From Cellvibrio sp. UBA7671 (GTDB lineage: Bacteria; Pseudomonadota; Gammaproteobacteria; Pseudomonadales; Cellvibrionaceae): DNA of 64,000 nt. Positions 1-64,000 of this stretch are shown piece by piece. A model generated the notes under the pieces. It was given only the letters and a program-made list of their open reading frames with translations, made no database searches and was not told the DNA's origin. Where the stretch lies: contig DLHJ01000015.1 in assembly GCA_002483145.1 (NCBI GenBank), positions 1-64,000 of the forward strand, in the 5' to 3' direction. Each line of letters begins with the position of its first letter. Position 1 is the first letter of the stretch. A program made the translations under genes and the position numbers.

Positions 1-23
1 TTGTTGCCAAAATCCTTCAGTAA
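1..23 (+). CDS. tuf: Elongation factor Tu, last codons (partial)
   Basis: The first bases read in frame 3 as V-A-K-I-L-Q-stop. This matches the usual C-terminal end of EF-Tu (GAGVVAKxxx). In gammaproteobacteria tuf lies directly before the S10 operon, which follows here, and a strong terminator comes 13 bases after the stop. Only six residues are visible, so the call rests on this short tail and on gene order. Confidence 0.6.
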
Positions 24-34
24 TATTGGCTGTT

Positions 35-64
35 AAAAAGCGGGCCCATGTGGCCCGCTTTTTA
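35..64 (+). terminator. Intrinsic terminator after tuf
   Basis: A 12-bp stem (AAAAAGCGGGCC paired with GGCCCGCTTTTT) closes a five-base loop and runs into T residues. It separates the upstream tuf unit from the S10 promoter. Confidence 0.85.
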
Positions 65-121
65 TTTATCCGGGTGAGGTAAAGTGTGTGATCAAATAAT
101 CGCAAATATGCTGTTTATTTG

Positions 122-540
<419 letters not shown>

Positions 541-553
541 GTAAATGTTTAAG

Positions 554-578
554 GTTCGGGCGCACTGGGTGTCCGAAC
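554..578 (+). other. Hairpin between rpsJ and rplC
   Basis: GTTCGG (554-559) pairs with CCGAAC (573-578), and the flanking loop bases can extend the stem. There is no T-tract, so it is not a terminator. It lies in the unusually long 104-base gap before rplC and could be a processing or translational control element; its role is unknown. Confidence 0.4.
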
Positions 579-644
579 TGTGTAACGCTCTGAAATGGGC
601 GGCCATAGCGGGTAAAAGCCCCGTACACTATAGAGGTTAGTAAA

Positions 645-1289
645 ATGACGATTGGTATTGTCGGCCGCAAAAGCGGTATGACTCGTGTATTTACCGATGA
701 TGGTGTTTCCATTCCTGTCTCTGTGATTGAGGTTGAGCCTAATCGCATCACTCAGGTTAAAAGCGTAGACACTGATGGCTACTCTGCTGTGCAGGTAACT
801 ATTGGTGCTCGTCGTGCCTCCCGTGTTACCAAGTCCGAAGCCGGTCACTTTGCCAAAGCTAATGTTGAGGCAGGTCGCGGTGTTTGGGAGTTGCGTAACG
901 AAGCTCAAGAAGCTTTCGAAGTTGGTGCAACAATTACTGTTGAGTCTTTCTCTGCAGGTCAAATAATTGATGTTACTGGCACATCTAAAGGTAAAGGTTT
1001 TGCTGGCGGTATTAAACGCTGGAATTTCGGTATGCAAGATGCGACTCACGGTAACTCCCGTTCGCACCGTGTACTGGGTTCTATCGGCCAGTGTCAATCT
1101 CCAGGTCGCGTATTCAAAGGCAAGAAAATGGCTGGTCATATGGGTGCTGAGCGTGTAACCGTTCAAAACCTAGAGATTGTCCGTGTCGATGCTGAGCGCA
1201 ATCTGCTTCTTGTTAAGGGTGCTATTCCTGGTGCTCCAGGTGGCGACGTTATTGTGCGTCCTGCTGTTAAAGCGCGCACTAACGGTTAA
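645..1289 (+). CDS. rplC: 50S ribosomal protein L3
   Basis: L3 is a primary assembly protein of the large subunit that reaches the peptidyl-transferase centre. The 214-residue product begins [16 protein letters not shown] and contains the conserved extension segment with [14 protein letters not shown] (about residues 128-141) and the [15 protein letters not shown] loop, whose Gln is a known methylation target of PrmB in the family. AGAGG lies nine bases before the ATG. Confidence 0.97.
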
Positions 1290-1309
1290 GTATCCGAGGG
1301 GAATCGACC

Positions 1310-1924
1310 ATGGAATTAAAAATTGTTAGTCCCGGTGGTGCCCAGGGTACAGTTTCTGTATCTGAAGTTGCCTTCGGTAGAGAGTTCAATCAAGACCTGG
1401 TTCACCAAACAGTTGTTGCCTATATGGCTGGTGCTCGTCAAGGTACTAAAGCGCAAAAGACTCGTGCTGAAGTGTCTGGTGGTGGCAAAAAGCCATGGCG
1501 TCAAAAGGGTACTGGTCGCGCGCGTGCTGGTACTATCCGCAGCCCAATTTGGCGTGGCGGTGGTGCTACCTTTGCTGCTAAGCCACGTAATTTCGAGCAA
1601 AAACTTAACAAGAAAATGTACCGTGCTGCACTGCAGTGCATCCTGTCCGAATTAAATCGTCAGGATCGTTTGATTGTGGTTGAAAGCTTTGATGTGGATG
1701 CGCCAAAAACCAAATCTTTAGTTCAAAAGCTGGCTCAATTTAATTTGACTGATGCTTTGATTATTACCGAAGAGATGAGTGAAAACTTGTTTCTTGCATC
1801 GCGCAACCTGTACAAGGTTGGTGTGATCGATGTGCAGGGTGTTGATCCTGTAAGTCTTATCGGTTTTGACAAGGTAATCGTTACTGTTCCTGCTCTGAAA
1901 AAATTCGAGGAGATCCTGGGATGA
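1310..1924 (+). CDS. rplD: 50S ribosomal protein L4
   Basis: L4 lines the exit tunnel and in E. coli also represses the S10 operon. The 204-residue product has the usual basic tunnel loop ([20 protein letters not shown], near residues 59-78). A GAGGGG Shine-Dalgarno precedes ATG 1310. The stop codon overlaps the start of rplW by four bases, which implies translational coupling. Confidence 0.97.
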
Positions 1925-2217
1925 ACCAAGAACGCATTTATAAAGTGTTGCTAGGTCCTGTGGTTTCTGAGAAGTCAGCTGCAGCCGGTGAGACTAGTAA
2001 CCAAGTGGTTTTCAAAGTATTGGCTGATGCTAATAAAGTGGAAATTAAAGCCGCAGTTCAAGCATTGTTCAACGCTAAAGTTGAATCAGTAAATGTATTG
2101 AACGTTAAAGGCAAAACCAAGCGTACACGCTACGGAATCGGCAAGAGAAGCGATTGGAAAAAAGCGTATGTACGTCTTGAGCAAGGTCAAGAAATCGACT
2201 TTGCGGTAGCTGAGTAA
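1921..2217 (+). CDS. rplW: 50S ribosomal protein L23
   Basis: L23 sits at the tunnel exit and docks trigger factor and SRP. The 98-residue product begins [19 protein letters not shown] and has the conserved loop [12 protein letters not shown]. Its ATG overlaps the rplD stop, and the GAGGAG ribosome-binding site lies inside the end of rplD. Confidence 0.96.
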
Positions 2218-2230
2218 GGGGATTGTTGCA

Positions 2231-3058
2231 ATGCCAATTGTAAAATGTAAACCAACCTCTCCAGGTCGCCGCTTTGTAGTAAAAGTTGTCAATCCGGATT
2301 TGTACAAGGGTGATCCTTACGCTCCTCTGTTGGATAAAAAATCCAAGTCAGGTGGTCGTAACAATACCGGTCGCATTACTACTCGCCATGTTGGTGGCGG
2401 CCATAAACAACATTACCGTGTAGTTGATTTCCGTCGTAATAAAGACGGCATCCCTGCAACTGTTGAGCGCATTGAGTACGATCCAAACCGTACTGCTTAT
2501 ATTGCTCTCGTATGTTATGCAGATGGTGAACGTCGCTACATCATTGCGCCCAAAGGTTTGAGCGCTGGTGACAAAATTGAGTCGGGTAACGCTGCGGCTA
2601 TCAAGCCAGGCAATGCTCTGCCAATCCGTAACATCCCGTTGGGTAGTGTAATTCACTGTGTTGAGCTTAAGCCTGGTAAGGGTGCTCAAATTGCTCGTTC
2701 TGCTGGTGCTTCGGCCCAGCTGGTGGCGCGCGATGGTGCTTACGCAACTTTGCGTTTGCGCAGCGGTGAAATGCGTAAAGTGTTGAGTGATTGTCGCGCA
2801 ACTCTGGGTGAAGTCTCTAACAGTGAGCACAATTTGCGTTCATTGGGCAAGGCTGGCGCCAAACGTTGGCTTGGCATTCGTCCTACTGTTCGCGGTGTTG
2901 CGATGAACCCGGTAGATCACCCAATGGGTGGTGGTGAAGGCCGTACTTCTGGCGGACGTCACCCAGTTTCACCATGGGGTACTCCAACCAAGGGTTACAA
3001 AACGCGCAAAAACAAGCGCACCGATAACATGATTGTTCGTCGTCGCGATAAGAAATAA
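2231..3058 (+). CDS. rplB: 50S ribosomal protein L2
   Basis: L2 is needed for subunit joining and peptidyl-transfer activity. The 275-residue product has the family length. The highly conserved C-terminal segment with the functional histidine ([20 protein letters not shown]) is intact. AAGGGG precedes ATG 2231, 13 bases after rplW. Confidence 0.97.
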
Positions 3059-3092
3059 GCGCCGACTTAACAGCTGAATAGAGGAAGAGACA

Positions 3093-3371
3093 GTGCCACG
3101 TTCACTGAAAAAAGGTCCTTTTATCGATCTTCACCTGATTAAGAAGGTCGAAGCTGCGATCGCGAGTAATGATCGTCGTCCAATTAAGACTTGGTCGCGC
3201 CGTTCCATGATTATGCCGGAAATGGTGGGTTTGACTTTGGCTGTGCACAATGGGCGTCAGCATGTTCCGGTCCTGGTTAACGAAGAAATGGTTGGCCATA
3301 AGCTTGGCGAATTTGCAGCAACTCGCACTTATCGTGGCCATGCCGCTGATAAGAAAGCGAAAAAACGCTAA
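3093..3371 (+). CDS. rpsS: 30S ribosomal protein S19
   Basis: S19 forms a head complex with S13 near the A-site tRNA. The 92-residue product begins with the canonical [10 protein letters not shown]. The start codon is GTG at 3093, ten bases after GAGGAAGAG; no ATG gives the right N terminus, so the GTG start is firm. Confidence 0.96.
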
Positions 3372-3383
3372 TCGAGGTATACG

Positions 3384-3716
3384 ATGGAAGTAGCAGCAAA
3401 ATTAAGCGGTGCTCGTCTGTCGGCGCAAAAAGCGCGTTTGGTTGCTGATCAAATTCGCGGTAAAGGCGTTGAAGACGCGCTTGATATCCTGGCTTTTAGC
3501 ACCAAGAAAGGCGCAGAGATCATCAAGAAAGTGCTCGAATCTGCAATTGCAAATGCTGAGCACAACGAAGGCGCTGATGTTGATGAGTTGAAAGTAAAAA
3601 CGATTTTTGTCGATGAAGGCGTAAGCCTGAAGCGCATTAAGCCACGTGCCAAAGGCCGTGCTGATCGTATTACCAAACGTACTTGTCATATCACCGTTAA
3701 AGTAGCCGATAAGTAA
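3384..3716 (+). CDS. rplV: 50S ribosomal protein L22
   Basis: L22 contributes the beta-hairpin that narrows the exit tunnel, the site of macrolide resistance changes. The 110-residue product starts [22 protein letters not shown] and keeps the hairpin region [16 protein letters not shown]. The gap to rpsS is 12 bases. Confidence 0.97.
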
Positions 3717-3727
3717 GAGAGCGCGTT

Positions 3728-4408
3728 ATGGGTCAGAAAGTACATCCAAACGGTATTCGTCTGGGGATCATCAAAAAGCATACTTCTATTTGGTATGCCG
3801 ATGGCACCGATTACGCAGACAAACTCAACATCGATTTGAAAGTGCGTGCGTACATTCAAGACAAGCTTGCTAGTGCGTCAGTTAGCCGCGTTGATATTGA
3901 ACGCCCCGCTAATACTGCGCGCATTACTATTCACACTGCCCGTCCAGGTATTGTGATTGGTAAAAAAGGCGAAGATGTTGATAAGTTGCGCGCTGAAGTA
4001 AGCAAGCAAATGGGCGTGCCTGTTCATATTAATATTGAAGAGATTCGCAAGCCCGATTTGGATGCAGCTTTAGTGGCACAAGGCGTGGCTCAGCAATTAG
4101 AGCGTCGTGTAATGTTCCGCCGTGCAATGAAGCGCGCGGTACAAAACGCAATGCGTCAAGGTGCTGAAGGTATCAAAATCCAAGTGGGTGGCCGCTTGGG
4201 TGGTGCCGAAATCGCTCGTAGTGAGTGGTATCGCGAAGGTCGTGTACCTCTGCACACTTTGCGTGCAGATATCGATTATGCAACAGCAGAAGCGAGCACC
4301 ACCTACGGTATCATTGGTGTGAAAGTGTGGATTTTCAAAGGCGAAGTTATCGGTGACGTTACTGAAACCGAAGCAGCGTCCAAGAAAAAAGCCGCTAAAT
4401 CCAAGTAA
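3728..4408 (+). CDS. rpsC: 30S ribosomal protein S3
   Basis: S3 forms part of the mRNA entry channel. The 226-residue product begins [14 protein letters not shown] and contains the KH-domain motif [11 protein letters not shown] (near residues 76-86). The C-terminal tail is Lys/Ala-rich, as in other gammaproteobacteria. Confidence 0.97.
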
Positions 4409-4420
4409 GGGGTACGCATC

Positions 4421-4834
4421 ATGTTACAACCTAAGCGTACAAAGTTTCGCAAGCAGATGAAAGGCCGCAACCGCGGTCTGGCCCAGCGTGGCTCCAAAGT
4501 TAGCTTTGGTGATTTTGGCTTGAAAGCAACTGGTCGCGGTCGCATTACTGCGCGTCAAATCGAAGCAGCACGTCGTGCGATGACTCGTCACGTTAAGCGT
4601 GGCGGTAAAATCTGGATCCGTGTGTTCCCCGATAAGCCGATTACAGCTAAGCCACTCGAAGTTCGTATGGGTAGCGGTAAAGGCGGTGTTGAATACTGGG
4701 TAGCGCAAATTCGTCCTGGCAAGGTTCTTTATGAGATGGACGGTGTAAGCGAGGAATTAGCTCGTGAAGCCTTCGCTCTTGCTGCGGCTAAATTGCCAAT
4801 TACAACAACATTTGTTAAACGTTCGGTGATGTGA
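4421..4834 (+). CDS. rplP: 50S ribosomal protein L16
   Basis: L16 organises the A-site tRNA elbow region. The 137-residue product starts [19 protein letters not shown] and includes the [17 protein letters not shown] segment around the arginine hydroxylated by YcfD in E. coli. AAGGGG precedes the ATG. The stop TGA shares its last base with the rpmC ATG. Confidence 0.97.
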
Positions 4835-5025
4835 TGAAAGCTTCAGAACTCCGCGAAAAATCCGTCGAAGAGCTGAATGGCGTCTTGTTGGAACAATTGA
4901 AAGAGCAGTTCAAGTTGCGTTTGCAAGCATCAACTGGTCAATTGAACCAATCGCACTTGCTTACGCAAGCTCGCAAAGACATCGCTCGCATCAAGACGGC
5001 GCTTAGTCAAAAGGCAGGTAAGTAA
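4834..5025 (+). CDS. rpmC: 50S ribosomal protein L29
   Basis: L29 binds near the tunnel exit beside L23. ATG 4834 gives a 63-residue protein starting [14 protein letters not shown], the same length and start as in E. coli. An in-frame GTG three bases earlier is less likely. The one-base stop/start overlap (TGATG) with rplP suggests coupled translation. Confidence 0.94.
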
Positions 5026-5027
5026 CG

Positions 5028-5294
5028 ATGACTCAAGAAACTAAAGTGGCTCGTACACTGACTGGCAAAGTTGTCAGCGATAAGATGGATAAAACCATCA
5101 CCGTGTTGATTGAGCGTCGTGTAAAGCATGAGCTTTATGGCAAGTACTCTACTAAATCATCCAAGCTTCATGCTCACGATGAAAATAACGAGTGCAAGAC
5201 TGGCGATATAGTGACTGTTTCTGAGTCGCGTCCCCTGTCGAAAACCAAGACCTGGTCTTTAGTGAAAATAGAAGAGCGCGCTTCAGAAGTCTAA
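5028..5294 (+). CDS. rpsQ: 30S ribosomal protein S17
   Basis: S17 is an early-binding OB-fold protein of the 30S body. The 88-residue product has the conserved [16 protein letters not shown] core and the [15 protein letters not shown] segment. It follows rpmC by two bases and is the last gene of the S10 operon as defined in E. coli, though no terminator follows and the genes run on. Confidence 0.96.
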
Positions 5295-5333
5295 GACTTC
5301 CGCGCTTTTGTAAGTCAGTTTCGGAGACGGACG

Positions 5334-5702
5334 ATGATTCAAACAGAAAGCTACTTAGATGTTGCTGACAACAGCGGTGCTCGCCGTGTCATGTGCATCA
5401 AGGTTCTTGGCGGCTCTCACCGTCGCTATGCGGCGGTTGGTGACATCATCAAAGTGACCGTTAAGGAAGCAATTCCTCGCGGCAAGGTGAAGAAAGGCCA
5501 AGTAATGAAGGCAGTTGTTGTACGCACCAAAAAAGGCGTGCGTCGTCAAGACGGTTCATTAATCAAGTTTGACGATAATGCTGCCGTACTGCTGAATAAC
5601 CAAGATGCTCCGATTGGTACCCGTATTTTCGGACCCGTAACTCGTGAGTTGCGCGGCGAGAAATTTATGAAAATCATTTCTTTGGCTCCTGAAGTGCTGT
5701 AA
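5334..5702 (+). CDS. rplN: 50S ribosomal protein L14
   Basis: L14 forms inter-subunit bridges with 16S rRNA and is the silencing target of RsfS. The 122-residue product begins [27 protein letters not shown], typical of the family. It starts the spc gene block. GGAGACGG precedes the ATG, and the 39-base gap shows no terminator. Confidence 0.97.
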
Positions 5703-5734
5703 GCACTTTACGCTAAAGAGTCGAGGGCAGATAA

Positions 5735-6052
5735 ATGCGTAAAATTAAACGTGATGACGAAGTGATTGTTGTCGCCGGACGTGACAAGGGCAAGCGCGGT
5801 AAAGTAGTTCGCGTATTGGCCGAAGATCGTTTGATTGTAAGCGGCATCAACATGATCAAGAAGCACCAAAAACCAAACCCACAATTGGGCGTTGCTGGTG
5901 GAATCGTTGAAAAAGAAGCTGCGATTCATGCTTCAAATGTTGCCATTTACAATCCGGCAACAAAGAAAGCTGACCGCGTAGGTTTCAAAGTGCTTGAAAA
6001 TGGCGATAAAGTTCGCGTTTTCAAATCCAATGGCGAAACCCTAGGGGCGTAA
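5735..6052 (+). CDS. rplX: 50S ribosomal protein L24
   Basis: L24 is an assembly initiator of the large subunit. The 105-residue product holds the KOW motif near its N terminus ([20 protein letters not shown]). The Shine-Dalgarno is GAGGG. rplE starts six bases after its stop. Confidence 0.97.
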
Positions 6053-6058
6053 TGAAAC

Positions 6059-6598
6059 ATGGCTAGGTTAAAAGAGCTTTACGTTAAAGAACTCGCCCCT
6101 AAACTCAAAGCTGAGTTGGGCTTGGCAAATGTGATGGAAGTTCCACGCATTACCAAAATAACTCTTAACATGGGTGTTGGGGAAGCAACTGGCGACAAGA
6201 AAATTCTTGATAACGCCGTTAACGATCTGGTGAAAATTGCTGGTCAGAAAGTGGTTGTTACCAATGCGCGCAAATCTATTGCAGGTTTTAAAATCCGTGA
6301 AGATTGGCCAATTGGTTGCAAAGTAACTCTGCGTTCAGATCGTATGTACGAATTTTTGGATCGTCTGATTACTATCGCAATTCCGCGTATTCGCGATTTT
6401 CGCGGTATCAGTCCAAAGCAATTTGATGGACGCGGTAACTTTTCAATGGGTGTGACTGAACAAATTATTTTCCCGGAAATCGACTACGACAAAGTAGATC
6501 GCTTACGTGGTCTGGATATTTGTATCACCACTACTGCTCGTACCGATGAAGAAGGTCGCGCACTGTTGAAAGCATTTAACTTCCCTTTCAAAGGTTAA
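6059..6598 (+). CDS. rplE: 50S ribosomal protein L5
   Basis: L5 binds 5S rRNA and contacts the P-site tRNA. The 179-residue product has the family length, the [11 protein letters not shown] motif, and [22 protein letters not shown] near the C terminus. The likely ribosome-binding sequence (AGGGG) lies at the end of rplX. Confidence 0.97.
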
Positions 6599-6607
6599 GG
6601 TGACGTC

Positions 6608-6913
6608 ATGGCTAAAAAATCTATGATTGCACGCGAAGTTAAACGTGCAGAAACCGTGAAAAAATTTGCTGCCAAGCGCGCAGAGTTGAAAGCGTTGATC
6701 GTCAGCCCTTCATCTACTGAAGAGCAAGTTTGGGAAGCGCAAATCAAACTGCAAAAAATGCCTCGCGATGCCAGCGCATCTCGTCAACGTAACCGTTGCC
6801 GCGTGACTGGTCGTCCTCATGGTGTTTACCGCAAATTCGGCCTGTGCCGTCACAAGTTGCGCGAAGCAGCCATGCGTGGTGATGTCCCCGGCTTGGTTAA
6901 GGCCAGCTGGTAA
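6608..6913 (+). CDS. rpsN: 30S ribosomal protein S14 (zinc-independent form)
   Basis: The 101-residue product is the long form of S14. It has a single cysteine in the [12 protein letters not shown] motif and no CxxC pairs, so it is the zinc-independent type. The C terminus GLVKASW is canonical. AAGGTGA precedes the ATG. Confidence 0.97.
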
Positions 6914-6943
6914 GCCTCGGCTTAATTTTAGGAGCAGAATCTG

Positions 6944-7336
6944 ATGAGCATGCAAGATCCAATGGCAGATATGCTGACACGTATTCGCAATGCGCAAAAC
7001 GTGGGCAAAGCAGCTGTAACCATGCCTTCTTCAAAATTGAAAGTAAGCGTGGCGAAAGTACTCTCTGATGAGGGTTACATTAATGGTTTTTCAATCAGCG
7101 AAGGCGCTAAGCAAGAGCTGACTGTTGACCTGAAATACTTTGAAGGCAAGCCAGTTATTGTTGAGCTTGACCGTGTGAGCCGTCCTGGCTTGCGTAATTA
7201 TGCTGGTAAAGCAGCGCTGCCAACCGTTCGCGGTGGTTTGGGTATCGCAATTGTTTCTACCAGTAAAGGTGTAATGACTGATCGTGCTGCACGCGCCGCT
7301 GGCGTGGGTGGCGAAGTCCTCTGCACAGTATTCTAA
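6944..7336 (+). CDS. rpsH: 30S ribosomal protein S8
   Basis: S8 is a primary 16S rRNA-binding protein and in E. coli the translational repressor of the spc operon, acting near rplE. The 130-residue product starts [21 protein letters not shown] 6944 matches the family start. The C-terminal [20 protein letters not shown] segment is conserved. Confidence 0.97.
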
Positions 7337-7349
7337 TTGGGAAATCGTC

Positions 7350-7883
7350 ATGTCACGAGTTGCAAAAAGTCCGGTTGAAGTACCTGCTGCAGTGACTGTC
7401 ACTCTTAACGGACAGTCACTGTGCGTTAAAGGCAGCAAAGGTACATTGGCGCTGCAAGTTCACGCGAGCGTAGAAGTTAAGCACGATAATAACGTACTTA
7501 CTTTTGCTCCGCGCGATGGTGCCAAGCAGTCAGATGCGCTAGCAGGCACTACCCGTGCTCTAGTTAATAACATGGTTCGCGGTGTTACCCAGGGCTTCGA
7601 AAAGAAGCTGACTCTGGTTGGCGTTGGTTACCGTGTTAAAGCAGAAGGCAATACTGTAAACCTGTCTGTGGGTCTTTCTCATCCGGTTAATTACGTTCTC
7701 CCTGCAGGCGTTACCGTAGAAACCCCAAGCCAGACCGAAATAGTACTGAAGGGCACTGACAAGCAATTGCTTGGTCAGGTCGCCGCTGAAATCCGTGCAT
7801 ATCGTGAACCAGAGCCGTACAAAGGCAAAGGTATTCGTTATTCGGACGAAGTAGTACTGCGTAAAGAAGCTAAGAAGAAGTAG
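7350..7883 (+). CDS. rplF: 50S ribosomal protein L6
   Basis: L6 sits near the GTPase-associated centre. ATG 7350 gives 177 residues beginning [12 protein letters not shown], the usual length and start. An in-frame ATG at 7284 lies inside rpsH and is rejected. The C-terminal [25 protein letters not shown] region is typical. Confidence 0.96.
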
Positions 7884-7892
7884 GGCTAGGAT

Positions 7893-8243
7893 ATGAGCGA
7901 TAAGAAGCAAACCCGTCTTCGCCGTGCACGCCGTGCCCGCGCCAAGATTCGTGAATTAGGTGTTACGCGTTTATCTATCCATCGTACTCCTCGTCATATT
8001 TACGCACAGCTGATTTCTGGTGATGGTGCAAAAGTATTGGCAAGCGCTTCTACTCTGGATAAAGATCTACGCAGTGGCAAAACTGGCAACGCTGATGCAG
8101 CCAAAGCTGTAGGTGCTCTGATTGCAGAGCGCGCTAAAGCAGCTGGTGTTACTCAAGTCGCATTTGATCGTAGTGGTTTCAAATACCATGGCCGCGTTAA
8201 AGCACTTGCTGATGCTGCTCGTGAAGGCGGACTGGAATTCTAA
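7893..8243 (+). CDS. rplR: 50S ribosomal protein L18
   Basis: L18 binds 5S rRNA together with L5. The 116-residue product has the basic N terminus ([20 protein letters not shown]) and the [26 protein letters not shown] tail that marks the family. The gap to rplF is nine bases. Confidence 0.97.
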
Positions 8244-8252
8244 AGGTGAGAT

Positions 8253-8762
8253 ATGGCATACGCTAAGAAAGAAGAAGACAACAACGAAGGCTTGCAAGAA
8301 AAATTAGTTCAAGTTAATCGTGTTGCTAAAACTGTTAAGGGTGGTCGTATCTTTCAATTTACCGCACTGACTGTAGTTGGTGATGGTAATGGCAAAGTTG
8401 GCTTTGGTCGCGGTAAAGCGCGCGAAGTCCCTATCGCAATTCAAAAAGCGATGGAAGCTGCGCGTCGCAACATGATCAGTGTTGAATTGAATGGCGATAC
8501 CATTCAATACCCAACCAAAGGTGCTCATGGTGCGTCCAAGGTTTACATGCAACCAGCTTCACAAGGTACTGGTGTTATCGCTGGCGGTGCTATGCGCGCC
8601 GTACTCGAAATTGCCGGTATTCAGAACGTTCTGTCCAAGTGCTACGGCTCTACCAATCCGGTTAACGTAGTTCGTGCCACTTTTAATGCCTTGAAAGAAA
8701 TGACTTCTCCGGAAGCCGTTGCTGCCAAACGCGGTAAAAGTGTTGAAGATATTCTGAACTAA
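8253..8762 (+). CDS. rpsE: 30S ribosomal protein S5
   Basis: S5 acts in decoding accuracy and mRNA unwinding at the entry channel. The 169-residue product has the S5 double-stranded-RNA-binding core with [20 protein letters not shown] and the later [15 protein letters not shown] motif. AAGGTGAG precedes the ATG. Confidence 0.97.
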
Positions 8763-8797
8763 TCGACTTGTTCGATTACTAGAAGGCGGAATTCACC

Positions 8798-8983
8798 ATG
8801 TCTAAGAAAATGATTAAAGTGACCCAGATTAAGAGCACTGCTCATCGTCTGGAGAGCCATAAAGCCTGTGTTAGAGGTCTTGGCCTGCGTCGCATCCGTC
8901 ACACTGTTGAAGTAGAAGATACTCCATCAGTTCGTGGCATGATTAACGTAGTTAACTATCTGGTTAAGGTAGAGGGAGAATAA
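8798..8983 (+). CDS. rpmD: 50S ribosomal protein L30
   Basis: The 61-residue product has the short L30 pattern [24 protein letters not shown], then [16 protein letters not shown]. It lies between rpsE and rplO as in other gammaproteobacteria. AAGGCGG precedes the ATG. Confidence 0.96.
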
Positions 8984-8984
8984 G

Positions 8985-9419
8985 ATGCGTCTGAATACCC
9001 TTAGCCCGGCACCGGGCAGTACTCATGCAAAAAAACGTGTTGGTCGCGGTATCGGTAGTGGTTTAGGCAAAACTGCTGGACGTGGTCATAAAGGTTTGAA
9101 ATCTCGTTCCGGCGGCTCTGTGAGACCAGGTTTTGAAGGCGGTCAAATGCCTTTGCAAATCCGTCTGCCTAAATACGGCTTTACTTCACGTATCGGCTTG
9201 GTTACTGCAGAAATCCGCTTATCAGAATTGAATGCTGTTGAAGGTTCAGTTGTTGATATCGAGACTCTGAAACAAGCAGGTTTGATTAGTTCTGTAATCA
9301 AACGTGCCAAGATTTTCGCTTCAGGCGAAGTCAAAAAAGCTGTCACTGTTAAGGGCCTGTCTGTATCTAAAGGTGCTAAAGCAGCGATTGAAGCCGCTGG
9401 CGGAACAGTAGAAGAGTAA
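8985..9419 (+). CDS. rplO: 50S ribosomal protein L15
   Basis: The 144-residue product starts [20 protein letters not shown] and has the glycine- and arginine-rich loop typical of L15 ([20 protein letters not shown]). It follows rpmD by one base; GGGAG at the end of rpmD is the ribosome-binding site. Confidence 0.97.
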
Positions 9420-9429
9420 CGAGGCGCGA

Positions 9430-10767
9430 ATGGCAACTCCAGGTAATCTGCCATTAGCAAATCAAAGAGGCTTGGGCGAGCTATGGGCTCGCCTGCGCTT
9501 TTTGTTTCTGGCAATAGTGATTTATCGTATTGGTACTCACATACCAGTGCCAGGTTTAGATCCAGAGCGAATTGCAAATCTGTTTAATCAAAATCAAGGG
9601 ACTATCTTGGGCATGTTTAACATGTTCTCCGGTGGCGCCTTGGAGCGGATGAGTATTCTCGCCTTAGGTATCATGCCTTATATTTCTGCATCGATTATTA
9701 TGCAGTTGCTAACGGCAGTTACTCCTTCATTGGAGCAATTGAAGAAAGAAGGTGATGCTGGTCGTCGTAAAATCAACCAGTACACTCGCTACTTCACAGT
9801 GGTTTTGGCAAGCGTTCAAGCATTGGCAATGGCGGTAAGTTTTTCCTCCTATGCGTTCGGCGGAGAGCCTGGTTTTTCTTACTACTTTATTGCAGTGGTT
9901 TCTTTGGTAACCGGTGCAGTATTCATGATGTGGTTAGGTGAACAGGTTACCGAGCGTGGTATTGGTAACGGTATTTCCATGCTGATCTTTGCTGGAATTG
10001 TTGCAGGTATGCCGAGTGCGATAGGTCAGGCGTTTGAAAGTGCGAGGCAGGGTGATTTGCATATTATCGCTTTGTTGATTGTCAGTATTCTTGCTATCGC
10101 TGTTATTTGGTTTGTAGTTCGTATTGAGCGTGGCCAACGCCGCATCACAATCAACTACGCCAAGCGCCAGCAAGGTCGCCAAGGTTATGCTGCCCAAAGC
10201 AGCCATCTGCCATTAAAAATTAACATGGCTGGTGTAATTCCTGCGATTTTTGCCAGTAGTATTTTGTTATTCCCTGCATCGATTGCTCAATGGTTTGGGC
10301 AAGGCGGTGAGGGGGTAGTAAACGAAATGTTGCAGGAGATAGCGCTTAACCTTGGGCCAGGTCAGCCACTGTATATTCTGTTTTTTGCTGGACTAATAAC
10401 GTTTTTCTGTTTCTTCTACACGGCATTAATGTTTAATCCGAAAGAAGTGGCAGATAACTTGAAAAAGTCGGGTGCTTATATCCCGGGCATTCGTCCCGGT
10501 GAGCATTCCGCTAAATATATTGATAGCGTGCTCACTCGCTTAACTGTGGTTGGTGCTATCTATATGTCGGCAGTTTGCTTGTTGCCTGAGTTCCTTGTAG
10601 TTGCCACTGGTGTGCCATTCTACTTGGGTGGAACCTCACTATTGATTGTTGTAGTTGTGGTGATGGATTTTATGTCTCAGGTCCAGGCTCACTTGATGTC
10701 TCATCAATATGAATCATTGATGAAGAAGTCAAATTTGAAAGGATATGGCAGCGGGAACGCGCGCTAA
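9430..10767 (+). CDS. secY: Protein translocase subunit SecY
   Basis: SecY is the channel of the SecYEG translocon in the inner membrane. The 445-residue product has ten hydrophobic segments. Recognisable landmarks are [13 protein letters not shown] at the end of the first membrane helix, the [13 protein letters not shown] plug region, and the cytoplasmic loop ending [13 protein letters not shown]. As in most bacteria it is embedded in the spc operon between rplO and rpmJ. ATG 9430 has GAGGCG upstream. Confidence 0.97.
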
Positions 10768-10789
10768 TCCGCGATATTGAGGTTGAATC

Positions 10790-10906
10790 ATGAAAGTTCG
10801 TGCTTCTGTTAAAAAGATTTGTCGCAACTGCAAAATGGTACGTCGCAACGGTGTTCTGCGTGTAATCTGCAACGTTGAGCCGCGTCATAAGCAGCGTCAA
10901 GGCTAA
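10790..10906 (+). CDS. rpmJ: 50S ribosomal protein L36 (zinc-binding form)
   Basis: A 38-residue gene beginning [19 protein letters not shown] and ending RHKQRQG. The zinc ligands of the C+ form are present: Cys11, Cys14, Cys27 and His33. Together with the cysteine-poor S14, this shows the main operon carries a zinc-dependent L36 but a zinc-independent S14. TTGAGG precedes the ATG, 22 bases after secY. It is the last gene of the spc block. Confidence 0.96.
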
Positions 10907-10931
10907 TACTTAACGCTTCGGCGTCGAGATC

Positions 10932-10973
10932 CAGGCAGGTGCGCCATTTAAGTGGTTCCCTGCCTGTTCTTTT
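10932..10973 (+). terminator. Terminator after rpmJ (end of spc operon)
   Basis: CAGGCAGG (10932-10939) pairs with CCTGCCTG (10959-10966), followed by TTCTTTT. An internal CCA/TGG pairing may shorten the loop. It marks a boundary between the spc and alpha gene blocks. Confidence 0.7.
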
Positions 10974-11044
10974 GAGTGTCGATAATATTAAGTATTGCCA
11001 ACTGGGGGGCGTTGACTGTCGTCGGGTAAGAAATTGCCCGGCTA

Positions 11045-11073
11045 TTGCTTTTTGGTGTATTTGAGGCTATTCT
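11045..11073 (+). promoter_or_regulatory. Probable promoter of the alpha operon
   Basis: TTGCTT (11045-11050) and TATTCT (11068-11073) are separated by 17 bases, about 75 bases before rpsM and after the rpmJ terminator. The rest of the 244-base gap holds a short hairpin (CGGG..CCCG, 11023-11040) and a leader in which S4 could act as it does in E. coli. No alpha-type pseudoknot could be established by eye. Confidence 0.5.
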
Positions 11074-11150
11074 GCGCGCCTTTTGTTCAGGGGCGAGGGT
11101 GGTGCTTACGCTGTCAACGCTGCAATTTATGTGTTACTGGAGTAATTTGA

Positions 11151-11507
11151 ATGGCTCGTATTGCTGGTGTAAACATACCAGATAACAAACACGCCGTTAT
11201 CTCATTGACTTATGTATATGGGATTGGCCGTACCACAGCCAAGCAAATCTGTGCTGCTACTGGCATTGCTGAAGATGTAAAAATCGGCACTTTGTCAGAG
11301 GACCAGATGGATGCTATTCGTGCTGAGGTTGCTAAGCGCACCGTAGAGGGTGACTTGCGTCGTGTAATATCTATGAATATTAAGCGCTTGATGGATTTGG
11401 GATGCTACCGTGGCCTGCGCCATCGCCGTGGCTTGCCGCTTCGTGGTCAACGCACCAAAACGAACGCTCGTACCCGTAAAGGCCCACGTAAGCCTATTAA
11501 GAAGTAA
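11151..11507 (+). CDS. rpsM: 30S ribosomal protein S13
   Basis: S13 contacts the P-site tRNA and forms the B1 bridges. The 118-residue product starts [21 protein letters not shown] and ends in the basic [17 protein letters not shown] tail. It is the first gene of the alpha block. CTGGAG precedes the ATG. Confidence 0.97.
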
Positions 11508-11563
11508 TTCTTGCTTACGACTTTCATTCACTTACGGTAACAAATTAGTAGGAAGAAATTGCT

Positions 11564-11959
11564 ATGGCTAAGCCAAGTAATAAAACCACAGCCAAGAAAA
11601 AAGTTAAAAAGACGGTGATTGATGGCGTAGCGCACATCCACGCCTCTTTTAACAATACCATCGTGACTATCACTGATCGTCAAGGCAATGCACTTGCTTG
11701 GGCGACTTCCGGTGGTTCTGGTTTCCGTGGTTCACGTAAAAGTACTCCTTTTGCTGCTCAGGTCGCTGCTGAGCGTGCTGGTGAAGCGGCAAAAGAATAT
11801 GGTTTGAAAAACCTCGACGTCGAAGTTAAGGGCCCAGGCCCGGGTCGCGAATCTGCTGTTCGTGCACTTAACAATGTTGGTTATAAAATCACTAACATTA
11901 CTGACGTTACGCCGATTCCTCACAACGGCTGTCGTCCGCCGAAGAAACGTCGCGTATAA
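11564..11959 (+). CDS. rpsK: 30S ribosomal protein S11
   Basis: S11 lines the mRNA exit on the platform. The 131-residue product contains [30 protein letters not shown] core residues, the [14 protein letters not shown] segment, and a [18 protein letters not shown] end. AGGAAGAA precedes the ATG. Confidence 0.97.
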
Positions 11960-11972
11960 GGGGGAGTAGAAA

Positions 11973-12593
11973 ATGGCTCGTTATATTGGACCTACCTGTA
12001 AGCTGTCTCGCCGTGAAGGCACTGATCTTTTTCTGAAAAGTGGTGCGCGTGCGTTAGACTCAAAATGCAAAATTGAAACTGCTCCTGGCCAGCATGGCCA
12101 ACGTCGTGGTCGCTTGTCAGACTATGGTGTGCAGCTGCGCGAAAAGCAAAAAGTTCGTCGTATTTACGGCATTCTGGAAAAACAATTCCGTGGTTACTAC
12201 AAAGAAGCTGCTCGTCGTAAAGGCGCAAGCGGTGAAAACTTGTTGAAACTGCTTGAGTGCCGTCTGGATAACGTTGTGTACCGCATGGGCTTTGGTTCAA
12301 CCCGCGCTGAATCACGTCAATTGGTATCTCACAAGGCAATTAGCGTTAACGGTAAAACTGTTAATGTTGCTTCTTTCCAAGTGGGTGCTGGTGATGTAGT
12401 TGCTGTGCGTGAAAAAGCCAAAAAGCAATTGCGTGTTCAAAACGCATTGAATTTGGCTGGTCAGCGCAGCAATGTTGAGTGGGTTGATGTAAATAGCGAG
12501 AAAAAAGAAGGCGTATTTAAACGCGTTCCTGATCGCATTGATTTACCTGCTGACATCAACGAGAACCTCATCGTCGAGCTTTACTCCAAGTAA
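11973..12593 (+). CDS. rpsD: 30S ribosomal protein S4
   Basis: S4 is a 16S rRNA assembly initiator and in E. coli the repressor of the alpha operon. The 206-residue product begins [21 protein letters not shown] and has an S4 RNA-binding domain near residues 95-155 ([20 protein letters not shown]). It is the single-cluster form without the four-Cys zinc knuckle. GGGGGAG precedes the ATG. Confidence 0.97.
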
Positions 12594-12619
12594 GGGACGA
12601 ACCGCTAACAGGTGTGGCT

Positions 12620-13606
12620 ATGCAGACTGCAGTAAACGAATTTTTAACTCCGCGTCATATCGATGTTTCAGAAAGTGGCCCAACCCGCGCTCGCGTGGTC
12701 TTGGAGCCTCTGGAGCGTGGCTTTGGACATACTTTAGGCAATGCCTTACGTCGTATTCTGCTTTCGTCAATGGCAGGTTGTGCCATTACTGAAGTGGAAA
12801 TCGAAGGTGTATTGCACGAGTACAGCGCTATTGAAGGTGTTCGTGAGGATGTAATTGAAATCCTTTTGAATCTCAAAGGTGTTGCAGTAATTATGCACGG
12901 TAAGGATCATGCGGTTCTTACCCTGACCAAAAAAGGCCCAGGCGTTGTTACTGCTGCTGATATTCAAGTTGATCATGACGTGGAGATTAAAAATCCTGAT
13001 CATGTGATTGCGAATATCACTGGCAATACTGAATTGAAAATGCGCTTGACCATTGCTCGCGGTCGCGGTTATCAGCCAGCTGATAGTCGTCGTCGTGATG
13101 ATGATGAAAGCCGTGCAATTGGTCGTTTGCAGTTGGATGCATCCTTCAGCCCGGTTAAGCGTTTGGCTTACAGTGTTGAAAGTGCTCGTGTTGAGCAACG
13201 TACTGACTTGGATAAGTTGATTTTGGATCTGGAAACCAACGGTACCATTGATCCTGAAGAAGCTATCCGTCGTGCAGCAACCATCCTGCAGCAACAGCTT
13301 GCTGTGTTTGTTGATCTCGAAGGTGAAAAACAATCAGCTCCAGAGCAAAAAGAAGAGGCTATTGATCCAATTCTATTGCGTCCGGTTGATGATCTTGAGC
13401 TTACTGTTCGTTCAGCAAACTGCTTGAAAGCGGAAAATATTTACTACATTGGCGATTTGATTCAGCGTACTGAAGTGGAGCTGTTGAAAACACCAAACTT
13501 GGGTAAAAAATCTCTTACCGAAATCAAAGATGTACTAGCTTCGCGCGGTCTGTCGCTCGGTATGCGTTTGGAAAATTGGCCTCCAGCCAGTTTGAGAAAC
13601 GACTAA
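12620..13606 (+). CDS. rpoA: DNA-directed RNA polymerase subunit alpha
   Basis: Alpha dimerises to start RNA polymerase assembly; its C-terminal domain binds UP elements and activators. ATG 12620 gives 328 residues beginning [16 protein letters not shown], as in Pseudomonas. A GTG two codons earlier is possible, but AGGTG is placed well for the ATG. The N-terminal domain has [19 protein letters not shown] with the assembly arginine. The C-terminal domain has [20 protein letters not shown] and the [14 protein letters not shown] helix. Confidence 0.97.
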
Positions 13607-13614
13607 AAACCACG

Positions 13615-13664
13615 AAATCATGGGCAAGTATCAGGTTATCGATATTTGCCCATGATTTTTTATT
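13615..13664 (+). terminator. Strong hairpin with T-tract between rpoA and rplQ
   Basis: AAATCATGGGCAA (13615-13627) pairs with TTGCCCATGATTT, which begins at 13646 and runs into a T-rich tract. It looks like a complete intrinsic terminator directly after rpoA. In E. coli rpoA and rplQ are co-transcribed, so here it would lower rplQ expression relative to rpoA unless rplQ has its own promoter. Confidence 0.75.
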
Positions 13665-13744
13665 ATTAGTTCATCCGTGAACTCACTTCGGTGCGGGTGA
13701 TTAACGAGATTGCTCCTAGCAATCCATTTTGAAGGATATTTGCT

Positions 13745-14137
13745 ATGCGTCATAAATTAACTGGTCGTCAATTAGGCCGTAATGCTTCTCACCGTAAAGC
13801 TATGTTTCGCAACATGGTTATTTCTTTGGTTGAGCATGAATTGATTAAAACTACTTTGCCAAAAGCAAAAGAGCTGCGCCGTTTTGCAGAGCCTTTGATT
13901 ACCTTGGCTAAGGTAGACAGCGTTGCTAACCGTCGTTTGGCATTCGCACGTTTGAACAACAAAGAAGCTGTAGGTAAGTTGTTCAGCCAGCTCGGCCCAC
14001 GTTATAACACTCGTCCAGGTGGCTACGTTCGCATTTTGAAATGTGGTTTTCGCTCTGGTGATAAAGCGCCAATGGCTTATGTTGAGTTGGTTGAGCGCCC
14101 AGCTAAAGCTCTTGAAGCTGCTGTAGACGCTGAATAA
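13745..14137 (+). CDS. rplQ: 50S ribosomal protein L17
   Basis: L17 lies near the tunnel exit. The 130-residue product starts [20 protein letters not shown] and has the [26 protein letters not shown] end typical of gammaproteobacteria. GAAGGA precedes the ATG. It is the last gene of the superoperon and is separated from rpoA by 138 bases that include a terminator-like hairpin. Confidence 0.97.
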
Positions 14138-14155
14138 GTTTTTACCGGTTCCAAC

Positions 14156-14188
14156 AAAAAGGCCAAGCAGAGATGCTTGGCCTTTTTG
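14156..14188 (+). terminator. Terminator after rplQ
   Basis: A 14-bp stem (AAAAAGGCCAAGCA with TGCTTGGCCTTTTT) closes a GAGA tetraloop and ends in T residues. It closes the ribosomal superoperon. Confidence 0.9.
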
Positions 14189-14334
14189 CTTTTTCGGCTA
14201 AAGGTCCTAAATGATTTCTTAGTTGCCTGAAGCTATCTTTGTGTCTATTGGTAAATGTTTTTACGTTGATGTCTATGGTCAATGTCGCACAAGACTTTCA
14301 GCAATTGCCGACTTTTTTGCGGGCGGTAAATCGC

Positions 14335-14340
14335 TAAAAT
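14335..14340 (+). promoter_or_regulatory. Probable -10 box of the GGA-rich small RNA
   Basis: TAAAAT at 14335-14340 would place the transcript start near 14347, just before the first GGA. The -35 region (about 14312-14318) is a T-run with a poor match, as expected of an activated promoter. An imperfect palindrome GTAAA-4-TTTAC lies at 14251-14264, but its spacing does not fit the known GacA site (TGTAAG-6-CTTACA). Confidence 0.4.
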
Positions 14341-14344
14341 AGCA

Positions 14345-14519
14345 GTCACAGGGATGCTAATCAGGACAGGATGTGTTGGTTAGAGGATTAAGTTTTAGGA
14401 TGAGACTTTTCTAGGGAAGTGAAGACAGCGAGGCAGGATGCCGTCCGATCATGATGATCGGTTTGCCCACGCAGGAAGCAATGGGGCTTGCAGGAAGCAA
14501 AGCCCCTATTTTTCTTTTT
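14345..14519 (+). ncRNA. Candidate CsrB/RsmZ-type small RNA (CsrA sponge)
   Basis: Between the rplQ terminator and uvrA there are nine GGA triplets in about 145 bases (14352, 14364, 14369, 14385, 14398, 14415, 14436, 14474, 14493). Several sit in hairpin loops. AAGTTT/AGACTT (14390-14408) closes a loop containing AGGAT. GGC/GCC (14432-14442) closes AGGAT. CTAATC/GGTTAG (14357-14383) closes a loop with two GGAs. GGGGCTTGC/GCAA(A)GCCCC closes AGGAA. The last hairpin also forms the terminator. This is the hallmark of CsrB, RsmY and RsmZ RNAs, which sequester CsrA/RsmA under GacS-GacA control. There is no long reading frame. Function is inferred from structure only. Confidence 0.65.
14483..14519 (+). 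terminator. Intrinsic terminator of the small RNA
   Basis: GGGGCTTGC (14483-14491), loop AGGAA, then GCAA-A-GCCCC (14497-14506) is followed by TATTTTTCTTTTT. The T-tract lies on the + strand side only. The element therefore serves a + strand transcript rather than uvrA, which ends seven bases later on the - strand. Confidence 0.8.
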
Positions 14520-14525
14520 GATGCG

Positions 14526-17390
14526 CTAGGCTTTTGTTGCCTTGCTTGGTTTTGACTTCCTATTAGTTACCCTGAGCATTGGAGCAAGGAATCGTCCAGT
14601 GTGTGAATTTGCCAGTTGGGCGATATCTTCCGGTGTTCCCGTCGCAATAATTTGACCTCCGCCACTGCCGCCTTCCGGCCCTAAATCCACTACCCAGTCT
14701 GCCGTTTTAATCACGTCCAGGTTATGTTCGATTACCACTACTGTATTGCCGTGATCGCGCAGGCGATGTAGTACATTGAGTAATTGTTGGATGTCGTAAA
14801 AATGCAAACCAGTGGTGGGCTCATCCAAAATATAAAGTGTTTTGCCTGTGTCGCGCTTGGATAGTTCTTTCGCCAGTTTTACCCGCTGTGCTTCGCCGCC
14901 CGACAATGTTGTTGCTGATTGCCCTAAGCAAATATATGAAAGCCCCACATCGATCAATGTTTGCAATTTATTGGCAATGGCGGGTACTGCATCAAAAAAA
15001 GCTCGCGCATCTTCGATAGTCATGCCCAGCACTTCGTTGATATTTTTGCCTTTGTACTTCACATCCAGTGTTTCGCGGTTGTAGCGTTTGCCTTTGCAAA
15101 CATCACAGGGCACATAGACATCAGGCAGGAAATGCATTTCTACTTTGGTGACCCCGTCGCCTTGGCAGGCTTCGCAACGGCCGCCTTTTACGTTAAAGCT
15201 GAAGCGACCCGGTTGGTATCCTCGAGAACGAGATTCCTGGGTGCCTGCAAACAACTCGCGGATGGGCGTAAAGATGCCGGTGTATGTGGCGGGGTTGGAG
15301 CGCGGTGTGCGGCCGATGGGACTTTGGTCAATATCCACACACTTATCAAATAAATCCATGCCTTCGATCGAGTCGTAGGGTGCTGGTGTTAGTGTTGAAG
15401 CACCGTTAAGTGCTGTGGCCGCCAAGGGATGAAGGGTTGCATTGATGAGCGTGGATTTGCCCGACCCGGATACACCAGTCACGCAAGTCATTAGTCCCAC
15501 AGGAATTTCCAGCGTCACATTCTGCAGGTTATTACCTTTGGCACCGACGAGCCGCAGAACCTGCTTTTTATCAAAAGGATTACGCTTGGTGGGGATAGCG
15601 ATAGATTTGGTGCCGCTCAGGTACTGTCCGGTGATCGAGTCTTTATTCGCCATAATGGCTTTGACATTGCCTTGCGCGATAACCTGCCCGCCGTGCACAC
15701 CAGCTCCTGGGCCAATATCAATCACATGGTCGGCCTGGCGAATTGCATCTTCATCATGCTCAACCACAATCACGGTATTACCGATATCGCGCAGATGGGT
15801 GAGAGTCTTTAAGAGTCGTTCATTGTCACGCTGATGCAGTCCAATTGACGGCTCATCGAGGATGTACATTACCCCAACCAAGCCGGCGCCGATTTGGCTG
15901 GCGAGGCGAATACGCTGGGCTTCTCCGCCAGAAAGAGTTTCAGCACTGCGGTTGAGCGTCAGATAGTTCAGGCCGACATCCACCAAAAAGCGGAAGCGGT
16001 CGCGTAGTTCTTTGAGGATCTTATCGGCGATGCCAGCTTTGCGGCCAGTAAACGCCAGCTTCATATAGTAGTCGTAGGCATCGGCGACCGGCATTTCAGT
16101 AATCTTGGGCAGTGGGCGCTCGTCGATAAACACATTGCGAGCTTCAATCCGCAGGCGCGTGCCCTCACATTCTGGGCAGGGCTGGCTGGATAAAAATTTG
16201 GTCAGGTCTTCGCGTACCGAGTTGGACTCAGTATCGCGATAGCGGCGCTCCATATTGGTCAGTACGCCTTCAAAACTGTGGCTGCGTTTGTACACATCGC
16301 CACGATCATTGATGTAATTAAATTCAATAATTTCTTCGCCCGATCCGTAGAGCACAGCATCGCGCTGTTTGGCTTTGAGTTTTGCCCAGGGCGTATTCAC
16401 ATCAAACGCATAGTGTTTGGCGAGCGAGGCGAGCATATGGAAGTAGTAGACGTTCCGTTTGTCCCAGCCGCGAATCGCACCTTCAGAAAGGCTCAGCGCC
16501 GTGTCCTGAATTACTTTGTCTTCATCAAAAAATTGATGTACGCCCAATCCGTCGCAAGTCGGGCAAGCGCCGGCGGGGTTGTTAAAGGAGAAAAGGCGCG
16601 GTTCGAGTTCGGTCAGGCTGTAATCGCAAATAGGGCAAGCGTGTTTGGATGAAAACAAACGGTCAGGTGCTTCGCCATCCATGTAATTAATACAGGCGAT
16701 ACCTTCCGATAAATTCAGCGCTGTCTCGAACGATTCAGATAAGCGAAGCTTCAAATCTTCACGCACTTTAAAGCGATCGATGACCACTTCAACGGTGTGT
16801 TTCTTTTTCTTATCGAGCTTGGGTGTGTCATCCAGATCGCAGAGAATGCCGTCGATGCGAGCGCGGATAAAACCGTCTCGCTTGAGTTGTTCAAATATAT
16901 GTAGATGCTCACCTTTGCGGTCGCGAATCACCGGCGCCAGCAGCATTAACTTAGTGCCTTCAGGCAATGCCAATGTTGTGTCCACCATCTCGCTAATAGT
17001 TTGTGCGGTCAGAGGAGCGCCGTGCTCCGGGCAACGCGCTTCGCCCACGCGTGCGTAGAGCAGGCGCAAGTAATCATAGATTTCGGTGATGGTGCCCACG
17101 GTGGAGCGAGGGTTGTGCGATGTGGATTTTTGTTCGATGGAAATCGCCGGGCTCAAGCCTTCAACGTGATCGACATCGGGCTTTTCCATCATCGACAAAA
17201 ACTGGCGTGCGTAAGTGGAAAGGGATTCCACATAGCGGCGCTGGCCTTCAGCGTAGAGCGTATCAAACGCTAGTGATGACTTGCCTGAACCAGACGGTCC
17301 GGTGATGACTACAAGCTTGTCGCGCGGGATATCGAGATCAATATTTTTGAGATTGTGGGTGCGTGCACCCCTAACAATAATTTTGTCCAT
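14526..17390 (-). CDS. uvrA: Excinuclease ABC subunit A
   Basis: UvrA recognises bulky DNA lesions in nucleotide excision repair and loads UvrB. The 954-residue product from ATG 17390 starts [21 protein letters not shown]; an in-frame TTG at 17399 is less likely. Two ABC ATPase modules are present: Walker [10 protein letters not shown] near residue 31 and GVSGSGKST in the second half, each with an LSGGEAQR signature. Zinc-binding CPIC..CPTC and CEAC..CDVC pairs are intact. It is transcribed away from the neighbouring MFS gene. No clear LexA box was seen in the intergenic region. Confidence 0.97.
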
Positions 17391-17623
17391 GTACTGCAAT
17401 CCGCCAAGGCATTCAAAACGAGCGATTATACGTGAATAGATTGCCAGCAGATGTCAGTAGGGCGTCAATCTTCTGTAAGTCTTGGTAAATGGATTTAATG
17501 CAATCTTGCGCAGGATTTATAGGTTGCGAGGCGGACTAGTTGGTACACTGGCGCCCTTTGAATAATTGATGTCTTAATCGCTGACTTCTATTGACTGCTG
17601 ACACCTATCGACGGCCATTCGCC

Positions 17624-19015
17624 ATGCAAGATCCTGTTCCTACCGAGATCAACATCTCTGCGCCAGCGCCCTTTGAACGCAAAGTGGTGCACTCGCTCGC
17701 CGCGCTCTACACCTTCCGTATGTTCGGCCTGTTTATGCTGCTGCCGGTACTGGCACTTTACGGCACTGAATATGCCCACCATAGCCCATTCCTGCTGGGA
17801 TTGGCCTTGGGGGCCTATGGTTTTAGCCAGGCGCTGCTGCAGATTCCGTTTGGGGTTTTGTCGGATCGTATCGGGCGCAAGCCCCTGATCCTTGTGGGTC
17901 TGATTATTTTTGTGTTGGGCAGTGTTGTCGCCGCGTTGGCTGATTCAGTCTACGGGTTGATTCTCGGTCGTTTCCTGCAAGGGGGCGGGGCGATATCGGC
18001 AGTGGTGATGGCGCTGCTGACCGACCTCACTTCCGATGAAAACCGCACCAAGGCGATGGCGACTATAGGCGCGTCTATCGGCGTATCCTTCTCCTTGGCG
18101 ATGACCGCTGGGCCATTGCTCGCTGCCTGGGGTGGGGTTGGTGCGATCTTCTGGCTGACGGCCATTCTGGGATTGGTTGGTATTTATATCCTGCTGAAAC
18201 TGGTGCCCGATGTCGCCAAGACTACGACATCCAAACGCGAGGCAGTGGCGGTGCCCAGCTTGTTGGGCGCAACGCTCAAGCATCCACAATTATTGCGCTT
18301 GAATTTGGGGATTTTTGTCCTGCATTTTGTGTTGATGTCGAGCTTTGTGGTGCTGCCGTTAATGCTGCAAGACCAGTTGCAGATAGCGCGCGAATATCAC
18401 GGTTTGATCTACTTCCCATTGCTTGCCTTCGCTTTTGTGTTGATGCTGCCGTTTGTGATCATCGCCGAGAAACGGCGCAAGATTAAAAGCGTATTCCTGA
18501 TCGCTGTCATGCTCTTACTGATTGCCGAACTGGCGTTGATGCTGGTGTCGTCCAGCCGTGTATTTGCGCTACTGGTGCTGTTTGTCTTCTTTATCGCCTT
18601 CAATATTCTAGAGGCGACCCAGCCCTCGATGGTGAGCAAGATTGCACCCGCCGGTGCCAAGGGTACAGCTACCGGTATTTACTCGACCTGCCAGGTATTG
18701 GGCGTATTTGGCGGCGGCGCTTTGGGCGGATGGTTGCTCCAGCATCAGGGTGCCAACGCGGTGTTTCTGCTTAATGCGCTGCTGGTATTGGTCTGGTTGG
18801 CGGTCGCGTGGTCGATGAAACCACCGCACTTCCTTGCCAGCGTACTTATCCCCTTGCGCGGGCAAGACCATCAAACACTGGCGGATAAATTGCGCGCGGT
18901 AGACGGAGTGGCTGAAGTGGTGATAGTCGCCTCGGAAAATACCGTTTATCTGAAGGTTGACCAGCGCCGCGTAGATCGTAAACAACTGGCGGCAATTGTG
19001 GATGAAGTGGTGTAA
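17624..19015 (+). CDS. YajR-like MFS transporter with C-terminal YAM-type domain
   Basis: A 463-residue inner-membrane carrier with about twelve hydrophobic segments. The MFS loop motif A is present after helix 2 (GVLSDRIGRKPLILVG), and GRFLQGGGAISA marks helix 4. After the last helix comes a soluble tail of about 65 residues (DKLRAVDGVAEVVIV...RRVDRKQLAAIVDEVV) that fits the ferredoxin-like YAM domain of E. coli YajR. The substrate is unknown. ATG 17624 is chosen over an upstream in-frame TTG at 17591. The uvrA-MFS-ssb order is also found in pseudomonads. Confidence 0.8.
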   Translation: MQDPVPTEINISAPAPFERKVVHSLAALYTFRMFGLFMLLPVLALYGTEYAHHSPFLLGLALGAYGFSQALLQIPFGVLSDRIGRKPLILVGLIIFVLGSVVAALADSVYGLILGRFLQGGGAISAVVMALLTDLTSDENRTKAMATIGASIGVSFSLAMTAGPLLAAWGGVGAIFWLTAILGLVGIYILLKLVPDVAKTTTSKREAVAVPSLLGATLKHPQLLRLNLGIFVLHFVLMSSFVVLPLMLQDQLQIAREYHGLIYFPLLAFAFVLMLPFVIIAEKRRKIKSVFLIAVMLLLIAELALMLVSSSRVFALLVLFVFFIAFNILEATQPSMVSKIAPAGAKGTATGIYSTCQVLGVFGGGALGGWLLQHQGANAVFLLNALLVLVWLAVAWSMKPPHFLASVLIPLRGQDHQTLADKLRAVDGVAEVVIVASENTVYLKVDQRRVDRKQLAAIVDEVV

Positions 19016-19114
19016 AGTGTCCGACGCCCCGCAGGGGGCAATAACCCTTAACTTGAAAGTCGCTGAAGTACAAAAACAGAAGGCGAATACACGGTAAATC
19101 AAGAGGAATTCATT

Positions 19115-19669
19115 ATGGCTCGTGGTATTAACAAAGTAATTTTGATCGGCAATATCGGGCAAGACCCCGAAGTGAAATATATGCCCTCCGGCGGCGCGGT
19201 CACCAACGTCAGCGTAGCGACATCGGAAACATGGAAGGACAAAAATACCGGTCAACCGCAAGAGCGTACTGAGTGGCACCGTGTGGTATTTTTTAATCGC
19301 CTGGGTGAGATTGCCGGCGAATATCTAAAGAAAGGCTCCAAGGTATATATCGAAGGCTCATTGCGCACCCGCAAATGGCAGGCGCAAGACGGCACTGATC
19401 GCTACACCACCGAAATCGTCGCGAGCGAAATGCAAATGCTCGATGGCCGCGGCGAAAACACGGGTATGGGTGGTGCAGGAATGGGTGCAGCGGCTTTGGC
19501 AGGTGGTTTTGACCAGACTCCGCAATACAACAACGCTCCCACGCAAGGCGGTTACAGCCAGGGCGGCCAACAGCCAGCGCGCGCGCCACAACAGGCGGCG
19601 CCCCAACAAAATACTCCACCGCAACAACCTGCGGGATTCGACTCGTTTGATGACGATATTCCCTTCTGA
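19115..19669 (+). CDS. ssb: Single-stranded DNA-binding protein
   Basis: SSB coats single-stranded DNA in replication, repair and recombination. The 184-residue product has an N-terminal OB fold ([21 protein letters not shown], then [21 protein letters not shown]). A Gly/Gln/Pro-rich flexible linker follows, then the acidic protein-docking tip [19 protein letters not shown] precedes ATG 19115. Confidence 0.97.
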
Positions 19670-19697
19670 CGAATTGCGAACATTTTGTTATCGTTAA

Positions 19698-19735
19698 CAG
19701 GGCGCGCTTGAATCAAGCTGCGCCCTGTTTCGTTT
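19698..19735 (+). terminator. Terminator after ssb
   Basis: CAGGGCGC (19698-19705) pairs with GCGCCCTG (19720-19727), with an inner CTTG/CAAG pairing, followed by TTTCGTTTT. Confidence 0.8.
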
Positions 19736-19781
19736 TCGATGCTGTGTATTCAATCAATAATAATTATCGGGAGATTCAACT

Positions 19782-20699
19782 ATGTCGGCTCAAGATCAAA
19801 CCAGTTCCATTTTGTTAAGCATAAGAAATCTGATCGCGCTTGCGCTAATCGGGTGTGTCAGTCTTGGTGCATTCGCAGCGCCAGAGCAATCCTCAAGTGC
19901 TGATGCAGTGACACCGATAAAGCTATGGAACGGCAACAAAACAGCATCGCGCCAGCAGTACGAGCGCGAGATATTGGAGGCCGCACTCAATGCAACTAAG
20001 GCATCACACGGCCAATGGCAACTGCAAGAGAGCCTGACGGATTATCCGCTCGCTGCGGATGAGGCCAGCGTTTTCCGCAGTAAAGGTTTTGATATTTTCG
20101 GCACAGTCGCAGGTAATGCCAAATTGGCGAATGAAAAGAAAATCCTGATTCCGCTGCCGCTGATGAAAGGTTTGTTGGGCTATCGAATCTTAATTATTCG
20201 CGCCGCCGATAAAGAAAAATTTGTCACAATTAAATCCGCTCAACAATTACAACAGCTGCGTATGGGAATTCCCAGCACCTGGGCCGATGCTGAATTGTTT
20301 CGCCACAATGGCTACAAGGTGGAAGAGAAGGGCAGTTTTGATGATCTTTTCACCCGTTTGGAAAACAATGAATTTGATTATGTAACCTTTGGTGCTAATG
20401 AAGTCACTGGTGTATTTAGCGAGCGCGCCGCGAAATCTGGGAAGTTGATCGTGGATTCCTCCCTGTTAGTGTTTTATCCATTTCCGCTCGTTTTTTACGT
20501 TAATCCTGACAATAAAGCCCTGGCCGCACGCGTGACTGAAGGTCTGCAAATTATCAGCACTAACGGCGAGCTGGATAAAATTTTCAATCGCTATTTTGCC
20601 GTCGATTTGGCGGCAGTTAATTTGCCTGCGCGCGCTATGATCAAGCTGAAGAATCCGATCCTGCCCGCCGAAATGGCGGATTTCAAACCCTCGCTTTAA
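19782..20699 (+). CDS. Periplasmic solute-binding-protein-like protein (family 3 type)
   Basis: A 305-residue protein with an N-terminal hydrophobic stretch ending at an AFA-A cleavage-like site near residue 33, so probably periplasmic. The body resembles type 3 extracellular solute-binding proteins: KSAQQLQQLRMGIPSTWADAEL, then FTRLENNEFDYVTFGANEV, and a late EGLQIISTNGELDKIFNRYF segment. No cognate amino-acid permease lies nearby, so it may be a sensor-like or orphan binding protein. The ligand is unknown. Confident only at superfamily level. Confidence 0.6.
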   Translation: MSAQDQTSSILLSIRNLIALALIGCVSLGAFAAPEQSSSADAVTPIKLWNGNKTASRQQYEREILEAALNATKASHGQWQLQESLTDYPLAADEASVFRSKGFDIFGTVAGNAKLANEKKILIPLPLMKGLLGYRILIIRAADKEKFVTIKSAQQLQQLRMGIPSTWADAELFRHNGYKVEEKGSFDDLFTRLENNEFDYVTFGANEVTGVFSERAAKSGKLIVDSSLLVFYPFPLVFYVNPDNKALAARVTEGLQIISTNGELDKIFNRYFAVDLAAVNLPARAMIKLKNPILPAEMADFKPSL

Positions 20700-20736
20700 G
20701 CGCTTGCTGGTGATAATTGTCATCGCATATCTGTGA

Positions 20737-20760
20737 CATTGGCTGCTGTTGCAGCCAATG
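20737..20760 (+). other. Perfect 10-bp hairpin between binding protein and ABC operon
   Basis: CATTGGCTGC pairs with GCAGCCAATG around a TGTT loop. No T-tract follows, so it is a weak terminator at best. Confidence 0.4.
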
Positions 20761-20807
20761 CTTCCCCCGCTATCCTGCTCACATAACAACACACCACAGG
20801 TAAGGAT

Positions 20808-20855
20808 ATGCATTGGACGTTCAAAACCCTAGGCTCTGGCTCTGGTCATGCGTGA
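20808..20855 (+). other. Possible 15-codon upstream reading frame
   Basis: ATG 20808 follows AAGGAT and reads MHWTFKTLGSGSGHA then stop, 60 bases before the GTG start of the adaptor gene. It could be a leader peptide or chance; there is no further support. Confidence 0.2.
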
Positions 20856-20915
20856 TAATGAACCGCATAATCACCGTTAATTTTCCACATCAAACGACCA
20901 CGAGCAGAGCATATT

Positions 20916-22136
20916 GTGACGAATAAAGAAGAGCTTTTATCGCAACTGCGTATAGATCGCAACCAACAAACCGATGGTGAGGGGAATGCCCGTCTATGGA
21001 TAGGTATTGCGGCCGCTGTAGCCCTGGTAGTGGCCGGTGTGGCCGTTTTTACCGAACCAGCACCTGTCAAAGTGAAGATTGAAATGGCACGTATGGCTGT
21101 ACCCGATTCCTCGTCAGCTACTGTATTGGATGCGACCGGTTATGTCGTTGCGCGCCGTACTGCAACAGTGTCATCCAAGGTGACCGGCAAGGTGGCGGAG
21201 ATTTATATTGAAGAGGGGCAGCGCGTTGAGAAAGACCAAATAGTGGCGCTGCTGGATGATTCCAATACGCGCAAGTCGCTGGAGTTAAGCAAAGCGGAAT
21301 TACACTCTGCAAAGACGCAAGTCGCCGAAACACAAGCGCGCTTGACTGAGGCGAAATTAACCTTGGAACGCAATACTGAATTGGCGCGTCGCCAATTGAT
21401 CAGCGCGGCAGCATTGGATAAAGCGCGCGCGGATTTTGAATCCCTGCGCGCGCAATTAAATTCGCGCGAAGCTGACATTGCCGTAAGCCAGAAACGTTTG
21501 GCATTGCAGCAGCAAAATCTCGATGACCTTACCCTGCGCGCACCTTTCACCGGTGTGGTGATCAGCAAGGATTCACAGCCAGGTGAAATGATTTCGCCAA
21601 TATCCGCCGGCGGAGGTTTTACTCGCACAGGTATTTGTACGATTGTCGATATGGCCTCGCTGGAAATTGAGGTGGACGTGAATGAATCCTACATCCAGCG
21701 CGTGCGTGACGGGCAATTTGTACAAGCTGTGTTGGAAGCTTATCCTGAGTGGAAAATTCCGGCGAAAGTGATCGCGATTATCCCCACTGCCGATCGCCAA
21801 AAAGCCACGGTAAAGGTGCGCATCGGGTTTCAGGTGAGTGATGCACGCATCCTGCCTGACATGGGGGTGAAAGTGGCGTTTATGAATGCTGAACCCGTGG
21901 TAGAAGAAAAACCGAAAGAGCCATTAGGTGTGCGCGTGCCAATTACCGCTGTGCGCTCTGAAGGTGAAGATAAATTTATTTTTGTGGTAAAAGACGGTGT
22001 TGCTGAGCTGCGCAAAGTGACGCTAAATGCCAGCTACGGAACTGACATTTATATTGGTAGCGGCTTGCGCGCAGGTGAAGATTTCGTTGTGGAAATCACG
22101 CCGGAATTAAAAGATGGTGCGCGCGTTGAACTGTAA
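20916..22136 (+). CDS. HlyD/MacA-type periplasmic adaptor of an ABC exporter
   Basis: A 406-residue membrane-fusion protein. One membrane segment lies near residues 25-47 (LWIGIAAAVALVVAGVAVF). Then come a biotinyl-lipoyl-like half motif (TVSSKVTGKVAEIYIEEGQRV), a long coiled-coil hairpin of about 100 residues rich in Ala, Gln and Glu, and the closing motif LTLRAPFTGVV. It probably links the following ATPase/permease complex to the periplasm or outer membrane. The start is GTG 20916, without a strong Shine-Dalgarno. No TolC-like gene is nearby. Confidence 0.85.
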   Translation: MTNKEELLSQLRIDRNQQTDGEGNARLWIGIAAAVALVVAGVAVFTEPAPVKVKIEMARMAVPDSSSATVLDATGYVVARRTATVSSKVTGKVAEIYIEEGQRVEKDQIVALLDDSNTRKSLELSKAELHSAKTQVAETQARLTEAKLTLERNTELARRQLISAAALDKARADFESLRAQLNSREADIAVSQKRLALQQQNLDDLTLRAPFTGVVISKDSQPGEMISPISAGGGFTRTGICTIVDMASLEIEVDVNESYIQRVRDGQFVQAVLEAYPEWKIPAKVIAIIPTADRQKATVKVRIGFQVSDARILPDMGVKVAFMNAEPVVEEKPKEPLGVRVPITAVRSEGEDKFIFVVKDGVAELRKVTLNASYGTDIYIGSGLRAGEDFVVEITPELKDGARVEL

Positions 22137-22199
22137 TAGTTTTCTATCATTTTTGTAAGTTTCCCGTCGCTATTTTTGTACCGCTTTTGTCTATAAATT

Positions 22200-22224
22200 T
22201 CGCTGGCTGCACTGCGGCCAGCGA
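22200..22224 (+). other. Hairpin between adaptor and ATPase genes
   Basis: TCGCTGGC (22200-22207) pairs with GCCAGCGA (22217-22224). No T-tract follows. It lies in a 186-base gap and may adjust the ratio of adaptor to ATPase mRNA. Confidence 0.4.
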
Positions 22225-22322
22225 GACTGAATAACAATAAAAATCGGTTTCTGTATTACCGCATCACCGCTGTCCCGGTTTATTTTTTGTCTCTTGTTCT
22301 GGTCTAACATCCTGGAGGATTT

Positions 22323-23057
22323 ATGACGGCTCTCGCAACTCAATCACAGGCTGCCGGCGAACTGCTGGTGCAATTAAAAGGTATTTCCAAAGCCTATAAA
22401 AAAGGCAAAGAACAGGTCAACGTATTATCCAAGCTCGATCTGGATATTCGGCGCGGCGATTTTCTCGCTCTAATGGGGCCGTCAGGTTCAGGTAAAACGA
22501 CTTTGCTAAATCTACTCGGTGGTCTGGATAAGCCCAGTGCAGGTGAATTAATAATTGGCGGCCAGCGGCTGGATCAAATGTCGTCATCGCAACTCACCAA
22601 ATGGCGCGCGCGTCACGTGGGTTTTATTTTTCAGTTTTACAATTTGATGCCGGTTCTAACCGCTGAAAAAAATGTCGAATTACCTTTGCTGCTCACAAAT
22701 TTATCAAGCAAACAGCGCAAACACCATGTGGCGGCCGCATTGGAACTGGTTGGGCTTTCCAATCGCGCCAAACACTATCCGAGTGAATTGTCGGGTGGCC
22801 AGGAGCAGCGCGTAGCGATTGCACGCGCATTGGTGAGCGATCCGGATTTATTATTATGTGATGAGCCCACTGGTGATTTGGATCGCGCGACTGCCGATGA
22901 AATTCTCTCATTATTGCAGACACTGAATCAGCGCCAACAAAAAACCATCATCATGGTGACCCATGATCCGCGCGCGGCAGATCATGCACGTCACATATTG
23001 CATATGGACAAGGGTGCATTGGTTAACGATGGCCGCGTTACTGATACGGGGCACTAA
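22323..23057 (+). CDS. ABC transporter ATP-binding protein (LolD/MacB class)
   Basis: A 244-residue ATPase with Walker [13 protein letters not shown] (near residues 56-67), Q-loop [22 protein letters not shown], signature [15 protein letters not shown], Walker [13 protein letters not shown] and H-loop VTHDP. This is the class that powers MacB-, LolCDE- and FtsEX-like systems. CTGGAGGA precedes ATG 22323. The stop is two bases from the next gene, so the three genes form one operon. Confidence 0.93.
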
Positions 23058-23059
23058 TC

Positions 23060-24217
23060 ATGTATTACTTACAATTTTTATTGAGTAATCTCGGGCGCAA
23101 AAAAGCGCGCACCATTTTGACAGTGCTATCGATCATGATTGCCTTTTTATTATTTGGTTTGCTCCGCAGTTTGGCGGCGGCTTTTGATCAGGGGGCTGAA
23201 ATTGCGGGTGAAGACCGCTTGGTCAGTATTAATAAAATCAGTTTGATCCAGGCGTTGCCAGAGGCTTATTTGCCAAAGGTACAAGCATTGGAGGGGGTGG
23301 ACAGGGCAACTTCCGCCAACTGGTTTGGTGGTTACTACCAGGATCCCAAAAACCAGTTTCCACAATTCCCCATTGTTGCCGAAGACTATTTTGAAATTTA
23401 CAAAGAAATGATCACCTTGCCGGAAGCGCAGATGCAGGCATGGAAGAAAAATCGTATCGGCGTTGTTATTGGCAAAGCCTTGGTTGATCGATTCAAATGG
23501 AAAATTGGCGATCGCATTCCGCTGATGGGTATGTTTCCTCGCGAGGGGGGTAGTACAACATGGGAATTTGTAATCGAGGGAATTTATGAGGCGAAAAGCA
23601 AAAGTGCTGACACCAGCGCTATGCTGATGCACTACGATTATTTTGATGAGGCGCGTCAATACGGTAAAGGCGATTTGGGCTGGTTAATTATCCGCGTAAA
23701 GGACCCCAAACAAGCGGCGCAGGTAGCAGCGGCAGTGGATGCGCTCTTTGCAAATTCTCCCGCTGAAACCAAAACCAGCAGCGAAAAAGATTTTGCCAAA
23801 TCCTTTGCTAAACAATTCGGCGATATAGGATTAATCACTACGCTGATTCTGGGGGCGGTGTTTTTTACGATGTTGTTAGTCGCAGGCAATACTATGGCGC
23901 AATCGTTCCGCGAGCGGATTCCGGAATTGGCGATTCTAAAAACGCTTGGATTTTCTGATCAAGCAGTGATGATCATGGTATTGGCAGAAGCCATAGTGAT
24001 TTCATTAATTGGAGGTTTGGCTGGATTATTTTTGGCGAAATTTTTTATCAGCGGCGCAGCTGAATCCTTGGCGGCCACGCTGCCTGGATTAAATTTATCA
24101 ACCACCATGATGCTGTTCGGGGTCGGCCTGATGTTTTTATTTGGCTTACTTACCGGCATTATTCCCGCGCTGCAAGGCTTGCAGCTCAACATAGTTGCAG
24201 CACTGCGGAGGCGTTAA
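23060..24217 (+). CDS. MacB/FtsX-family ABC permease (first)
   Basis: A 385-residue permease. An N-terminal membrane helix (TILTVLSIMIAFLLFGLL) is followed by a periplasmic MacB_PCD-like domain of about 220 residues. Three C-terminal helices form the FtsX domain, containing FRERIPELAILKTLGFSD, the family's coupling region. It lies immediately between the ATPase and the second permease. The cargo is unknown. Confidence 0.9.
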   Translation: MYYLQFLLSNLGRKKARTILTVLSIMIAFLLFGLLRSLAAAFDQGAEIAGEDRLVSINKISLIQALPEAYLPKVQALEGVDRATSANWFGGYYQDPKNQFPQFPIVAEDYFEIYKEMITLPEAQMQAWKKNRIGVVIGKALVDRFKWKIGDRIPLMGMFPREGGSTTWEFVIEGIYEAKSKSADTSAMLMHYDYFDEARQYGKGDLGWLIIRVKDPKQAAQVAAAVDALFANSPAETKTSSEKDFAKSFAKQFGDIGLITTLILGAVFFTMLLVAGNTMAQSFRERIPELAILKTLGFSDQAVMIMVLAEAIVISLIGGLAGLFLAKFFISGAAESLAATLPGLNLSTTMMLFGVGLMFLFGLLTGIIPALQGLQLNIVAALRRR

Positions 24218-24219
24218 TC

Positions 24220-25410
24220 ATGTTTAATTCAATCGCGCAAATTATTGTTATTACGCTGATGAACCTGCGCAATTTACCACAGCGTTTGGGTACCTCATCC
24301 GTTGCGGTATTTGGTGTGGCCTGTGTGGTGGGGGTGTTTATCGGCGTGCTCTCCATGGCGAGCGGTTTTCAACGCACCATGGTCAGTGCCGGTGCGGAGG
24401 ATGTATTAATTATGATGCGTGCCGGTGCAACTTCCGAAATGAGCAGCGGCATGGGTTATGATCAAACACAATTGATTGCCAATTTACCCGGTATCGCCAA
24501 ACTCGATGGTAAGCCCTTGAGTTCGCCGGAATTATTTGTGATTGTCGATATCCCCATGCGCACCAAAGACAGCAATGCCAATGCGCCGCTGCGCGGCGTG
24601 GAGCCCATGGCATTTGAAGTGCGCAATTCATTTAAAATTATTGAAGGGCGCAATTTTGAGCCGGGTAAAAATGAATTAATTGTCGGGCGCGGCGCGCAAA
24701 AACAATTCGCCAATCTCAATGTGGGTTCAGTGGTTAAATTTGGCCAAACGGAATGGACAGTCGTGGGCGTATTTGAATCTGGCGGGGGCTTGGCTGAGTC
24801 AGAGTTGTGGTGTGATGCAAAAATTTTGCAGAACGCCTATCGCCGTGGTAACAGCTATCAAATTGTGCGCGTCAAACTCGACGATAAAAAGTCAATGGAC
24901 ACTGTTAAAGAAGCTATTGCTGCTGATCCAAAATTTAATCTCGATGTAAAACGTGAGACTGATTATCTCGCCGAGCAATCGGAACCCTTGAGTAAATTTA
25001 TCAAAATGGTCGGCTATCCACTCGCATTCCTGATGGCACTGGGCGCAATTTTTGGTGCGGTCAATACCATGTACACCTCGGTTGCCAATCGCACCCGCGA
25101 AATTGCCACCCTGCGTGCCATCGGTTTTGGTGCAACCCCGGTTGCTATCTCAACGCTGGTAGAGTCGCTGGTGCTGGCGGTCATCGGCGGCGTAATTGGT
25201 TCGGTCATTGTGTATTTTATCTTTAATGGCTACACCGTATCGACCCTGAATTTCGCCAGTTTTAGCCAAGTGGTATTTGATTTTGCAGTAACACCCGATC
25301 TACTGGTGCAAGGTGTTATTTTTGCTACGGTCATAGGTTTTATCGGGGGTTTCTTTCCTGCTATTCGTGCTGCGCGGTTACCTGTGGCTACGGCATTGCG
25401 TGAGGTGTAA
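24220..25410 (+). CDS. MacB/FtsX-family ABC permease (second)
   Basis: A 396-residue permease with the same layout as its neighbour: an N-terminal helix, a periplasmic domain, then three helices with NRTREIATLRAIGFGATP as the coupling region. The pair presumably forms a heterodimer on the ATPase. The order adaptor, ATPase, permease, permease resembles export systems of the MacAB/YknWXYZ type rather than lipoprotein release (LolCDE). Confidence 0.9.
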   Translation: MFNSIAQIIVITLMNLRNLPQRLGTSSVAVFGVACVVGVFIGVLSMASGFQRTMVSAGAEDVLIMMRAGATSEMSSGMGYDQTQLIANLPGIAKLDGKPLSSPELFVIVDIPMRTKDSNANAPLRGVEPMAFEVRNSFKIIEGRNFEPGKNELIVGRGAQKQFANLNVGSVVKFGQTEWTVVGVFESGGGLAESELWCDAKILQNAYRRGNSYQIVRVKLDDKKSMDTVKEAIAADPKFNLDVKRETDYLAEQSEPLSKFIKMVGYPLAFLMALGAIFGAVNTMYTSVANRTREIATLRAIGFGATPVAISTLVESLVLAVIGGVIGSVIVYFIFNGYTVSTLNFASFSQVVFDFAVTPDLLVQGVIFATVIGFIGGFFPAIRAARLPVATALREV

Positions 25411-25440
25411 GAGGAATTTTATGAATAAAGGAGCTGTTAT

Positions 25441-26154
25441 ATGAAAATAAATGTGTTGCTGTTGAGTGTTGTCTTTTTTTCCGGTTGTGCGTCACAGCCA
25501 GAGAAAAAAAGTGTGAGCCTTAATTCAATTGAATATTCGGAGTTGACCTATGTTGATGCCGAAAAAATTGACAAAGTTGTAGTTAAAAACGCTGAGGCAT
25601 TTAAGCAGTTTAATAAAGTGATTCTGTTTGCAACGCAATTTGATAAGTTAAAATTGACCGAGGAGACAGATAAAAAACTTGCCTATAACTGGAGCGAATC
25701 CACATGGGAAGAGATGGACGAAATCTGTCAGCATCTGGACGATCTCGCCCAAAAAATCTTTCGCGAAGGTGACGAATTTGTGCCAGTTAAACGCGGTGGC
25801 GATGATGTGCTGGCGATTCAATTCACACTGGTTAGTTTTATGCCCTACTCACAGCGACACAAGGATGCGGGCATGGATACGGTCGGTATCCAAAGTAATA
25901 ATTCCGGCATTGGTTTGATTACAGTGCGCGGTGTACTGGCGAATGCAAAATCGGGCGAGTTAGTGGCGGTGATTGAAGACACCATGGAGGTGAATTCACG
26001 CACAGCTAGCATGGGTAATTTGGCCAGTATTCAAGATAGTAGTAACAAAGCAGCACAGAATTTGGCGTGGCGCACGGCGTTTCGTCATTTCCTTGGTAAC
26101 CTGCATAACGAGTTAACCACCCTCAAATATGCCCAAATTGCCCAGCAGCAATGA
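25441..26154 (+). CDS. Predicted lipoprotein of unknown function
   Basis: A 237-residue protein with a short signal peptide and lipobox (VVFFSGC, Cys16), so probably a lipoprotein. The body has repeated short strands and helices; a DUF3313-like assignment is possible from its size and lipobox but not secure. AAAGGAG precedes the ATG, and it follows the second permease by 30 bases, so it may belong to the export operon. Confidence 0.6.
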   Translation: MKINVLLLSVVFFSGCASQPEKKSVSLNSIEYSELTYVDAEKIDKVVVKNAEAFKQFNKVILFATQFDKLKLTEETDKKLAYNWSESTWEEMDEICQHLDDLAQKIFREGDEFVPVKRGGDDVLAIQFTLVSFMPYSQRHKDAGMDTVGIQSNNSGIGLITVRGVLANAKSGELVAVIEDTMEVNSRTASMGNLASIQDSSNKAAQNLAWRTAFRHFLGNLHNELTTLKYAQIAQQQ

Positions 26155-26269
26155 GCTGCCTCCCTTCCACGTATGTGAAGGGGTGATATCACATCACCAC
26201 TACTGTTTCTCGCGTTTTTTATGTATGGATGTTGTGGCGGGTGGAGGGAAATTTGTTTTTTAACAGAGC

Positions 26270-26298
26270 TTGTGCAACTAAATTTAATCGCGTTATAT
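26270..26298 (+). promoter_or_regulatory. Possible promoter of the secreted protease gene
   Basis: TTGTGC (26270-26275), a 17-base spacer and TTATAT (26293-26298) lie 80 bases before the protease start. Confidence 0.4.
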
Positions 26299-26379
26299 TT
26301 TGCGTCCTGATGCGGTTCGGACAATTTTACGGAAGAATCATAAGTTTCAGGCAACATTCAAAGGAATAAGGAATTTATT

Positions 26380-27294
26380 ATGAAATTAGTTGCAAGTTTC
26401 TTGGTGGCCGCGTTGAGCGTGCCTGTCTCTGCGGGGCTTATCCGTCACGATACTCCCGATTCCTGGTATACCGGCTTTGCAGGTGATCCTGCCTTCAGCG
26501 GGGTGGGGCTGATTATTGGTGATACAGCTAATTCACCATACTCCTGCAGTGGAACCGTAATCAGCAAAAACTGGGTGCTTACAGCCGGCCATTGTGTCAA
26601 TCAAGCGCAGGCCATGTCTTTTTATTTGCAAGATGATACCGGTTGGCGCTTTTACGAAGCCGATTCCTGGGTCGCGCATGAAAGCTATAGCGATGCCAAT
26701 TTATTCGCCGGTTGGGATATCGGCCTGATGCATTTTGAAACCGATTTTGATGTGGCGCCAGCACAGCTCTATAACGGCAGCAATGAGCGGTTTAGTTTAT
26801 CGGCCAGTGCGGGCTTTGGTTACACCGGCACTGGTGAAACCGGTATGCAATTCATCGATTATCAGCGTCGTGCGGGCACCAATATTGTCGATTATCTCTG
26901 GTCAGAAGAAGGCAGCGGTGAGCAAATCCTCTGGTCTGACTTCGATCATCCCACCGATGCAACCTATAACGCCTTTGATTTTTTAGGCGTGGATTTTGAT
27001 GATCTGGCAACGATGCTGGAAATCATGATTGCACCGGGCGACTCGGGTGGCGGCGTCTTTGTTCAAGAAAATGGCCAAACCTATTTGGCTGGTGTGCATT
27101 CGTTTATTAGCGACTTTAGCAATAATGGTATGTTCGGTTACGGCGACGCCTATGGCTCAACGCGGGTAAGCGGTTTTATCGAATGGATCAATGGCAAGAT
27201 TGCCGCTCATGAGGTGCCAGAATCCGGTAGTGGCCTGCTTGTTTTGATCGGCTTGCTTGGCTTGTTGGCGCAGCGAATGCGCAAACAAGGCTAA
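26380..27294 (+). CDS. Secreted trypsin-like serine protease with PEP-CTERM-like tail
   Basis: A 304-residue protein with a signal peptide (cleavage probably after VSA near residue 19). The chymotrypsin-fold triad is visible: His71 in TAGHC, Asp113 in GWDIGLMHF and Ser222 in APGDSGGGVF. The C terminus has VPESGSG, a hydrophobic helix LLVLIGLLGLLAQ and a basic end RMRKQG. This matches the layout of a PEP-CTERM sorting signal, with VPES instead of VPEP. It is therefore likely exported and processed by an exosortase-type system. The substrate is unknown. Confidence 0.85.
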   Translation: MKLVASFLVAALSVPVSAGLIRHDTPDSWYTGFAGDPAFSGVGLIIGDTANSPYSCSGTVISKNWVLTAGHCVNQAQAMSFYLQDDTGWRFYEADSWVAHESYSDANLFAGWDIGLMHFETDFDVAPAQLYNGSNERFSLSASAGFGYTGTGETGMQFIDYQRRAGTNIVDYLWSEEGSGEQILWSDFDHPTDATYNAFDFLGVDFDDLATMLEIMIAPGDSGGGVFVQENGQTYLAGVHSFISDFSNNGMFGYGDAYGSTRVSGFIEWINGKIAAHEVPESGSGLLVLIGLLGLLAQRMRKQG

Positions 27295-27318
27295 GTACTG
27301 TTGCGTTACTGTCCTCAT

Positions 27319-27345
27319 AAAGCCACTTTCACGAGTGGCTTTTTT
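27319..27345 (+). terminator. Terminator after the protease gene
   Basis: AAAGCCACT pairs with AGTGGCTTT around a six-base loop, followed by TTTT. Confidence 0.85.
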
Positions 27346-27384
27346 ATTGCTGGGTGTAGCGTTTTGCACACGCTGTACGTAAAA

Positions 27385-27410
27385 AGGGGGTTGATGTAGT
27401 ATCACCCCCT
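27385..27410 (+). other. GC-rich hairpin before the LacI-family gene
   Basis: AGGGGGTTGAT pairs with ATCACCCCCT with one bulge around GTAGT. It ends 61 bases before the proposed TTG start, so it may lie in the leader. No T-tract follows. Confidence 0.4.
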
Positions 27411-27471
27411 ATTGCAACCAAAGCTAAAACAACAATTACAACAAAAATGGACCACCGCGAGGGTCAACGAG

Positions 27472-28509
27472 TTGAAAGACGATAAACCTACATCCTTTGA
27501 TATTGCATTCCGCGCCGGCGTGTCCCAGTCCACGGTTTCGCGCGCTCTACGCAATAGCCCTTTGGTCAATGAAGAAACCCGTCTAAAGGTTCAGCAAATT
27601 GCGCGTGAACTCAATTACAAAGTGGATAAAAACGCGAGCAGCTTGCGCTCTCAACAGACTAAAACGATTGCGCTTTTATTGTGCGAAGATCAGGGCACAG
27701 GTACATCATTAATCAATCCTTTTTTTCTATCTATGCTTGGTAGTATCACTCGCGCGACAGCCAAGCGCGGCTTTGATTTATTGATTTCCTTTCAACAATT
27801 CAGTGAAGACTGGCATGCTGACTATGAGGATGCCAATCGTGCCGATGGTATTATCTTTTTGGGTTATGGCGATTACGAAACCTTCGTTAAAAAACTAACT
27901 TACCTCACAGAAGTGGGTGCGCACTTTATTACCTGGGGGCCAGTGCTGGAAGGTCAGCCAGGTGTGTCGATTGGCTGTGATAATTTCAATAGTGCCTACA
28001 ACGCGGCAAAACATTTGTTATCGCTCGGGCGAAAAAATATCGCTTTCCTCGGCGATGTATCCGAGCACAGCCCGGAATTTGCCGATCGCTATCACGGCTT
28101 CTGCAAAGCGCTGAAAGAGGCGGGCATTGAAGTAAATCCCAAGCTGCAAGTTGCTGCAGAAACTTCTGAAGAAGAAGGTTACAAAGCTACGCTAAGTTTG
28201 CTGCAGCGTCGCTTGCCCTTTGATGCAATTTTTGGCGCGAGCGATTTAATTGCAATCGGCGCAATGAAAGCGTTGGAAGAGGCAGGAATGCACATCCCGA
28301 ATGATGTCGCCGTGATGGGCTTTGACGATATTCCAATGGCTTCCTATACCCATCCTCCACTATCAACCGTACAACAAGACACGCTGCTCGCCGGTGAATT
28401 GTTGGTAGAAAATCTATTGCTGCTGGTTGATGGCGAAAGACCAGATTCGATGTTGTTGCCGGCGAAGTTAATTGTGCGTGGATCTTGCGGGGCAAAGCCG
28501 GTTAAATAA
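27472..28509 (+). CDS. LacI-family transcriptional regulator of the alpha-glucan locus
   Basis: From TTG 27472 the product has 345 residues. A TTG start is chosen because GAGGG lies eight bases upstream and the helix-turn-helix ([25 protein letters not shown]) then begins near residue 8, as in the family; an earlier TTG at 27412 would add 20 residues. The rest is a periplasmic-binding-protein-like effector domain with the late [20 protein letters not shown] motif. Its position at the head of the starch genes makes it the best candidate to bind the TGCATACGTATGCA sites before four of them. The effector is probably a maltose-type sugar (inference). Confidence 0.85.
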
Positions 28510-28526
28510 ACTGGGGGGATGCTGTA

Positions 28527-28781
28527 GTGAATATCAAATCGCACAGGTGGCATGATTGGCTGTTTGCTATAGCGATTTTAATTTGTATAAAAGTTTTGGT
28601 GCATTTTGGTGTTGATAAGTATGACATCTATAGAGTCATATTTTTCTGCGGCATCAGTATTTTTATTACTGGGTTACTGTACTTTCTAATAAGATTTAAG
28701 TTGTCAGAAAAAAGACTCAAGAAAAGTAATACCAGGGTCGGAGAAGGATTAAAGAAGCTTGAGCGTATTACAAAAGAATAA
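28527..28781 (+). CDS. Small hypothetical two-helix membrane protein
   Basis: An 84-residue product starting at GTG 28527 with GGGGGGA upstream. It has two predicted membrane segments (LFAIAILICIKVLVHF and IFFCGISIFITGLLYFLI) and a highly charged C-terminal tail. Base composition is AT-rich compared with its neighbours. No family is recognised. It starts 17 bases after the regulator gene and ends before a strong terminator, so it may be co-transcribed. Confidence 0.5.
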   Translation: MNIKSHRWHDWLFAIAILICIKVLVHFGVDKYDIYRVIFFCGISIFITGLLYFLIRFKLSEKRLKKSNTRVGEGLKKLERITKE

Positions 28782-28796
28782 ATTTTTATTGTATTG

Positions 28797-28840
28797 CTTT
28801 TTGTAATATAGAACCGGGTATGGTTCCATATTACAAAAAG
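28797..28840. terminator. Bidirectional terminator between convergent genes
   Basis: CTTTTTGTAATAT-A-GAACC pairs with GGTTC-C-ATATTACAAAAAG, a long stem with one mismatch and T-tracts on both strands. It serves the small membrane gene (+) and the MFS transporter (-). Confidence 0.85.
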
Positions 28841-28849
28841 ATTAATTTT

Positions 28850-30316
28850 TTAATGACTTTGGACTGCTAGTTCGCTTTGCTCGTTAGACTCTTTCACAAA
28901 ATACACCGAAATCGCGCCCAGAACCATACACACACCGGCGAGTACTAAAATATAAATCGCCTCGTTGTTAAATACATATTTCAAAATTTGCCCTGCTACC
29001 AAACCCGATACAATTTGCGGTGCGGCAATGGTGAAATTAAAAATCCCCATATACACACCGGTTTTATCGGCTGGTAAAGAGCCTGCAAGAATCGCGTAGG
29101 GCATGGCGAGAATGGCGGCCCAGGCGATGCCGACGCCGATCATGGGGATTAATAAATCCAGTGCGCCCCGGGGGACATCAACCTCGGTTAACCACAAATT
29201 CACATGCACTACTTCAGCGTTTTGGAATAATAAAAAACTCATGTAACCCAAGCCGCCTGCAAGCAGCGACAGCGAATAGGTGAGCTTGCGGCCAATACGG
29301 TTGGCGATGCGCGTAAGCACAATCGAAAATAGTGCGGCGAATAATGAATAGGCGGCAAAAATAATTCCCACCCAATCGCCTGCTGCGCCTTTGGCTGCGG
29401 CAATTTCTGGTGGGATTACATCGAGCGAATGCAAATAATCTGCGTCAAACCATTTGGCTTCTATGCCCCAAATATATTGGGTGATGGCGGGTGTGGTGTA
29501 GACCCACATAATAAATAATGAAAACCAGGAGAAAAATTGCACCACGGCAAGTTGACGCATAGTTTTTGGCATATTGATAAATAATTGCCAGAAGTTGGCG
29601 AGGCGTGTTCCCAGCGATGGTTTAACACTTGGCACCGCGGCTGCGGTTAAGCCTTTGTAGCGGTTGTAATCGGCCGGTGCATATTCTTTGGTGCGAATAA
29701 CTGTCCAGAGTACAGTGAGAAATAATGCGCTGGCGCCGATATAAAACGCCCAGGTAACCGTAGGAGCGACTTCGCCTTTGGGGGCAGTATTTTCCAGCCC
29801 GATAATATTGGTGAGCACAAACGGCAGTATAGAGCCGATTACCGCGCCGATATTAATCAGCAGTGCCTGAATGGAGTAGCCGAGTGTGCGCTGCTCATTG
29901 GGTACCATATCCGCAACCAACGCGCGGAAGGGTTGCATGGTCACATTAAATGCGCCGTCCATTAACGCCAGCATCAGTCCACCAAATAACATGGGAGTGA
30001 TGAATGCAACAAAGAGCGATGCGTTGGGCATTAATAACATGCCGGTTGCGGCAGCAATTGCGCCGCCGAGAATGTAAGGGCGACGACGGCCAACACGGTT
30101 CCAGGTGCGATCCGAGGCGGCGCCGACGATTGGCTGCACTAACAAACCCATAATCGGTGCGGCGAGCCAAAAGAGTGAGAGCGAATGCAAATCTGCACCG
30201 AGATCGGAGAGCACGCGGCTGACGTTGGCGTTTTGCAATGCAAATCCGAGTTGCACCCCTAAGAAGCCGAAACTGACGTTCCAGACTTGCCAGAAGGGAA
30301 GGGTTGGTTGTTTCAT
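28850..30316 (-). CDS. MFS sugar transporter (MalT/SLC45-like)
   Basis: A 488-residue inner-membrane carrier with about twelve hydrophobic segments. Motifs such as [24 protein letters not shown] and [16 protein letters not shown] are typical of glycoside-type MFS carriers (sucrose and maltose symporters). Lying downstream of the glucoamylase and inside the alpha-glucan locus, it most likely imports maltose or maltodextrins from the periplasm. The gap to glucoamylase is 147 bases and has no operator of its own, so it may be read from the glucoamylase promoter. Confidence 0.8.
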
Positions 30317-30395
30317 CGTGTAGTGCCTTTGTTAGTCTTGATATTGTTGTTATTGCTGATATTTATTTTTCTGTTTGGAGATTTTTTTAAACGCA

Positions 30396-30428
30396 AATCC
30401 CGTTTCCAAAAATATTGAAAACGGGATT
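30396..30428. other. Hairpin between glucoamylase and MFS genes
   Basis: AATCCCGTTT pairs with AAACGGGATT around a 13-base loop. On the - strand the following bases are not a clean T-tract, so it probably attenuates or protects mRNA rather than fully terminating. Confidence 0.45.
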
Positions 30429-30463
30429 CTCGTTTTATTGCGCCGTATGGCGTGTGAAATGAA

Positions 30464-32863
30464 TTACTTCACATAGCGCGCTTCAGTGCTCGTATTTCTG
30501 TCCCAGACTTTGCCATCGCTGTAGCTGCGCAATAATTTCACGTATTCCGCGTGGGTCCAGGCAAGTGGTGTTGCACCGTTGGTACCTTCGCCGATTTGAT
30601 AATTATAGGTGGCATTACTGCCGACACCATCCCAAACTTGCTCAGGTAACATCATGCCTTGGTTGGCAAACAGTTCCATGGCTTTTACATAGGTGTTGCG
30701 CAGTTTTTCTATATCGGAGCCACCTTTGGTTTTTGCCAATTGCAATTCATAGTGACCGCGTTCCCCGGTAAAAATTGGCCATACACGTCCGCGCCCTTGG
30801 CTGGAGTTATTAGCTTCCATATAGCCCAAGCCGGTTGCCATATCTTCACCGTAGCCATCGATACCGTAACGGCGCCAGCCGGGAAAACTGCCTTCAACGC
30901 CGGGGAAGGTAAATTCGTATTTGGTGCGCAATAAATCCGGCAGTTTTACGTTGTCATATTCAGGCAAGGTTTCGAGAATTTTTGCATCGTTTGCGGCGCG
31001 CACACCATAGCGCACCAATTCCAAAAATCCGCCATCGATGACTTGCGATTTATCGGCAATGACTTGTGCGTTACTGGTACCCAGCGCTGAGTGATCATTT
31101 GGGTCTTCATTGGCGTTAATGCGCAGATAATAACTGCCATTGCCTTGTTCACCTGTGAGCGAACCTGCGGTAGTGTAAGTGCGGGCTTCCAGGTCGCTGG
31201 CATATTTATCGGCGGCGGCGAAATATTTTGTTGCGCCTTCAGTATCACCTGCCTGTGTTGCTATGTCGCCCGCAGAAACCAGGCCGGCAATAACAGCGGC
31301 AATAGTGGAGGGCGAATAACCCTGCTGTTCTTCCCAGCGTTCTTGTTGCGTGTAGGGCGGTTTGATGGTGGTGTCATTCCACATAATTTTGACGGCACCG
31401 CCATTCACCAAAAAATCCGCCGCAGGTTTCAGCATTTTTTGATACCAGCTGGAAATATCCGCATCGCTGAAAATGCCCTCTTTCCATAAGCGCCAGCCGA
31501 GCATAATGGGCATACCGGTTTGGTCGAGTTGCACACCTACCCATTCCGGCTCGCCATCCACGTGAGTTTTTTGCAAAAACCAACCGGGTGTACCGCTATA
31601 ACCGGCAATTTTTTCGCTCGCTTGCACTTGTTGTAAATACTCAAAGGCAATGCGCGGTGATTGGGTGTCGCCCAGTGCGAGCATCGCCATGGCGACTTGA
31701 TAAAAATCGCGCGGCCATACGGCTTTATAGCCCGTTGCCGATTTTTCTGCGGGTTTGGTGTCGCCCCAAGGGTTGGAAAGTGATGCTATAAATGCGCCGG
31801 CGTGAGTTTTATCTTCTTGTGCTTTTAACACCATGGCGCTGGTGTAAAGTAATTTACCGTTATCCGTTGCGGTGGTGGATAATTTTTCCAGCGCGGGGAG
31901 TGATTGTAAAAAATCCTGCCAGCCAATCGCAGCGCCCTCGCCGTTGTAATGCGCGAGTACTTTGTCATAGCCGGTGGCGAGGGTTTTCTCTGCAGCGGCG
32001 GTACTTTCTGTTGGGCTTTTACCAAAACCCAACACCAAATCCCACTGCGCGTTTTCACCATTTTTTACGGCAGGCATTTGCAATGTAAAGGCGACATTGC
32101 CTTTGTCTGCACCAGTCGTCGAATAGGTTTTGGTGAGCTCACCCGTTTGTTTTACTTCGCTAATACCATCGGAAATTCCCTCAAAACCTACTGCGCTTTG
32201 CACTGCTGCTACACTGGTTTTTAATGACATGCTGCTATTGCCATCGGTTGCGGTCCACACACCGTCGCTGAAATTGGCGCTGTCATTACTGCCGGTATTG
32301 GCGATGGCAGGATTCACATAAATGTAAGGGATTATGCCATCGGTAAATGCGCGGAAAACAACGCGCATCATTAAGCTTTGTGAATCGGGATCAGTAAAAA
32401 TATGTTTTTCAATTTCATATTTTCCGTCTTTATCTTTATTCACGATTTTGTAGGCGAGGGATTGCGGGCGGCCCTGCGCATCGGTTTTTAAATATTCAAT
32501 GGTTGAAATAGTGTCTTTCTTTTCTTCATCGAGAAACGTATCGCCCTTAATAAAAAATTGCAGCTCCTGCAATTGCGCTTCGTGAATCAATCCATACATG
32601 GTTTCGGTAAGGACACCCTGCGCAACAGAAAACCAGACTTTTGAAATGGCGCCACTTGCGCCCGAGTCACTGTAAGCGCCATTGGTATATTGTTCAAAGG
32701 AAGTGCCAATACCGGTCTTGCCAGCATAAGCCCATACCGATGGGGCGCCAGGTGCGCCAGGTGCGACTGAATCGGCGGGAGCACTTGAGATTGTCGATGA
32801 GTGATCTGAACAGGCGGATAACAACAGGCTGCTGATAATCAGCGTTAATAGATTTTTTTTCAT
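30464..32863 (-). CDS. Glucoamylase/glucodextranase-type GH15 lipoprotein
   Basis: A 799-residue enzyme expected to release glucose from the non-reducing ends of alpha-glucans. The lipobox LLSAC (Cys18) follows a signal peptide, so it should be membrane-anchored in the periplasm or on the surface. An N-terminal beta-sandwich (glucodextranase N type, to about residue 300) is followed by the alpha/alpha barrel. Key motifs are WPRDFYQVAMAM, the acid region QERWEEQQGYSPST (Glu511 or 512) and the base in AWTHAEYVKLL (Glu773). Its promoter faces a TGAATACGTATGCA operator. Confidence 0.88.
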   Translation of the reverse strand: MKKNLLTLIISSLLLSACSDHSSTISSAPADSVAPGAPGAPSVWAYAGKTGIGTSFEQYTNGAYSDSGASGAISKVWFSVAQGVLTETMYGLIHEAQLQELQFFIKGDTFLDEEKKDTISTIEYLKTDAQGRPQSLAYKIVNKDKDGKYEIEKHIFTDPDSQSLMMRVVFRAFTDGIIPYIYVNPAIANTGSNDSANFSDGVWTATDGNSSMSLKTSVAAVQSAVGFEGISDGISEVKQTGELTKTYSTTGADKGNVAFTLQMPAVKNGENAQWDLVLGFGKSPTESTAAAEKTLATGYDKVLAHYNGEGAAIGWQDFLQSLPALEKLSTTATDNGKLLYTSAMVLKAQEDKTHAGAFIASLSNPWGDTKPAEKSATGYKAVWPRDFYQVAMAMLALGDTQSPRIAFEYLQQVQASEKIAGYSGTPGWFLQKTHVDGEPEWVGVQLDQTGMPIMLGWRLWKEGIFSDADISSWYQKMLKPAADFLVNGGAVKIMWNDTTIKPPYTQQERWEEQQGYSPSTIAAVIAGLVSAGDIATQAGDTEGATKYFAAADKYASDLEARTYTTAGSLTGEQGNGSYYLRINANEDPNDHSALGTSNAQVIADKSQVIDGGFLELVRYGVRAANDAKILETLPEYDNVKLPDLLRTKYEFTFPGVEGSFPGWRRYGIDGYGEDMATGLGYMEANNSSQGRGRVWPIFTGERGHYELQLAKTKGGSDIEKLRNTYVKAMELFANQGMMLPEQVWDGVGSNATYNYQIGEGTNGATPLAWTHAEYVKLLRSYSDGKVWDRNTSTEARYVK

Positions 32864-33016
32864 GACAAGTCTCTCGTGTTTTATGCCGGTGGTGGGTGTT
32901 AAGTGACAGCTAGTTGAGTTATTTATGTTGTTAACTTATTTGTCATGGCTGTTTGTACGACGATGTAGCGCATTGATATAAGCGCTAACCGTCATAGCAG
33001 AAATGACTATTTCGTC

Positions 33017-33045
33017 ACCTTAGGCCTTGACTAGAATCAACTCAA
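33017..33045 (-). promoter_or_regulatory. Probable glucoamylase promoter
   Basis: On the - strand TTGAGT (33045-33040), a 17-base spacer and TAAGGT (33022-33017) begin five bases after operator site 1. The predicted leader is about 145 bases. Confidence 0.5.
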
Positions 33046-33050
33046 GTGCG

Positions 33051-33064
33051 TGCATACGTATTCA
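33051..33064. promoter_or_regulatory. ATACGTAT operator, site 1 (glucoamylase-proximal)
   Basis: TGCATACGTATTCA on the + strand; reads TGAATACGTATGCA towards glucoamylase. Its centre is 12.5 bases upstream of the first base of the inferred -35 box. Confidence 0.75.
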
Positions 33065-33065
33065 G

Positions 33066-33083
33066 CCTGCATACGTATGCAGG
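33066..33083. promoter_or_regulatory. ATACGTAT operator, site 2
   Basis: CCTGCATACGTATGCAGG, a perfect 18-base palindrome centred 17 bases from site 1 in the divergent glucoamylase/alpha-glucosidase region. Confidence 0.8.
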
Positions 33084-33131
33084 AAAGACTAGTTCAGGTT
33101 TTTTCAGTCTGCGTGAATAATTGGTGGTTTA

Positions 33132-33145
33132 TGAATACGTATTCT
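33132..33145. promoter_or_regulatory. ATACGTAT operator, site 3
   Basis: TGAATACGTATTCT, centred 50 bases upstream of site 4. Confidence 0.7.
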
Positions 33146-33181
33146 ATGGTTTTTGCAATGCAAAAAACTGGCTTGGCGACT

Positions 33182-33195
33182 TGCATACGTATGTA
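33182..33195. promoter_or_regulatory. ATACGTAT operator, site 4 (alpha-glucosidase-proximal)
   Basis: TGCATACGTATGTA, centred 12.5 bases upstream of the inferred -35 box of the GH13 alpha-glucosidase. The 480-base gap between the divergent genes (32864-33343) is otherwise regulatory DNA without a gene. Confidence 0.75.
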
Positions 33196-33200
33196 GTCAC

Positions 33201-33229
33201 TTGGCGAAAAAATATTGCTCGCGTATGTT
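33201..33229 (+). promoter_or_regulatory. Probable alpha-glucosidase promoter
   Basis: TTGGCG (33201-33206), a 17-base spacer and TATGTT (33224-33229), starting five bases after operator site 4. Confidence 0.5.
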
Positions 33230-33343
33230 GTTTCTATGTAAGTTACTACGCAATACGAACACCGCTGTTCTTGTGTTAGTTCCTGTAGTTGTTTCTATAG
33301 TGGCTCCGGTGTTCATGAGATCAATAACAAGAGATTCAATCAA

Positions 33344-34966
33344 ATGACAACAACTCCCTGGTGGCGCGGTGCGGTGGTATATCAGGTATATCCACGCAGT
33401 ATGATGGACGCCAACAATGACGGCATAGGCGATATCCCCGGCATCATCAGCAAACTCGACTACATCGCGAGCCTTGGGGTGGATGCGATCTGGGTGTCAC
33501 CTTTTTTTAAATCGCCGATGAAAGATTTTGGTTACGACATCAGCGATTACCGCGATATAGATCCAATTTTTGGCACGCTTGCCGACTTTGATGAATTGAT
33601 TGCTAAAGCGCATGCGCGCGGTATTAAAATTATTATCGACCAAGTGTTGAGCCACACCTCTGACCAGCACGCCTGGTTTTTGGAGAGCCGCGAATCACGC
33701 GACAATCCAAAATCTGACTGGTATGTATGGGTTGATCCCAATCCCGATGGCACACCGCCGAATAACTGGCTGTCCATTTTTGGCGGCTCAGCCTGGGAAT
33801 GGGAGCCGCGTCGCTGCCAATATTTTTTACACAATTTTTTAAAATCCCAACCGGATGTGAATTTCCACTGCGCCGCTGTGCGCCAACAAATATTGGATGA
33901 AGTGGAATTCTGGTTAAAGCGCGGTGTGGATGGCCTGCGTCTGGACGCAATTAATTTCTGTTTCCACGATAAAGAATTGCGCTCCAACCCGGTAAAACCC
34001 GAGGATGAACGCAAAGGGCGTGGTTTCTCATTGGATAACCCCTACGCCTTCCAAAAACATATTTATGACAATACCCGCCCGGAAAATATTGCGTTTTTGG
34101 AAAGTTTGCGTGCCTTGATGGATCGCTACCCAGGCACAGTGACACTCGGTGAAATTTCTGCCGACGACTCGCTCAAAACTATGGCGGAATACACTGCCGG
34201 TAATTCGCGTTTGCACATGGCGTATAGTTTTGAATTGTTAGTGGATAAATTATCTGGCTCCTATATTCGCGAAACTGTGGAGACGCTGGAGAAAAATTTA
34301 TCGGAAGGCTGGCCTTGCTGGGCGATTGGCAACCACGATGTGCGCCGTTTTATGTCGCGCTGGGGCGGAAAAGAACAGTCACCGCAATTAGCTAAAACAC
34401 TCAATGCACTTTTATTATCACTGCGCGGCAGTGTGTGCAGTTATCAAGGTGAAGAATTGGGTTTAACCGAAGCGGAAATTGCACAGCATGAATTGCAAGA
34501 TCCCTACGGCATTACCTTCTGGCCGCGTTTTAAAGGTCGCGATGGCTGCCGTACACCTATGCCATGGAATCACACAGAAACGCATGCCGGTTTTTCGCAA
34601 GCACAAACCTGGCTGCCAATTCCCGCTGCACACAAAGAGCGTGCAGTTAGCCTGCAGGAAGATGATAAGAGTTCAATACTGAATGCGTATCGGACCTTTA
34701 TGCACTGGCGTAAACAACAACCCTGTTTGCGTTTAGGCGACATTCAGTTCGTTGCGGCAGCGGAGGATTATTTGGTATTTACCCGCAGTTTTGGTAACGA
34801 AAAATTGCTTTGTGCATTTAACTTTTCCGCGAATGTACAAACTATTTCACTCGATGGCAGCTACCATTTGGAAAAAATGGAAGGTCACGGTTGCCATTCA
34901 GTGGTTACCCAAAGTAACAATTTGTTAGTGCCGGGCTATGCCACAGTAATTTCCCGCGTGGTCTAG
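33344..34966 (+). CDS. GH13 alpha-glucosidase
   Basis: A 540-residue enzyme without a signal peptide, so cytoplasmic; it should split maltose and short maltodextrins to glucose. The GH13 barrel starts WWRGAVVYQVYPRSMMDANNDGIGD. Catalytic residues are Asp201 (GLRLDAINF, nucleophile), Glu270 (LGEIS, acid/base) and Asp332 (GNHDVRR). The pattern resembles oligo-1,6-glucosidase/alpha-glucosidases of the GH13_23 type. Substrate specificity between alpha-1,4 and alpha-1,6 cannot be settled by eye. It has its own operator-linked promoter and ends in a terminator. Confidence 0.88.
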   Translation: MTTTPWWRGAVVYQVYPRSMMDANNDGIGDIPGIISKLDYIASLGVDAIWVSPFFKSPMKDFGYDISDYRDIDPIFGTLADFDELIAKAHARGIKIIIDQVLSHTSDQHAWFLESRESRDNPKSDWYVWVDPNPDGTPPNNWLSIFGGSAWEWEPRRCQYFLHNFLKSQPDVNFHCAAVRQQILDEVEFWLKRGVDGLRLDAINFCFHDKELRSNPVKPEDERKGRGFSLDNPYAFQKHIYDNTRPENIAFLESLRALMDRYPGTVTLGEISADDSLKTMAEYTAGNSRLHMAYSFELLVDKLSGSYIRETVETLEKNLSEGWPCWAIGNHDVRRFMSRWGGKEQSPQLAKTLNALLLSLRGSVCSYQGEELGLTEAEIAQHELQDPYGITFWPRFKGRDGCRTPMPWNHTETHAGFSQAQTWLPIPAAHKERAVSLQEDDKSSILNAYRTFMHWRKQQPCLRLGDIQFVAAAEDYLVFTRSFGNEKLLCAFNFSANVQTISLDGSYHLEKMEGHGCHSVVTQSNNLLVPGYATVISRVV

Positions 34967-35015
34967 TGTTTGTTTTGTCTTTAGTTGTTCTCCTTGTCGT
35001 TAGTCTCGCTTGATA

Positions 35016-35040
35016 GAGGGCTTTATGCCCTCTTTTTTTA
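35016..35040 (+). terminator. Terminator after alpha-glucosidase
   Basis: GAGGGC-TTTAT-GCCCTC followed by seven T residues. The rest of the 399-base gap (34967-35365) is AT-rich and carries operator sites 5 and 6 and a promoter. Confidence 0.85.
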
Positions 35041-35204
35041 TTTTCCATTTCAGTTTTTTCGTTCAGCTTCGTTATTGCTATCTGCACTTTAAACATTTTT
35101 GTTTATTTGATTTTCGTTTTTGAATCGTTGGATTGAAAAAATTAATCAACTAGGCTTATGCGGGAGGCAGGGAAATAAAGAATCACTGCAGAGTGAAAAG
35201 TAAA

Positions 35205-35218
35205 TGCATACGTATGCT
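35205..35218. promoter_or_regulatory. ATACGTAT operator, site 5
   Basis: TGCATACGTATGCT, centred 20 bases (about two helix turns) upstream of site 6. Confidence 0.75.
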
Positions 35219-35224
35219 GTGTTT

Positions 35225-35238
35225 TGAATACGTATGCA
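35225..35238. promoter_or_regulatory. ATACGTAT operator, site 6 (receptor-proximal)
   Basis: TGAATACGTATGCA, identical to site 1 when each is read towards its gene. Centred 12.5 bases upstream of the inferred -35 box. Confidence 0.75.
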
Positions 35239-35243
35239 TTCTA

Positions 35244-35273
35244 TTGTGAGAGGTACTCCCTAAGGCCTACTAT
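35244..35273 (+). promoter_or_regulatory. Probable promoter of the first TonB receptor
   Basis: TTGTGA (35244-35249), an 18-base spacer and TACTAT (35268-35273), five bases after operator site 6. Confidence 0.5.
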
Positions 35274-35365
35274 CATTTTAGCGACAGAACCCTCTGTACA
35301 GCGTATAGATAAGTTGTTGTACGCATAATGTTAAAAATAAAAGATAGCTTCGCGGAGAGAAAATC

Positions 35366-38245
35366 ATGAAGAAACACAAGTTTAACCACATGCTGGCATT
35401 AGCGACCACTATGGCGCTGGTGTCTGGCTCGCAGACGGTGTATGCGCAGCAAGCAGCGGCAGAAGTGGAAGAAATTACCGTTACCGGTTATCGTGCCACT
35501 GTATTAAATTCTATTGATACCAAGCGCCAATCTGACGTAGTTGCTGACGTTGTTGATGCATCCGCGGTGGGTTCATTGCCACAAGTATCGATTGCTGACG
35601 CCTTGGGCCGTATCCCTGGTGTAACTACCGTGCGCGATTCCGGTCAATCATCGCAATTGAATATTCGCGGTATGAATGGCGACTTTATTCAAACTACATT
35701 GAATGGCCGCGAGCAAGCGACTACCAGTTCTTACACTGAAAGCTTGCGTTGGATGTCATTCGACCAATATCCCGCTGAATTAATTAGTCAGGCGGCGGTA
35801 TATAAATCACCTAAAGCATCGCACATTGAAGGCGGTGTTGCGGCAGTTGTTGAACTCAAAACCGTTAACCCTTTGCAAGCAGCGAAAGAGCATAACTTTA
35901 ATGCCGGCGTACGTTTGTCGCATAACGATGATGCGACTGGCGATACCGGTGGTGAGCGCTACAGCCTCTCTTACCAAGGCAAATTTTTGGATGACACTTT
36001 CGGTGTAGCTCTGGGTTATTCCAGCCTGACGCAACCGAACAACTTTGACGGTTCGCGCGCCGCAGCCGATGGCCAGATTGGTTATGCTTCTGCCAATTCT
36101 GATTTTGCCCGCGCTTATCAATTCCAAACCGGTTACGGCGATGACCAGCGCGATGCATTTATGCTGACCGCTGTGTTCCAACCAAACGATTTTTTCAAAG
36201 CGCAATTGGATTATTTTAAATCCGAATTTGAATCCGAAGATAAACGCCACGGTGTGACCGTAGGTGGTTTGTCGAATGCCACTGCCACCAATGGTGTGAT
36301 CAGTATTGGTAATCCGAAAACCACCGGTGATTCTTCCCCCTGGATTGAAGCACGTACCGAAGACCAATCCACCAATGCTGATTCAGACAGCCTGGGCTTG
36401 AATCTGGAATTTAATCTTACCGATACCACCACGCTCACACTGGATTACACCGACAGCAAAGGCGATAAAACGCGTAAAGATCGTTTGGCGTCCATGCACG
36501 CCTATCAATTCGGTACCGCCACTGGCAACTTGAATGGTGCAAGCGTGACGGGTGCAACTTGGGAAGAGTTGGCTGGCCAAACTATTTCCATCACCGAGAA
36601 CGGTGAAAAAACGCCGACGATTTCATTCAACAATCCTGACTTGCTGACCAGTTCCAATATGCGTTTGTCGCGCTACGAAGAATATCCACATGTTTACACC
36701 GACGAAGTGGAAAGTTTCAAAGCCGACCTGAAACAAGAACTGGAAATGCCGTTGATCAAATCTGTCGAAGCAGGCGTGCGTGTTTCCGAGCGTGTGTTTG
36801 ATTCACGTCGCGGTACCTTCCTTTACGGTGCGCGCGATGGTCAATTCCGTTATGTCGATGGCAATGGCAACTGGCAATCTTACTGCGCTGACAATATCAC
36901 CGAACCTTTCCTCGAGTGTCAGCCACAAGAAATTGATGGCTTTGTTTCTGTAGGTTCAGTTGATGGTGCACCAGATCACTTCGTTGTGAACATGCAAGGC
37001 TTGGCCGATGATCTTTTTGGCCCGGGTAATTATCAAGGTAAGCAAATATTCAGTCGCGATTGGACGTTTGTAGAGTCAGGTGCACTGGAAGAAAAAACCG
37101 ATGCATTCTACTTAATGGCGAATTTGGAAACCGCATTGGGCAGCGTTCCAGTGACCGGTAATATCGGTGTGCGTTATGTGAAATCCGATGTGAAATCCAA
37201 AGGTGTACAAAACGTCGGCGCTGGTAATGGCGAGCCAATTACCGATGATGTTGGTGTTACCCAAACCAACTACAAATACGTTGAGTACGGTCCTGAGTTT
37301 AGCGATACCCTGCCAAGCTTGAACCTGAACTTTGAATTGAGCGATAACGATGTGTTGCGTTTTGCGGCGGCAAAAGTAATGGGCCGTCCTCCTGCTGGTC
37401 AATTAAAAGGTGGCGCAGGTTCCTGGAACGGTGGTGATCGCGGCGGCAACCAATACAACGTGTGGACCAAAGGATCTCCATATCTGGATCCATTCCGCGC
37501 TAACCAACTTGATTTGTCTTACGAGCATTATTTTGACAATGGCGGTGCAGTGACCGTTGCGGGCTTCTGGAAAGATATCGAAAGTCTGGTAGAAAATATT
37601 TCCTACAATCCAGCCATTCAACGCGACAGCAATGGCAACCCGGTGTTGGATGGAAATGGCCAGGTAGTTGTTACTGAAGACACTCTGCCAATCTTCCAGG
37701 CAAATGGCTTGGAAATTCCAGCGGGCATGGTTGCAGGTACTTACCAGACTGCGGTGAACAACGAGAAGGGCGGTTATATTCGCGGTTTGGAATTAGCCGG
37801 TACTTATACCTTTGACACATTGCCGGGTATTTTTTCTGGCTTAGGCACAACCGCAAGCTATTCTTTCACTCAAAGTGAAATGGAAATTACCGGTGGCTCG
37901 CTGTTTACCGACAAGCTGTCATTACCTGGTCTTTCAGAGAATGTGTGGTCGGTAACTGCATTCTGGGATATCGGTCAATTCAGCACTAACCTCAACATGC
38001 GTTATCGCGATGAGTATGTGTTGAATATGCCTGTACCCGGCAGCTCCACACCAGTGCTCGGCCAAGCCTACACCACTATGGATTATCAAGCGTCCTACGC
38101 GTTCGACAATGGTGTAGATGTGGTGTTTGAAATCACTAACCTGACGGATGAACCAGTGGTGTTGTCCTACGGCCAGGAAGGTCGTTTGGGCGAGTACAAA
38201 ACCTTTGGTCGTCAGTACTATGTTGGTGTGAACTACAAGTTCTAA
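35366..38245 (+). CDS. TonB-dependent outer-membrane receptor, alpha-glucan uptake (first)
   Basis: A 959-residue receptor with a signal peptide (cleavage after VYA-Q near residue 28) and a TonB box-like EEITVTGYRA. A plug domain follows (VSIADALGRIPGVTTVR, LNIRGMNGDFIQTTLNGREQ), then a 22-strand barrel ending in aromatic residues (QYYVGVNYKF). The sequence style is that of the TonB-Xanth-Caul receptor class, which handles oligosaccharides without a SusD partner. Its operators and neighbours point to maltodextrin uptake. It is followed by a terminator and then the halogenase gene. Confidence 0.88.
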   Translation: MKKHKFNHMLALATTMALVSGSQTVYAQQAAAEVEEITVTGYRATVLNSIDTKRQSDVVADVVDASAVGSLPQVSIADALGRIPGVTTVRDSGQSSQLNIRGMNGDFIQTTLNGREQATTSSYTESLRWMSFDQYPAELISQAAVYKSPKASHIEGGVAAVVELKTVNPLQAAKEHNFNAGVRLSHNDDATGDTGGERYSLSYQGKFLDDTFGVALGYSSLTQPNNFDGSRAAADGQIGYASANSDFARAYQFQTGYGDDQRDAFMLTAVFQPNDFFKAQLDYFKSEFESEDKRHGVTVGGLSNATATNGVISIGNPKTTGDSSPWIEARTEDQSTNADSDSLGLNLEFNLTDTTTLTLDYTDSKGDKTRKDRLASMHAYQFGTATGNLNGASVTGATWEELAGQTISITENGEKTPTISFNNPDLLTSSNMRLSRYEEYPHVYTDEVESFKADLKQELEMPLIKSVEAGVRVSERVFDSRRGTFLYGARDGQFRYVDGNGNWQSYCADNITEPFLECQPQEIDGFVSVGSVDGAPDHFVVNMQGLADDLFGPGNYQGKQIFSRDWTFVESGALEEKTDAFYLMANLETALGSVPVTGNIGVRYVKSDVKSKGVQNVGAGNGEPITDDVGVTQTNYKYVEYGPEFSDTLPSLNLNFELSDNDVLRFAAAKVMGRPPAGQLKGGAGSWNGGDRGGNQYNVWTKGSPYLDPFRANQLDLSYEHYFDNGGAVTVAGFWKDIESLVENISYNPAIQRDSNGNPVLDGNGQVVVTEDTLPIFQANGLEIPAGMVAGTYQTAVNNEKGGYIRGLELAGTYTFDTLPGIFSGLGTTASYSFTQSEMEITGGSLFTDKLSLPGLSENVWSVTAFWDIGQFSTNLNMRYRDEYVLNMPVPGSSTPVLGQAYTTMDYQASYAFDNGVDVVFEITNLTDEPVVLSYGQEGRLGEYKTFGRQYYVGVNYKF

Positions 38246-38285
38246 CAGTCTGCAGTAACACTGGGAATTCCCAGCGGCAATCAGG

Positions 38286-38321
38286 AACCGCCCGTCGAGC
38301 CCACTTGACGGGCGGTTTTTT
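38286..38321 (+). terminator. Terminator after the first TonB receptor
   Basis: AACCGCCCGTC (38286-38296) pairs with GACGGGCGGTT (from 38307), followed by T residues. Readthrough would be needed for the halogenase gene 30 bases later unless that gene has its own promoter. Confidence 0.85.
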
Positions 38322-38351
38322 ACTAAATGGCAGTGATGGATAGGTGTTGTT

Positions 38352-39872
38352 ATGAATGGCAAACGTGTGTTGATTTTGGGTGGCGGTACGGCGGGTTGGA
38401 TTACGGCGAATCTAATGGCGACCCATTGGCAAGACAAAGGCTTTGACATTACGCTGGTGGAATCACCCGACATTGGCATCATCGGTGTGGGCGAAGGTTC
38501 AACTCCACCGTTAAAACATTTTATGGATGTGATTGGTATTGATGAGCAAGAGTGGATGGCCGAATGCAAAGCCACATACAAAACCGGCATCACCTTTAAA
38601 GACTGGTCAATCAAACCGGGATTCACCGACTATTTTCATCCATTTTTATCGCAGCCCGATCAATTCAGCGCACCGGCTTTTTTTCACAACAGTCATTTGC
38701 GTCGCAATGGCGTAGATCTGGAAGGTCATCCCAATCACTTTTTTTTAGCCACTGAATTGGCGCGGCAAAAATTAGCACCTATCGCACCGCCCAATTTTCC
38801 GTTTGAAATTAATTACGGCTACCACTTTGATTCCTCGCTGCTGGGAAAATTTTTAGCCAGAGTCGCGGCGCGCAAAGGCGTGAAATATATTCAAGCGACC
38901 TTGCAAGAAGTGGTGTTGGCCGATGATGGCAGTATTGGTTCGCTTAAGATGCGCGATGGACAACAGCTGCATGCCGATATTTATGTGGACTGCACCGGCT
39001 TTAACAGCGAGTTGTTGCAAAAAGCACTCAAGGTACCTTTTATCAGTTGTGCTGATACCTTGTTTAATGATTCAGCCGTAGTATTCCCAACGCCCCAACA
39101 AGAGCAGATTGAAGTACAAACAATGGCGACTGCGTTGAAATACGGTTGGGCATGGAAAATTCCACTCACACACCGCAATGGTAACGGTTATGTCTACAGT
39201 TCACGCTTTTGCGACAAAGACAAAGCCGAAACTGAATTTCGTGCGCATTTGAATTTATTGGATGCCGATGTAGAGGCGCGGCACCTGAAATTCAAAGTGG
39301 GGCGTGTAGCGGAGCAATGGCATAAAAACTGTTTAGCCGTTGGCTTGGCGCAGGGTTTTATTGAGCCACTTGAAGCAACTGCATTGGATATGGTGCAAGA
39401 AACCGTTGCGCGTTTTATTGAAGCCTACAACAACGGCAATTACAGCGACCAATATCGTCAGGAATTTAATAATCGTATTAATTTACGCTTTGATGCAGTG
39501 CGCGACTACATTGTTTGTCACTACCGGATTTCATCGCGGGTAGATACGGATTACTGGATTGAAAATGGTCGCAATGAAAAAATTTCCAATTCCCTGCGTT
39601 CCATTTTGACGAGTTGGATGCAAGGTAAAAATATTACCGATGAGCTGGAGCGCCAAAAGCTCGATGCCTATTTCCCCAATGTATCCTGGAGCTGCCTGTT
39701 AGCGGGCAAAGGTATTTATCCAACCCAGGCGCAATTAAAACCGGGCAACGAATTGGCGCACCAATACGATCTGAACAATATTCATCGCTATATCCAGGGT
39801 TGCGCACTCAATTTCAAACCGCATATGGAGCAGTTGGCCATGCTGGAAAAGGCAGCGATGAAAGCTGCATGA
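38352..39872 (+). CDS. Flavin-dependent (tryptophan-type) halogenase homologue
   Basis: A 506-residue cytoplasmic flavoprotein. The N-terminal FAD motif is GGGTAGW (residues 10-16). The halogenase signature WxWxIP is present as WAWKIP (266-271). A lysine in ATYKTGITF (Lys77) aligns with the catalytic lysine of PrnA/RebH-type enzymes, and the GFIEPLEATALDMVQ segment that carries the second catalytic acid is intact. All landmarks of an active halogenase are therefore visible, though the substrate is unlikely to be free tryptophan. Such genes occur beside TonB receptors of sugar loci in several proteobacteria, with unknown role. No dedicated flavin reductase is nearby. Confidence 0.85.
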   Translation: MNGKRVLILGGGTAGWITANLMATHWQDKGFDITLVESPDIGIIGVGEGSTPPLKHFMDVIGIDEQEWMAECKATYKTGITFKDWSIKPGFTDYFHPFLSQPDQFSAPAFFHNSHLRRNGVDLEGHPNHFFLATELARQKLAPIAPPNFPFEINYGYHFDSSLLGKFLARVAARKGVKYIQATLQEVVLADDGSIGSLKMRDGQQLHADIYVDCTGFNSELLQKALKVPFISCADTLFNDSAVVFPTPQQEQIEVQTMATALKYGWAWKIPLTHRNGNGYVYSSRFCDKDKAETEFRAHLNLLDADVEARHLKFKVGRVAEQWHKNCLAVGLAQGFIEPLEATALDMVQETVARFIEAYNNGNYSDQYRQEFNNRINLRFDAVRDYIVCHYRISSRVDTDYWIENGRNEKISNSLRSILTSWMQGKNITDELERQKLDAYFPNVSWSCLLAGKGIYPTQAQLKPGNELAHQYDLNNIHRYIQGCALNFKPHMEQLAMLEKAAMKAA

Positions 39873-39921
39873 TCACGTGAGATAAAAAAGCGTGAATATA
39901 ATAATTAAGGAACATTTCCCC

Positions 39922-41805
39922 ATGCATAAAGCTTATCCATTTGGATTGCTGGTTCTACTTTTCACACTGCTACTTCCCTGCGGTGTATTGGCAGACAGCA
40001 GCGTCGTAGAAGAAAATCGCCATGCGATAAAACATCTCGAACCTGCCAATTGGTGGGTGGGTATGAACTACCATCAGGTAGAGTTGATGGTGCACGGCGA
40101 TAATATCAGCGCAACGCAACCGCAGATTAATTATCCCGGCGTGCAGATCCTTTCCGTTGTGAAAACGGATAACCCCAATTATTTATTTGTCACTATCGAT
40201 ATTGCCGCGCATACCAAACCTGGAAAATTTCCCATTGAATTTCAGCATGATGGAAAAACCCAAAGCCGTTTTGAATATGAATTGCTTGCGCGCGAAAAAA
40301 ATTCTGCGCAGCGACACGGCTTTTCAGCAAAAGATGCCATTTATTTAATTACCCCGGACCGCTTCGCGAATGGTGATACTAAAAACGATGCCGTTGCCGG
40401 ATTAACCGAGCAGCCAGATCGGACGTTTAAAGGCGGCCGTCACGGTGGTGATATTGCCGGAATTGCGCAACATCTGGATTACATCGCGAATATGGGTTTT
40501 ACCCAGATATGGCCCAACCCGCTGACTGAAAATAATCAGCCGCAATATTCCTATCACGGATATGCCGCGACCAATTTGTATTTAACCGATGCGCGCTACG
40601 GCACCAATGAGGAATTCAAGCGCTTTGTCGCCAAGGCCAAACAAAAAGGTATGGGGGTGATCCAGGACATAGTGCTCAACCACATAGGTTCAAAGCATTG
40701 GTGGATGAATGATATGCCCGCAAAAGATTGGCTGAATTTTCCCGCTGAGTTTATTGCCACCAATCATCGCCGTACTACAGTGCAAGACCCCTACGCTGAC
40801 CCTCAGGATAAAGAATTATTTGTCAGTGGTTGGTTTGTGAAGTCTATGCCTGATCTAAACCAGCGCAATCCACAGCTGGCGAATTATTTAATCCAGAATA
40901 GTTTGTGGTGGATTGAATACGCAGGTTTGAGCGGCATCCGCGAAGATACTTACGGTTATGCCGATGAACAATTTTTATCGCGCTGGGCAAAAGCGATTAT
41001 GGATGAATATCCCAATTTTAATATTGTCGGTGAAGAGTGGAGCACCAACCCGGCAGTCGTTGCCCACTGGCAGCGCGGAAAAGAAAATAAAAGCGGCCAT
41101 ATATCTTATATGCCGAGTGTAATGGATTTTCCAATCCACGAAACTCTACGTCAGGTACTACTGGAAGATGAGTCTTGGGATAAGGGTTTTGTTCGGCTGT
41201 ATGAAATGCTTGCCAACGATTTTGTGTATGCCGATCCGTTTAATCTGGTTGTCTTTCCTGAAAATCACGATACCTCACGCATCTACTCTGTATTAAATGA
41301 AGATCTCGACCTGTTCAAAATGGCAATGGTGTATACCGCAACCATGCGTGGGATCCCGCAATTTTATTATGGTTCGGAAGTGTTGCTGACCAGCCCTAAA
41401 GAACGCGATGACGGTGCCGTGCGCGCGGATATGCCGGGTGGTTGGAAAGGCGATACCAAAAATGCATTTACCGGTTCAGGATTAACTGCCAAAGAAAAAG
41501 AAAGTCAGCAGTTTATAAAAACACTGCTGAATTGGCGAAAAAATGCCGATGTTATCCATCGCGGTAAGTTGCGCCACTATGCGCCGGAAAATGGCGTTTA
41601 TGTATATGTCCGCTATCTGGATGATAAAGCAGTAATGGTATTGCTCAATAAAAATAAGCAAGCGGTAACACATCCTTTACTCGCCTATCGTGAATTTCTG
41701 GATGGCAAGAAAAAAGCAGTTGATGTGCTCAATAAGCGCGAGGTGGATATTACCAAGCCATTGTCGCTTGCCGCAAAATCATCGCTGATTATTGAGCTGC
41801 AATAG
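39922..41805 (+). CDS. GH13 neopullulanase/cyclomaltodextrinase-type enzyme, exported
   Basis: A 627-residue enzyme starting at ATG 39922 (AAGGAA upstream; an in-frame GTG at 39892 would lengthen the signal peptide). The signal peptide ends near VLA-D (residue 22). An N-terminal beta domain typical of cyclomaltodextrinases (ANWWVGMNYHQVELMVHG) precedes the barrel. Catalytic residues are Asp342 (GIREDTYGY), Glu371 (VGEEW) and Asp450 (ENHDTSR). It probably hydrolyses cyclodextrins and maltodextrins in the periplasm. It follows the halogenase gene by 49 bases and may be in the same operon. Confidence 0.87.
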   Translation: MHKAYPFGLLVLLFTLLLPCGVLADSSVVEENRHAIKHLEPANWWVGMNYHQVELMVHGDNISATQPQINYPGVQILSVVKTDNPNYLFVTIDIAAHTKPGKFPIEFQHDGKTQSRFEYELLAREKNSAQRHGFSAKDAIYLITPDRFANGDTKNDAVAGLTEQPDRTFKGGRHGGDIAGIAQHLDYIANMGFTQIWPNPLTENNQPQYSYHGYAATNLYLTDARYGTNEEFKRFVAKAKQKGMGVIQDIVLNHIGSKHWWMNDMPAKDWLNFPAEFIATNHRRTTVQDPYADPQDKELFVSGWFVKSMPDLNQRNPQLANYLIQNSLWWIEYAGLSGIREDTYGYADEQFLSRWAKAIMDEYPNFNIVGEEWSTNPAVVAHWQRGKENKSGHISYMPSVMDFPIHETLRQVLLEDESWDKGFVRLYEMLANDFVYADPFNLVVFPENHDTSRIYSVLNEDLDLFKMAMVYTATMRGIPQFYYGSEVLLTSPKERDDGAVRADMPGGWKGDTKNAFTGSGLTAKEKESQQFIKTLLNWRKNADVIHRGKLRHYAPENGVYVYVRYLDDKAVMVLLNKNKQAVTHPLLAYREFLDGKKKAVDVLNKREVDITKPLSLAAKSSLIIELQ

Positions 41806-41856
41806 AATTGTTTTTACAACCCGTGGCGGTCAGCGTGCTGGCCGCTCTTAATTCCT

Positions 41857-41881
41857 CGTTCCCAAGTTCCGCTTGGGGACG
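41857..41881. repeat. REP-like inverted repeat between GH13 genes
   Basis: CGTTCCCAAG pairs with CTTGGGGACG around TTCCG, followed by GCCCATCA. It resembles the dispersed GTTCCCA(C/A)G hairpin repeats seen in many proteobacterial intergenic regions. Only one copy was noticed in this window. Confidence 0.4.
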
Positions 41882-41908
41882 CCCATCACTCCAACGCGTG
41901 AATATCAA

Positions 41909-43786
41909 ATGAAAATCTTCTTGTTGGTAACCTTGATGTGCGTGGCTGTCATTGGCTGCACGCAAGTCGATAAAAACAAACATGTAAAATCCACTGCATC
42001 CGGGCAAGGTAAACCTGTTGTCTACCAAATCTTTACCCGCCTTTATGGCAACACCAATAGCACCAATAAACCCTGGGGCACCATTGAAGAAAATGGAGTG
42101 GGAAAATTTAATGATATCAATGAGGCCGCGCTTAAATCGATTAAAGAATTAGGCGTAACCCATGTGTGGTATACCGGTGTACCACACCATGCGGTGATCC
42201 GCGATTACACCGCTTATGGTATTAACAATGACGATCCGGATGTAGTAAAAGGCCGCGCCGGTTCGCCTTACGCAGTAAAAGATTATTACAACGTAAATCC
42301 CGACCTTGCCGAGAATCCCGCCAATCGCTTGCAAGAGTTTGAAGCTCTGATTGCGCGCACCCATGCGCAGGGCATGAAAGTGATTATCGATATAGTGCCC
42401 AACCATGTGGCGCGTTCTTACCAATCTTTAAGTAAGCCTGCCGGTGTCGAAGATTTTGGTGCACGCGATAATAAACAGGTTGAATATGCGCGCGATAATA
42501 ATTTTTATTATGTGGCTGGCGAAGATTTTGAAGTGCCAGCACCGCAGAATAATTATCGCCCGCTTGGCGGTGAATCCCATCCACTGAGCGATGGAAAATT
42601 TGATGAAAAGCCAGCGAAGTGGACGGGCAATGGCTCGCGTCTCGCTCAGCCGAAATTTGATGACTGGTATGAAACGGTAAAAATTAATTATGGCGTTCGC
42701 CCTGATGGCAGCAAAGATTTTCCTGAGTTGCCTGCACGTTATGCGCAACAGGATGTGACTGCCCACGCGCAATTCTGGCAGGGAAAATCGGTGCCGGATT
42801 CCTGGATTAAATTCCGCCAGATCGCCGAGTATTGGTTAGCTAAGGGTGTAGATGGTTTTCGCTTTGATATGGCGGAAATGGTACCAGTGGAATTTTGGAG
42901 CTATTTAAATTCTTCGATCAAACAAAAGAATCCCAACGCATTTTTATTGGCGGAGGTCTACAACCCGCAGGAATACCGCAATTATATCCGCTTGGGAAAA
43001 ATGGATTATCTCTACGACAAAGTGGAAATGTACGATAGTTTAAAAGCGATTATGCAAGGTAAAGCTACGACGGATGTGATCGCCAGTGTGCAGGCAGGCA
43101 TGAGTGACATAGATGAACATATGTTGCACTTTTTGGAAAACCACGACGAGCAGCGCATTGCCAGCCCGGAATTTGCCGGTAGCGCTGAAAAAGCCAAACC
43201 GGCGATGGTGGTCTCGGCATTAATCAGCCGCTCGCCTACGATGGTGTATTTTGGTCAAGAAGTGGGGGAGGCGGGTGCACTGGAATCCGGTTTTGGCGAT
43301 CCATCGCGCACTACCATTTTTGATTACGCGGGTGTGCCGGCGCACCAGCGTTTTATGAATGGCGGAAAATTTGATGGCGGTTTGTTATCGGCTAAAGAAA
43401 AAGAGCTGCGCGGGTTTTATCAACAACTATTAAACCTCTCACTGCAGCAGTCCGGTTTTGCGGGTAAATATTTGGAATTGCATACTCACAATCTCGCCCG
43501 GGCAAAGGGATATGATGACAAGGTGTTTTCTTTTGCCCGTTGGGATAAGCAACAGCGATGGCTAATTGTCAGCAACTTCAGCGCAATCGAGGCGCGCCAA
43601 TTTGAGCTGCAGCTGCCTGTAGCACTGATGAAAGCCTGGGGCCTGCAACAGGGCAATTACATGATTGAGTCTCGCTTGGGCAAGCAAGCGAAACAGTTCA
43701 GTTTGCAGGTCAAGGGTGCTGCGGCCAGTGTAAGTTTAGGCTTGGCTCCTTTGGAGTCTCTGGTGCTGCAATTAGCGGTTGACTAG
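41909..43786 (+). CDS. GH13 alpha-amylase-family lipoprotein
   Basis: A 625-residue enzyme. ATG 41909 gives a signal peptide with lipobox VAVIGC (Cys16), so it is probably a lipoprotein; an earlier in-frame TTG at 41873 would spoil the signal. GH13 residues are Asp320 (FRFDMAEM), Glu349 (LAEVY) and Asp413 (ENHDEQR). The N terminus of the barrel reads KPVVYQIFTRLYGN. It resembles periplasmic alpha-amylases with a long loop-rich B domain. It follows the neopullulanase gene by 103 bases that contain a REP-like hairpin. The exact product profile is unknown. Confidence 0.85.
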   Translation: MKIFLLVTLMCVAVIGCTQVDKNKHVKSTASGQGKPVVYQIFTRLYGNTNSTNKPWGTIEENGVGKFNDINEAALKSIKELGVTHVWYTGVPHHAVIRDYTAYGINNDDPDVVKGRAGSPYAVKDYYNVNPDLAENPANRLQEFEALIARTHAQGMKVIIDIVPNHVARSYQSLSKPAGVEDFGARDNKQVEYARDNNFYYVAGEDFEVPAPQNNYRPLGGESHPLSDGKFDEKPAKWTGNGSRLAQPKFDDWYETVKINYGVRPDGSKDFPELPARYAQQDVTAHAQFWQGKSVPDSWIKFRQIAEYWLAKGVDGFRFDMAEMVPVEFWSYLNSSIKQKNPNAFLLAEVYNPQEYRNYIRLGKMDYLYDKVEMYDSLKAIMQGKATTDVIASVQAGMSDIDEHMLHFLENHDEQRIASPEFAGSAEKAKPAMVVSALISRSPTMVYFGQEVGEAGALESGFGDPSRTTIFDYAGVPAHQRFMNGGKFDGGLLSAKEKELRGFYQQLLNLSLQQSGFAGKYLELHTHNLARAKGYDDKVFSFARWDKQQRWLIVSNFSAIEARQFELQLPVALMKAWGLQQGNYMIESRLGKQAKQFSLQVKGAAASVSLGLAPLESLVLQLAVD

Positions 43787-43892
43787 CGGGTATTGCAGCG
43801 GATAAAAAATTATTTTTTAATAACATTGAATTCATAGCACGATTTTTTTTATCGTTACATCAACTAGCTTTGCTACATTGTTAATACTAATG

Positions 43893-43929
43893 AATGCGCC
43901 TAAGAGCACATCTTGGCGCATTTTTTTTG
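43893..43929 (+). terminator. Terminator upstream of the pullulanase control region
   Basis: AATGCGCC-T-AAGA pairs with TCTTGGCGCATT, followed by a run of T residues. It lies 106 bases after the amylase stop and insulates the pullulanase promoter. The rest of the 445-base gap (43787-44231) is AT-rich and holds operators 7 and 8 and a promoter. Confidence 0.85.
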
Positions 43930-43972
43930 CTCTCAATAAAAAAGTGTTACTTTTCTTCATGTTTTTTGCTTT

Positions 43973-43986
43973 TGCATACGTATGCA
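43973..43986. promoter_or_regulatory. ATACGTAT operator, site 7
   Basis: TGCATACGTATGCA, a perfect palindrome centred 41 bases upstream of site 8. Confidence 0.8.
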
Positions 43987-44013
43987 ATTTGCAGAATTCC
44001 CCGCCTGATTTTT

Positions 44014-44027
44014 TGCATACGTATGTA
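44014..44027. promoter_or_regulatory. ATACGTAT operator, site 8 (pullulanase-proximal)
   Basis: TGCATACGTATGTA, identical to site 4 in the same orientation relative to its gene. Confidence 0.75.
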
Positions 44028-44029
44028 GT

Positions 44030-44058
44030 TTGCGAATCGATTTTTGCATCCATAGACT
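44030..44058 (+). promoter_or_regulatory. Probable pullulanase promoter
   Basis: TTGCGA (44030-44035), a 17-base spacer and TAGACT (44053-44058). The gap to operator site 8 is two bases rather than five. Confidence 0.45.
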
Positions 44059-44231
44059 AAGCTTTGAGCTAGATATTTATTTAATAGTCATAACAGAAAA
44101 ATTCTTTTTTTATTTTTTCAGGGTAGCTATGCCCCGCATGTTGGTGTGCATTTTTTTGCGGCCAGTACGCTGTTTTCCATTCAGGTTCCTGCTTTCACAT
44201 TGTAAAAATAATTAATTGGGAGATAGTCAAG

Positions 44232-47200
44232 ATGTTCAACTCACGAACTTTCAGTGCACGGCAAAGGTTGGGGCTAATTGCCCTGGCATTTGGCGTGTTG
44301 TCATTCAGTGGTTGCGGTGGTGGCGGTAGTGGTACAGATAATTCTGTCGCAGAGCTGCCTGCGTGCCGCGATCCATTAGTGATCCGCGCAGATGGCACCT
44401 GCGGCGCTGCACTTCCACCCGTGGAATTACCGGCTTGCCCGGATGGCACTGTGCGCAATGCTGCAGGCGAGTGTGTAGTGCCCGATTTTCCATTGCCAAC
44501 CCGGATGCCGGGCGCCAATGAAGTGGTCATCTACGTTAACAGCGAAGAAAAAGATTTTTCCGGTTACAACCTGCATCTTTGGCAGAGTTGCGGCAATGGC
44601 TGGGGTGACAGCATAGTGGATGGTAAGGGCACGACTTACCCGATTCCCACCACTTGGCCGAATGGTCCCCATGTCACCAGTCAGGATTCCGGTAGTGTGG
44701 GTATTACACACGACCCCTATTACGGCGCATTCTTTGTCATTCCAACGAGTGCACTGGGTAGCTGTGGTAATTTTATTATCAAAACCCCCGGTGGCGCCGC
44801 GCAGACGGGCGACCTGCAAATCAACATCAAGCGCGATGGTTCCGGCCAGTTCGATCGCATGGGTTGGGTGATTATCAACTCGGCCAACATGCGCAACAGC
44901 CGCTTCAGCACGCTGCCTATCTGTATCAATGATGTGTGCACCCTGGAGCGCCCACTGCTGAGTATTAGCGATGTGGAGGCTCATTGGATCAGCGCGCGCA
45001 CCATTATCTGGAACCGCGAATTTTCGGCGAGCAAAAAGGTGGAGCTGTATAACTCTACCGCTGGTGGCATGGCGCCAGCGGCGGACGGCAAATTGACCGG
45101 CGGCAGTCTGCTGGCGCAGTTGGGTGCCGGACGCCCTATGACCGATGATGAACGCGCACTGGTGCCGCATCTGGCCAATTACATTGCATACGATCTGCCG
45201 ACATCCGTCAGCCTGGATGCCATCAAAGCTGCGCTGAAAGATGAGCTGATTATTATTGGCCGCTACGACTCGGTCGAGGAAGCCGGTACTGTTGAGCGCG
45301 GTCGCGGTACTCGCATCCAGGTTGCCAAAGCGCTGGATGATCTTTATACCAAAGGCAGTAATGACGCTGATGAAGCGAAATTGGGTGTGAGTTACAGCTC
45401 AGGTGTGGGCGTGTCTGTGTGGGCGCCAACGGCGCAGGAAGTGGATCTGCGCATTTATTCCGGTGATCCGCTCAAACTGGCTGATTCCAAACCCATGACC
45501 TGGAACCCGGCCACCGGTATCTGGAGTTACACCGGTACAGCTACCGAGCTAGACCGCAAGTACTACCGTTTCCGCATCAAGGGCTACAGCCCTGTATCCA
45601 AAAAAGTGCAGCGTCTGGAAGTGACTGACCCTTACTCAATCTCCTTGTCTACCAACGGCCGTCATTCGCAGTTCGTCAATCTGAACGATAGTGATCTCAA
45701 GCCCGCCGGTTGGGATGGCCACATGGTACCCACAGTGGCGGCGCCGGAGATGATCAATATCTATGAAACCCATATCCGCGACTTCAGTGCCAACGACCAA
45801 AGCACCTCTGCGGTTTACCGCGGCAAGTACATGGCGTTTACCCAATCGGGCACTGCACCGGTTAACCATCTGCAAGAATTGGTGGATGCCGGTATGACCC
45901 ATATCCACTTCTTGCCGAGCAATGACAGCTCCAGTATCAAAGAGAGCAGCGACGAGCAGGTGAATCTGGACAGCTATATCTTTGAGCTGTGCCAAAAAGT
46001 GACCAACCCCGATAGCGTTGATGCCTGCGATGGTTCGGAAAGCAATGCATCCACCCTGCGTGAAGTGTTGGAAAGCTACGACCCTACCAGCGACAAAGCG
46101 CGCAAACTTATGGCTGCCATTGGCGATCTGGATGCGTTCAACTGGGGTTACGACCCGCAGCATTTCAATGCGCCGGAAGGTAGTTATGCGAGCGATCCTA
46201 TGGGCTTTGCTCGCATCAAAGAAATGCGTGCCATGAACATGGCATTGCACAACATGGGGTTGCGCGTGGTGATGGATGTGGTTTACCCGCACACCATTTC
46301 CTCTGGCCTTGATGTTGCCAACTCCGTCTTCGACAAAGTGGTTCCCGGTTACTACTACCGCACTAACCCTGCTACTGCGCTGGCTGAGCAGGGCACAGGT
46401 GCAGGCCCCGATACCGCGACCGAAAACCGCATGATGGGCAAGTTCGTGCAGGATTCAGTCGTGCAATGGGCCGAGGCCTACAAGGTCGATGGCTTCCGTT
46501 TTGACCAATCCGGTTTTATGCCCAAGTCAGTGCTGGTCGATGCCTACAACGCCGTCAAAGCCGTGGATGAAGACAGCTACTTCTACGCTGAAGCCTGGAC
46601 TCCGGGCGGCGGCACCTCGGGCGACCGCATAGCTGAGCGCTCAACCCAGGAGGCTCTAGCCGGTACTGGTATAGGTACGTTCAATGACCGTATGCGCAAC
46701 CCATTGCAACAGCTTGCCTTGATCAAAGGTGAAGGGGTGGATGCAGTGCGCGCTGGTCTTGCGGGCAACCTCAAGAACTTCAAGTTGAAAACCAAATCCG
46801 GCGCTATCGTAAAAGCCGAGGCGGTGGGTGCTTACAACCTCGACCCGCAAGAAGCCATCAACTATGTGGAAAAACACGATAACGAAGCCCTCTGGGATTG
46901 GATCCATCGCCCCAATGCGCTGCCTGCTAATACCAGCCGCGAAAATCGGGTGCGTATCCACAACCTGACCCTGAGCCTGCCAATGCTCAGCCAGGGCGTA
47001 CCTTTCTTCCAAATGGGTAGCGACCTGCTGCGCTCCAAGTCCATGTCGCCCAACAGCTACAACGCGGGCGATTGGTTCAATGCGGTGGATTTCACTAAAC
47101 AAAGCAACAACTGGGGTGTGGGGCTGCCGCCAGAATTGCGCGATGGCATCACCGATACCTATGTGCTCAGCCAGTTTGCCGATAGCCAATCCAAGCCGCT

Positions 47201-48698
47201 GCCAGCTGATATCGCTATGGCCGGTGAGGTATTCCAGGAGTTCCTCAGTATCGCCAGCAGCAGTCCGCTGTTCAGCCTGCAAACCGAGCAAGAAGTTTTG
47301 GACCGCGTCGGTTTCCACGATGGTGGCAAAACCCAGGTGGCAGGCTTGATTGTGATGAGTATTGACGATGGCGCAGGCACAGTCGCCGGCACCGATTCAA
47401 CGGCGCGCGCCGACCTCGATCCTGCCAACGACGCACTGGTAGTCGTGGTTAACGGCAGTAACCAAACCCAGGTAGCGATGGTACCCACCGCGACCGGTTT
47501 TAGCCTGCACAGCACCCAGAAAGCCTCGGCCGATGCAACCGTGAAAGCGGCGAGTTTTGCTGAAGCGACCGGTAATGCGACCGGTGGTAGCTTCAGTGTG
47601 CCTGCCTATACAACGGCGGTATTTGTGAAAGCCCAAGCGGGCGCGCAAGGTGCTGGTTTGTCTGCCTCTGCTAGTTTGGGAGCAGCAGTTCCTGTGCCTT
47701 ATGGCGATACCGCAGTCTATGTGCGCGGTGGTGTGTCAGCAGCCGGTTGGGACGCAACGGCCGCTAACCGTATGGCCTACGAAGGCGGCGGTGTCTACTC
47801 GGTACTCCTGAATGTGCCCGCGGGCAACCACGAGTTCAAAATTGCCGAGGCTAACTGGAGCAGTCCGAACCTGGGTTCCAATGCGACGTTGGTACCGGGC
47901 GGTTCTATCACTCTGACGCAGGGCAGCAATGACAACATCCATCTTAATGTTGCGACAGCCGGTATCTACCGCTTTGAGTTGGATGCTTCGTCCAGCACTA
48001 CTGCGCCAACCCTCAAGGTAACCAACCCGGATACCTTCGGTGCAGTGCCTGTGTATCTGCGCGGCACCGTGACTGCATCAGGTTGGGATGCCAACGCAGG
48101 CAACCAATTGGTATATCAGGGCAACAGCCTTTATGCGATGACCTCGGCCATGGTTCCCGGGGACTACATGTTCAAAGTGGCATCAAGCGATTGGAGCACC
48201 TTCAACATGGGTAGCAATACCCCGGCGCAGTTAGGCCAGCCCCAGATCCTAACCCAAGGCAGCAATGACAATGTGCCGCTGACCATCACCAAAGCGGCGA
48301 CCTACCGCTTTGAGGTGAACACGCGCAATGCCGATGCGCCCACCGTGCGGGTGTATGAGGATGACCTGTTCGCCGCAACGCCTATTTACGTGCGCGGCAC
48401 CATCACCCCGTCCGGTTGGGATGCTAATGCAGGCAACCGCTTGACCTATGCCGGCGCCGGTCTTTACACCCTGACCGTCAACGTGGCTATGGGCAGTTAC
48501 CAGTTCAAAATCGCCGAAACCAACTGGAGCAACCCGAATCTGGGTGGCACGGGCGCCGCTGTCGGGGAGGCAGCTGCATTAACCCAAGGCTCCAATGACA
48601 ACCTGGCCATCACCATTCCTGTGACCGGCACTTACCGCTTTACGGTGGATACCACCCAGGCGGACGCCATCACGGTGCGGGTGGATCTGGTCGAGTAA
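44232..48698 (+). CDS. Pullulanase-type GH13 lipoprotein with three C-terminal X25-like repeats
   Basis: A 1488-residue debranching enzyme. Lipobox FSGC (Cys28) is followed by a Gly/Ser spacer and a Cys-rich stretch, then a CBM41/PUD starch-binding domain (VVIYVNSEEKDFSGYNLHLW, near residues 96-115). An N2-type domain and a CBM48-like module (VGVSVWAPTAQEVDLRIYS) precede the barrel. Catalytic residues are Asp758 (GFRFDQ), Glu787 (YAEAW) and Asp883 (EKHDNE). Three tandem repeats of about 111 residues start near 1161, 1273 and 1384, each with YVRG..GWDA, FKIA..NWS and LTQGSNDN. These fit X25 modules of amylopullulanases. It is probably on the cell surface and cuts alpha-1,6 links. Its GC content is visibly higher than that of the preceding genes. 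Confidence 0.9.
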   Translation: MFNSRTFSARQRLGLIALAFGVLSFSGCGGGGSGTDNSVAELPACRDPLVIRADGTCGAALPPVELPACPDGTVRNAAGECVVPDFPLPTRMPGANEVVIYVNSEEKDFSGYNLHLWQSCGNGWGDSIVDGKGTTYPIPTTWPNGPHVTSQDSGSVGITHDPYYGAFFVIPTSALGSCGNFIIKTPGGAAQTGDLQINIKRDGSGQFDRMGWVIINSANMRNSRFSTLPICINDVCTLERPLLSISDVEAHWISARTIIWNREFSASKKVELYNSTAGGMAPAADGKLTGGSLLAQLGAGRPMTDDERALVPHLANYIAYDLPTSVSLDAIKAALKDELIIIGRYDSVEEAGTVERGRGTRIQVAKALDDLYTKGSNDADEAKLGVSYSSGVGVSVWAPTAQEVDLRIYSGDPLKLADSKPMTWNPATGIWSYTGTATELDRKYYRFRIKGYSPVSKKVQRLEVTDPYSISLSTNGRHSQFVNLNDSDLKPAGWDGHMVPTVAAPEMINIYETHIRDFSANDQSTSAVYRGKYMAFTQSGTAPVNHLQELVDAGMTHIHFLPSNDSSSIKESSDEQVNLDSYIFELCQKVTNPDSVDACDGSESNASTLREVLESYDPTSDKARKLMAAIGDLDAFNWGYDPQHFNAPEGSYASDPMGFARIKEMRAMNMALHNMGLRVVMDVVYPHTISSGLDVANSVFDKVVPGYYYRTNPATALAEQGTGAGPDTATENRMMGKFVQDSVVQWAEAYKVDGFRFDQSGFMPKSVLVDAYNAVKAVDEDSYFYAEAWTPGGGTSGDRIAERSTQEALAGTGIGTFNDRMRNPLQQLALIKGEGVDAVRAGLAGNLKNFKLKTKSGAIVKAEAVGAYNLDPQEAINYVEKHDNEALWDWIHRPNALPANTSRENRVRIHNLTLSLPMLSQGVPFFQMGSDLLRSKSMSPNSYNAGDWFNAVDFTKQSNNWGVGLPPELRDGITDTYVLSQFADSQSKPLPADIAMAGEVFQEFLSIASSSPLFSLQTEQEVLDRVGFHDGGKTQVAGLIVMSIDDGAGTVAGTDSTARADLDPANDALVVVVNGSNQTQVAMVPTATGFSLHSTQKASADATVKAASFAEATGNATGGSFSVPAYTTAVFVKAQAGAQGAGLSASASLGAAVPVPYGDTAVYVRGGVSAAGWDATAANRMAYEGGGVYSVLLNVPAGNHEFKIAEANWSSPNLGSNATLVPGGSITLTQGSNDNIHLNVATAGIYRFELDASSSTTAPTLKVTNPDTFGAVPVYLRGTVTASGWDANAGNQLVYQGNSLYAMTSAMVPGDYMFKVASSDWSTFNMGSNTPAQLGQPQILTQGSNDNVPLTITKAATYRFEVNTRNADAPTVRVYEDDLFAATPIYVRGTITPSGWDANAGNRLTYAGAGLYTLTVNVAMGSYQFKIAETNWSNPNLGGTGAAVGEAAALTQGSNDNLAITIPVTGTYRFTVDTTQADAITVRVDLVE

Positions 48699-48728
48699 TA
48701 GCAGTGCCCGCGAGGGCATTTAGGAAGC

Positions 48729-48753
48729 GCTGCGCCCGGTGTGAGGGCGCAGC
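48729..48753 (+). other. Intercistronic hairpin between pullulanase and second receptor
   Basis: GCTGCGCCC pairs with GGGCGCAGC; a smaller TGCCC/GGGCA hairpin sits just before it at about 48706-48719. No T-tract follows, so both genes are probably co-transcribed, and the hairpin may protect or process the mRNA. Confidence 0.5.
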
Positions 48754-48792
48754 CCATAAAAAACGCTATCCCTAACGGTTGAGAAGAACACG

Positions 48793-51783
48793 ATGAAAAC
48801 ATTTAACGTAAAGCCTCTGGCCCTGGTGATATCCAGCCTCGCCGTGGCAGGTATTTCACCCGCGCTGCTGGCGCAAGAGCAGACCAAACCGGAGATCGAA
48901 GTGGAAGAGGTGATGGTCACCGGCTACGCCCGTTCGATCCAGAACAGTCTGGATACCAAACGCAACGCCGACACCGTAGTGCAGGCTATCTCCGCTGCTG
49001 ATCTGGGTGGTCTCCCGGATGTATCGATCGCCGATGCGCTCGGCCGGGTGCCCGGTATTACGGTAACTCGCTCCGGCGGACAAGCGGGCACCATTCAGGT
49101 TCGCGGCATGGGTGAAGGCTTTGTCTTTTCTACCCTCAATGGCCGCGAGCAGGTATCGCCCAACGGTACCCGCGCCATGGAGTTCAGCCAGTTCCCCTCG
49201 GAGTTGATCCAGTCGGTAGAAGTGTATATGTCACCCAAAGCATCGCTGATTGAAGGTGGTGTGGCAGGTACAGTGGAATTGAAAACGGCTAACCCGCTGG
49301 AGATGACCGAAGACCAGAAATTTGTGGTCGGCGTGCGCGGCAGTTTTAACGATCAGGCGAGTGATATTTACGGCGCCGAGCCTTATGGTTCACGGCTGTC
49401 GCTTTCGTTCCAGAAAAAGCTGCTGGACGGCACCCTCGGTGTGGCACTGGGTTACGCCAAGCTCGTACAGCCGCGTGCAGCCGCCCGCTTTGAGCACTAC
49501 AACTACGAAACCGCCCCCTTCGATCTAATGAGCGAGGACGGTCTGAACACCCAGGTGGTGGATGAAAACTTCACTCCCCAACCAGTGGCGGAGCGTCCAT
49601 CCAGTGTGCAGATCAGCAACGGTTTTGAACTGCTGCAGACGGGCGGTGAGGAGACCCGCGATGGCTATGTGGCTGCCGTCCAGTTTGAGCCTAATGAAAA
49701 CCTGACGATCAAGTCCGACCTGTTTTACTCCGAGTTCACCTCCGACAGTTATTCGCGCGGCTTCCGTATTCAGCCGCTGCGCAGTGCCGATGTCAGCAGT
49801 GTTGTGCTGTGGAACAACCAGGCCGTAGTTGGCGGTGAATTCAAGATGGCCGACGACAACGCCGATGCTTTCGATTTTCACGTAGTCAGCAACGATGTGA
49901 CCCAAACCAACGAGCTGCTCTCCGGCGGCTTGAATGTACAGTGGAAGCAAGATGCCTGGACCATCGCCGGTGACCTGTCGCGCTCCGACGCCTCGGGTGT
50001 GCAGGCAGATGGCGTAGTGCGTGCGCATCTCTACCGCGCCAAAGAAGATCCGGCACCGGGTTTTGACCCCTACGAGCGCGATCCCGACCAATCCATGGCC
50101 TATCTGCTGGACGGTATCAATCTTCCTACCGTAAGCCTGAGCCGTGATTACGCTGCCTACGACGCCAACGGTGTCAGTAACCTGCGCTTGAGCCGCTACG
50201 AGCGCTATCCGCGCATCAACGACGATCTGATTGACGCCGCGCGTCTGGATTTGAAATACGAGTTTGACGACCTGTTTATAAGCTCCCTAGAGGCGGGTGT
50301 AAGGGCATCCGAGCGCAACCATACAGACCGCCGTCAAGTGTTCGTTTACGGTGATGGCGCCAACAACACGATCACGTCGGACTGGTCCCTGCCTATCACA
50401 GTCGATACTTCCGATGTGGTGAACTGGAAGGGCGATTTCTCCCGTTTCCCATCCTTCCTGGCGATTGATGGCGACGAAATTATGCGCTCTGCGCACAACG
50501 TCGGTTTGGTGCTGGGGCCAGTGCCTGAGGCCACCATAGAAAACCCCAATCCGCAGGCCGTACCTCGTTCAATTGAGCCAGCCGCGCGCTGGGGCGAAGG
50601 GCGTGATTGGTCGATGAAGCAGAGTTCCAATATCGACGAAAACATCACCTCTTATTATTTGCAGGCCAATCTTTCTACCAGCCTGTTGGGGCGTGACCTC
50701 ACCGGTAATATCGGTGTGCGCCACGTAGAGACTGACCAATCGAGCATCGCATTGGTCAATGTGAATGGAGATGTTGAGCGCGGTGCGACTGAAATTTGCG
50801 ATGAGCTGGGCGATTGTCGCAGCAACTTCGCCTACCAAAAACTCGGCGCCAAATACAGCGACACCCTGCCATCGCTAAACCTGAACTTCGCCCTGACCGA
50901 CGAAGACCAGCTGCGTTTGGCTCTGGCGCGTGTGTTGTCGCGCCCGCCCATCAACCGCTTGGCGGCTCCGGATTCCGAAGGCACCATCACCACTGGCTCG
51001 GATAATGTCCCGCGCTTTAACTACGGCTCCAACACCTCTCCCTACCTGACACCGTTTATTGCAGATCAGGTTGATCTCTCCTACGAGCATTACATGGAAG
51101 AGACCAACGGTGCCTTTGTGATTGCCGGTTATCACCGCGACATCAAATCCTTTATTCAGGACGTGACCTTCGAGCAGTTTGATTTCCGCGCAGCCGGCTT
51201 TGATATTCCCGATAGCGCAGAGATTTTGGTCGGAGGCGTACCAACGGAAGTAGAGGTGGAGAACGGTACCTATTCCACTTCTATCAACAATCAGGAAGGC
51301 GGATTTATTCGCGGGATTGAAGTCTCCTACACCCAGACGTTCAACTTCCTGCCGGATTTGTGGTCAGGCTTGGGGGTGAGCACCAGCTACTCCTGGACGG
51401 ACAGCGAGATCAGTGTGGTCAATCCGGTCGAGGCGGGCATAACCGCGGATGCAGCACTGCCATTCCCTGGATTAGTAGAGAACTCGGCTAACTTCACCGT
51501 TTTCTACAGCTACGGTGGTTTTGAAACGCGCCTGTCTACCACCTTCCAGGATTCGTTTGTCGGCGAGACACGCAACATCAACTTGCAACCGATCATCTAT
51601 GCACCGGAAACGCTGCTGGATTATCAAGCTGCCTACAAGTTCGATAACGGTTTGGACCTGGTGTTCTCCATCAGCAACCTCACCAACGAACCCAATAGAA
51701 GTTATATGTTTGATGAAGAGTTAACTCGCACCTTGCAGTGGTTTGGCCGCACTTACTACCTGGGGGCTAACTACTCGTTTTAA
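48793..51783 (+). CDS. TonB-dependent outer-membrane receptor, alpha-glucan uptake (second)
   Basis: A 996-residue receptor with a signal peptide (cleavage after LLA-Q near residue 25) and a TonB box-like VEEVMVTGYA. The plug has VSIADALGRVPGITVTR and IQVRGMGEGFVFSTLNGREQ, and the barrel ends RTYYLGANYSF. It is the same class as the first receptor but clearly diverged. It lies 94 bases after pullulanase with no terminator between, so the products of surface pullulanase are the likely cargo. Like pullulanase it is GC-richer than the genes before it. Confidence 0.88.
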   Translation: MKTFNVKPLALVISSLAVAGISPALLAQEQTKPEIEVEEVMVTGYARSIQNSLDTKRNADTVVQAISAADLGGLPDVSIADALGRVPGITVTRSGGQAGTIQVRGMGEGFVFSTLNGREQVSPNGTRAMEFSQFPSELIQSVEVYMSPKASLIEGGVAGTVELKTANPLEMTEDQKFVVGVRGSFNDQASDIYGAEPYGSRLSLSFQKKLLDGTLGVALGYAKLVQPRAAARFEHYNYETAPFDLMSEDGLNTQVVDENFTPQPVAERPSSVQISNGFELLQTGGEETRDGYVAAVQFEPNENLTIKSDLFYSEFTSDSYSRGFRIQPLRSADVSSVVLWNNQAVVGGEFKMADDNADAFDFHVVSNDVTQTNELLSGGLNVQWKQDAWTIAGDLSRSDASGVQADGVVRAHLYRAKEDPAPGFDPYERDPDQSMAYLLDGINLPTVSLSRDYAAYDANGVSNLRLSRYERYPRINDDLIDAARLDLKYEFDDLFISSLEAGVRASERNHTDRRQVFVYGDGANNTITSDWSLPITVDTSDVVNWKGDFSRFPSFLAIDGDEIMRSAHNVGLVLGPVPEATIENPNPQAVPRSIEPAARWGEGRDWSMKQSSNIDENITSYYLQANLSTSLLGRDLTGNIGVRHVETDQSSIALVNVNGDVERGATEICDELGDCRSNFAYQKLGAKYSDTLPSLNLNFALTDEDQLRLALARVLSRPPINRLAAPDSEGTITTGSDNVPRFNYGSNTSPYLTPFIADQVDLSYEHYMEETNGAFVIAGYHRDIKSFIQDVTFEQFDFRAAGFDIPDSAEILVGGVPTEVEVENGTYSTSINNQEGGFIRGIEVSYTQTFNFLPDLWSGLGVSTSYSWTDSEISVVNPVEAGITADAALPFPGLVENSANFTVFYSYGGFETRLSTTFQDSFVGETRNINLQPIIYAPETLLDYQAAYKFDNGLDLVFSISNLTNEPNRSYMFDEELTRTLQWFGRTYYLGANYSF

Positions 51784-51807
51784 TGCTTTAGTTCAGGTGT
51801 TTTTTGT

Positions 51808-51841
51808 AAAAGCCGCACATGAAAATGTGCGGCTTTTTTTT
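51808..51841 (+). terminator. Terminator after the second TonB receptor
   Basis: AAAGCCGCACAT pairs with ATGTGCGGCTTT around GAAA, followed by T residues. It ends the alpha-glucan locus. Confidence 0.9.
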
Positions 51842-51930
51842 GCCTAATTTGGATTCGGTGGGATTAATCAATATGAAAAAAATTTAGAGAACATTTTTGA
51901 ACGTCGCAAGCGGCTCGCAGGGCGAGTCTT

Positions 51931-52305
51931 ATGGATGAGACGAGTAGTGGCCGCGTGTATGATCCGGAATTAGGCCGCTTTATGAGCGCCGATCCGTTTG
52001 TGCAAGCGCCCTATAATTCGCAGAGTTACAACCGCTACTCGTATGTGTTTAACAGCACGCTGAGTTTTACGGATCCGAGTAGGTATGAGTGTTATGAATT
52101 TCCTGAGAAATGGAGTGACAGAAAGATTCTTCATTATGTTTCAGATATTGCCACTGATCCTAAATCTAAAAAAGGTAATGGCAAGTGGGATTCACCATAT
52201 GCAATAGGCGAAAGAGATGGCGTTCTCATTAGGGTGGATTTTTATCCCAACAATCATCAAAAATATGCAGGTGAAATATCAACTGCATATCCTCTTGCGC
52301 AATAA
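51931..52305 (+). pseudogene. Orphan Rhs tip fragment with truncated EndoU-like nuclease domain
   Basis: A 124-residue frame. The first half is the very conserved end of the Rhs core ([19 protein letters not shown], then NRYSYVF and FTDPS), which normally comes after more than 1000 residues. The second half ([21 protein letters not shown], then [10 protein letters not shown] and STAYPL) fits the C-terminal half of the bacterial EndoU nuclease family (PF14436). The N-terminal half of that domain, with the paired catalytic histidines, is missing. The core ends DPSR instead of DPSG. A stop codon lies in frame just upstream (51898). It looks like a remnant or a displaced recombination cassette. 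Confidence 0.6.
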
Positions 52306-52317
52306 AGGGTAAAACTT

Positions 52318-52620
52318 ATGGTGGAGTTATCTATAGATCAGGCCGACAATATTGAAAATCTCTTAAATAGATTAGTAAACGATACTGGATTTTTCCTTGA
52401 TGATGAGTCGCTAAGCGCCGTGAAGGATTATATTGCGCACAGAGAGTATGAAATGGCGTTTGAAGGTTTTTTTATGGAGTTAATTGAAAAGCAAATCCAA
52501 CCTGTTGGGTTTGAAATTTATCATGATTTGGGGAAAGAATTAGGTTTAGATAGAGAAAGCGTTTTCGATGCTCTTTTTTGGCAGAAATTTTCTTTCTGGC
52601 TGGGAAATAGTTGCGCATAG
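52318..52620 (+). CDS. MafI-like probable immunity protein
   Basis: A 100-residue acidic, mostly helical protein with a pattern (ALxD-type helix, HREYEMAFEGFFMELIEKQI, then IYHDLGKELGL) reminiscent of MafI-family immunity proteins, which protect against MafB/EndoU-type toxins. It starts 12 bases after the truncated EndoU fragment, the usual toxin-immunity order. The gene is intact although the toxin is not. AT-rich. Family assignment is by pattern only. Confidence 0.45.
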   Translation: MVELSIDQADNIENLLNRLVNDTGFFLDDESLSAVKDYIAHREYEMAFEGFFMELIEKQIQPVGFEIYHDLGKELGLDRESVFDALFWQKFSFWLGNSCA

Positions 52621-52666
52621 TTTGGACATCATGCCCAATGAACCCATTGTAAATTAATGCCATTTC

Positions 52667-52699
52667 AACCCCGGCACCCAATGCCGGGGTTTTATTTTT
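52667..52699 (+). terminator. Terminator after the immunity gene
   Basis: CCCCGGCA (52669-52676) pairs with TGCCGGGG (52682-52689), followed by TTTTATTTTT. Confidence 0.85.
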
Positions 52700-52859
52700 A
52701 GTGTTCAGGAAAGTTATTACCACCACTAAAATCCCCCCACAAAAACGCCTATAAATTTAATCTGTAGTTTGTAGCCTGAACCGACCAGTGGGCGGATCTA
52801 TGCTGCCAATCCGACTATACTCATCTACCTGTACTGCTTATCCCCGAAAAGGAACTCCT

Positions 52860-55034
52860 ATGCGTTATCCCAACTTCCCGCCTATTGCCTACTTCGCTGC
52901 GTTGATGCTGGCGCCGACATGGGTGTATGCCCACGCCGAGCATGATAAGGTGCGTTATGTCGCCGAGACGGGGAAAGACGAAGGGCGGTGTGACCAGATC
53001 AGCGCGCCCTGCCAAACCATCGCCTATGCCGCGAAACAGGCGGGCAAGGGCGACCAGATTCAGATGGCGGAAGGGCGCTATGAAATTACCGATCTGGATT
53101 CGATATTTTATCTCTCATCCAATGTGGTTCCCGTCACTGGCAGTTATCAAAAAAAGACGTTTCAAAAACCGGCCGCGCCTGCCACTAACAGCATTCTGGT
53201 GGGCGTGCCCGCTGAGTTCGCGCAGGGTTTGGCTGAGCAAGGGTTTCAGGTCATTAGCGATACCAAAGGCCTTAACCGCAGTGAGCAAGATTATCTGAAT
53301 GCCAAACAATCGCAGTTAACGGCGATGGCAAGTGCGCAAGCAGAAGTGCCCTGTGTGGCGGGTAAAGCGGGCGAATTTAGTTGTAATAATTTAGGGCTGC
53401 TAACGCATGTGCCGCTTGCCACCCTGGGCAATAACAATTCGCGCGGCAATGATATTTGGGGCCATTTTGATCTCAATGACAATCGCGAATACGCGTTGGT
53501 CGGTTTGACGAATGGTGTGAGTATTGTGGAGGTGACTGATCCGGTTAATCCGCGTGTAGTGAGTTTTATCGCCAGCCAAAATACCATCTGGCGCGATCTG
53601 GCAACTTATCAGTATTACGATGACACGCGTCGCCGTTGGATGAGTTATGCCTACATCAGTGCCGATGCTGCATCGGTAGGTACAATGATTCTGGATTTGA
53701 ATGAGTTGCCAAATAAAGTGACCCATGTGGCGAGTGAAACCACTGACACCAGTGCACACAATATTTATATCAGTAACGTCGACTACTCTACCGGTGTTGT
53801 ACTCACCAAACGCACACCTTATTTGCATCTTGCCGGCAGCAATAGACAGGGCGGTGCATTTAATAGTTATTCGTTGACTAATCCTTTATCGCCGCAAGCA
53901 GTTTATAAACATCCGGCCAATTCGCGCGATTGGTACAGCCATGACATTACCTCACTGTGGATTATGGATGCGCGGCGCGAGCAGTGCATCGATAAAAATA
54001 ATGACTGCGATCTGGTGATTGACTACAACGAAAATGAAGTCTTGTTGTGGGACAAAACCGATAGCGCCAAACCCTTTAATTTGGCGCGCAGCACTTATCA
54101 ATATGTGTCTTATGTGCACTCGGGTTGGTGGACAGAAGACCGGCAATTTTATTCAGTGCACGATGAATTGGATGAGCAGCGCTACAATTTAAATACGCGT
54201 GTGCGTTTTTTTGAACTCAACAATTTACGTGCGCCCGAATTGGTAGGCGAGTATATCGGGCCGACGCCAGCTGTTGATCACAATGGTTATACCCGTGGCA
54301 ACCGCTACTATTTTTCCAATTACGAGCGCGGCTTGGTTGTGCTGGATATTTCGGATCCGCGCAATCCGGTTGAGGCGGGTTTTTTTGATACCTATCCCAT
54401 TGCGAATTCCGCTTCGTTTAATGGTGCCTGGAGTACCTACCCATTTTTACCGAGTGGCAATATTTTAATTGGTGATATTAATAGCGGTTTGTATGTCATT
54501 CGCGATAACACCGCCAAAGCGCAGGGCAGCGTAAAATTTTCCAGCGCGCGCGTTGCCGCAAAAGAGGGTGAGGTATTGCGCGTGACATTGCAGCGAGTGG
54601 GTGGCAGCACAGGTGCGGTGGATGTGTTTTATGAGGCTCAACCGGGCAATGCAACTGCTCAGGATTTCACTTCCATCGCTGGCAGTATTAGCTGGCTCGA
54701 CGGTGATGCCAGCGAAAAAATAATTGAGATTCCGATTGCAGCTGATGTTTCAGGCAATGAATTTACCGAAACTTTTTTTGTGCGCCTCTACAATCCGCGC
54801 AATGGGCTTATGTTGGCGTCGCCCAATCTTCTTGTTGTGGATATCGCCGATAAACCGGATGAGCCGGTGACAGTCAGTTCGTCGTCCGTTAATTCATCCA
54901 GCTCTGCTGCTGCAGTTGAGCCTAAAAAATCGGGCAGTGGCGGTGGTTCGGCACCGCTGTTGATTCTGGGATTGCTCGGCTTATTGGCTGTTAATACACG
55001 TTATTCTTTCGCGGTAAATGCTCATGGCAATTGA
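52860..55034 (+). CDS. Secreted choice-of-anchor B-type protein with GlyGly-CTERM tail
   Basis: A 724-residue surface or secreted protein. ATG 52860 follows AAAGGA and gives a clean signal peptide (cleavage after VYA near residue 21). The middle has LVIVD-type propeller repeats (ALVGLTNGVSIVEVTDPVNPRVV, GLVVLDISDPRNPVEAGFF), as in choice-of-anchor B proteins (TIGR04312). A Calx-beta-like domain follows (VKFSSARVAAKEGEVLRVTLQR). A Ser-rich linker leads to SGSGGGSAPLLILGLLGLLA, a GlyGly-CTERM signal usually processed by rhombosortase. The frame runs about 15 residues past the hydrophobic helix and overlaps the next gene. Function unknown. Confidence 0.7.
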   Translation: MRYPNFPPIAYFAALMLAPTWVYAHAEHDKVRYVAETGKDEGRCDQISAPCQTIAYAAKQAGKGDQIQMAEGRYEITDLDSIFYLSSNVVPVTGSYQKKTFQKPAAPATNSILVGVPAEFAQGLAEQGFQVISDTKGLNRSEQDYLNAKQSQLTAMASAQAEVPCVAGKAGEFSCNNLGLLTHVPLATLGNNNSRGNDIWGHFDLNDNREYALVGLTNGVSIVEVTDPVNPRVVSFIASQNTIWRDLATYQYYDDTRRRWMSYAYISADAASVGTMILDLNELPNKVTHVASETTDTSAHNIYISNVDYSTGVVLTKRTPYLHLAGSNRQGGAFNSYSLTNPLSPQAVYKHPANSRDWYSHDITSLWIMDARREQCIDKNNDCDLVIDYNENEVLLWDKTDSAKPFNLARSTYQYVSYVHSGWWTEDRQFYSVHDELDEQRYNLNTRVRFFELNNLRAPELVGEYIGPTPAVDHNGYTRGNRYYFSNYERGLVVLDISDPRNPVEAGFFDTYPIANSASFNGAWSTYPFLPSGNILIGDINSGLYVIRDNTAKAQGSVKFSSARVAAKEGEVLRVTLQRVGGSTGAVDVFYEAQPGNATAQDFTSIAGSISWLDGDASEKIIEIPIAADVSGNEFTETFFVRLYNPRNGLMLASPNLLVVDIADKPDEPVTVSSSSVNSSSSAAAVEPKKSGSGGGSAPLLILGLLGLLAVNTRYSFAVNAHGN

Positions 55035-55482
55035 AATCGAACGTAAATTTTTAGTGGTGGGTGATGCATGGCGCACTGCGCCCCCGGTGTTTTATTCGCA
55101 GGGCTACTTGAATCGCGATAAGGCCCGCACGGTGCGGGTGCGGATTGCCGGGGAAGAGGCTTTTCTAACCATTAAAGGAACTTCTGTTGGTGCGCGCCGT
55201 GCGGAATTTGAATATCCGATACCGGTTTGGGATGCGCGCGAATTATTGGCACTGTGTGAGCAGCCACTGATTGAGAAAAATCGCCGCAAAATCTTGCACG
55301 AAGGGTTTGTCTGGGAAGTCGATGAGTTTTTGGGTGAGAACCTTGGTCTTGTGGTCGCAGAGATAGAATTACCTGCGGAGGATAGTGTTTTCGCCAAACC
55401 GGATTGGGTGGGTGAGGAGGTGACTGAGGATGCTCGCTACTTCAACTCCAATCTTTCCTGCACCCCCTTCAATCGCTGGTAA
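55024..55482 (+). CDS. CYTH-domain phosphatase (inorganic triphosphatase type)
   Basis: A 152-residue protein starting MAIEIERKFLVVGDAWR. The ExExK signature of CYTH domains is at residues 4-8 (E-I-E-R-K), and paired basic and acidic strands follow (TVRVRIAGEEAFLTIKG). Members hydrolyse inorganic triphosphate or related substrates. ATG 55024 is chosen for the canonical start; an in-frame ATG two codons upstream is possible. The gene overlaps the end of the preceding one by 11 bases. Confidence 0.85.
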   Translation: MAIEIERKFLVVGDAWRTAPPVFYSQGYLNRDKARTVRVRIAGEEAFLTIKGTSVGARRAEFEYPIPVWDARELLALCEQPLIEKNRRKILHEGFVWEVDEFLGENLGLVVAEIELPAEDSVFAKPDWVGEEVTEDARYFNSNLSCTPFNRW

Positions 55483-55521
55483 ATAGCTATTTGCTATTAG
55501 GTGTATCAGGTCAATTTTCTT

Positions 55522-55536
55522 TGATAATGATTATCG
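55522..55536. promoter_or_regulatory. Probable Fur box
   Basis: TGATAATGATTATCG matches the 7-1-7 Fur consensus TGATAAT-N-ATTATCA at all positions but the last. It lies 75 bases before the DUF2061 gene. Confidence 0.6.
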
Positions 55537-55611
55537 CTTGCTTAGTATGGCTACATCGGCTGATCGCGAAGAGTTTGATTAGCCACCCTATTAGCAAGCG
55601 AGGATTCCATC

Positions 55612-55821
55612 ATGGCAAAGACCGCAACATTTGCAGCAGTTCACTTCACCGTCGCCTTTTCAGTAGGCTACGCCCTGACCGGTAGTGTAGTTATCGGCGG
55701 TACTATGGCGCTGGTGGAACCGGCTATAAACACGGTTGCCTTCTACTTTCACGAGCTTGGCTGGAAGAAATTTGAGGAGAACAAAACGGTATTGCAGGAG
55801 GCGCTGGCCAACAGCGTTTAG
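55612..55821 (+). CDS. DUF2061-family small membrane protein
   Basis: A 69-residue protein with two hydrophobic segments (TFAAVHFTVAFSVGYALTG and VVIGGTMALVEPAINTVAFY) and the HELGWKKFEENK tail typical of DUF2061 proteins. GCGAGGA precedes the ATG. Function is unknown. A Fur box upstream suggests iron control. It is monocistronic, ending at a bidirectional terminator. Confidence 0.8.
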   Translation: MAKTATFAAVHFTVAFSVGYALTGSVVIGGTMALVEPAINTVAFYFHELGWKKFEENKTVLQEALANSV

Positions 55822-55836
55822 ATGGCGACCCACAAT

Positions 55837-55879
55837 AAAAAACGGCCAGTAACTTTTGCTAGTTACTGGCCGTTTTTTT
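55837..55879. terminator. Bidirectional terminator between DUF2061 and tatC
   Basis: AAAAAACGGCCAGTAAC pairs with GTTACTGGCCGTTTTTT, giving T-tracts on both strands for the convergent genes. Confidence 0.92.
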
Positions 55880-55891
55880 ACCAATATGTAA

Positions 55892-56674
55892 TCAGGGGTT
55901 CTGGCTCTCGTCGTTGTCGGCCGCTTCCGCTGCCTGATTGCGTTCTTCGCTGCGTTTTTTGAGCATCCGGCCAAAAAACAACCCCGATTCGAATAGCATC
56001 CACATGGGAACGGCGAGCATGGTTTGGGAGAACACATCCGGTGGCGTCAGCAGCATGCCCACTACGAAACAAGCCACAATAATGTAGCGGCGTTTTTCTG
56101 CCAGGCCTTCTGGTGTGACTATGCCTGAGTGAATCAGGAGCACTGTTGCGACCGGAATTTCAAACGCAAAACCGAATGCAAAAAACATGTGCAACACCAA
56201 ATCCAAATATTTGGTGATGTCGGTCATCGCACTCACACCCTCAAGCTCTATGCCCATGGTGAAATTAAACAGCATAGGAAGTACAAGGAAATAGGCGAAA
56301 GCCATTCCAGCAAAGAACAAGATTACGCTGGAGATCAGCAGGGGCGCGGCAAGTTGTTGTTCGTGTTTATAGAGCCCGGGGGCTATAAATGACCACACCT
56401 GAAAAAGGATAAAGGGCACAGCCAGCAGCAGCGCCAGATAAAACGTTAACTTGAGTGGTGTCAAAAAGGGCGAGATCACATCCGTCGCGATCATATTTGT
56501 GCCCTCGGGCAACACCGCGAGCAAGGGTGCCGACACCACACCGTAAATATCAGTGGCGAATGGAAAAAGGCAAACAAATACGGCCAGCAAAAAATAGACA
56601 GTGTGCAGCAAGCGATTGCGCAGCTCTATCAGGTGATGAACCAGCGGTTGTTCTTTATCTTTTTGATCGTTCAT
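55892..56674 (-). CDS. tatC: Sec-independent protein translocase TatC
   Basis: TatC binds twin-arginine signal peptides in the inner membrane. ATG 56674 gives 260 residues starting MNDQKDKEQPLVHHLIELRNRLL with the conserved HLxELRxR motif. Six membrane helices are visible, and LTPPDVFSQTMLAVPMWMLFE is the conserved late segment. A longer upstream frame runs into tatB and is rejected. The gap to tatB is seven bases. Confidence 0.96.
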   Translation of the reverse strand: MNDQKDKEQPLVHHLIELRNRLLHTVYFLLAVFVCLFPFATDIYGVVSAPLLAVLPEGTNMIATDVISPFLTPLKLTFYLALLLAVPFILFQVWSFIAPGLYKHEQQLAAPLLISSVILFFAGMAFAYFLVLPMLFNFTMGIELEGVSAMTDITKYLDLVLHMFFAFGFAFEIPVATVLLIHSGIVTPEGLAEKRRYIIVACFVVGMLLTPPDVFSQTMLAVPMWMLFESGLFFGRMLKKRSEERNQAAEAADNDESQNP

Positions 56675-56681
56675 GAGCGAC

Positions 56682-57212
56682 TTAGTGGCCTGTTCCAGAT
56701 TGCGCGGACGTATTGGCAGCCTGATGTGTGGTGGTCGGTGTTGTACCTGCAACGGGTGCACTGCCTGTGCTGGCAACAGTCGTGCTGCTTGTTGTGGATG
56801 CAGCAGGGGTTGGTTGTTGTGCCGTAGCGGGAGTGACCGGCTTGCTGCGCTCTGCGGCAGATTCATCTCCGTGAGCGTGATCAGGTAACTCGTCGGGCGG
56901 GCCGTAGTCGGATGCTTGCCGGCGCGCTTCGGCATTGGCATCTTCATACTGCTTAACATCAAGAAGCGTTTGTTCGAATTTGATCCGCGCTTCTTCGATA
57001 TTTTGCATGACTTCTTCATTGTGCAGTTGACGACGAATATCATCAGCACCGATTTGCCGCTCAATTTCGTTGCGGGTATCGCGCAAGCTGCGCTTGAGGC
57101 GTCCAATCCAAAGCCCTGCGGAGCGCACGGCACCTGGCAACTGCTCTGGCCCAATCACGACCAGAGCTACCACCAGACATACCAGCAGTTCGGTAAAACC
57201 TATATCAAACAC
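56682..57212 (-). CDS. tatB: Sec-independent protein translocase TatB
   Basis: A 176-residue protein with an N-terminal membrane helix ([26 protein letters not shown]), the TatB-specific Glu near residue 8 and an amphipathic helix. The C-terminal half is a low-complexity Thr/Ala/Pro/Ser linker of about 60 residues, longer than needed for function. It lies three bases after tatA. Confidence 0.95.
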
Positions 57213-57215
57213 GGC

Positions 57216-57485
57216 TTACACCTTGGTGTTGTTTTGATCAACTTTGTCGCCGGTTGGCGCAGCTGTCGCTGCAGTGTTTTTCTGGTCCAGGTTTTTTGAA
57301 TCAAGCGCTTTCTGCGCTTCCTCTTCTTCTTTTTTGGTCTCGTCACTGCTCATTGAGTTTTTGAAACCTTTGATCATGCTGCCGAGATCGCCACCCAGTG
57401 TGCGCAAACGCTTGGTGCCGAATAACATGACCACAATGGCCAATACGATAAGGAGTTGCCAAATACTAATGCCGCTAAGACCCAT
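57216..57485 (-). CDS. tatA: Sec-independent protein translocase TatA
   Basis: An 89-residue protein. One membrane helix ([22 protein letters not shown]) with the [14 protein letters not shown] hinge and amphipathic helix is followed by an acidic/lysine-rich tail. It forms the translocation pore with TatBC. It is the first tat gene after hisE. Confidence 0.95.
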
Positions 57486-57519
57486 GATGATTTCCTCGCA
57501 AAAAAATAGATAAAGGTTG

Positions 57520-57858
57520 TTATTCCTGAGTGCGCGCTGCTTTTTCGTCGAGACCTGAAACGTTAAAACGACGCGCTAGCTCCTTCAAAACTGCATCGGC
57601 ATCGGTGCCGAGGTGCGACAACATTACCAGGCTATGAAACCACAAATCGGCGGTTTCGTAGATCAGGTCGGTATTGTCGCCACTGGCCTGTGCATCCTTT
57701 GCTGCCAAAATCGTTTCGGTGCATTCCTCACCGACTTTTTCCAAAATCTTATTCAGCCCTTTTTGATGCAGGCTGGCAACGTAGGATGTCTCAGCGCCCG
57801 CATTATTTTTACGCGCCTCGAGAATTTCCGTCAGTTGTTGGAGAATATCGTTACTCAT
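57520..57858 (-). CDS. hisE: Phosphoribosyl-ATP pyrophosphatase
   Basis: HisE performs the second step of histidine synthesis. The 112-residue product has the all-alpha MazG-like core with [21 protein letters not shown] and [15 protein letters not shown], the acidic metal-binding residues, and [17 protein letters not shown]. It lies between hisI and tatA, an arrangement shared with pseudomonads. Confidence 0.96.
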
Positions 57859-57892
57859 GAACAGCTCATTTCACTAATAAGGGTTGGCAATC

Positions 57893-58276
57893 TTAGCGGT
57901 AAATGTCCGCCGGATCTTTTAATACCGGCTCTACCGTCTGCCATTCGCCGTCTTTTAACACGCGATAAAAACAGGATTCACGACCAGTGTGACAAGCGAT
58001 ACCGCCCAGTTGTTCAACCTGTAGAACAACCACGTCTTCGTCGCAATCGAGGCGGATTTCATGCAATTTCTGGATGTGGCCAGAGGTCTCGCCTTTGTGC
58101 CACAACTGGTTGCGCGAGCGCGACCAGTAGACAGCTTCACCGCGGTCGGCCGAGAGTTGGAGGGATTCGCGATTCATCCAGGCCATCATCAAAATCCGGC
58201 CAGTTTTGGCATCTTGCGCGATGGCGGGAACCAAGCCATCAGCATTCCAATTAACGGTGTCTAACCAACTACTCAT
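57893..58276 (-). CDS. hisI: Phosphoribosyl-AMP cyclohydrolase
   Basis: HisI performs the third step of histidine synthesis. The 127-residue product has the active-site and metal motifs [43 protein letters not shown] and [14 protein letters not shown], with the zinc-binding cysteines. In this genome hisI and hisE are separate genes, unlike the fused form of enterics. Confidence 0.96.
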
Positions 58277-58294
58277 AAATTGCTCTGTAGAATC

Positions 58295-59167
58295 TTACGT
58301 CATATTTTGTGCGCGCAATGCTTTTATTAGGTTAGCGCGCAAATGTTGCAAGTTGACGGTACCGATGACGGCACTGGTTACCCCGGGATGAGCGTAGGCA
58401 AAATTCAGCGCGCTCTGGATGGGGTCTTGTTCTTGATCTCGTTCGAGATCCTGGTGTTCAGCGGAGCCTTGTGTTTCCTTCTGAACGGGAGGCGCATCAT
58501 GGCAGATATGACCGCTGGCGAGAACCTTTTTTAGCAAAACTGCCGCACCTTGTAACGCAGATTTTGCGATTACCGGCTCTTCGTCGGTGTAATTCGCATG
58601 GTACATCAGCATCACAGCATCACATACCTCAGCCGCAAGCAGCCCTCCCTCGAGGGTTTTGCTGGAAATGCCGAGGGCGCGAATCCATCCCTCTTGCTTG
58701 AGTTGCTGCAAAGTTTGCAGGGCACCGCTGTTGCACAGGATATCCAGATCATTGCCATCGGAGTGAATCATCACTAAATCGAGATAGTCGGTGCGCAAGC
58801 GGCGCAGGGAGCGCTCGACACTCATGCGGGTGTGTTTGGGGCTGAAATCAAAGTGGGATCGGCCTTCATCTGAGAATTTATCCTCCGTGAACTCTTCGCC
58901 AACTTTGGTGGAGATAACCCAGTTTTTGCGCTCCTTGCGCAGCAGGTCGCCGAGGCGCTCCTCGCTGTAGCCATAGGAGGGGGCGGTATCAACAAAGTTG
59001 ACCCCCATATCCCGCGCGCCATTGAGTAATTCACGCAATTGCTCATCGCTGGGTAGAGCAAACGGTTGTGGGTATTTCAGGCTCTGGGTGCGGCCAAATT
59101 TGACCGTCCCCAGACCAAAAGTGCTGATGTCTATGTCGGTACGCCCGAGGCGTTTACGCGGCATCAT
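58295..59167 (-). CDS. Aldo/keto reductase
   Basis: A 290-residue (beta/alpha)8 oxidoreductase, cytoplasmic and probably NADPH-dependent. Family marks are VDTAPSYGYSEERLG with the catalytic Tyr, the Asp before it, Lys in VISTKVGEE, and His in LDLVMIHSDGNDL. The substrate is unknown. It starts at the stop codon of the FAD oxidoreductase and ends 18 bases before hisI, so it is probably in one operon with both. Confidence 0.85.
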   Translation of the reverse strand: MMPRKRLGRTDIDISTFGLGTVKFGRTQSLKYPQPFALPSDEQLRELLNGARDMGVNFVDTAPSYGYSEERLGDLLRKERKNWVISTKVGEEFTEDKFSDEGRSHFDFSPKHTRMSVERSLRRLRTDYLDLVMIHSDGNDLDILCNSGALQTLQQLKQEGWIRALGISSKTLEGGLLAAEVCDAVMLMYHANYTDEEPVIAKSALQGAAVLLKKVLASGHICHDAPPVQKETQGSAEHQDLERDQEQDPIQSALNFAYAHPGVTSAVIGTVNLQHLRANLIKALRAQNMT

Positions 59168-60447
59168 TAATTGTCATCCTCTTCATCTGGCTCACGAAAA
59201 CGCAGCGCAAGCAGTTCCTCAGCGCTTATCGCTGGCGGAAATGCCAGTTCCCATGGGGTTTTGGCGAGGGAGACGTAGGGCAGATAATTATGCAGGTTGA
59301 TAGTACTTGCTGAGGGAGTTATGCCCGCGTCTTCCACTAACGCCAGCACTTGATTGGCGAGGTTGGGCGCCAGCGTGAGTTTGGTTGGCCAGCCGACGAG
59401 CAGGTTCACAGCACCATCTGCGGGTGCGATAAAGGCGTTGTCGGGGCGCACCAGCCCGGGCTGCAATGGCTCGGCGCGTGCGATGGGTAGGGTTGCCCAT
59501 TCAGCGCCATCCAGATTTACCCAGGGAATCAGGTCTTCCAGTTCCTGCTTGGCCAGCTCGATTAGCGCTTCCGGTGCCATGTCGGCACCTTTTTCCGCGA
59601 GGTTGCCGCCCAGATACCACACATGTGCACCATCTGGCAGGCGGTGGCTGGAGATAGTCAAGCGCGGAGTGGTCTCGCGACCGAGGCAATGACCGTAAAA
59701 ATCAAAGGGGTACAGATGCTTGACCATGACTTGTTGTAGCGGGCGCAGTTGCATCGCCGGGCTTTCCAGCCCCAACTGTTGCAGCAATTCCGCGTTGCCT
59801 TTGCCCGCAGTAAAGATAAAGCGCTGCGCATGTATCTCGATGGGTCGGTCAAGTGTATCAATCCGTAGGCTCACCAATCCCGCCACAGTCTGGTGCAATT
59901 GGGTTTTCGACCAATCGATCTGGAAGCAGTGCCCCTCAATGTTGTGAGCAAGATTAGCAACCAGGCTGGGCGCATCGATCACAAGGTCTTCCAGCCGATA
60001 AAGGCTGCCTGAAAAATCCTTGTTGCGCAGCAGTGGCGGGCGGCGATCCGGGTGTACCGGCTCGACCCGGCCGCGGGTGATTTTGCTGGCGAGAAAGCCG
60101 GTCAGCTTGCTACCCAGATCATCACCCGACCACATAAAAAAGTGGTCACTGAGAATACGTGTATGGCGCAAATCAACATCGCCTTCACCACACAGGCAGG
60201 CGCGCCAGTGTTTGGGCATTTCGGCGATGGCTTCGGAGGCGCCGGTCAGCGCACCGGCGAGCGTGTATTTCATGCCGCCGTGGATCATGCCCTGTGAGGC
60301 GAGGGTTTGGTCGCTGCCGAGCGCTTTGGCTTCAAATAATGCGATGCTGAACCCGGCACTTTTGGCGCGGTTGGCCAGCCAGAGCCCGGCAACGCCGCCG
60401 CCGATTATGGCCAGATCGAGATGGATGCTAAGCGGGGCTTGGCTCAT
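59167..60447 (-). CDS. FAD-dependent oxidoreductase (DAO/GlpD-like)
   Basis: A 426-residue flavoprotein of the D-amino-acid oxidase superfamily. The FAD motif is LAIIGGGVAGLWLANRAKSAG near residues 12-32, then the second segment SQGMIHGGMKYTLAG, and a late GWPTKLTLAPNLANQVLALVED. The substrate is unknown; the Ala/Gly-rich region and gene pairing with an aldo/keto reductase suggest a small hydroxy or amino compound. First gene of a probable seven-gene operon ending in tatC. Confidence 0.8.
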   Translation of the reverse strand: MSQAPLSIHLDLAIIGGGVAGLWLANRAKSAGFSIALFEAKALGSDQTLASQGMIHGGMKYTLAGALTGASEAIAEMPKHWRACLCGEGDVDLRHTRILSDHFFMWSGDDLGSKLTGFLASKITRGRVEPVHPDRRPPLLRNKDFSGSLYRLEDLVIDAPSLVANLAHNIEGHCFQIDWSKTQLHQTVAGLVSLRIDTLDRPIEIHAQRFIFTAGKGNAELLQQLGLESPAMQLRPLQQVMVKHLYPFDFYGHCLGRETTPRLTISSHRLPDGAHVWYLGGNLAEKGADMAPEALIELAKQELEDLIPWVNLDGAEWATLPIARAEPLQPGLVRPDNAFIAPADGAVNLLVGWPTKLTLAPNLANQVLALVEDAGITPSASTINLHNYLPYVSLAKTPWELAFPPAISAEELLALRFREPDEEDDN

Positions 60448-60589
60448 GGGTAGTGCGATTCCGTCAATGGCTAAGGCGCTGATTCAAAAGGGGCGCGCAG
60501 TATAAGTCTTTCGCGCTCGAATTACCCTTGCAGTGGCAGCGGGTTCTACTGCTAATATGCACAAAAATTTTACGGGTATGCAGAGCGCA

Positions 60590-61474
60590 ATGTCATTCAA
60601 GTTATTGTTAACCGATGTAACTTCCCCGCTAGGCAAAGCGCTGGAACACGAGTTGGAGCGCGAGCCGTTCAAGCTGCTGGTGCCCGCTGCGGCCGAATTG
60701 GATTGGTCTGATGTGCAGAGTCTGAAAACCTACCTGCAAAAACACCAGCCGGATTTGATAGTGAATTGCCGCGGCTGGGAAGAGGCCTTTTACTCGGGGG
60801 GCCAGGCTGCACTTATCAACACTGCCCGCGAATTGGCACAGGCTTGCGCCGAAGTGCAGATCCCCCTGATCCACCTCTCCAGCTATACCGTGTTCGGCGG
60901 CGATGGCAAAGGGACGCACAGTGAAAAAGACCCGGTCGCGCCGCTCAATGACTCCGGGCGGGCATTTGCTGAGGCGGAACAGGTAATTGCAGCGTCGGTG
61001 CCCAAACATATCATTTTGCGTTTGAGTTGGGTGATTGGCGCTTATGGGGATAATTTGCTCACACGTCTGCTCAGTTCATTTCTCGCTGGTGCGTCTGTTA
61101 CCGTCAATCGCCGTTTGCGCGGAGCTCCTACGGCGCTCTCTGATGCCGCGCGTGTCGCTGTCGCCATGAGCAAACAAATCTATTGCGGCGCGGACAATTG
61201 GGGAGTTATGCATTACTGCAGCAGTGATGCCTGCACTGAAGACGAATTCGCCGAACAGTTGTTGCAATTGCTTATCCAACAACAACTGCTTACCGCCGAA
61301 CCCAGTATAAGTCTGGTCGATAGCGACCCCACCGACGAACCCCTCAGTGCCATCCTCGGCTGTCGCCGCGCGCGCGATTACTTTGGCATCCAGGCACGTT
61401 CGTGGCGCCCGAGTTTATTGCCGCTGGTAAAACAGTGGCTGCATAACCGTGAGCAGATTAAAGCGGCGCAGTAG
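60590..61474 (+). CDS. RmlD/SDR-like protein lacking the usual catalytic motifs
   Basis: A 294-residue protein from ATG 60590 (MSFKLLLTDVTSPLG); in-frame ATGs at 60578 and 60557 are alternatives. The fold resembles dTDP-4-dehydrorhamnose reductase: QPDLIVNCRGWEEA, IPLIHLSSYTVFGGDGKGTHSEKDPVAPLNDSGRAFAEAEQ, then LRLSWVIGAYGDN. The glycine motif GxxGxxG is degenerate (TDVTSPLG), and the YxxxK pair is replaced by FAEAE. It probably binds nucleotide poorly and may be a regulatory or scaffold relative. Transcribed divergently from the FAD oxidoreductase. Confidence 0.65.
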   Translation: MSFKLLLTDVTSPLGKALEHELEREPFKLLVPAAAELDWSDVQSLKTYLQKHQPDLIVNCRGWEEAFYSGGQAALINTARELAQACAEVQIPLIHLSSYTVFGGDGKGTHSEKDPVAPLNDSGRAFAEAEQVIAASVPKHIILRLSWVIGAYGDNLLTRLLSSFLAGASVTVNRRLRGAPTALSDAARVAVAMSKQIYCGADNWGVMHYCSSDACTEDEFAEQLLQLLIQQQLLTAEPSISLVDSDPTDEPLSAILGCRRARDYFGIQARSWRPSLLPLVKQWLHNREQIKAAQ

Positions 61475-61490
61475 GTTTCTTCAGGCAATA

Positions 61491-61532
61491 AAAAACCTCG
61501 AGGCGCTGGTGCGGCTCGCGGTTTTTGTTTTT
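61491..61532 (+). terminator. Terminator after the RmlD-like gene
   Basis: AAAAACC-T-CGAG pairs with CTCG-C-GGTTTTT, followed by GTTTTT. It also lies before the convergent fabB. Confidence 0.75.
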
Positions 61533-61566
61533 ACGGTTGGGAGCGATTCAACGCGCTGAAATACCC

Positions 61567-62778
61567 TTATATTCTCTGGAATACGAGGGTCGCGTTTGTG
61601 CCGCCAAAACCAAAGCTGTTGGACATGACGCGATTCAGTTTCACACCGTCCTGACGCTTGAGTGCGATCGGCATGCCTTCTGCTTCCGGGTCGAGGGTTT
61701 CGATATTGGCCGAGGCACAGATAAAGTCATGCTCCATCATCAGCAGGCTGTAAATCGCCTCTTGTACGCCGGTGGCGCCGAGGCTGTGGCCGGTGAGGGA
61801 TTTGGTGGAGCTGATGGCGGGGATGTTAGCGCCAAAGGTTTCTTTGATGGCGCGCAATTCAGCTAAGTCGCCCACTGGGGTAGAGGTACCGTGGGAGTTG
61901 ATGTAGTCAATGTTGCCATCCACCGTTGCTAATGCTTGCTTCATGCAACGCACAGCGCCTTCGCCTGACGGGGCCACCATATCGTAGCCATCTGAGGTTG
62001 CGCCGTAGCCGACGATTTCGGCATAAATTTTCGCACCGCGCGCTTTGGCGTGTTCGTACTCTTCGATCACCAAACAGCCGCCGCCGCCCGCGATCACAAA
62101 GCCATCGCGATTAGCATCATATGCACGTGAGGCCTGGTCAGGGGTTTCGTTGTATTTGGTAGACAGTGCACCCATCGCATCGAACAGGGCGGTTAAGGTC
62201 CAATGTTCTTCTTCGCCGCCACCGGCGAAAACGATGTCTTGTTTGCCGAGCTGGATTTGCTCCAGGGCCACACCGATACAGTGGGCGCTGGTCGCACAGG
62301 CAGATGAAATCGAGTAGTTAACGCCTTTGATTTTGAACGGCGTTGCCAAACAGGCAGACGTGGTGCTGCCCATGGTTTGCGTTACGCGATAAGGGCCAAC
62401 ACGCTTCAATCCTTTTTCGCGCAAAATATCTGCCGCTTCCACCAGATTTTTGGAGGAGGCGCCGCCTGAACCCATGATGATGCCAGTGCGATCGTTGGAT
62501 ACCAGATCTTCACTTAAACCAGAGTCAGCAATAGCCTGTTCCATGGAAAGATAGGCATAGGCCGCCGCATCGCCCATAAAACGCAGCACTTTGCGATCGA
62601 TTAGCTCGGCCAGATTGATATCGATGGAGCCTGCAACATGGCTGCGAAAGCCCATTTCTTTGTATGCTTCCTGAAATTTGATACCGGAACGGCCAGCGCG
62701 CAATGCATCCAACACGGCATTTTTATCATTGCCCAGGCAGGACACAATTCCCATACCGGTAACAACAACGCGTTTCAT
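61567..62778 (-). CDS. fabB: 3-oxoacyl-[acyl-carrier-protein] synthase I
   Basis: FabB elongates acyl chains and is needed for the unsaturated branch. The 403-residue product has the thiolase fold with the active-site triad: Cys in [12 protein letters not shown], His in [11 protein letters not shown] and His in [23 protein letters not shown] is the conserved C-terminal loop. It follows fabA in the same direction with a 137-base gap, so it is probably co-transcribed. Confidence 0.96.
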
Positions 62779-62915
62779 AGGCTACCTCTTTCGTATTTAG
62801 CAACAGCGCCGGGCAACTAGTTTGCTTATGGCGTGCTTAAATCGGACGTGGTTAAAAAGGCGAGCATTATGCCATAAGCAGTCAAGCGCTCACCCGTTAT
62901 CATTATTGTGGACAG

Positions 62916-63437
62916 TTAAAAGCTGTCAGTGTTCTGGAACAGGCCAACGCGCAGGTCGTGGGCGAAATAAATATCCTTGCCATCGCAGGAAACGCGGCCA
63001 TCGGCGATGCCCATAATCAGCTTGCGTTCGATCACACGCTTCAAATTGATGTGGTAAGTGATTTTCTTGGCGGTCGGCAAGATTTGGCCAGTGAACTTGA
63101 CCTCGCCACAGCCTAGTGCGCGGCCGCGGCCGGGATTGCCTTTCCAGCCGAGGAAAAAGCCAACCAATTGCCACATGGCATCCAGGCCCAGGCAGCCGGG
63201 CATTACCGGATCACCTGGGAAGTGGCAGTCAAAGAACCACAAGTCAGGGCTGATATCCAACTCGGCAATAATCTCACCTTTACCGAACTCACCGCCGGTT
63301 TGGGCGATGTGCACTACGCGATCCAGCATTAACATATTGGGCTTGGGCAATTGTGCGTTGCCTGGGCCGAACAATTTGCCGTCGCCACAGAGGAGCAGGT
63401 CTTCGCGGCTGTAGGAGCTTTTAGGTTCAAAGGTCAT
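62916..63437 (-). CDS. fabA: 3-hydroxydecanoyl-[acyl-carrier-protein] dehydratase/isomerase
   Basis: FabA makes the cis-3-decenoyl intermediate of unsaturated fatty acids. ATG 63437 gives 173 residues (172 in E. coli) starting [20 protein letters not shown]. The hot-dog fold active site is intact: His in [14 protein letters not shown] and Asp in [16 protein letters not shown] longer upstream frame adds 16 non-family residues and is rejected. Confidence 0.96.
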
Positions 63438-63574
63438 GGATTTTACTCTGCTAGTGATCATCGAGCACGGGCAAGGCCCGCGCAAAAGTGCGCCATTCTA
63501 ACCGCTGTGGCTCAGTTGTCCAGTTAGACGGGCGCCAGTTGCATGTGTTGCTGGCATTGATTATTGGTAATTAG

Positions 63575-64000
63575 TTAGAAGCTGCGTGCCAGTGAGAACT
63601 CGGCTAATTGCTTCATTGCGGTGGTGTAAGTGTTGTCTGGCAATTGTTGCAATTGGATGAGCGCCTGCTGCACTTGTTGCTGTGCTGCCTCCAGCGTGTA
63701 GGCCATGCCACCGGTGGCATGGACGATCTCCAAGACGGCGGGCAGCAGGCTCGCATCACCGGTGCGGATGGCGTTGGCGATGGTGTCGGCCTGCGCGGGA
63801 GTGCCGGTACGCATGGCGTGAATCAGGGGCAGGGTGGGCTTGCCTTCGGCCAAATCATCGCCGACATTTTTCCCTAAGGTGGCGGCATCGCCGGTGTAAT
63901 CCAATGCATCGTCTACCAGTTGGAAGGCGACGCCGACATGACGGCCATACAGCCGCAATGCCTCGCGTTGCATGGGTGTTGCACCACATTGCACGGCGGC
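63575..64000 (-). CDS. ispB: Octaprenyl diphosphate synthase-type polyprenyl synthetase, C-terminal part
   Basis: The frame is open to the right edge of the window, so the N-terminal part lies outside. The visible part contains FQLVDDALDYTGDAATLGKNVGDDLAEGKPTLPLIHA, with the second aspartate-rich motif DDxxD and the following conserved GDDLxEGKPTLP loop. It should make the isoprenoid side chain of ubiquinone. The gene symbol is inferred from these motifs; IspA is less likely. Confidence 0.8.
   Translation of the reverse strand, partial: AAVQCGATPMQREALRLYGRHVGVAFQLVDDALDYTGDAATLGKNVGDDLAEGKPTLPLIHAMRTGTPAQADTIANAIRTGDASLLPAVLEIVHATGGMAYTLEAAQQQVQQALIQLQQLPDNTYTTAMKQLAEFSLARSF

Follow-up and report, generated by a model that had tools for sequence, protein, structure and literature searches.

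A very probable new CsrB/Rsm-type small RNA between rplQ and uvrA in Cellvibrio, with relatives at IS66-type ends

The DNA analysed here is a stretch of 64,000 nucleotides from Cellvibrio sp. UBA7671, referred to below as the window. It contains two convergent genes, which we take to be rplQ (ribosomal protein L17) and uvrA, and the intergenic region between them holds a GGA-rich stretch. The features of this locus are as follows.

13745–14137, + strand: rplQ (ribosomal protein L17), upstream neighbour on the same strand as the RNA, from its open reading frame
14155–14188, + strand: terminator of the rplQ operon, between rplQ and the RNA, from a terminator scanner
14274–14291, + strand: upstream element TATGGTCAATGTCGCACA, a putative GacA-box variant centred at about −64 from the predicted start, with near-constant spacing across copies
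14335–14340, + strand: predicted −10 box TAAAAT, at a conserved position in the aligned copies
14345–14519, + strand: putative CsrB/Rsm-type small RNA with nine GGA (seven AGGA), from conservation, folding and motif counts
14526–17399, − strand: uvrA, converging downstream neighbour, from its open reading frame and homologues in relatives

The predicted RNA is about 172 nt long, with a start placed at about 14346. Its nine GGA motifs (at 14352, 14364, 14369, 14385, 14398, 14415, 14436, 14474 and 14493) span 144 nt, which bears out the count of nine in about 145 bases given in an initial annotation of this DNA. Seven of the nine are AGGA, whereas shuffles average 2.0. When the 175 nt are shuffled with dinucleotides preserved, at least nine GGA arise in 45 of 1000 shuffles and at least seven AGGA in none of 1000; mononucleotide shuffles reach at least nine GGA in 4 of 1000. 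A scan of both strands of the window in steps of five finds one other place with nine GGA in 175 nt, near 51230 on the + strand, and it lies within a 996-aa open reading frame. The bare GGA count is thus moderately unusual for the composition, and the AGGA count and the placement in loops are the strong parts. No open reading frame of at least 40 aa overlaps 14345–14519, in agreement with the initial reading of the stretch as noncoding. The same reading had given rplQ a terminator of its own at 14156–14188, which the scanner also finds, one base longer. The second terminator that it described was missed by the scanner, but the stem folds stably and is conserved, with a T-rich tail.

The gene rplQ is present in 142 of 144 genomes of the family and in 20 of the 21 genomes of the genus. 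At nine of these 20 same-genus loci the RNA occupies the rplQ–uvrA gap; at a tenth (G031) the contig breaks off within it, leaving 67 of the 172 model positions. In the nine complete gaps, GGA loops and terminator are conserved, as the initial annotation had anticipated for a genuine RNA. At the other ten loci the RNA is absent from the rplQ site: the rplQ–uvrA gap is short in five (G014, G016, G017, G020 and G021), and other sequence lies downstream of rplQ in five (G024, G025, G026, G028 and G033), with uvrA following after 1.1 kb in G025. The RNA is found in front of leuA in G026 (L082), G028 (L091) and G033 (L080), and in G024 (L081) it precedes the gene found after leuA in G026 and G033, with no leuA in between. 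A second, near-identical copy (L083) is present on another contig of G026. Counting matches above 45 bits, the RNA family occurs in 14 of the 21 same-genus genomes.

The structural elements of the RNA, all on the + strand, were compared across 19 copies.

14361–14379, + strand: hairpin 1, loop AGGAT; loop GGA in 19 of 19 copies, both-sided changes in 4 of 6 pairs
14391–14407, + strand: hairpin 2, loop AGGAT; loop GGA in 16 of 19 copies, both-sided changes in 5 of 6 pairs
14432–14442, + strand: hairpin 3, GGC-AGGAT-GCC; near-invariant stem, loop GGA in 13 of 19 copies
14446–14461, + strand: hairpin 4; both-sided changes in 4 of 6 pairs
14471–14479, + strand: mini-hairpin GC-AGGAA-GC; weak alone (−0.7 kcal/mol), GGA in 19 of 19 copies
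14483–14507, + strand: intrinsic terminator stem with apical AGGAA and a T-rich tail to 14519; −15 kcal/mol, conserved, loop GGA in 17 of 19 copies

The at least four AGGA hairpin loops proposed at the outset are recovered, with AGGA apical in hairpins 1, 2 and 3 and in the mini-hairpin, which has a 2-bp stem; the terminator loop reads AGGAA as described. The number of GGA motifs per copy ranges from 7 to 11. The loop of hairpin 4 carries GGA in 0 of 9 rplQ copies versus 9 of 10 other copies, and the rplQ branch is therefore without one site that the others have kept. Although the AGGA hairpins and the terminator stem fold, the RNA as a whole folds barely better than its shuffles (z −1.63, equalled by 11 of 200), and not all of the AGGA hairpins are present in its minimum-energy form; the structural evidence is accordingly comparative. 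The 19 copies were aligned by sequence alone and then folded, which avoids an alignment fitted to the structure. Of 32 predicted pairs, 15 have changes on both sides. With the structure fixed, 92.8% of cells are paired (shuffled mean 87.0) and 46 cells show a both-sided change (shuffled mean 17.1). None of 500 shuffles reached any of five structure measures, and six controls with a slid structure paired at 28–48%; these controls ignore the relatedness of the copies, and the structure itself was derived from the same 19-copy alignment. Two covariance models were used in searches, R1 built from the nine rplQ copies and R2 from 22 copies. Alignment A4 holds 22 of the 34 R1 matches, after removal of six below 30 bits, four truncated and two duplicate matches, and alignment A5 is A4 without L082, L071 and L069.

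The 18-bp upstream element is common to copies in four contexts: at rplQ, in the leuA region, at IS66-type ends and beside a further RNA linked to cpoB, both described below. All four types of copy have a block resembling TCAAT(T/G)TCnyACA about 64 bp before the predicted start, followed closer to the start by a second block like GCGACTnTT (by eye) and a TAAAAT-like −10 box. The element reads TGTAGTCAATTTCCTACA in the cpoB-linked copies and in some of the IS type; this form has a full dyad TGTAG...CTACA and matches the published GacA box in length and arrangement, with letters changed. That box is given as TGTAAG-N6-CTTACA in passages of PMC4950607 and PMC4353343, and PMC4950607 places the GacA sites of rsmY and rsmZ at −75 and −196. 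In rplQ copies the counterparts end in CTCACA or CGCACA, and the dyad of the window copy is largely eroded (TATGG...CGCACA for TGTAG...CCTACA). The core of the element, TCAATNTCNYACA, occurs once in the 64 kb versus 0.10 expected, for a pattern picked after the site was known. A promoter scanner reported no sigma-70-type promoter for the RNA. An inverted repeat at 14251–14264, GTAAA-N4-TTTAC, was also considered as a GacA site and was dropped, as it is not kept in relatives.

Proteins that could act on such an RNA are encoded in the same genome. A GacA/UvrY homologue is 51% identical to E. coli UvrY and is followed by uvrC as in E. coli; its score of 274.9 bits is just under the NCBIfam cut-off of 280. 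Two CsrA proteins score above the NCBIfam cut-off. A third, divergent CsrA-like protein (L035, G000:C9:1511–1663, − strand) reaches 36.2 bits, above the Pfam cut-off of 27 and below that of NCBIfam.

One explanation to be weighed is that the stretch is a structured 3′ UTR of the rplQ operon, or a barrier to transcription between convergent rplQ and uvrA, and that its GGA motifs are incidental. Its position between convergent genes and the terminator stem at its end would suit such a role. However, the rplQ operon already ends in a terminator some 160 bp ahead of the GGA-rich stretch, the GGA loops are kept while the stems covary, and the same RNA and element recur before leuA and at IS66-type ends, where rplQ is not adjoining. 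A UTR or barrier is very unlikely.

Comparison with the Rfam models of Csr and Rsm RNAs, proposed as a check in the initial annotation, gave a divided answer. Among all 4227 Rfam families searched over 901 bases, CsrB (RF00018) has the best E-value, with an end-to-end match of 21.5 bits (E 8.7e-4), but the gathering cut-off of 71 bits is not reached, and nothing in the whole window reaches the cut-off of any Rfam family. E. coli CsrB, run as a control with the same tool, scores 380.4 bits. The model PrrB_RsmZ (RF00166, gathering cut-off 44 bits) has no match in the genome at E 0.001 and matches two relatives below the cut-off, at 22.6 and 21.9 bits. In nine same-genus loci that contain the rplQ RNA, whole or in part, CsrB matches one and PrrB_RsmZ two at E 0.5, all under the cut-offs, and one of five further copies has a CsrB match at E 0.1. 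RF00195 is, beside RF00166 and RF02144, one of the RsmY, RsmZ and RsmX families of Pseudomonas. A 33.3-bit rsmX match in L017, which overlaps the rplQ terminator and the end of the gene, was regarded as a chance hit. In the opposite direction, model R2 matches E. coli CsrB in two neighbouring blocks, at 18.6–18.7 bits. Among R2 matches in other families of the order, eight were read by eye and six of these have a GacA-box-like dyad, or the form seen in the window, upstream. A second R2 match in the same genome (G000:C11, 16.7 bits) appears by eye to be a tRNA end with a terminator and was dropped. In another family of the order, L118 (G150:C77) holds a very AGGA-rich RNA with TGGTCAATGTCTCACAA upstream, nearly the same element as in the window; this RNA scores 53.7 bits with Rfam CsrB, below the cut-off.

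In design, the rplQ RNA resembles CsrB (RF00018, E. coli csrB) in its repeated AGGA hairpin loops, the GGA in its terminator loop and its stand-alone intergenic gene. However, it is about half as long (172 versus 369 nt in E. coli), with nine GGA and different neighbours. It resembles RsmX, RsmY and RsmZ of Pseudomonas in size class, number of GGA, a putative GacA-type element upstream and the presence of several such RNAs per genome; the RsmY and RsmZ of P. fluorescens SS101 have eight GGA each, according to a passage of PMC4353343. Unlike in Pseudomonas, the element here is TGTAG...CTACA or weaker rather than TGTAAG...CTTACA, and the neighbours of the rplQ RNA are unlike those named in the portion of PMC4353343 that bears on this. 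The RNA most likely works as CsrB and Rsm RNAs do, yet by their cut-offs it falls outside the Rfam CsrB and RsmZ families.

Weak model matches in seven genomes share a neighbourhood with two genes that, from the look of their proteins, are presumably pal and cpoB, and these matches led to a second, longer candidate.

G000:C2:66495–66871 (L109 1996–2372), − strand: cpoB-linked CsrB-like RNA, 377 nt, 24 GGA, 13 AGGA; TGTAGTCAATTTCCTACA upstream; convergent with cpoB

Some of the six R1 matches below 30 bits that were left out of A4 later proved to be this RNA. In nine further same-genus genomes that were checked, the element is followed by 14–24 GGA within the next 60–460 nt. A search of 61 family genomes recovered cpoB in 59. 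Thirty cpoB loci were read. On the strand that faces cpoB, at least 12 GGA per 300 nt, a line chosen after the values were known, are reached in nine of them, namely three of the four same-genus loci and six of the 26 from outside the genus; on the opposite strand of the 30 loci the count never exceeds 11. Rfam gives no match at E 0.1 for the copy in this genome or in seven loci that hold the RNA. Like the rplQ RNA, with which it shares a genome and the upstream element, the cpoB-linked RNA is GGA-rich and ends in a terminator; it differs in length, in GGA number and in occurring outside the genus. The rplQ RNA is consequently one of at least two sponge candidates of this lineage, whereas the initial annotation had suggested that it might be the only one. 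The cpoB-linked RNA, given its presence outside the genus, may be the older of the two.

In all likelihood, the stretch at 14345–14519 on the + strand is a free-standing CsrB/Rsm-type RNA gene that a GacA-type regulator would activate and whose AGGA loops would capture CsrA, in parallel to the cpoB-linked RNA. This interpretation is supported by the conservation, the covariation of GGA hairpins, the GacA-box-like element, the terminator kept across copies and the CsrA and GacA homologues that the genome encodes, and the same evidence supports the separate + strand transcript of the CsrA-sponge type proposed initially. The features of the class that are seen are GGA and AGGA in hairpin loops, a stand-alone gene with an intrinsic terminator and a predicted start, and CsrA together with a GacA/UvrY homologue in one genome. 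Transcription, GacA control and CsrA binding are steps predicted from sequence. In the proposed mechanism, a GacA-type response regulator would turn on transcription by binding the 18-bp element some 64 bp before the start, and the resulting RNA of about 172 nt would display five AGGA hairpin loops and further GGA sites. These would capture dimers of CsrA, for which there are two clear csrA genes, and thereby free the mRNA targets of CsrA. The 377-nt RNA adjoining cpoB, under the same upstream element, may act in parallel.

Additional copies of the RNA were found with models R1 and R2, numbering 14 in five genomes (four in G018, two in G027, one in G029, six in G031 and one in G032). The upstream end was read in 11 copies, and every one of the 11 carries GTAAGCG or GTAAACG 104–145 nt before the RNA; the remaining three comprise two with the same sequences in another genome and one copy cut by a contig end. 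The sequence outside this end differs each time among the ten copies with flank. IS66 ends begin with GTAAGCG, and IS66 duplicates 8 bp of its target. The copies are as follows.

L070, L071, L073, L074, L075, L078 and L079 (G029, G031 and G032): RNA inside IS66-type ends
L066–L069 (G018): RNA inside IS66-type ends

Pfam models identify TnpC next to the RNA in four loci (L070, L071, L078 and L079) and TnpB in two of them, L070 and L079. A search with one TnpC as query gave 23 matches in 6 of the 21 genomes and none in the genome of the window, and the RNA is present in the fetched flank of 6 of the 23. Of the 17 matches without the RNA, 13 were viewed at the right end, and in all 13 the tnpC stop codon abuts a CG(C/T)TTAC end; the IS66-type ends used in this analysis were read from such RNA-less elements. 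In the elements that bear the RNA, tnpC is thus separated from the end by an additional segment that comprises promoter, RNA and terminator. The TnpC proteins of the two RNA-carrying groups are about 34% identical.

It may be that the Cellvibrio sponge RNA is a passenger of IS66-type elements, a tentative reading to which we give slightly less than an even chance. Promoter, GacA-type element, RNA and terminator would then travel as one block, each insertion would add a GacA-controlled dose of sponge, and the rplQ copy would represent a chromosomal branch; a transposon would in this way rewire the Csr network of its host by RNA alone. What keeps the estimate below even is that no intact TnpC gene was seen among the six that adjoin the RNA. 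Their frames are 63–268 aa (split, deleted or cut by a contig end), and those of most RNA-less copies in G014 are 522–530 aa. The TnpC search found no TnpC beside the RNA copies of G018 and G027. L070 is the sole RNA-bearing copy for which both ends were read; its tnpC is internally deleted, and an 8-bp target-site duplication is absent there, with differing flanks. No relatives of one IS66-type copy were found in plasmid records. By eye, the RNA of L073 is itself apparently cut by another IS66-type end. In G014, 13 TnpC matches (L159, L164, L167, L170 and L172–L180) represent an IS66 burst without the RNA, and the cpoB-linked RNA is the only CsrB-like RNA found in that genome.

These close relatives at IS66-type ends also raise the question of whether the rplQ copy is a decayed, nonfunctional piece of a mobile element left behind by such copies, and this is very unlikely. 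The rplQ copies, by eye, lack a GTAAGCG-type end at the corresponding distance and any transposase remnant in the gap, and they are conserved and covarying. A tree built from 22 copies puts nine of the ten labelled IS or island into one group (92/98, under the tool's star), from which the rplQ and leuA-region copies are separate; the tenth, L071, is placed with those copies instead, although a single IS clade is compatible with the data (p-AU 0.22). Finally, a base-pairing (Hfq-type) small RNA that uses AGGA loops for mRNA pairing rather than for CsrA would also have an intrinsic terminator with a T-rich tail, but this is most improbable given the excess of AGGA over the shuffle mean, the placement of five AGGA in loops and the upstream element shared with the 24-GGA RNA.

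The rplQ RNA is thus very probably an unannotated and new CsrB/Rsm-type small RNA, and the greatest novelty lies in the branch associated with transposons. Searches of the literature on Cellvibrio together with CsrB or with CsrA found no report of a Csr RNA in this genus; nothing was found linking CsrB with IS66, and no transposon-borne Csr RNA was among the matches listed in the broader literature. Cellvibrio is known for polysaccharide degradation, and the rplQ and cpoB-linked RNAs supply it with candidate CsrA antagonists, of a kind that Rfam cut-offs miss here. CsrA homologues (RsmQ and CsrT) are carried on plasmids, phages and ICEs, according to passages of PMC7366521 and PMC9928087. The elements described here are similar in that mobile DNA holds parts of the Csr system; however, the RsmQ and CsrT elements carry the protein, whereas the extra copies carry an RNA that would oppose CsrA. 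Provided that the IS66-type copies are functional, the opposing RNA would be spread by mobile elements as well as CsrA proteins, and sponge dosage could shift by transposition.

Two of the genomes with extra copies, G018 and G027, are about 84% identical around rplQ, yet share near-identical stretches that hold RNA copies (L066/L076 and L069/L077; L101–L104). Identity in these stretches is 98.8–100% over about 12.8 kb compared and 99.96–99.995% over about 23 kb compared. Contamination was tested as a source of the identical copies. One tract falls to 83.5% identity within the same contig, a drop that speaks for recombination and looks recent. The other tract runs for 19 kb at 99.995% to the edge of the compared region, and parts further off are without a match.
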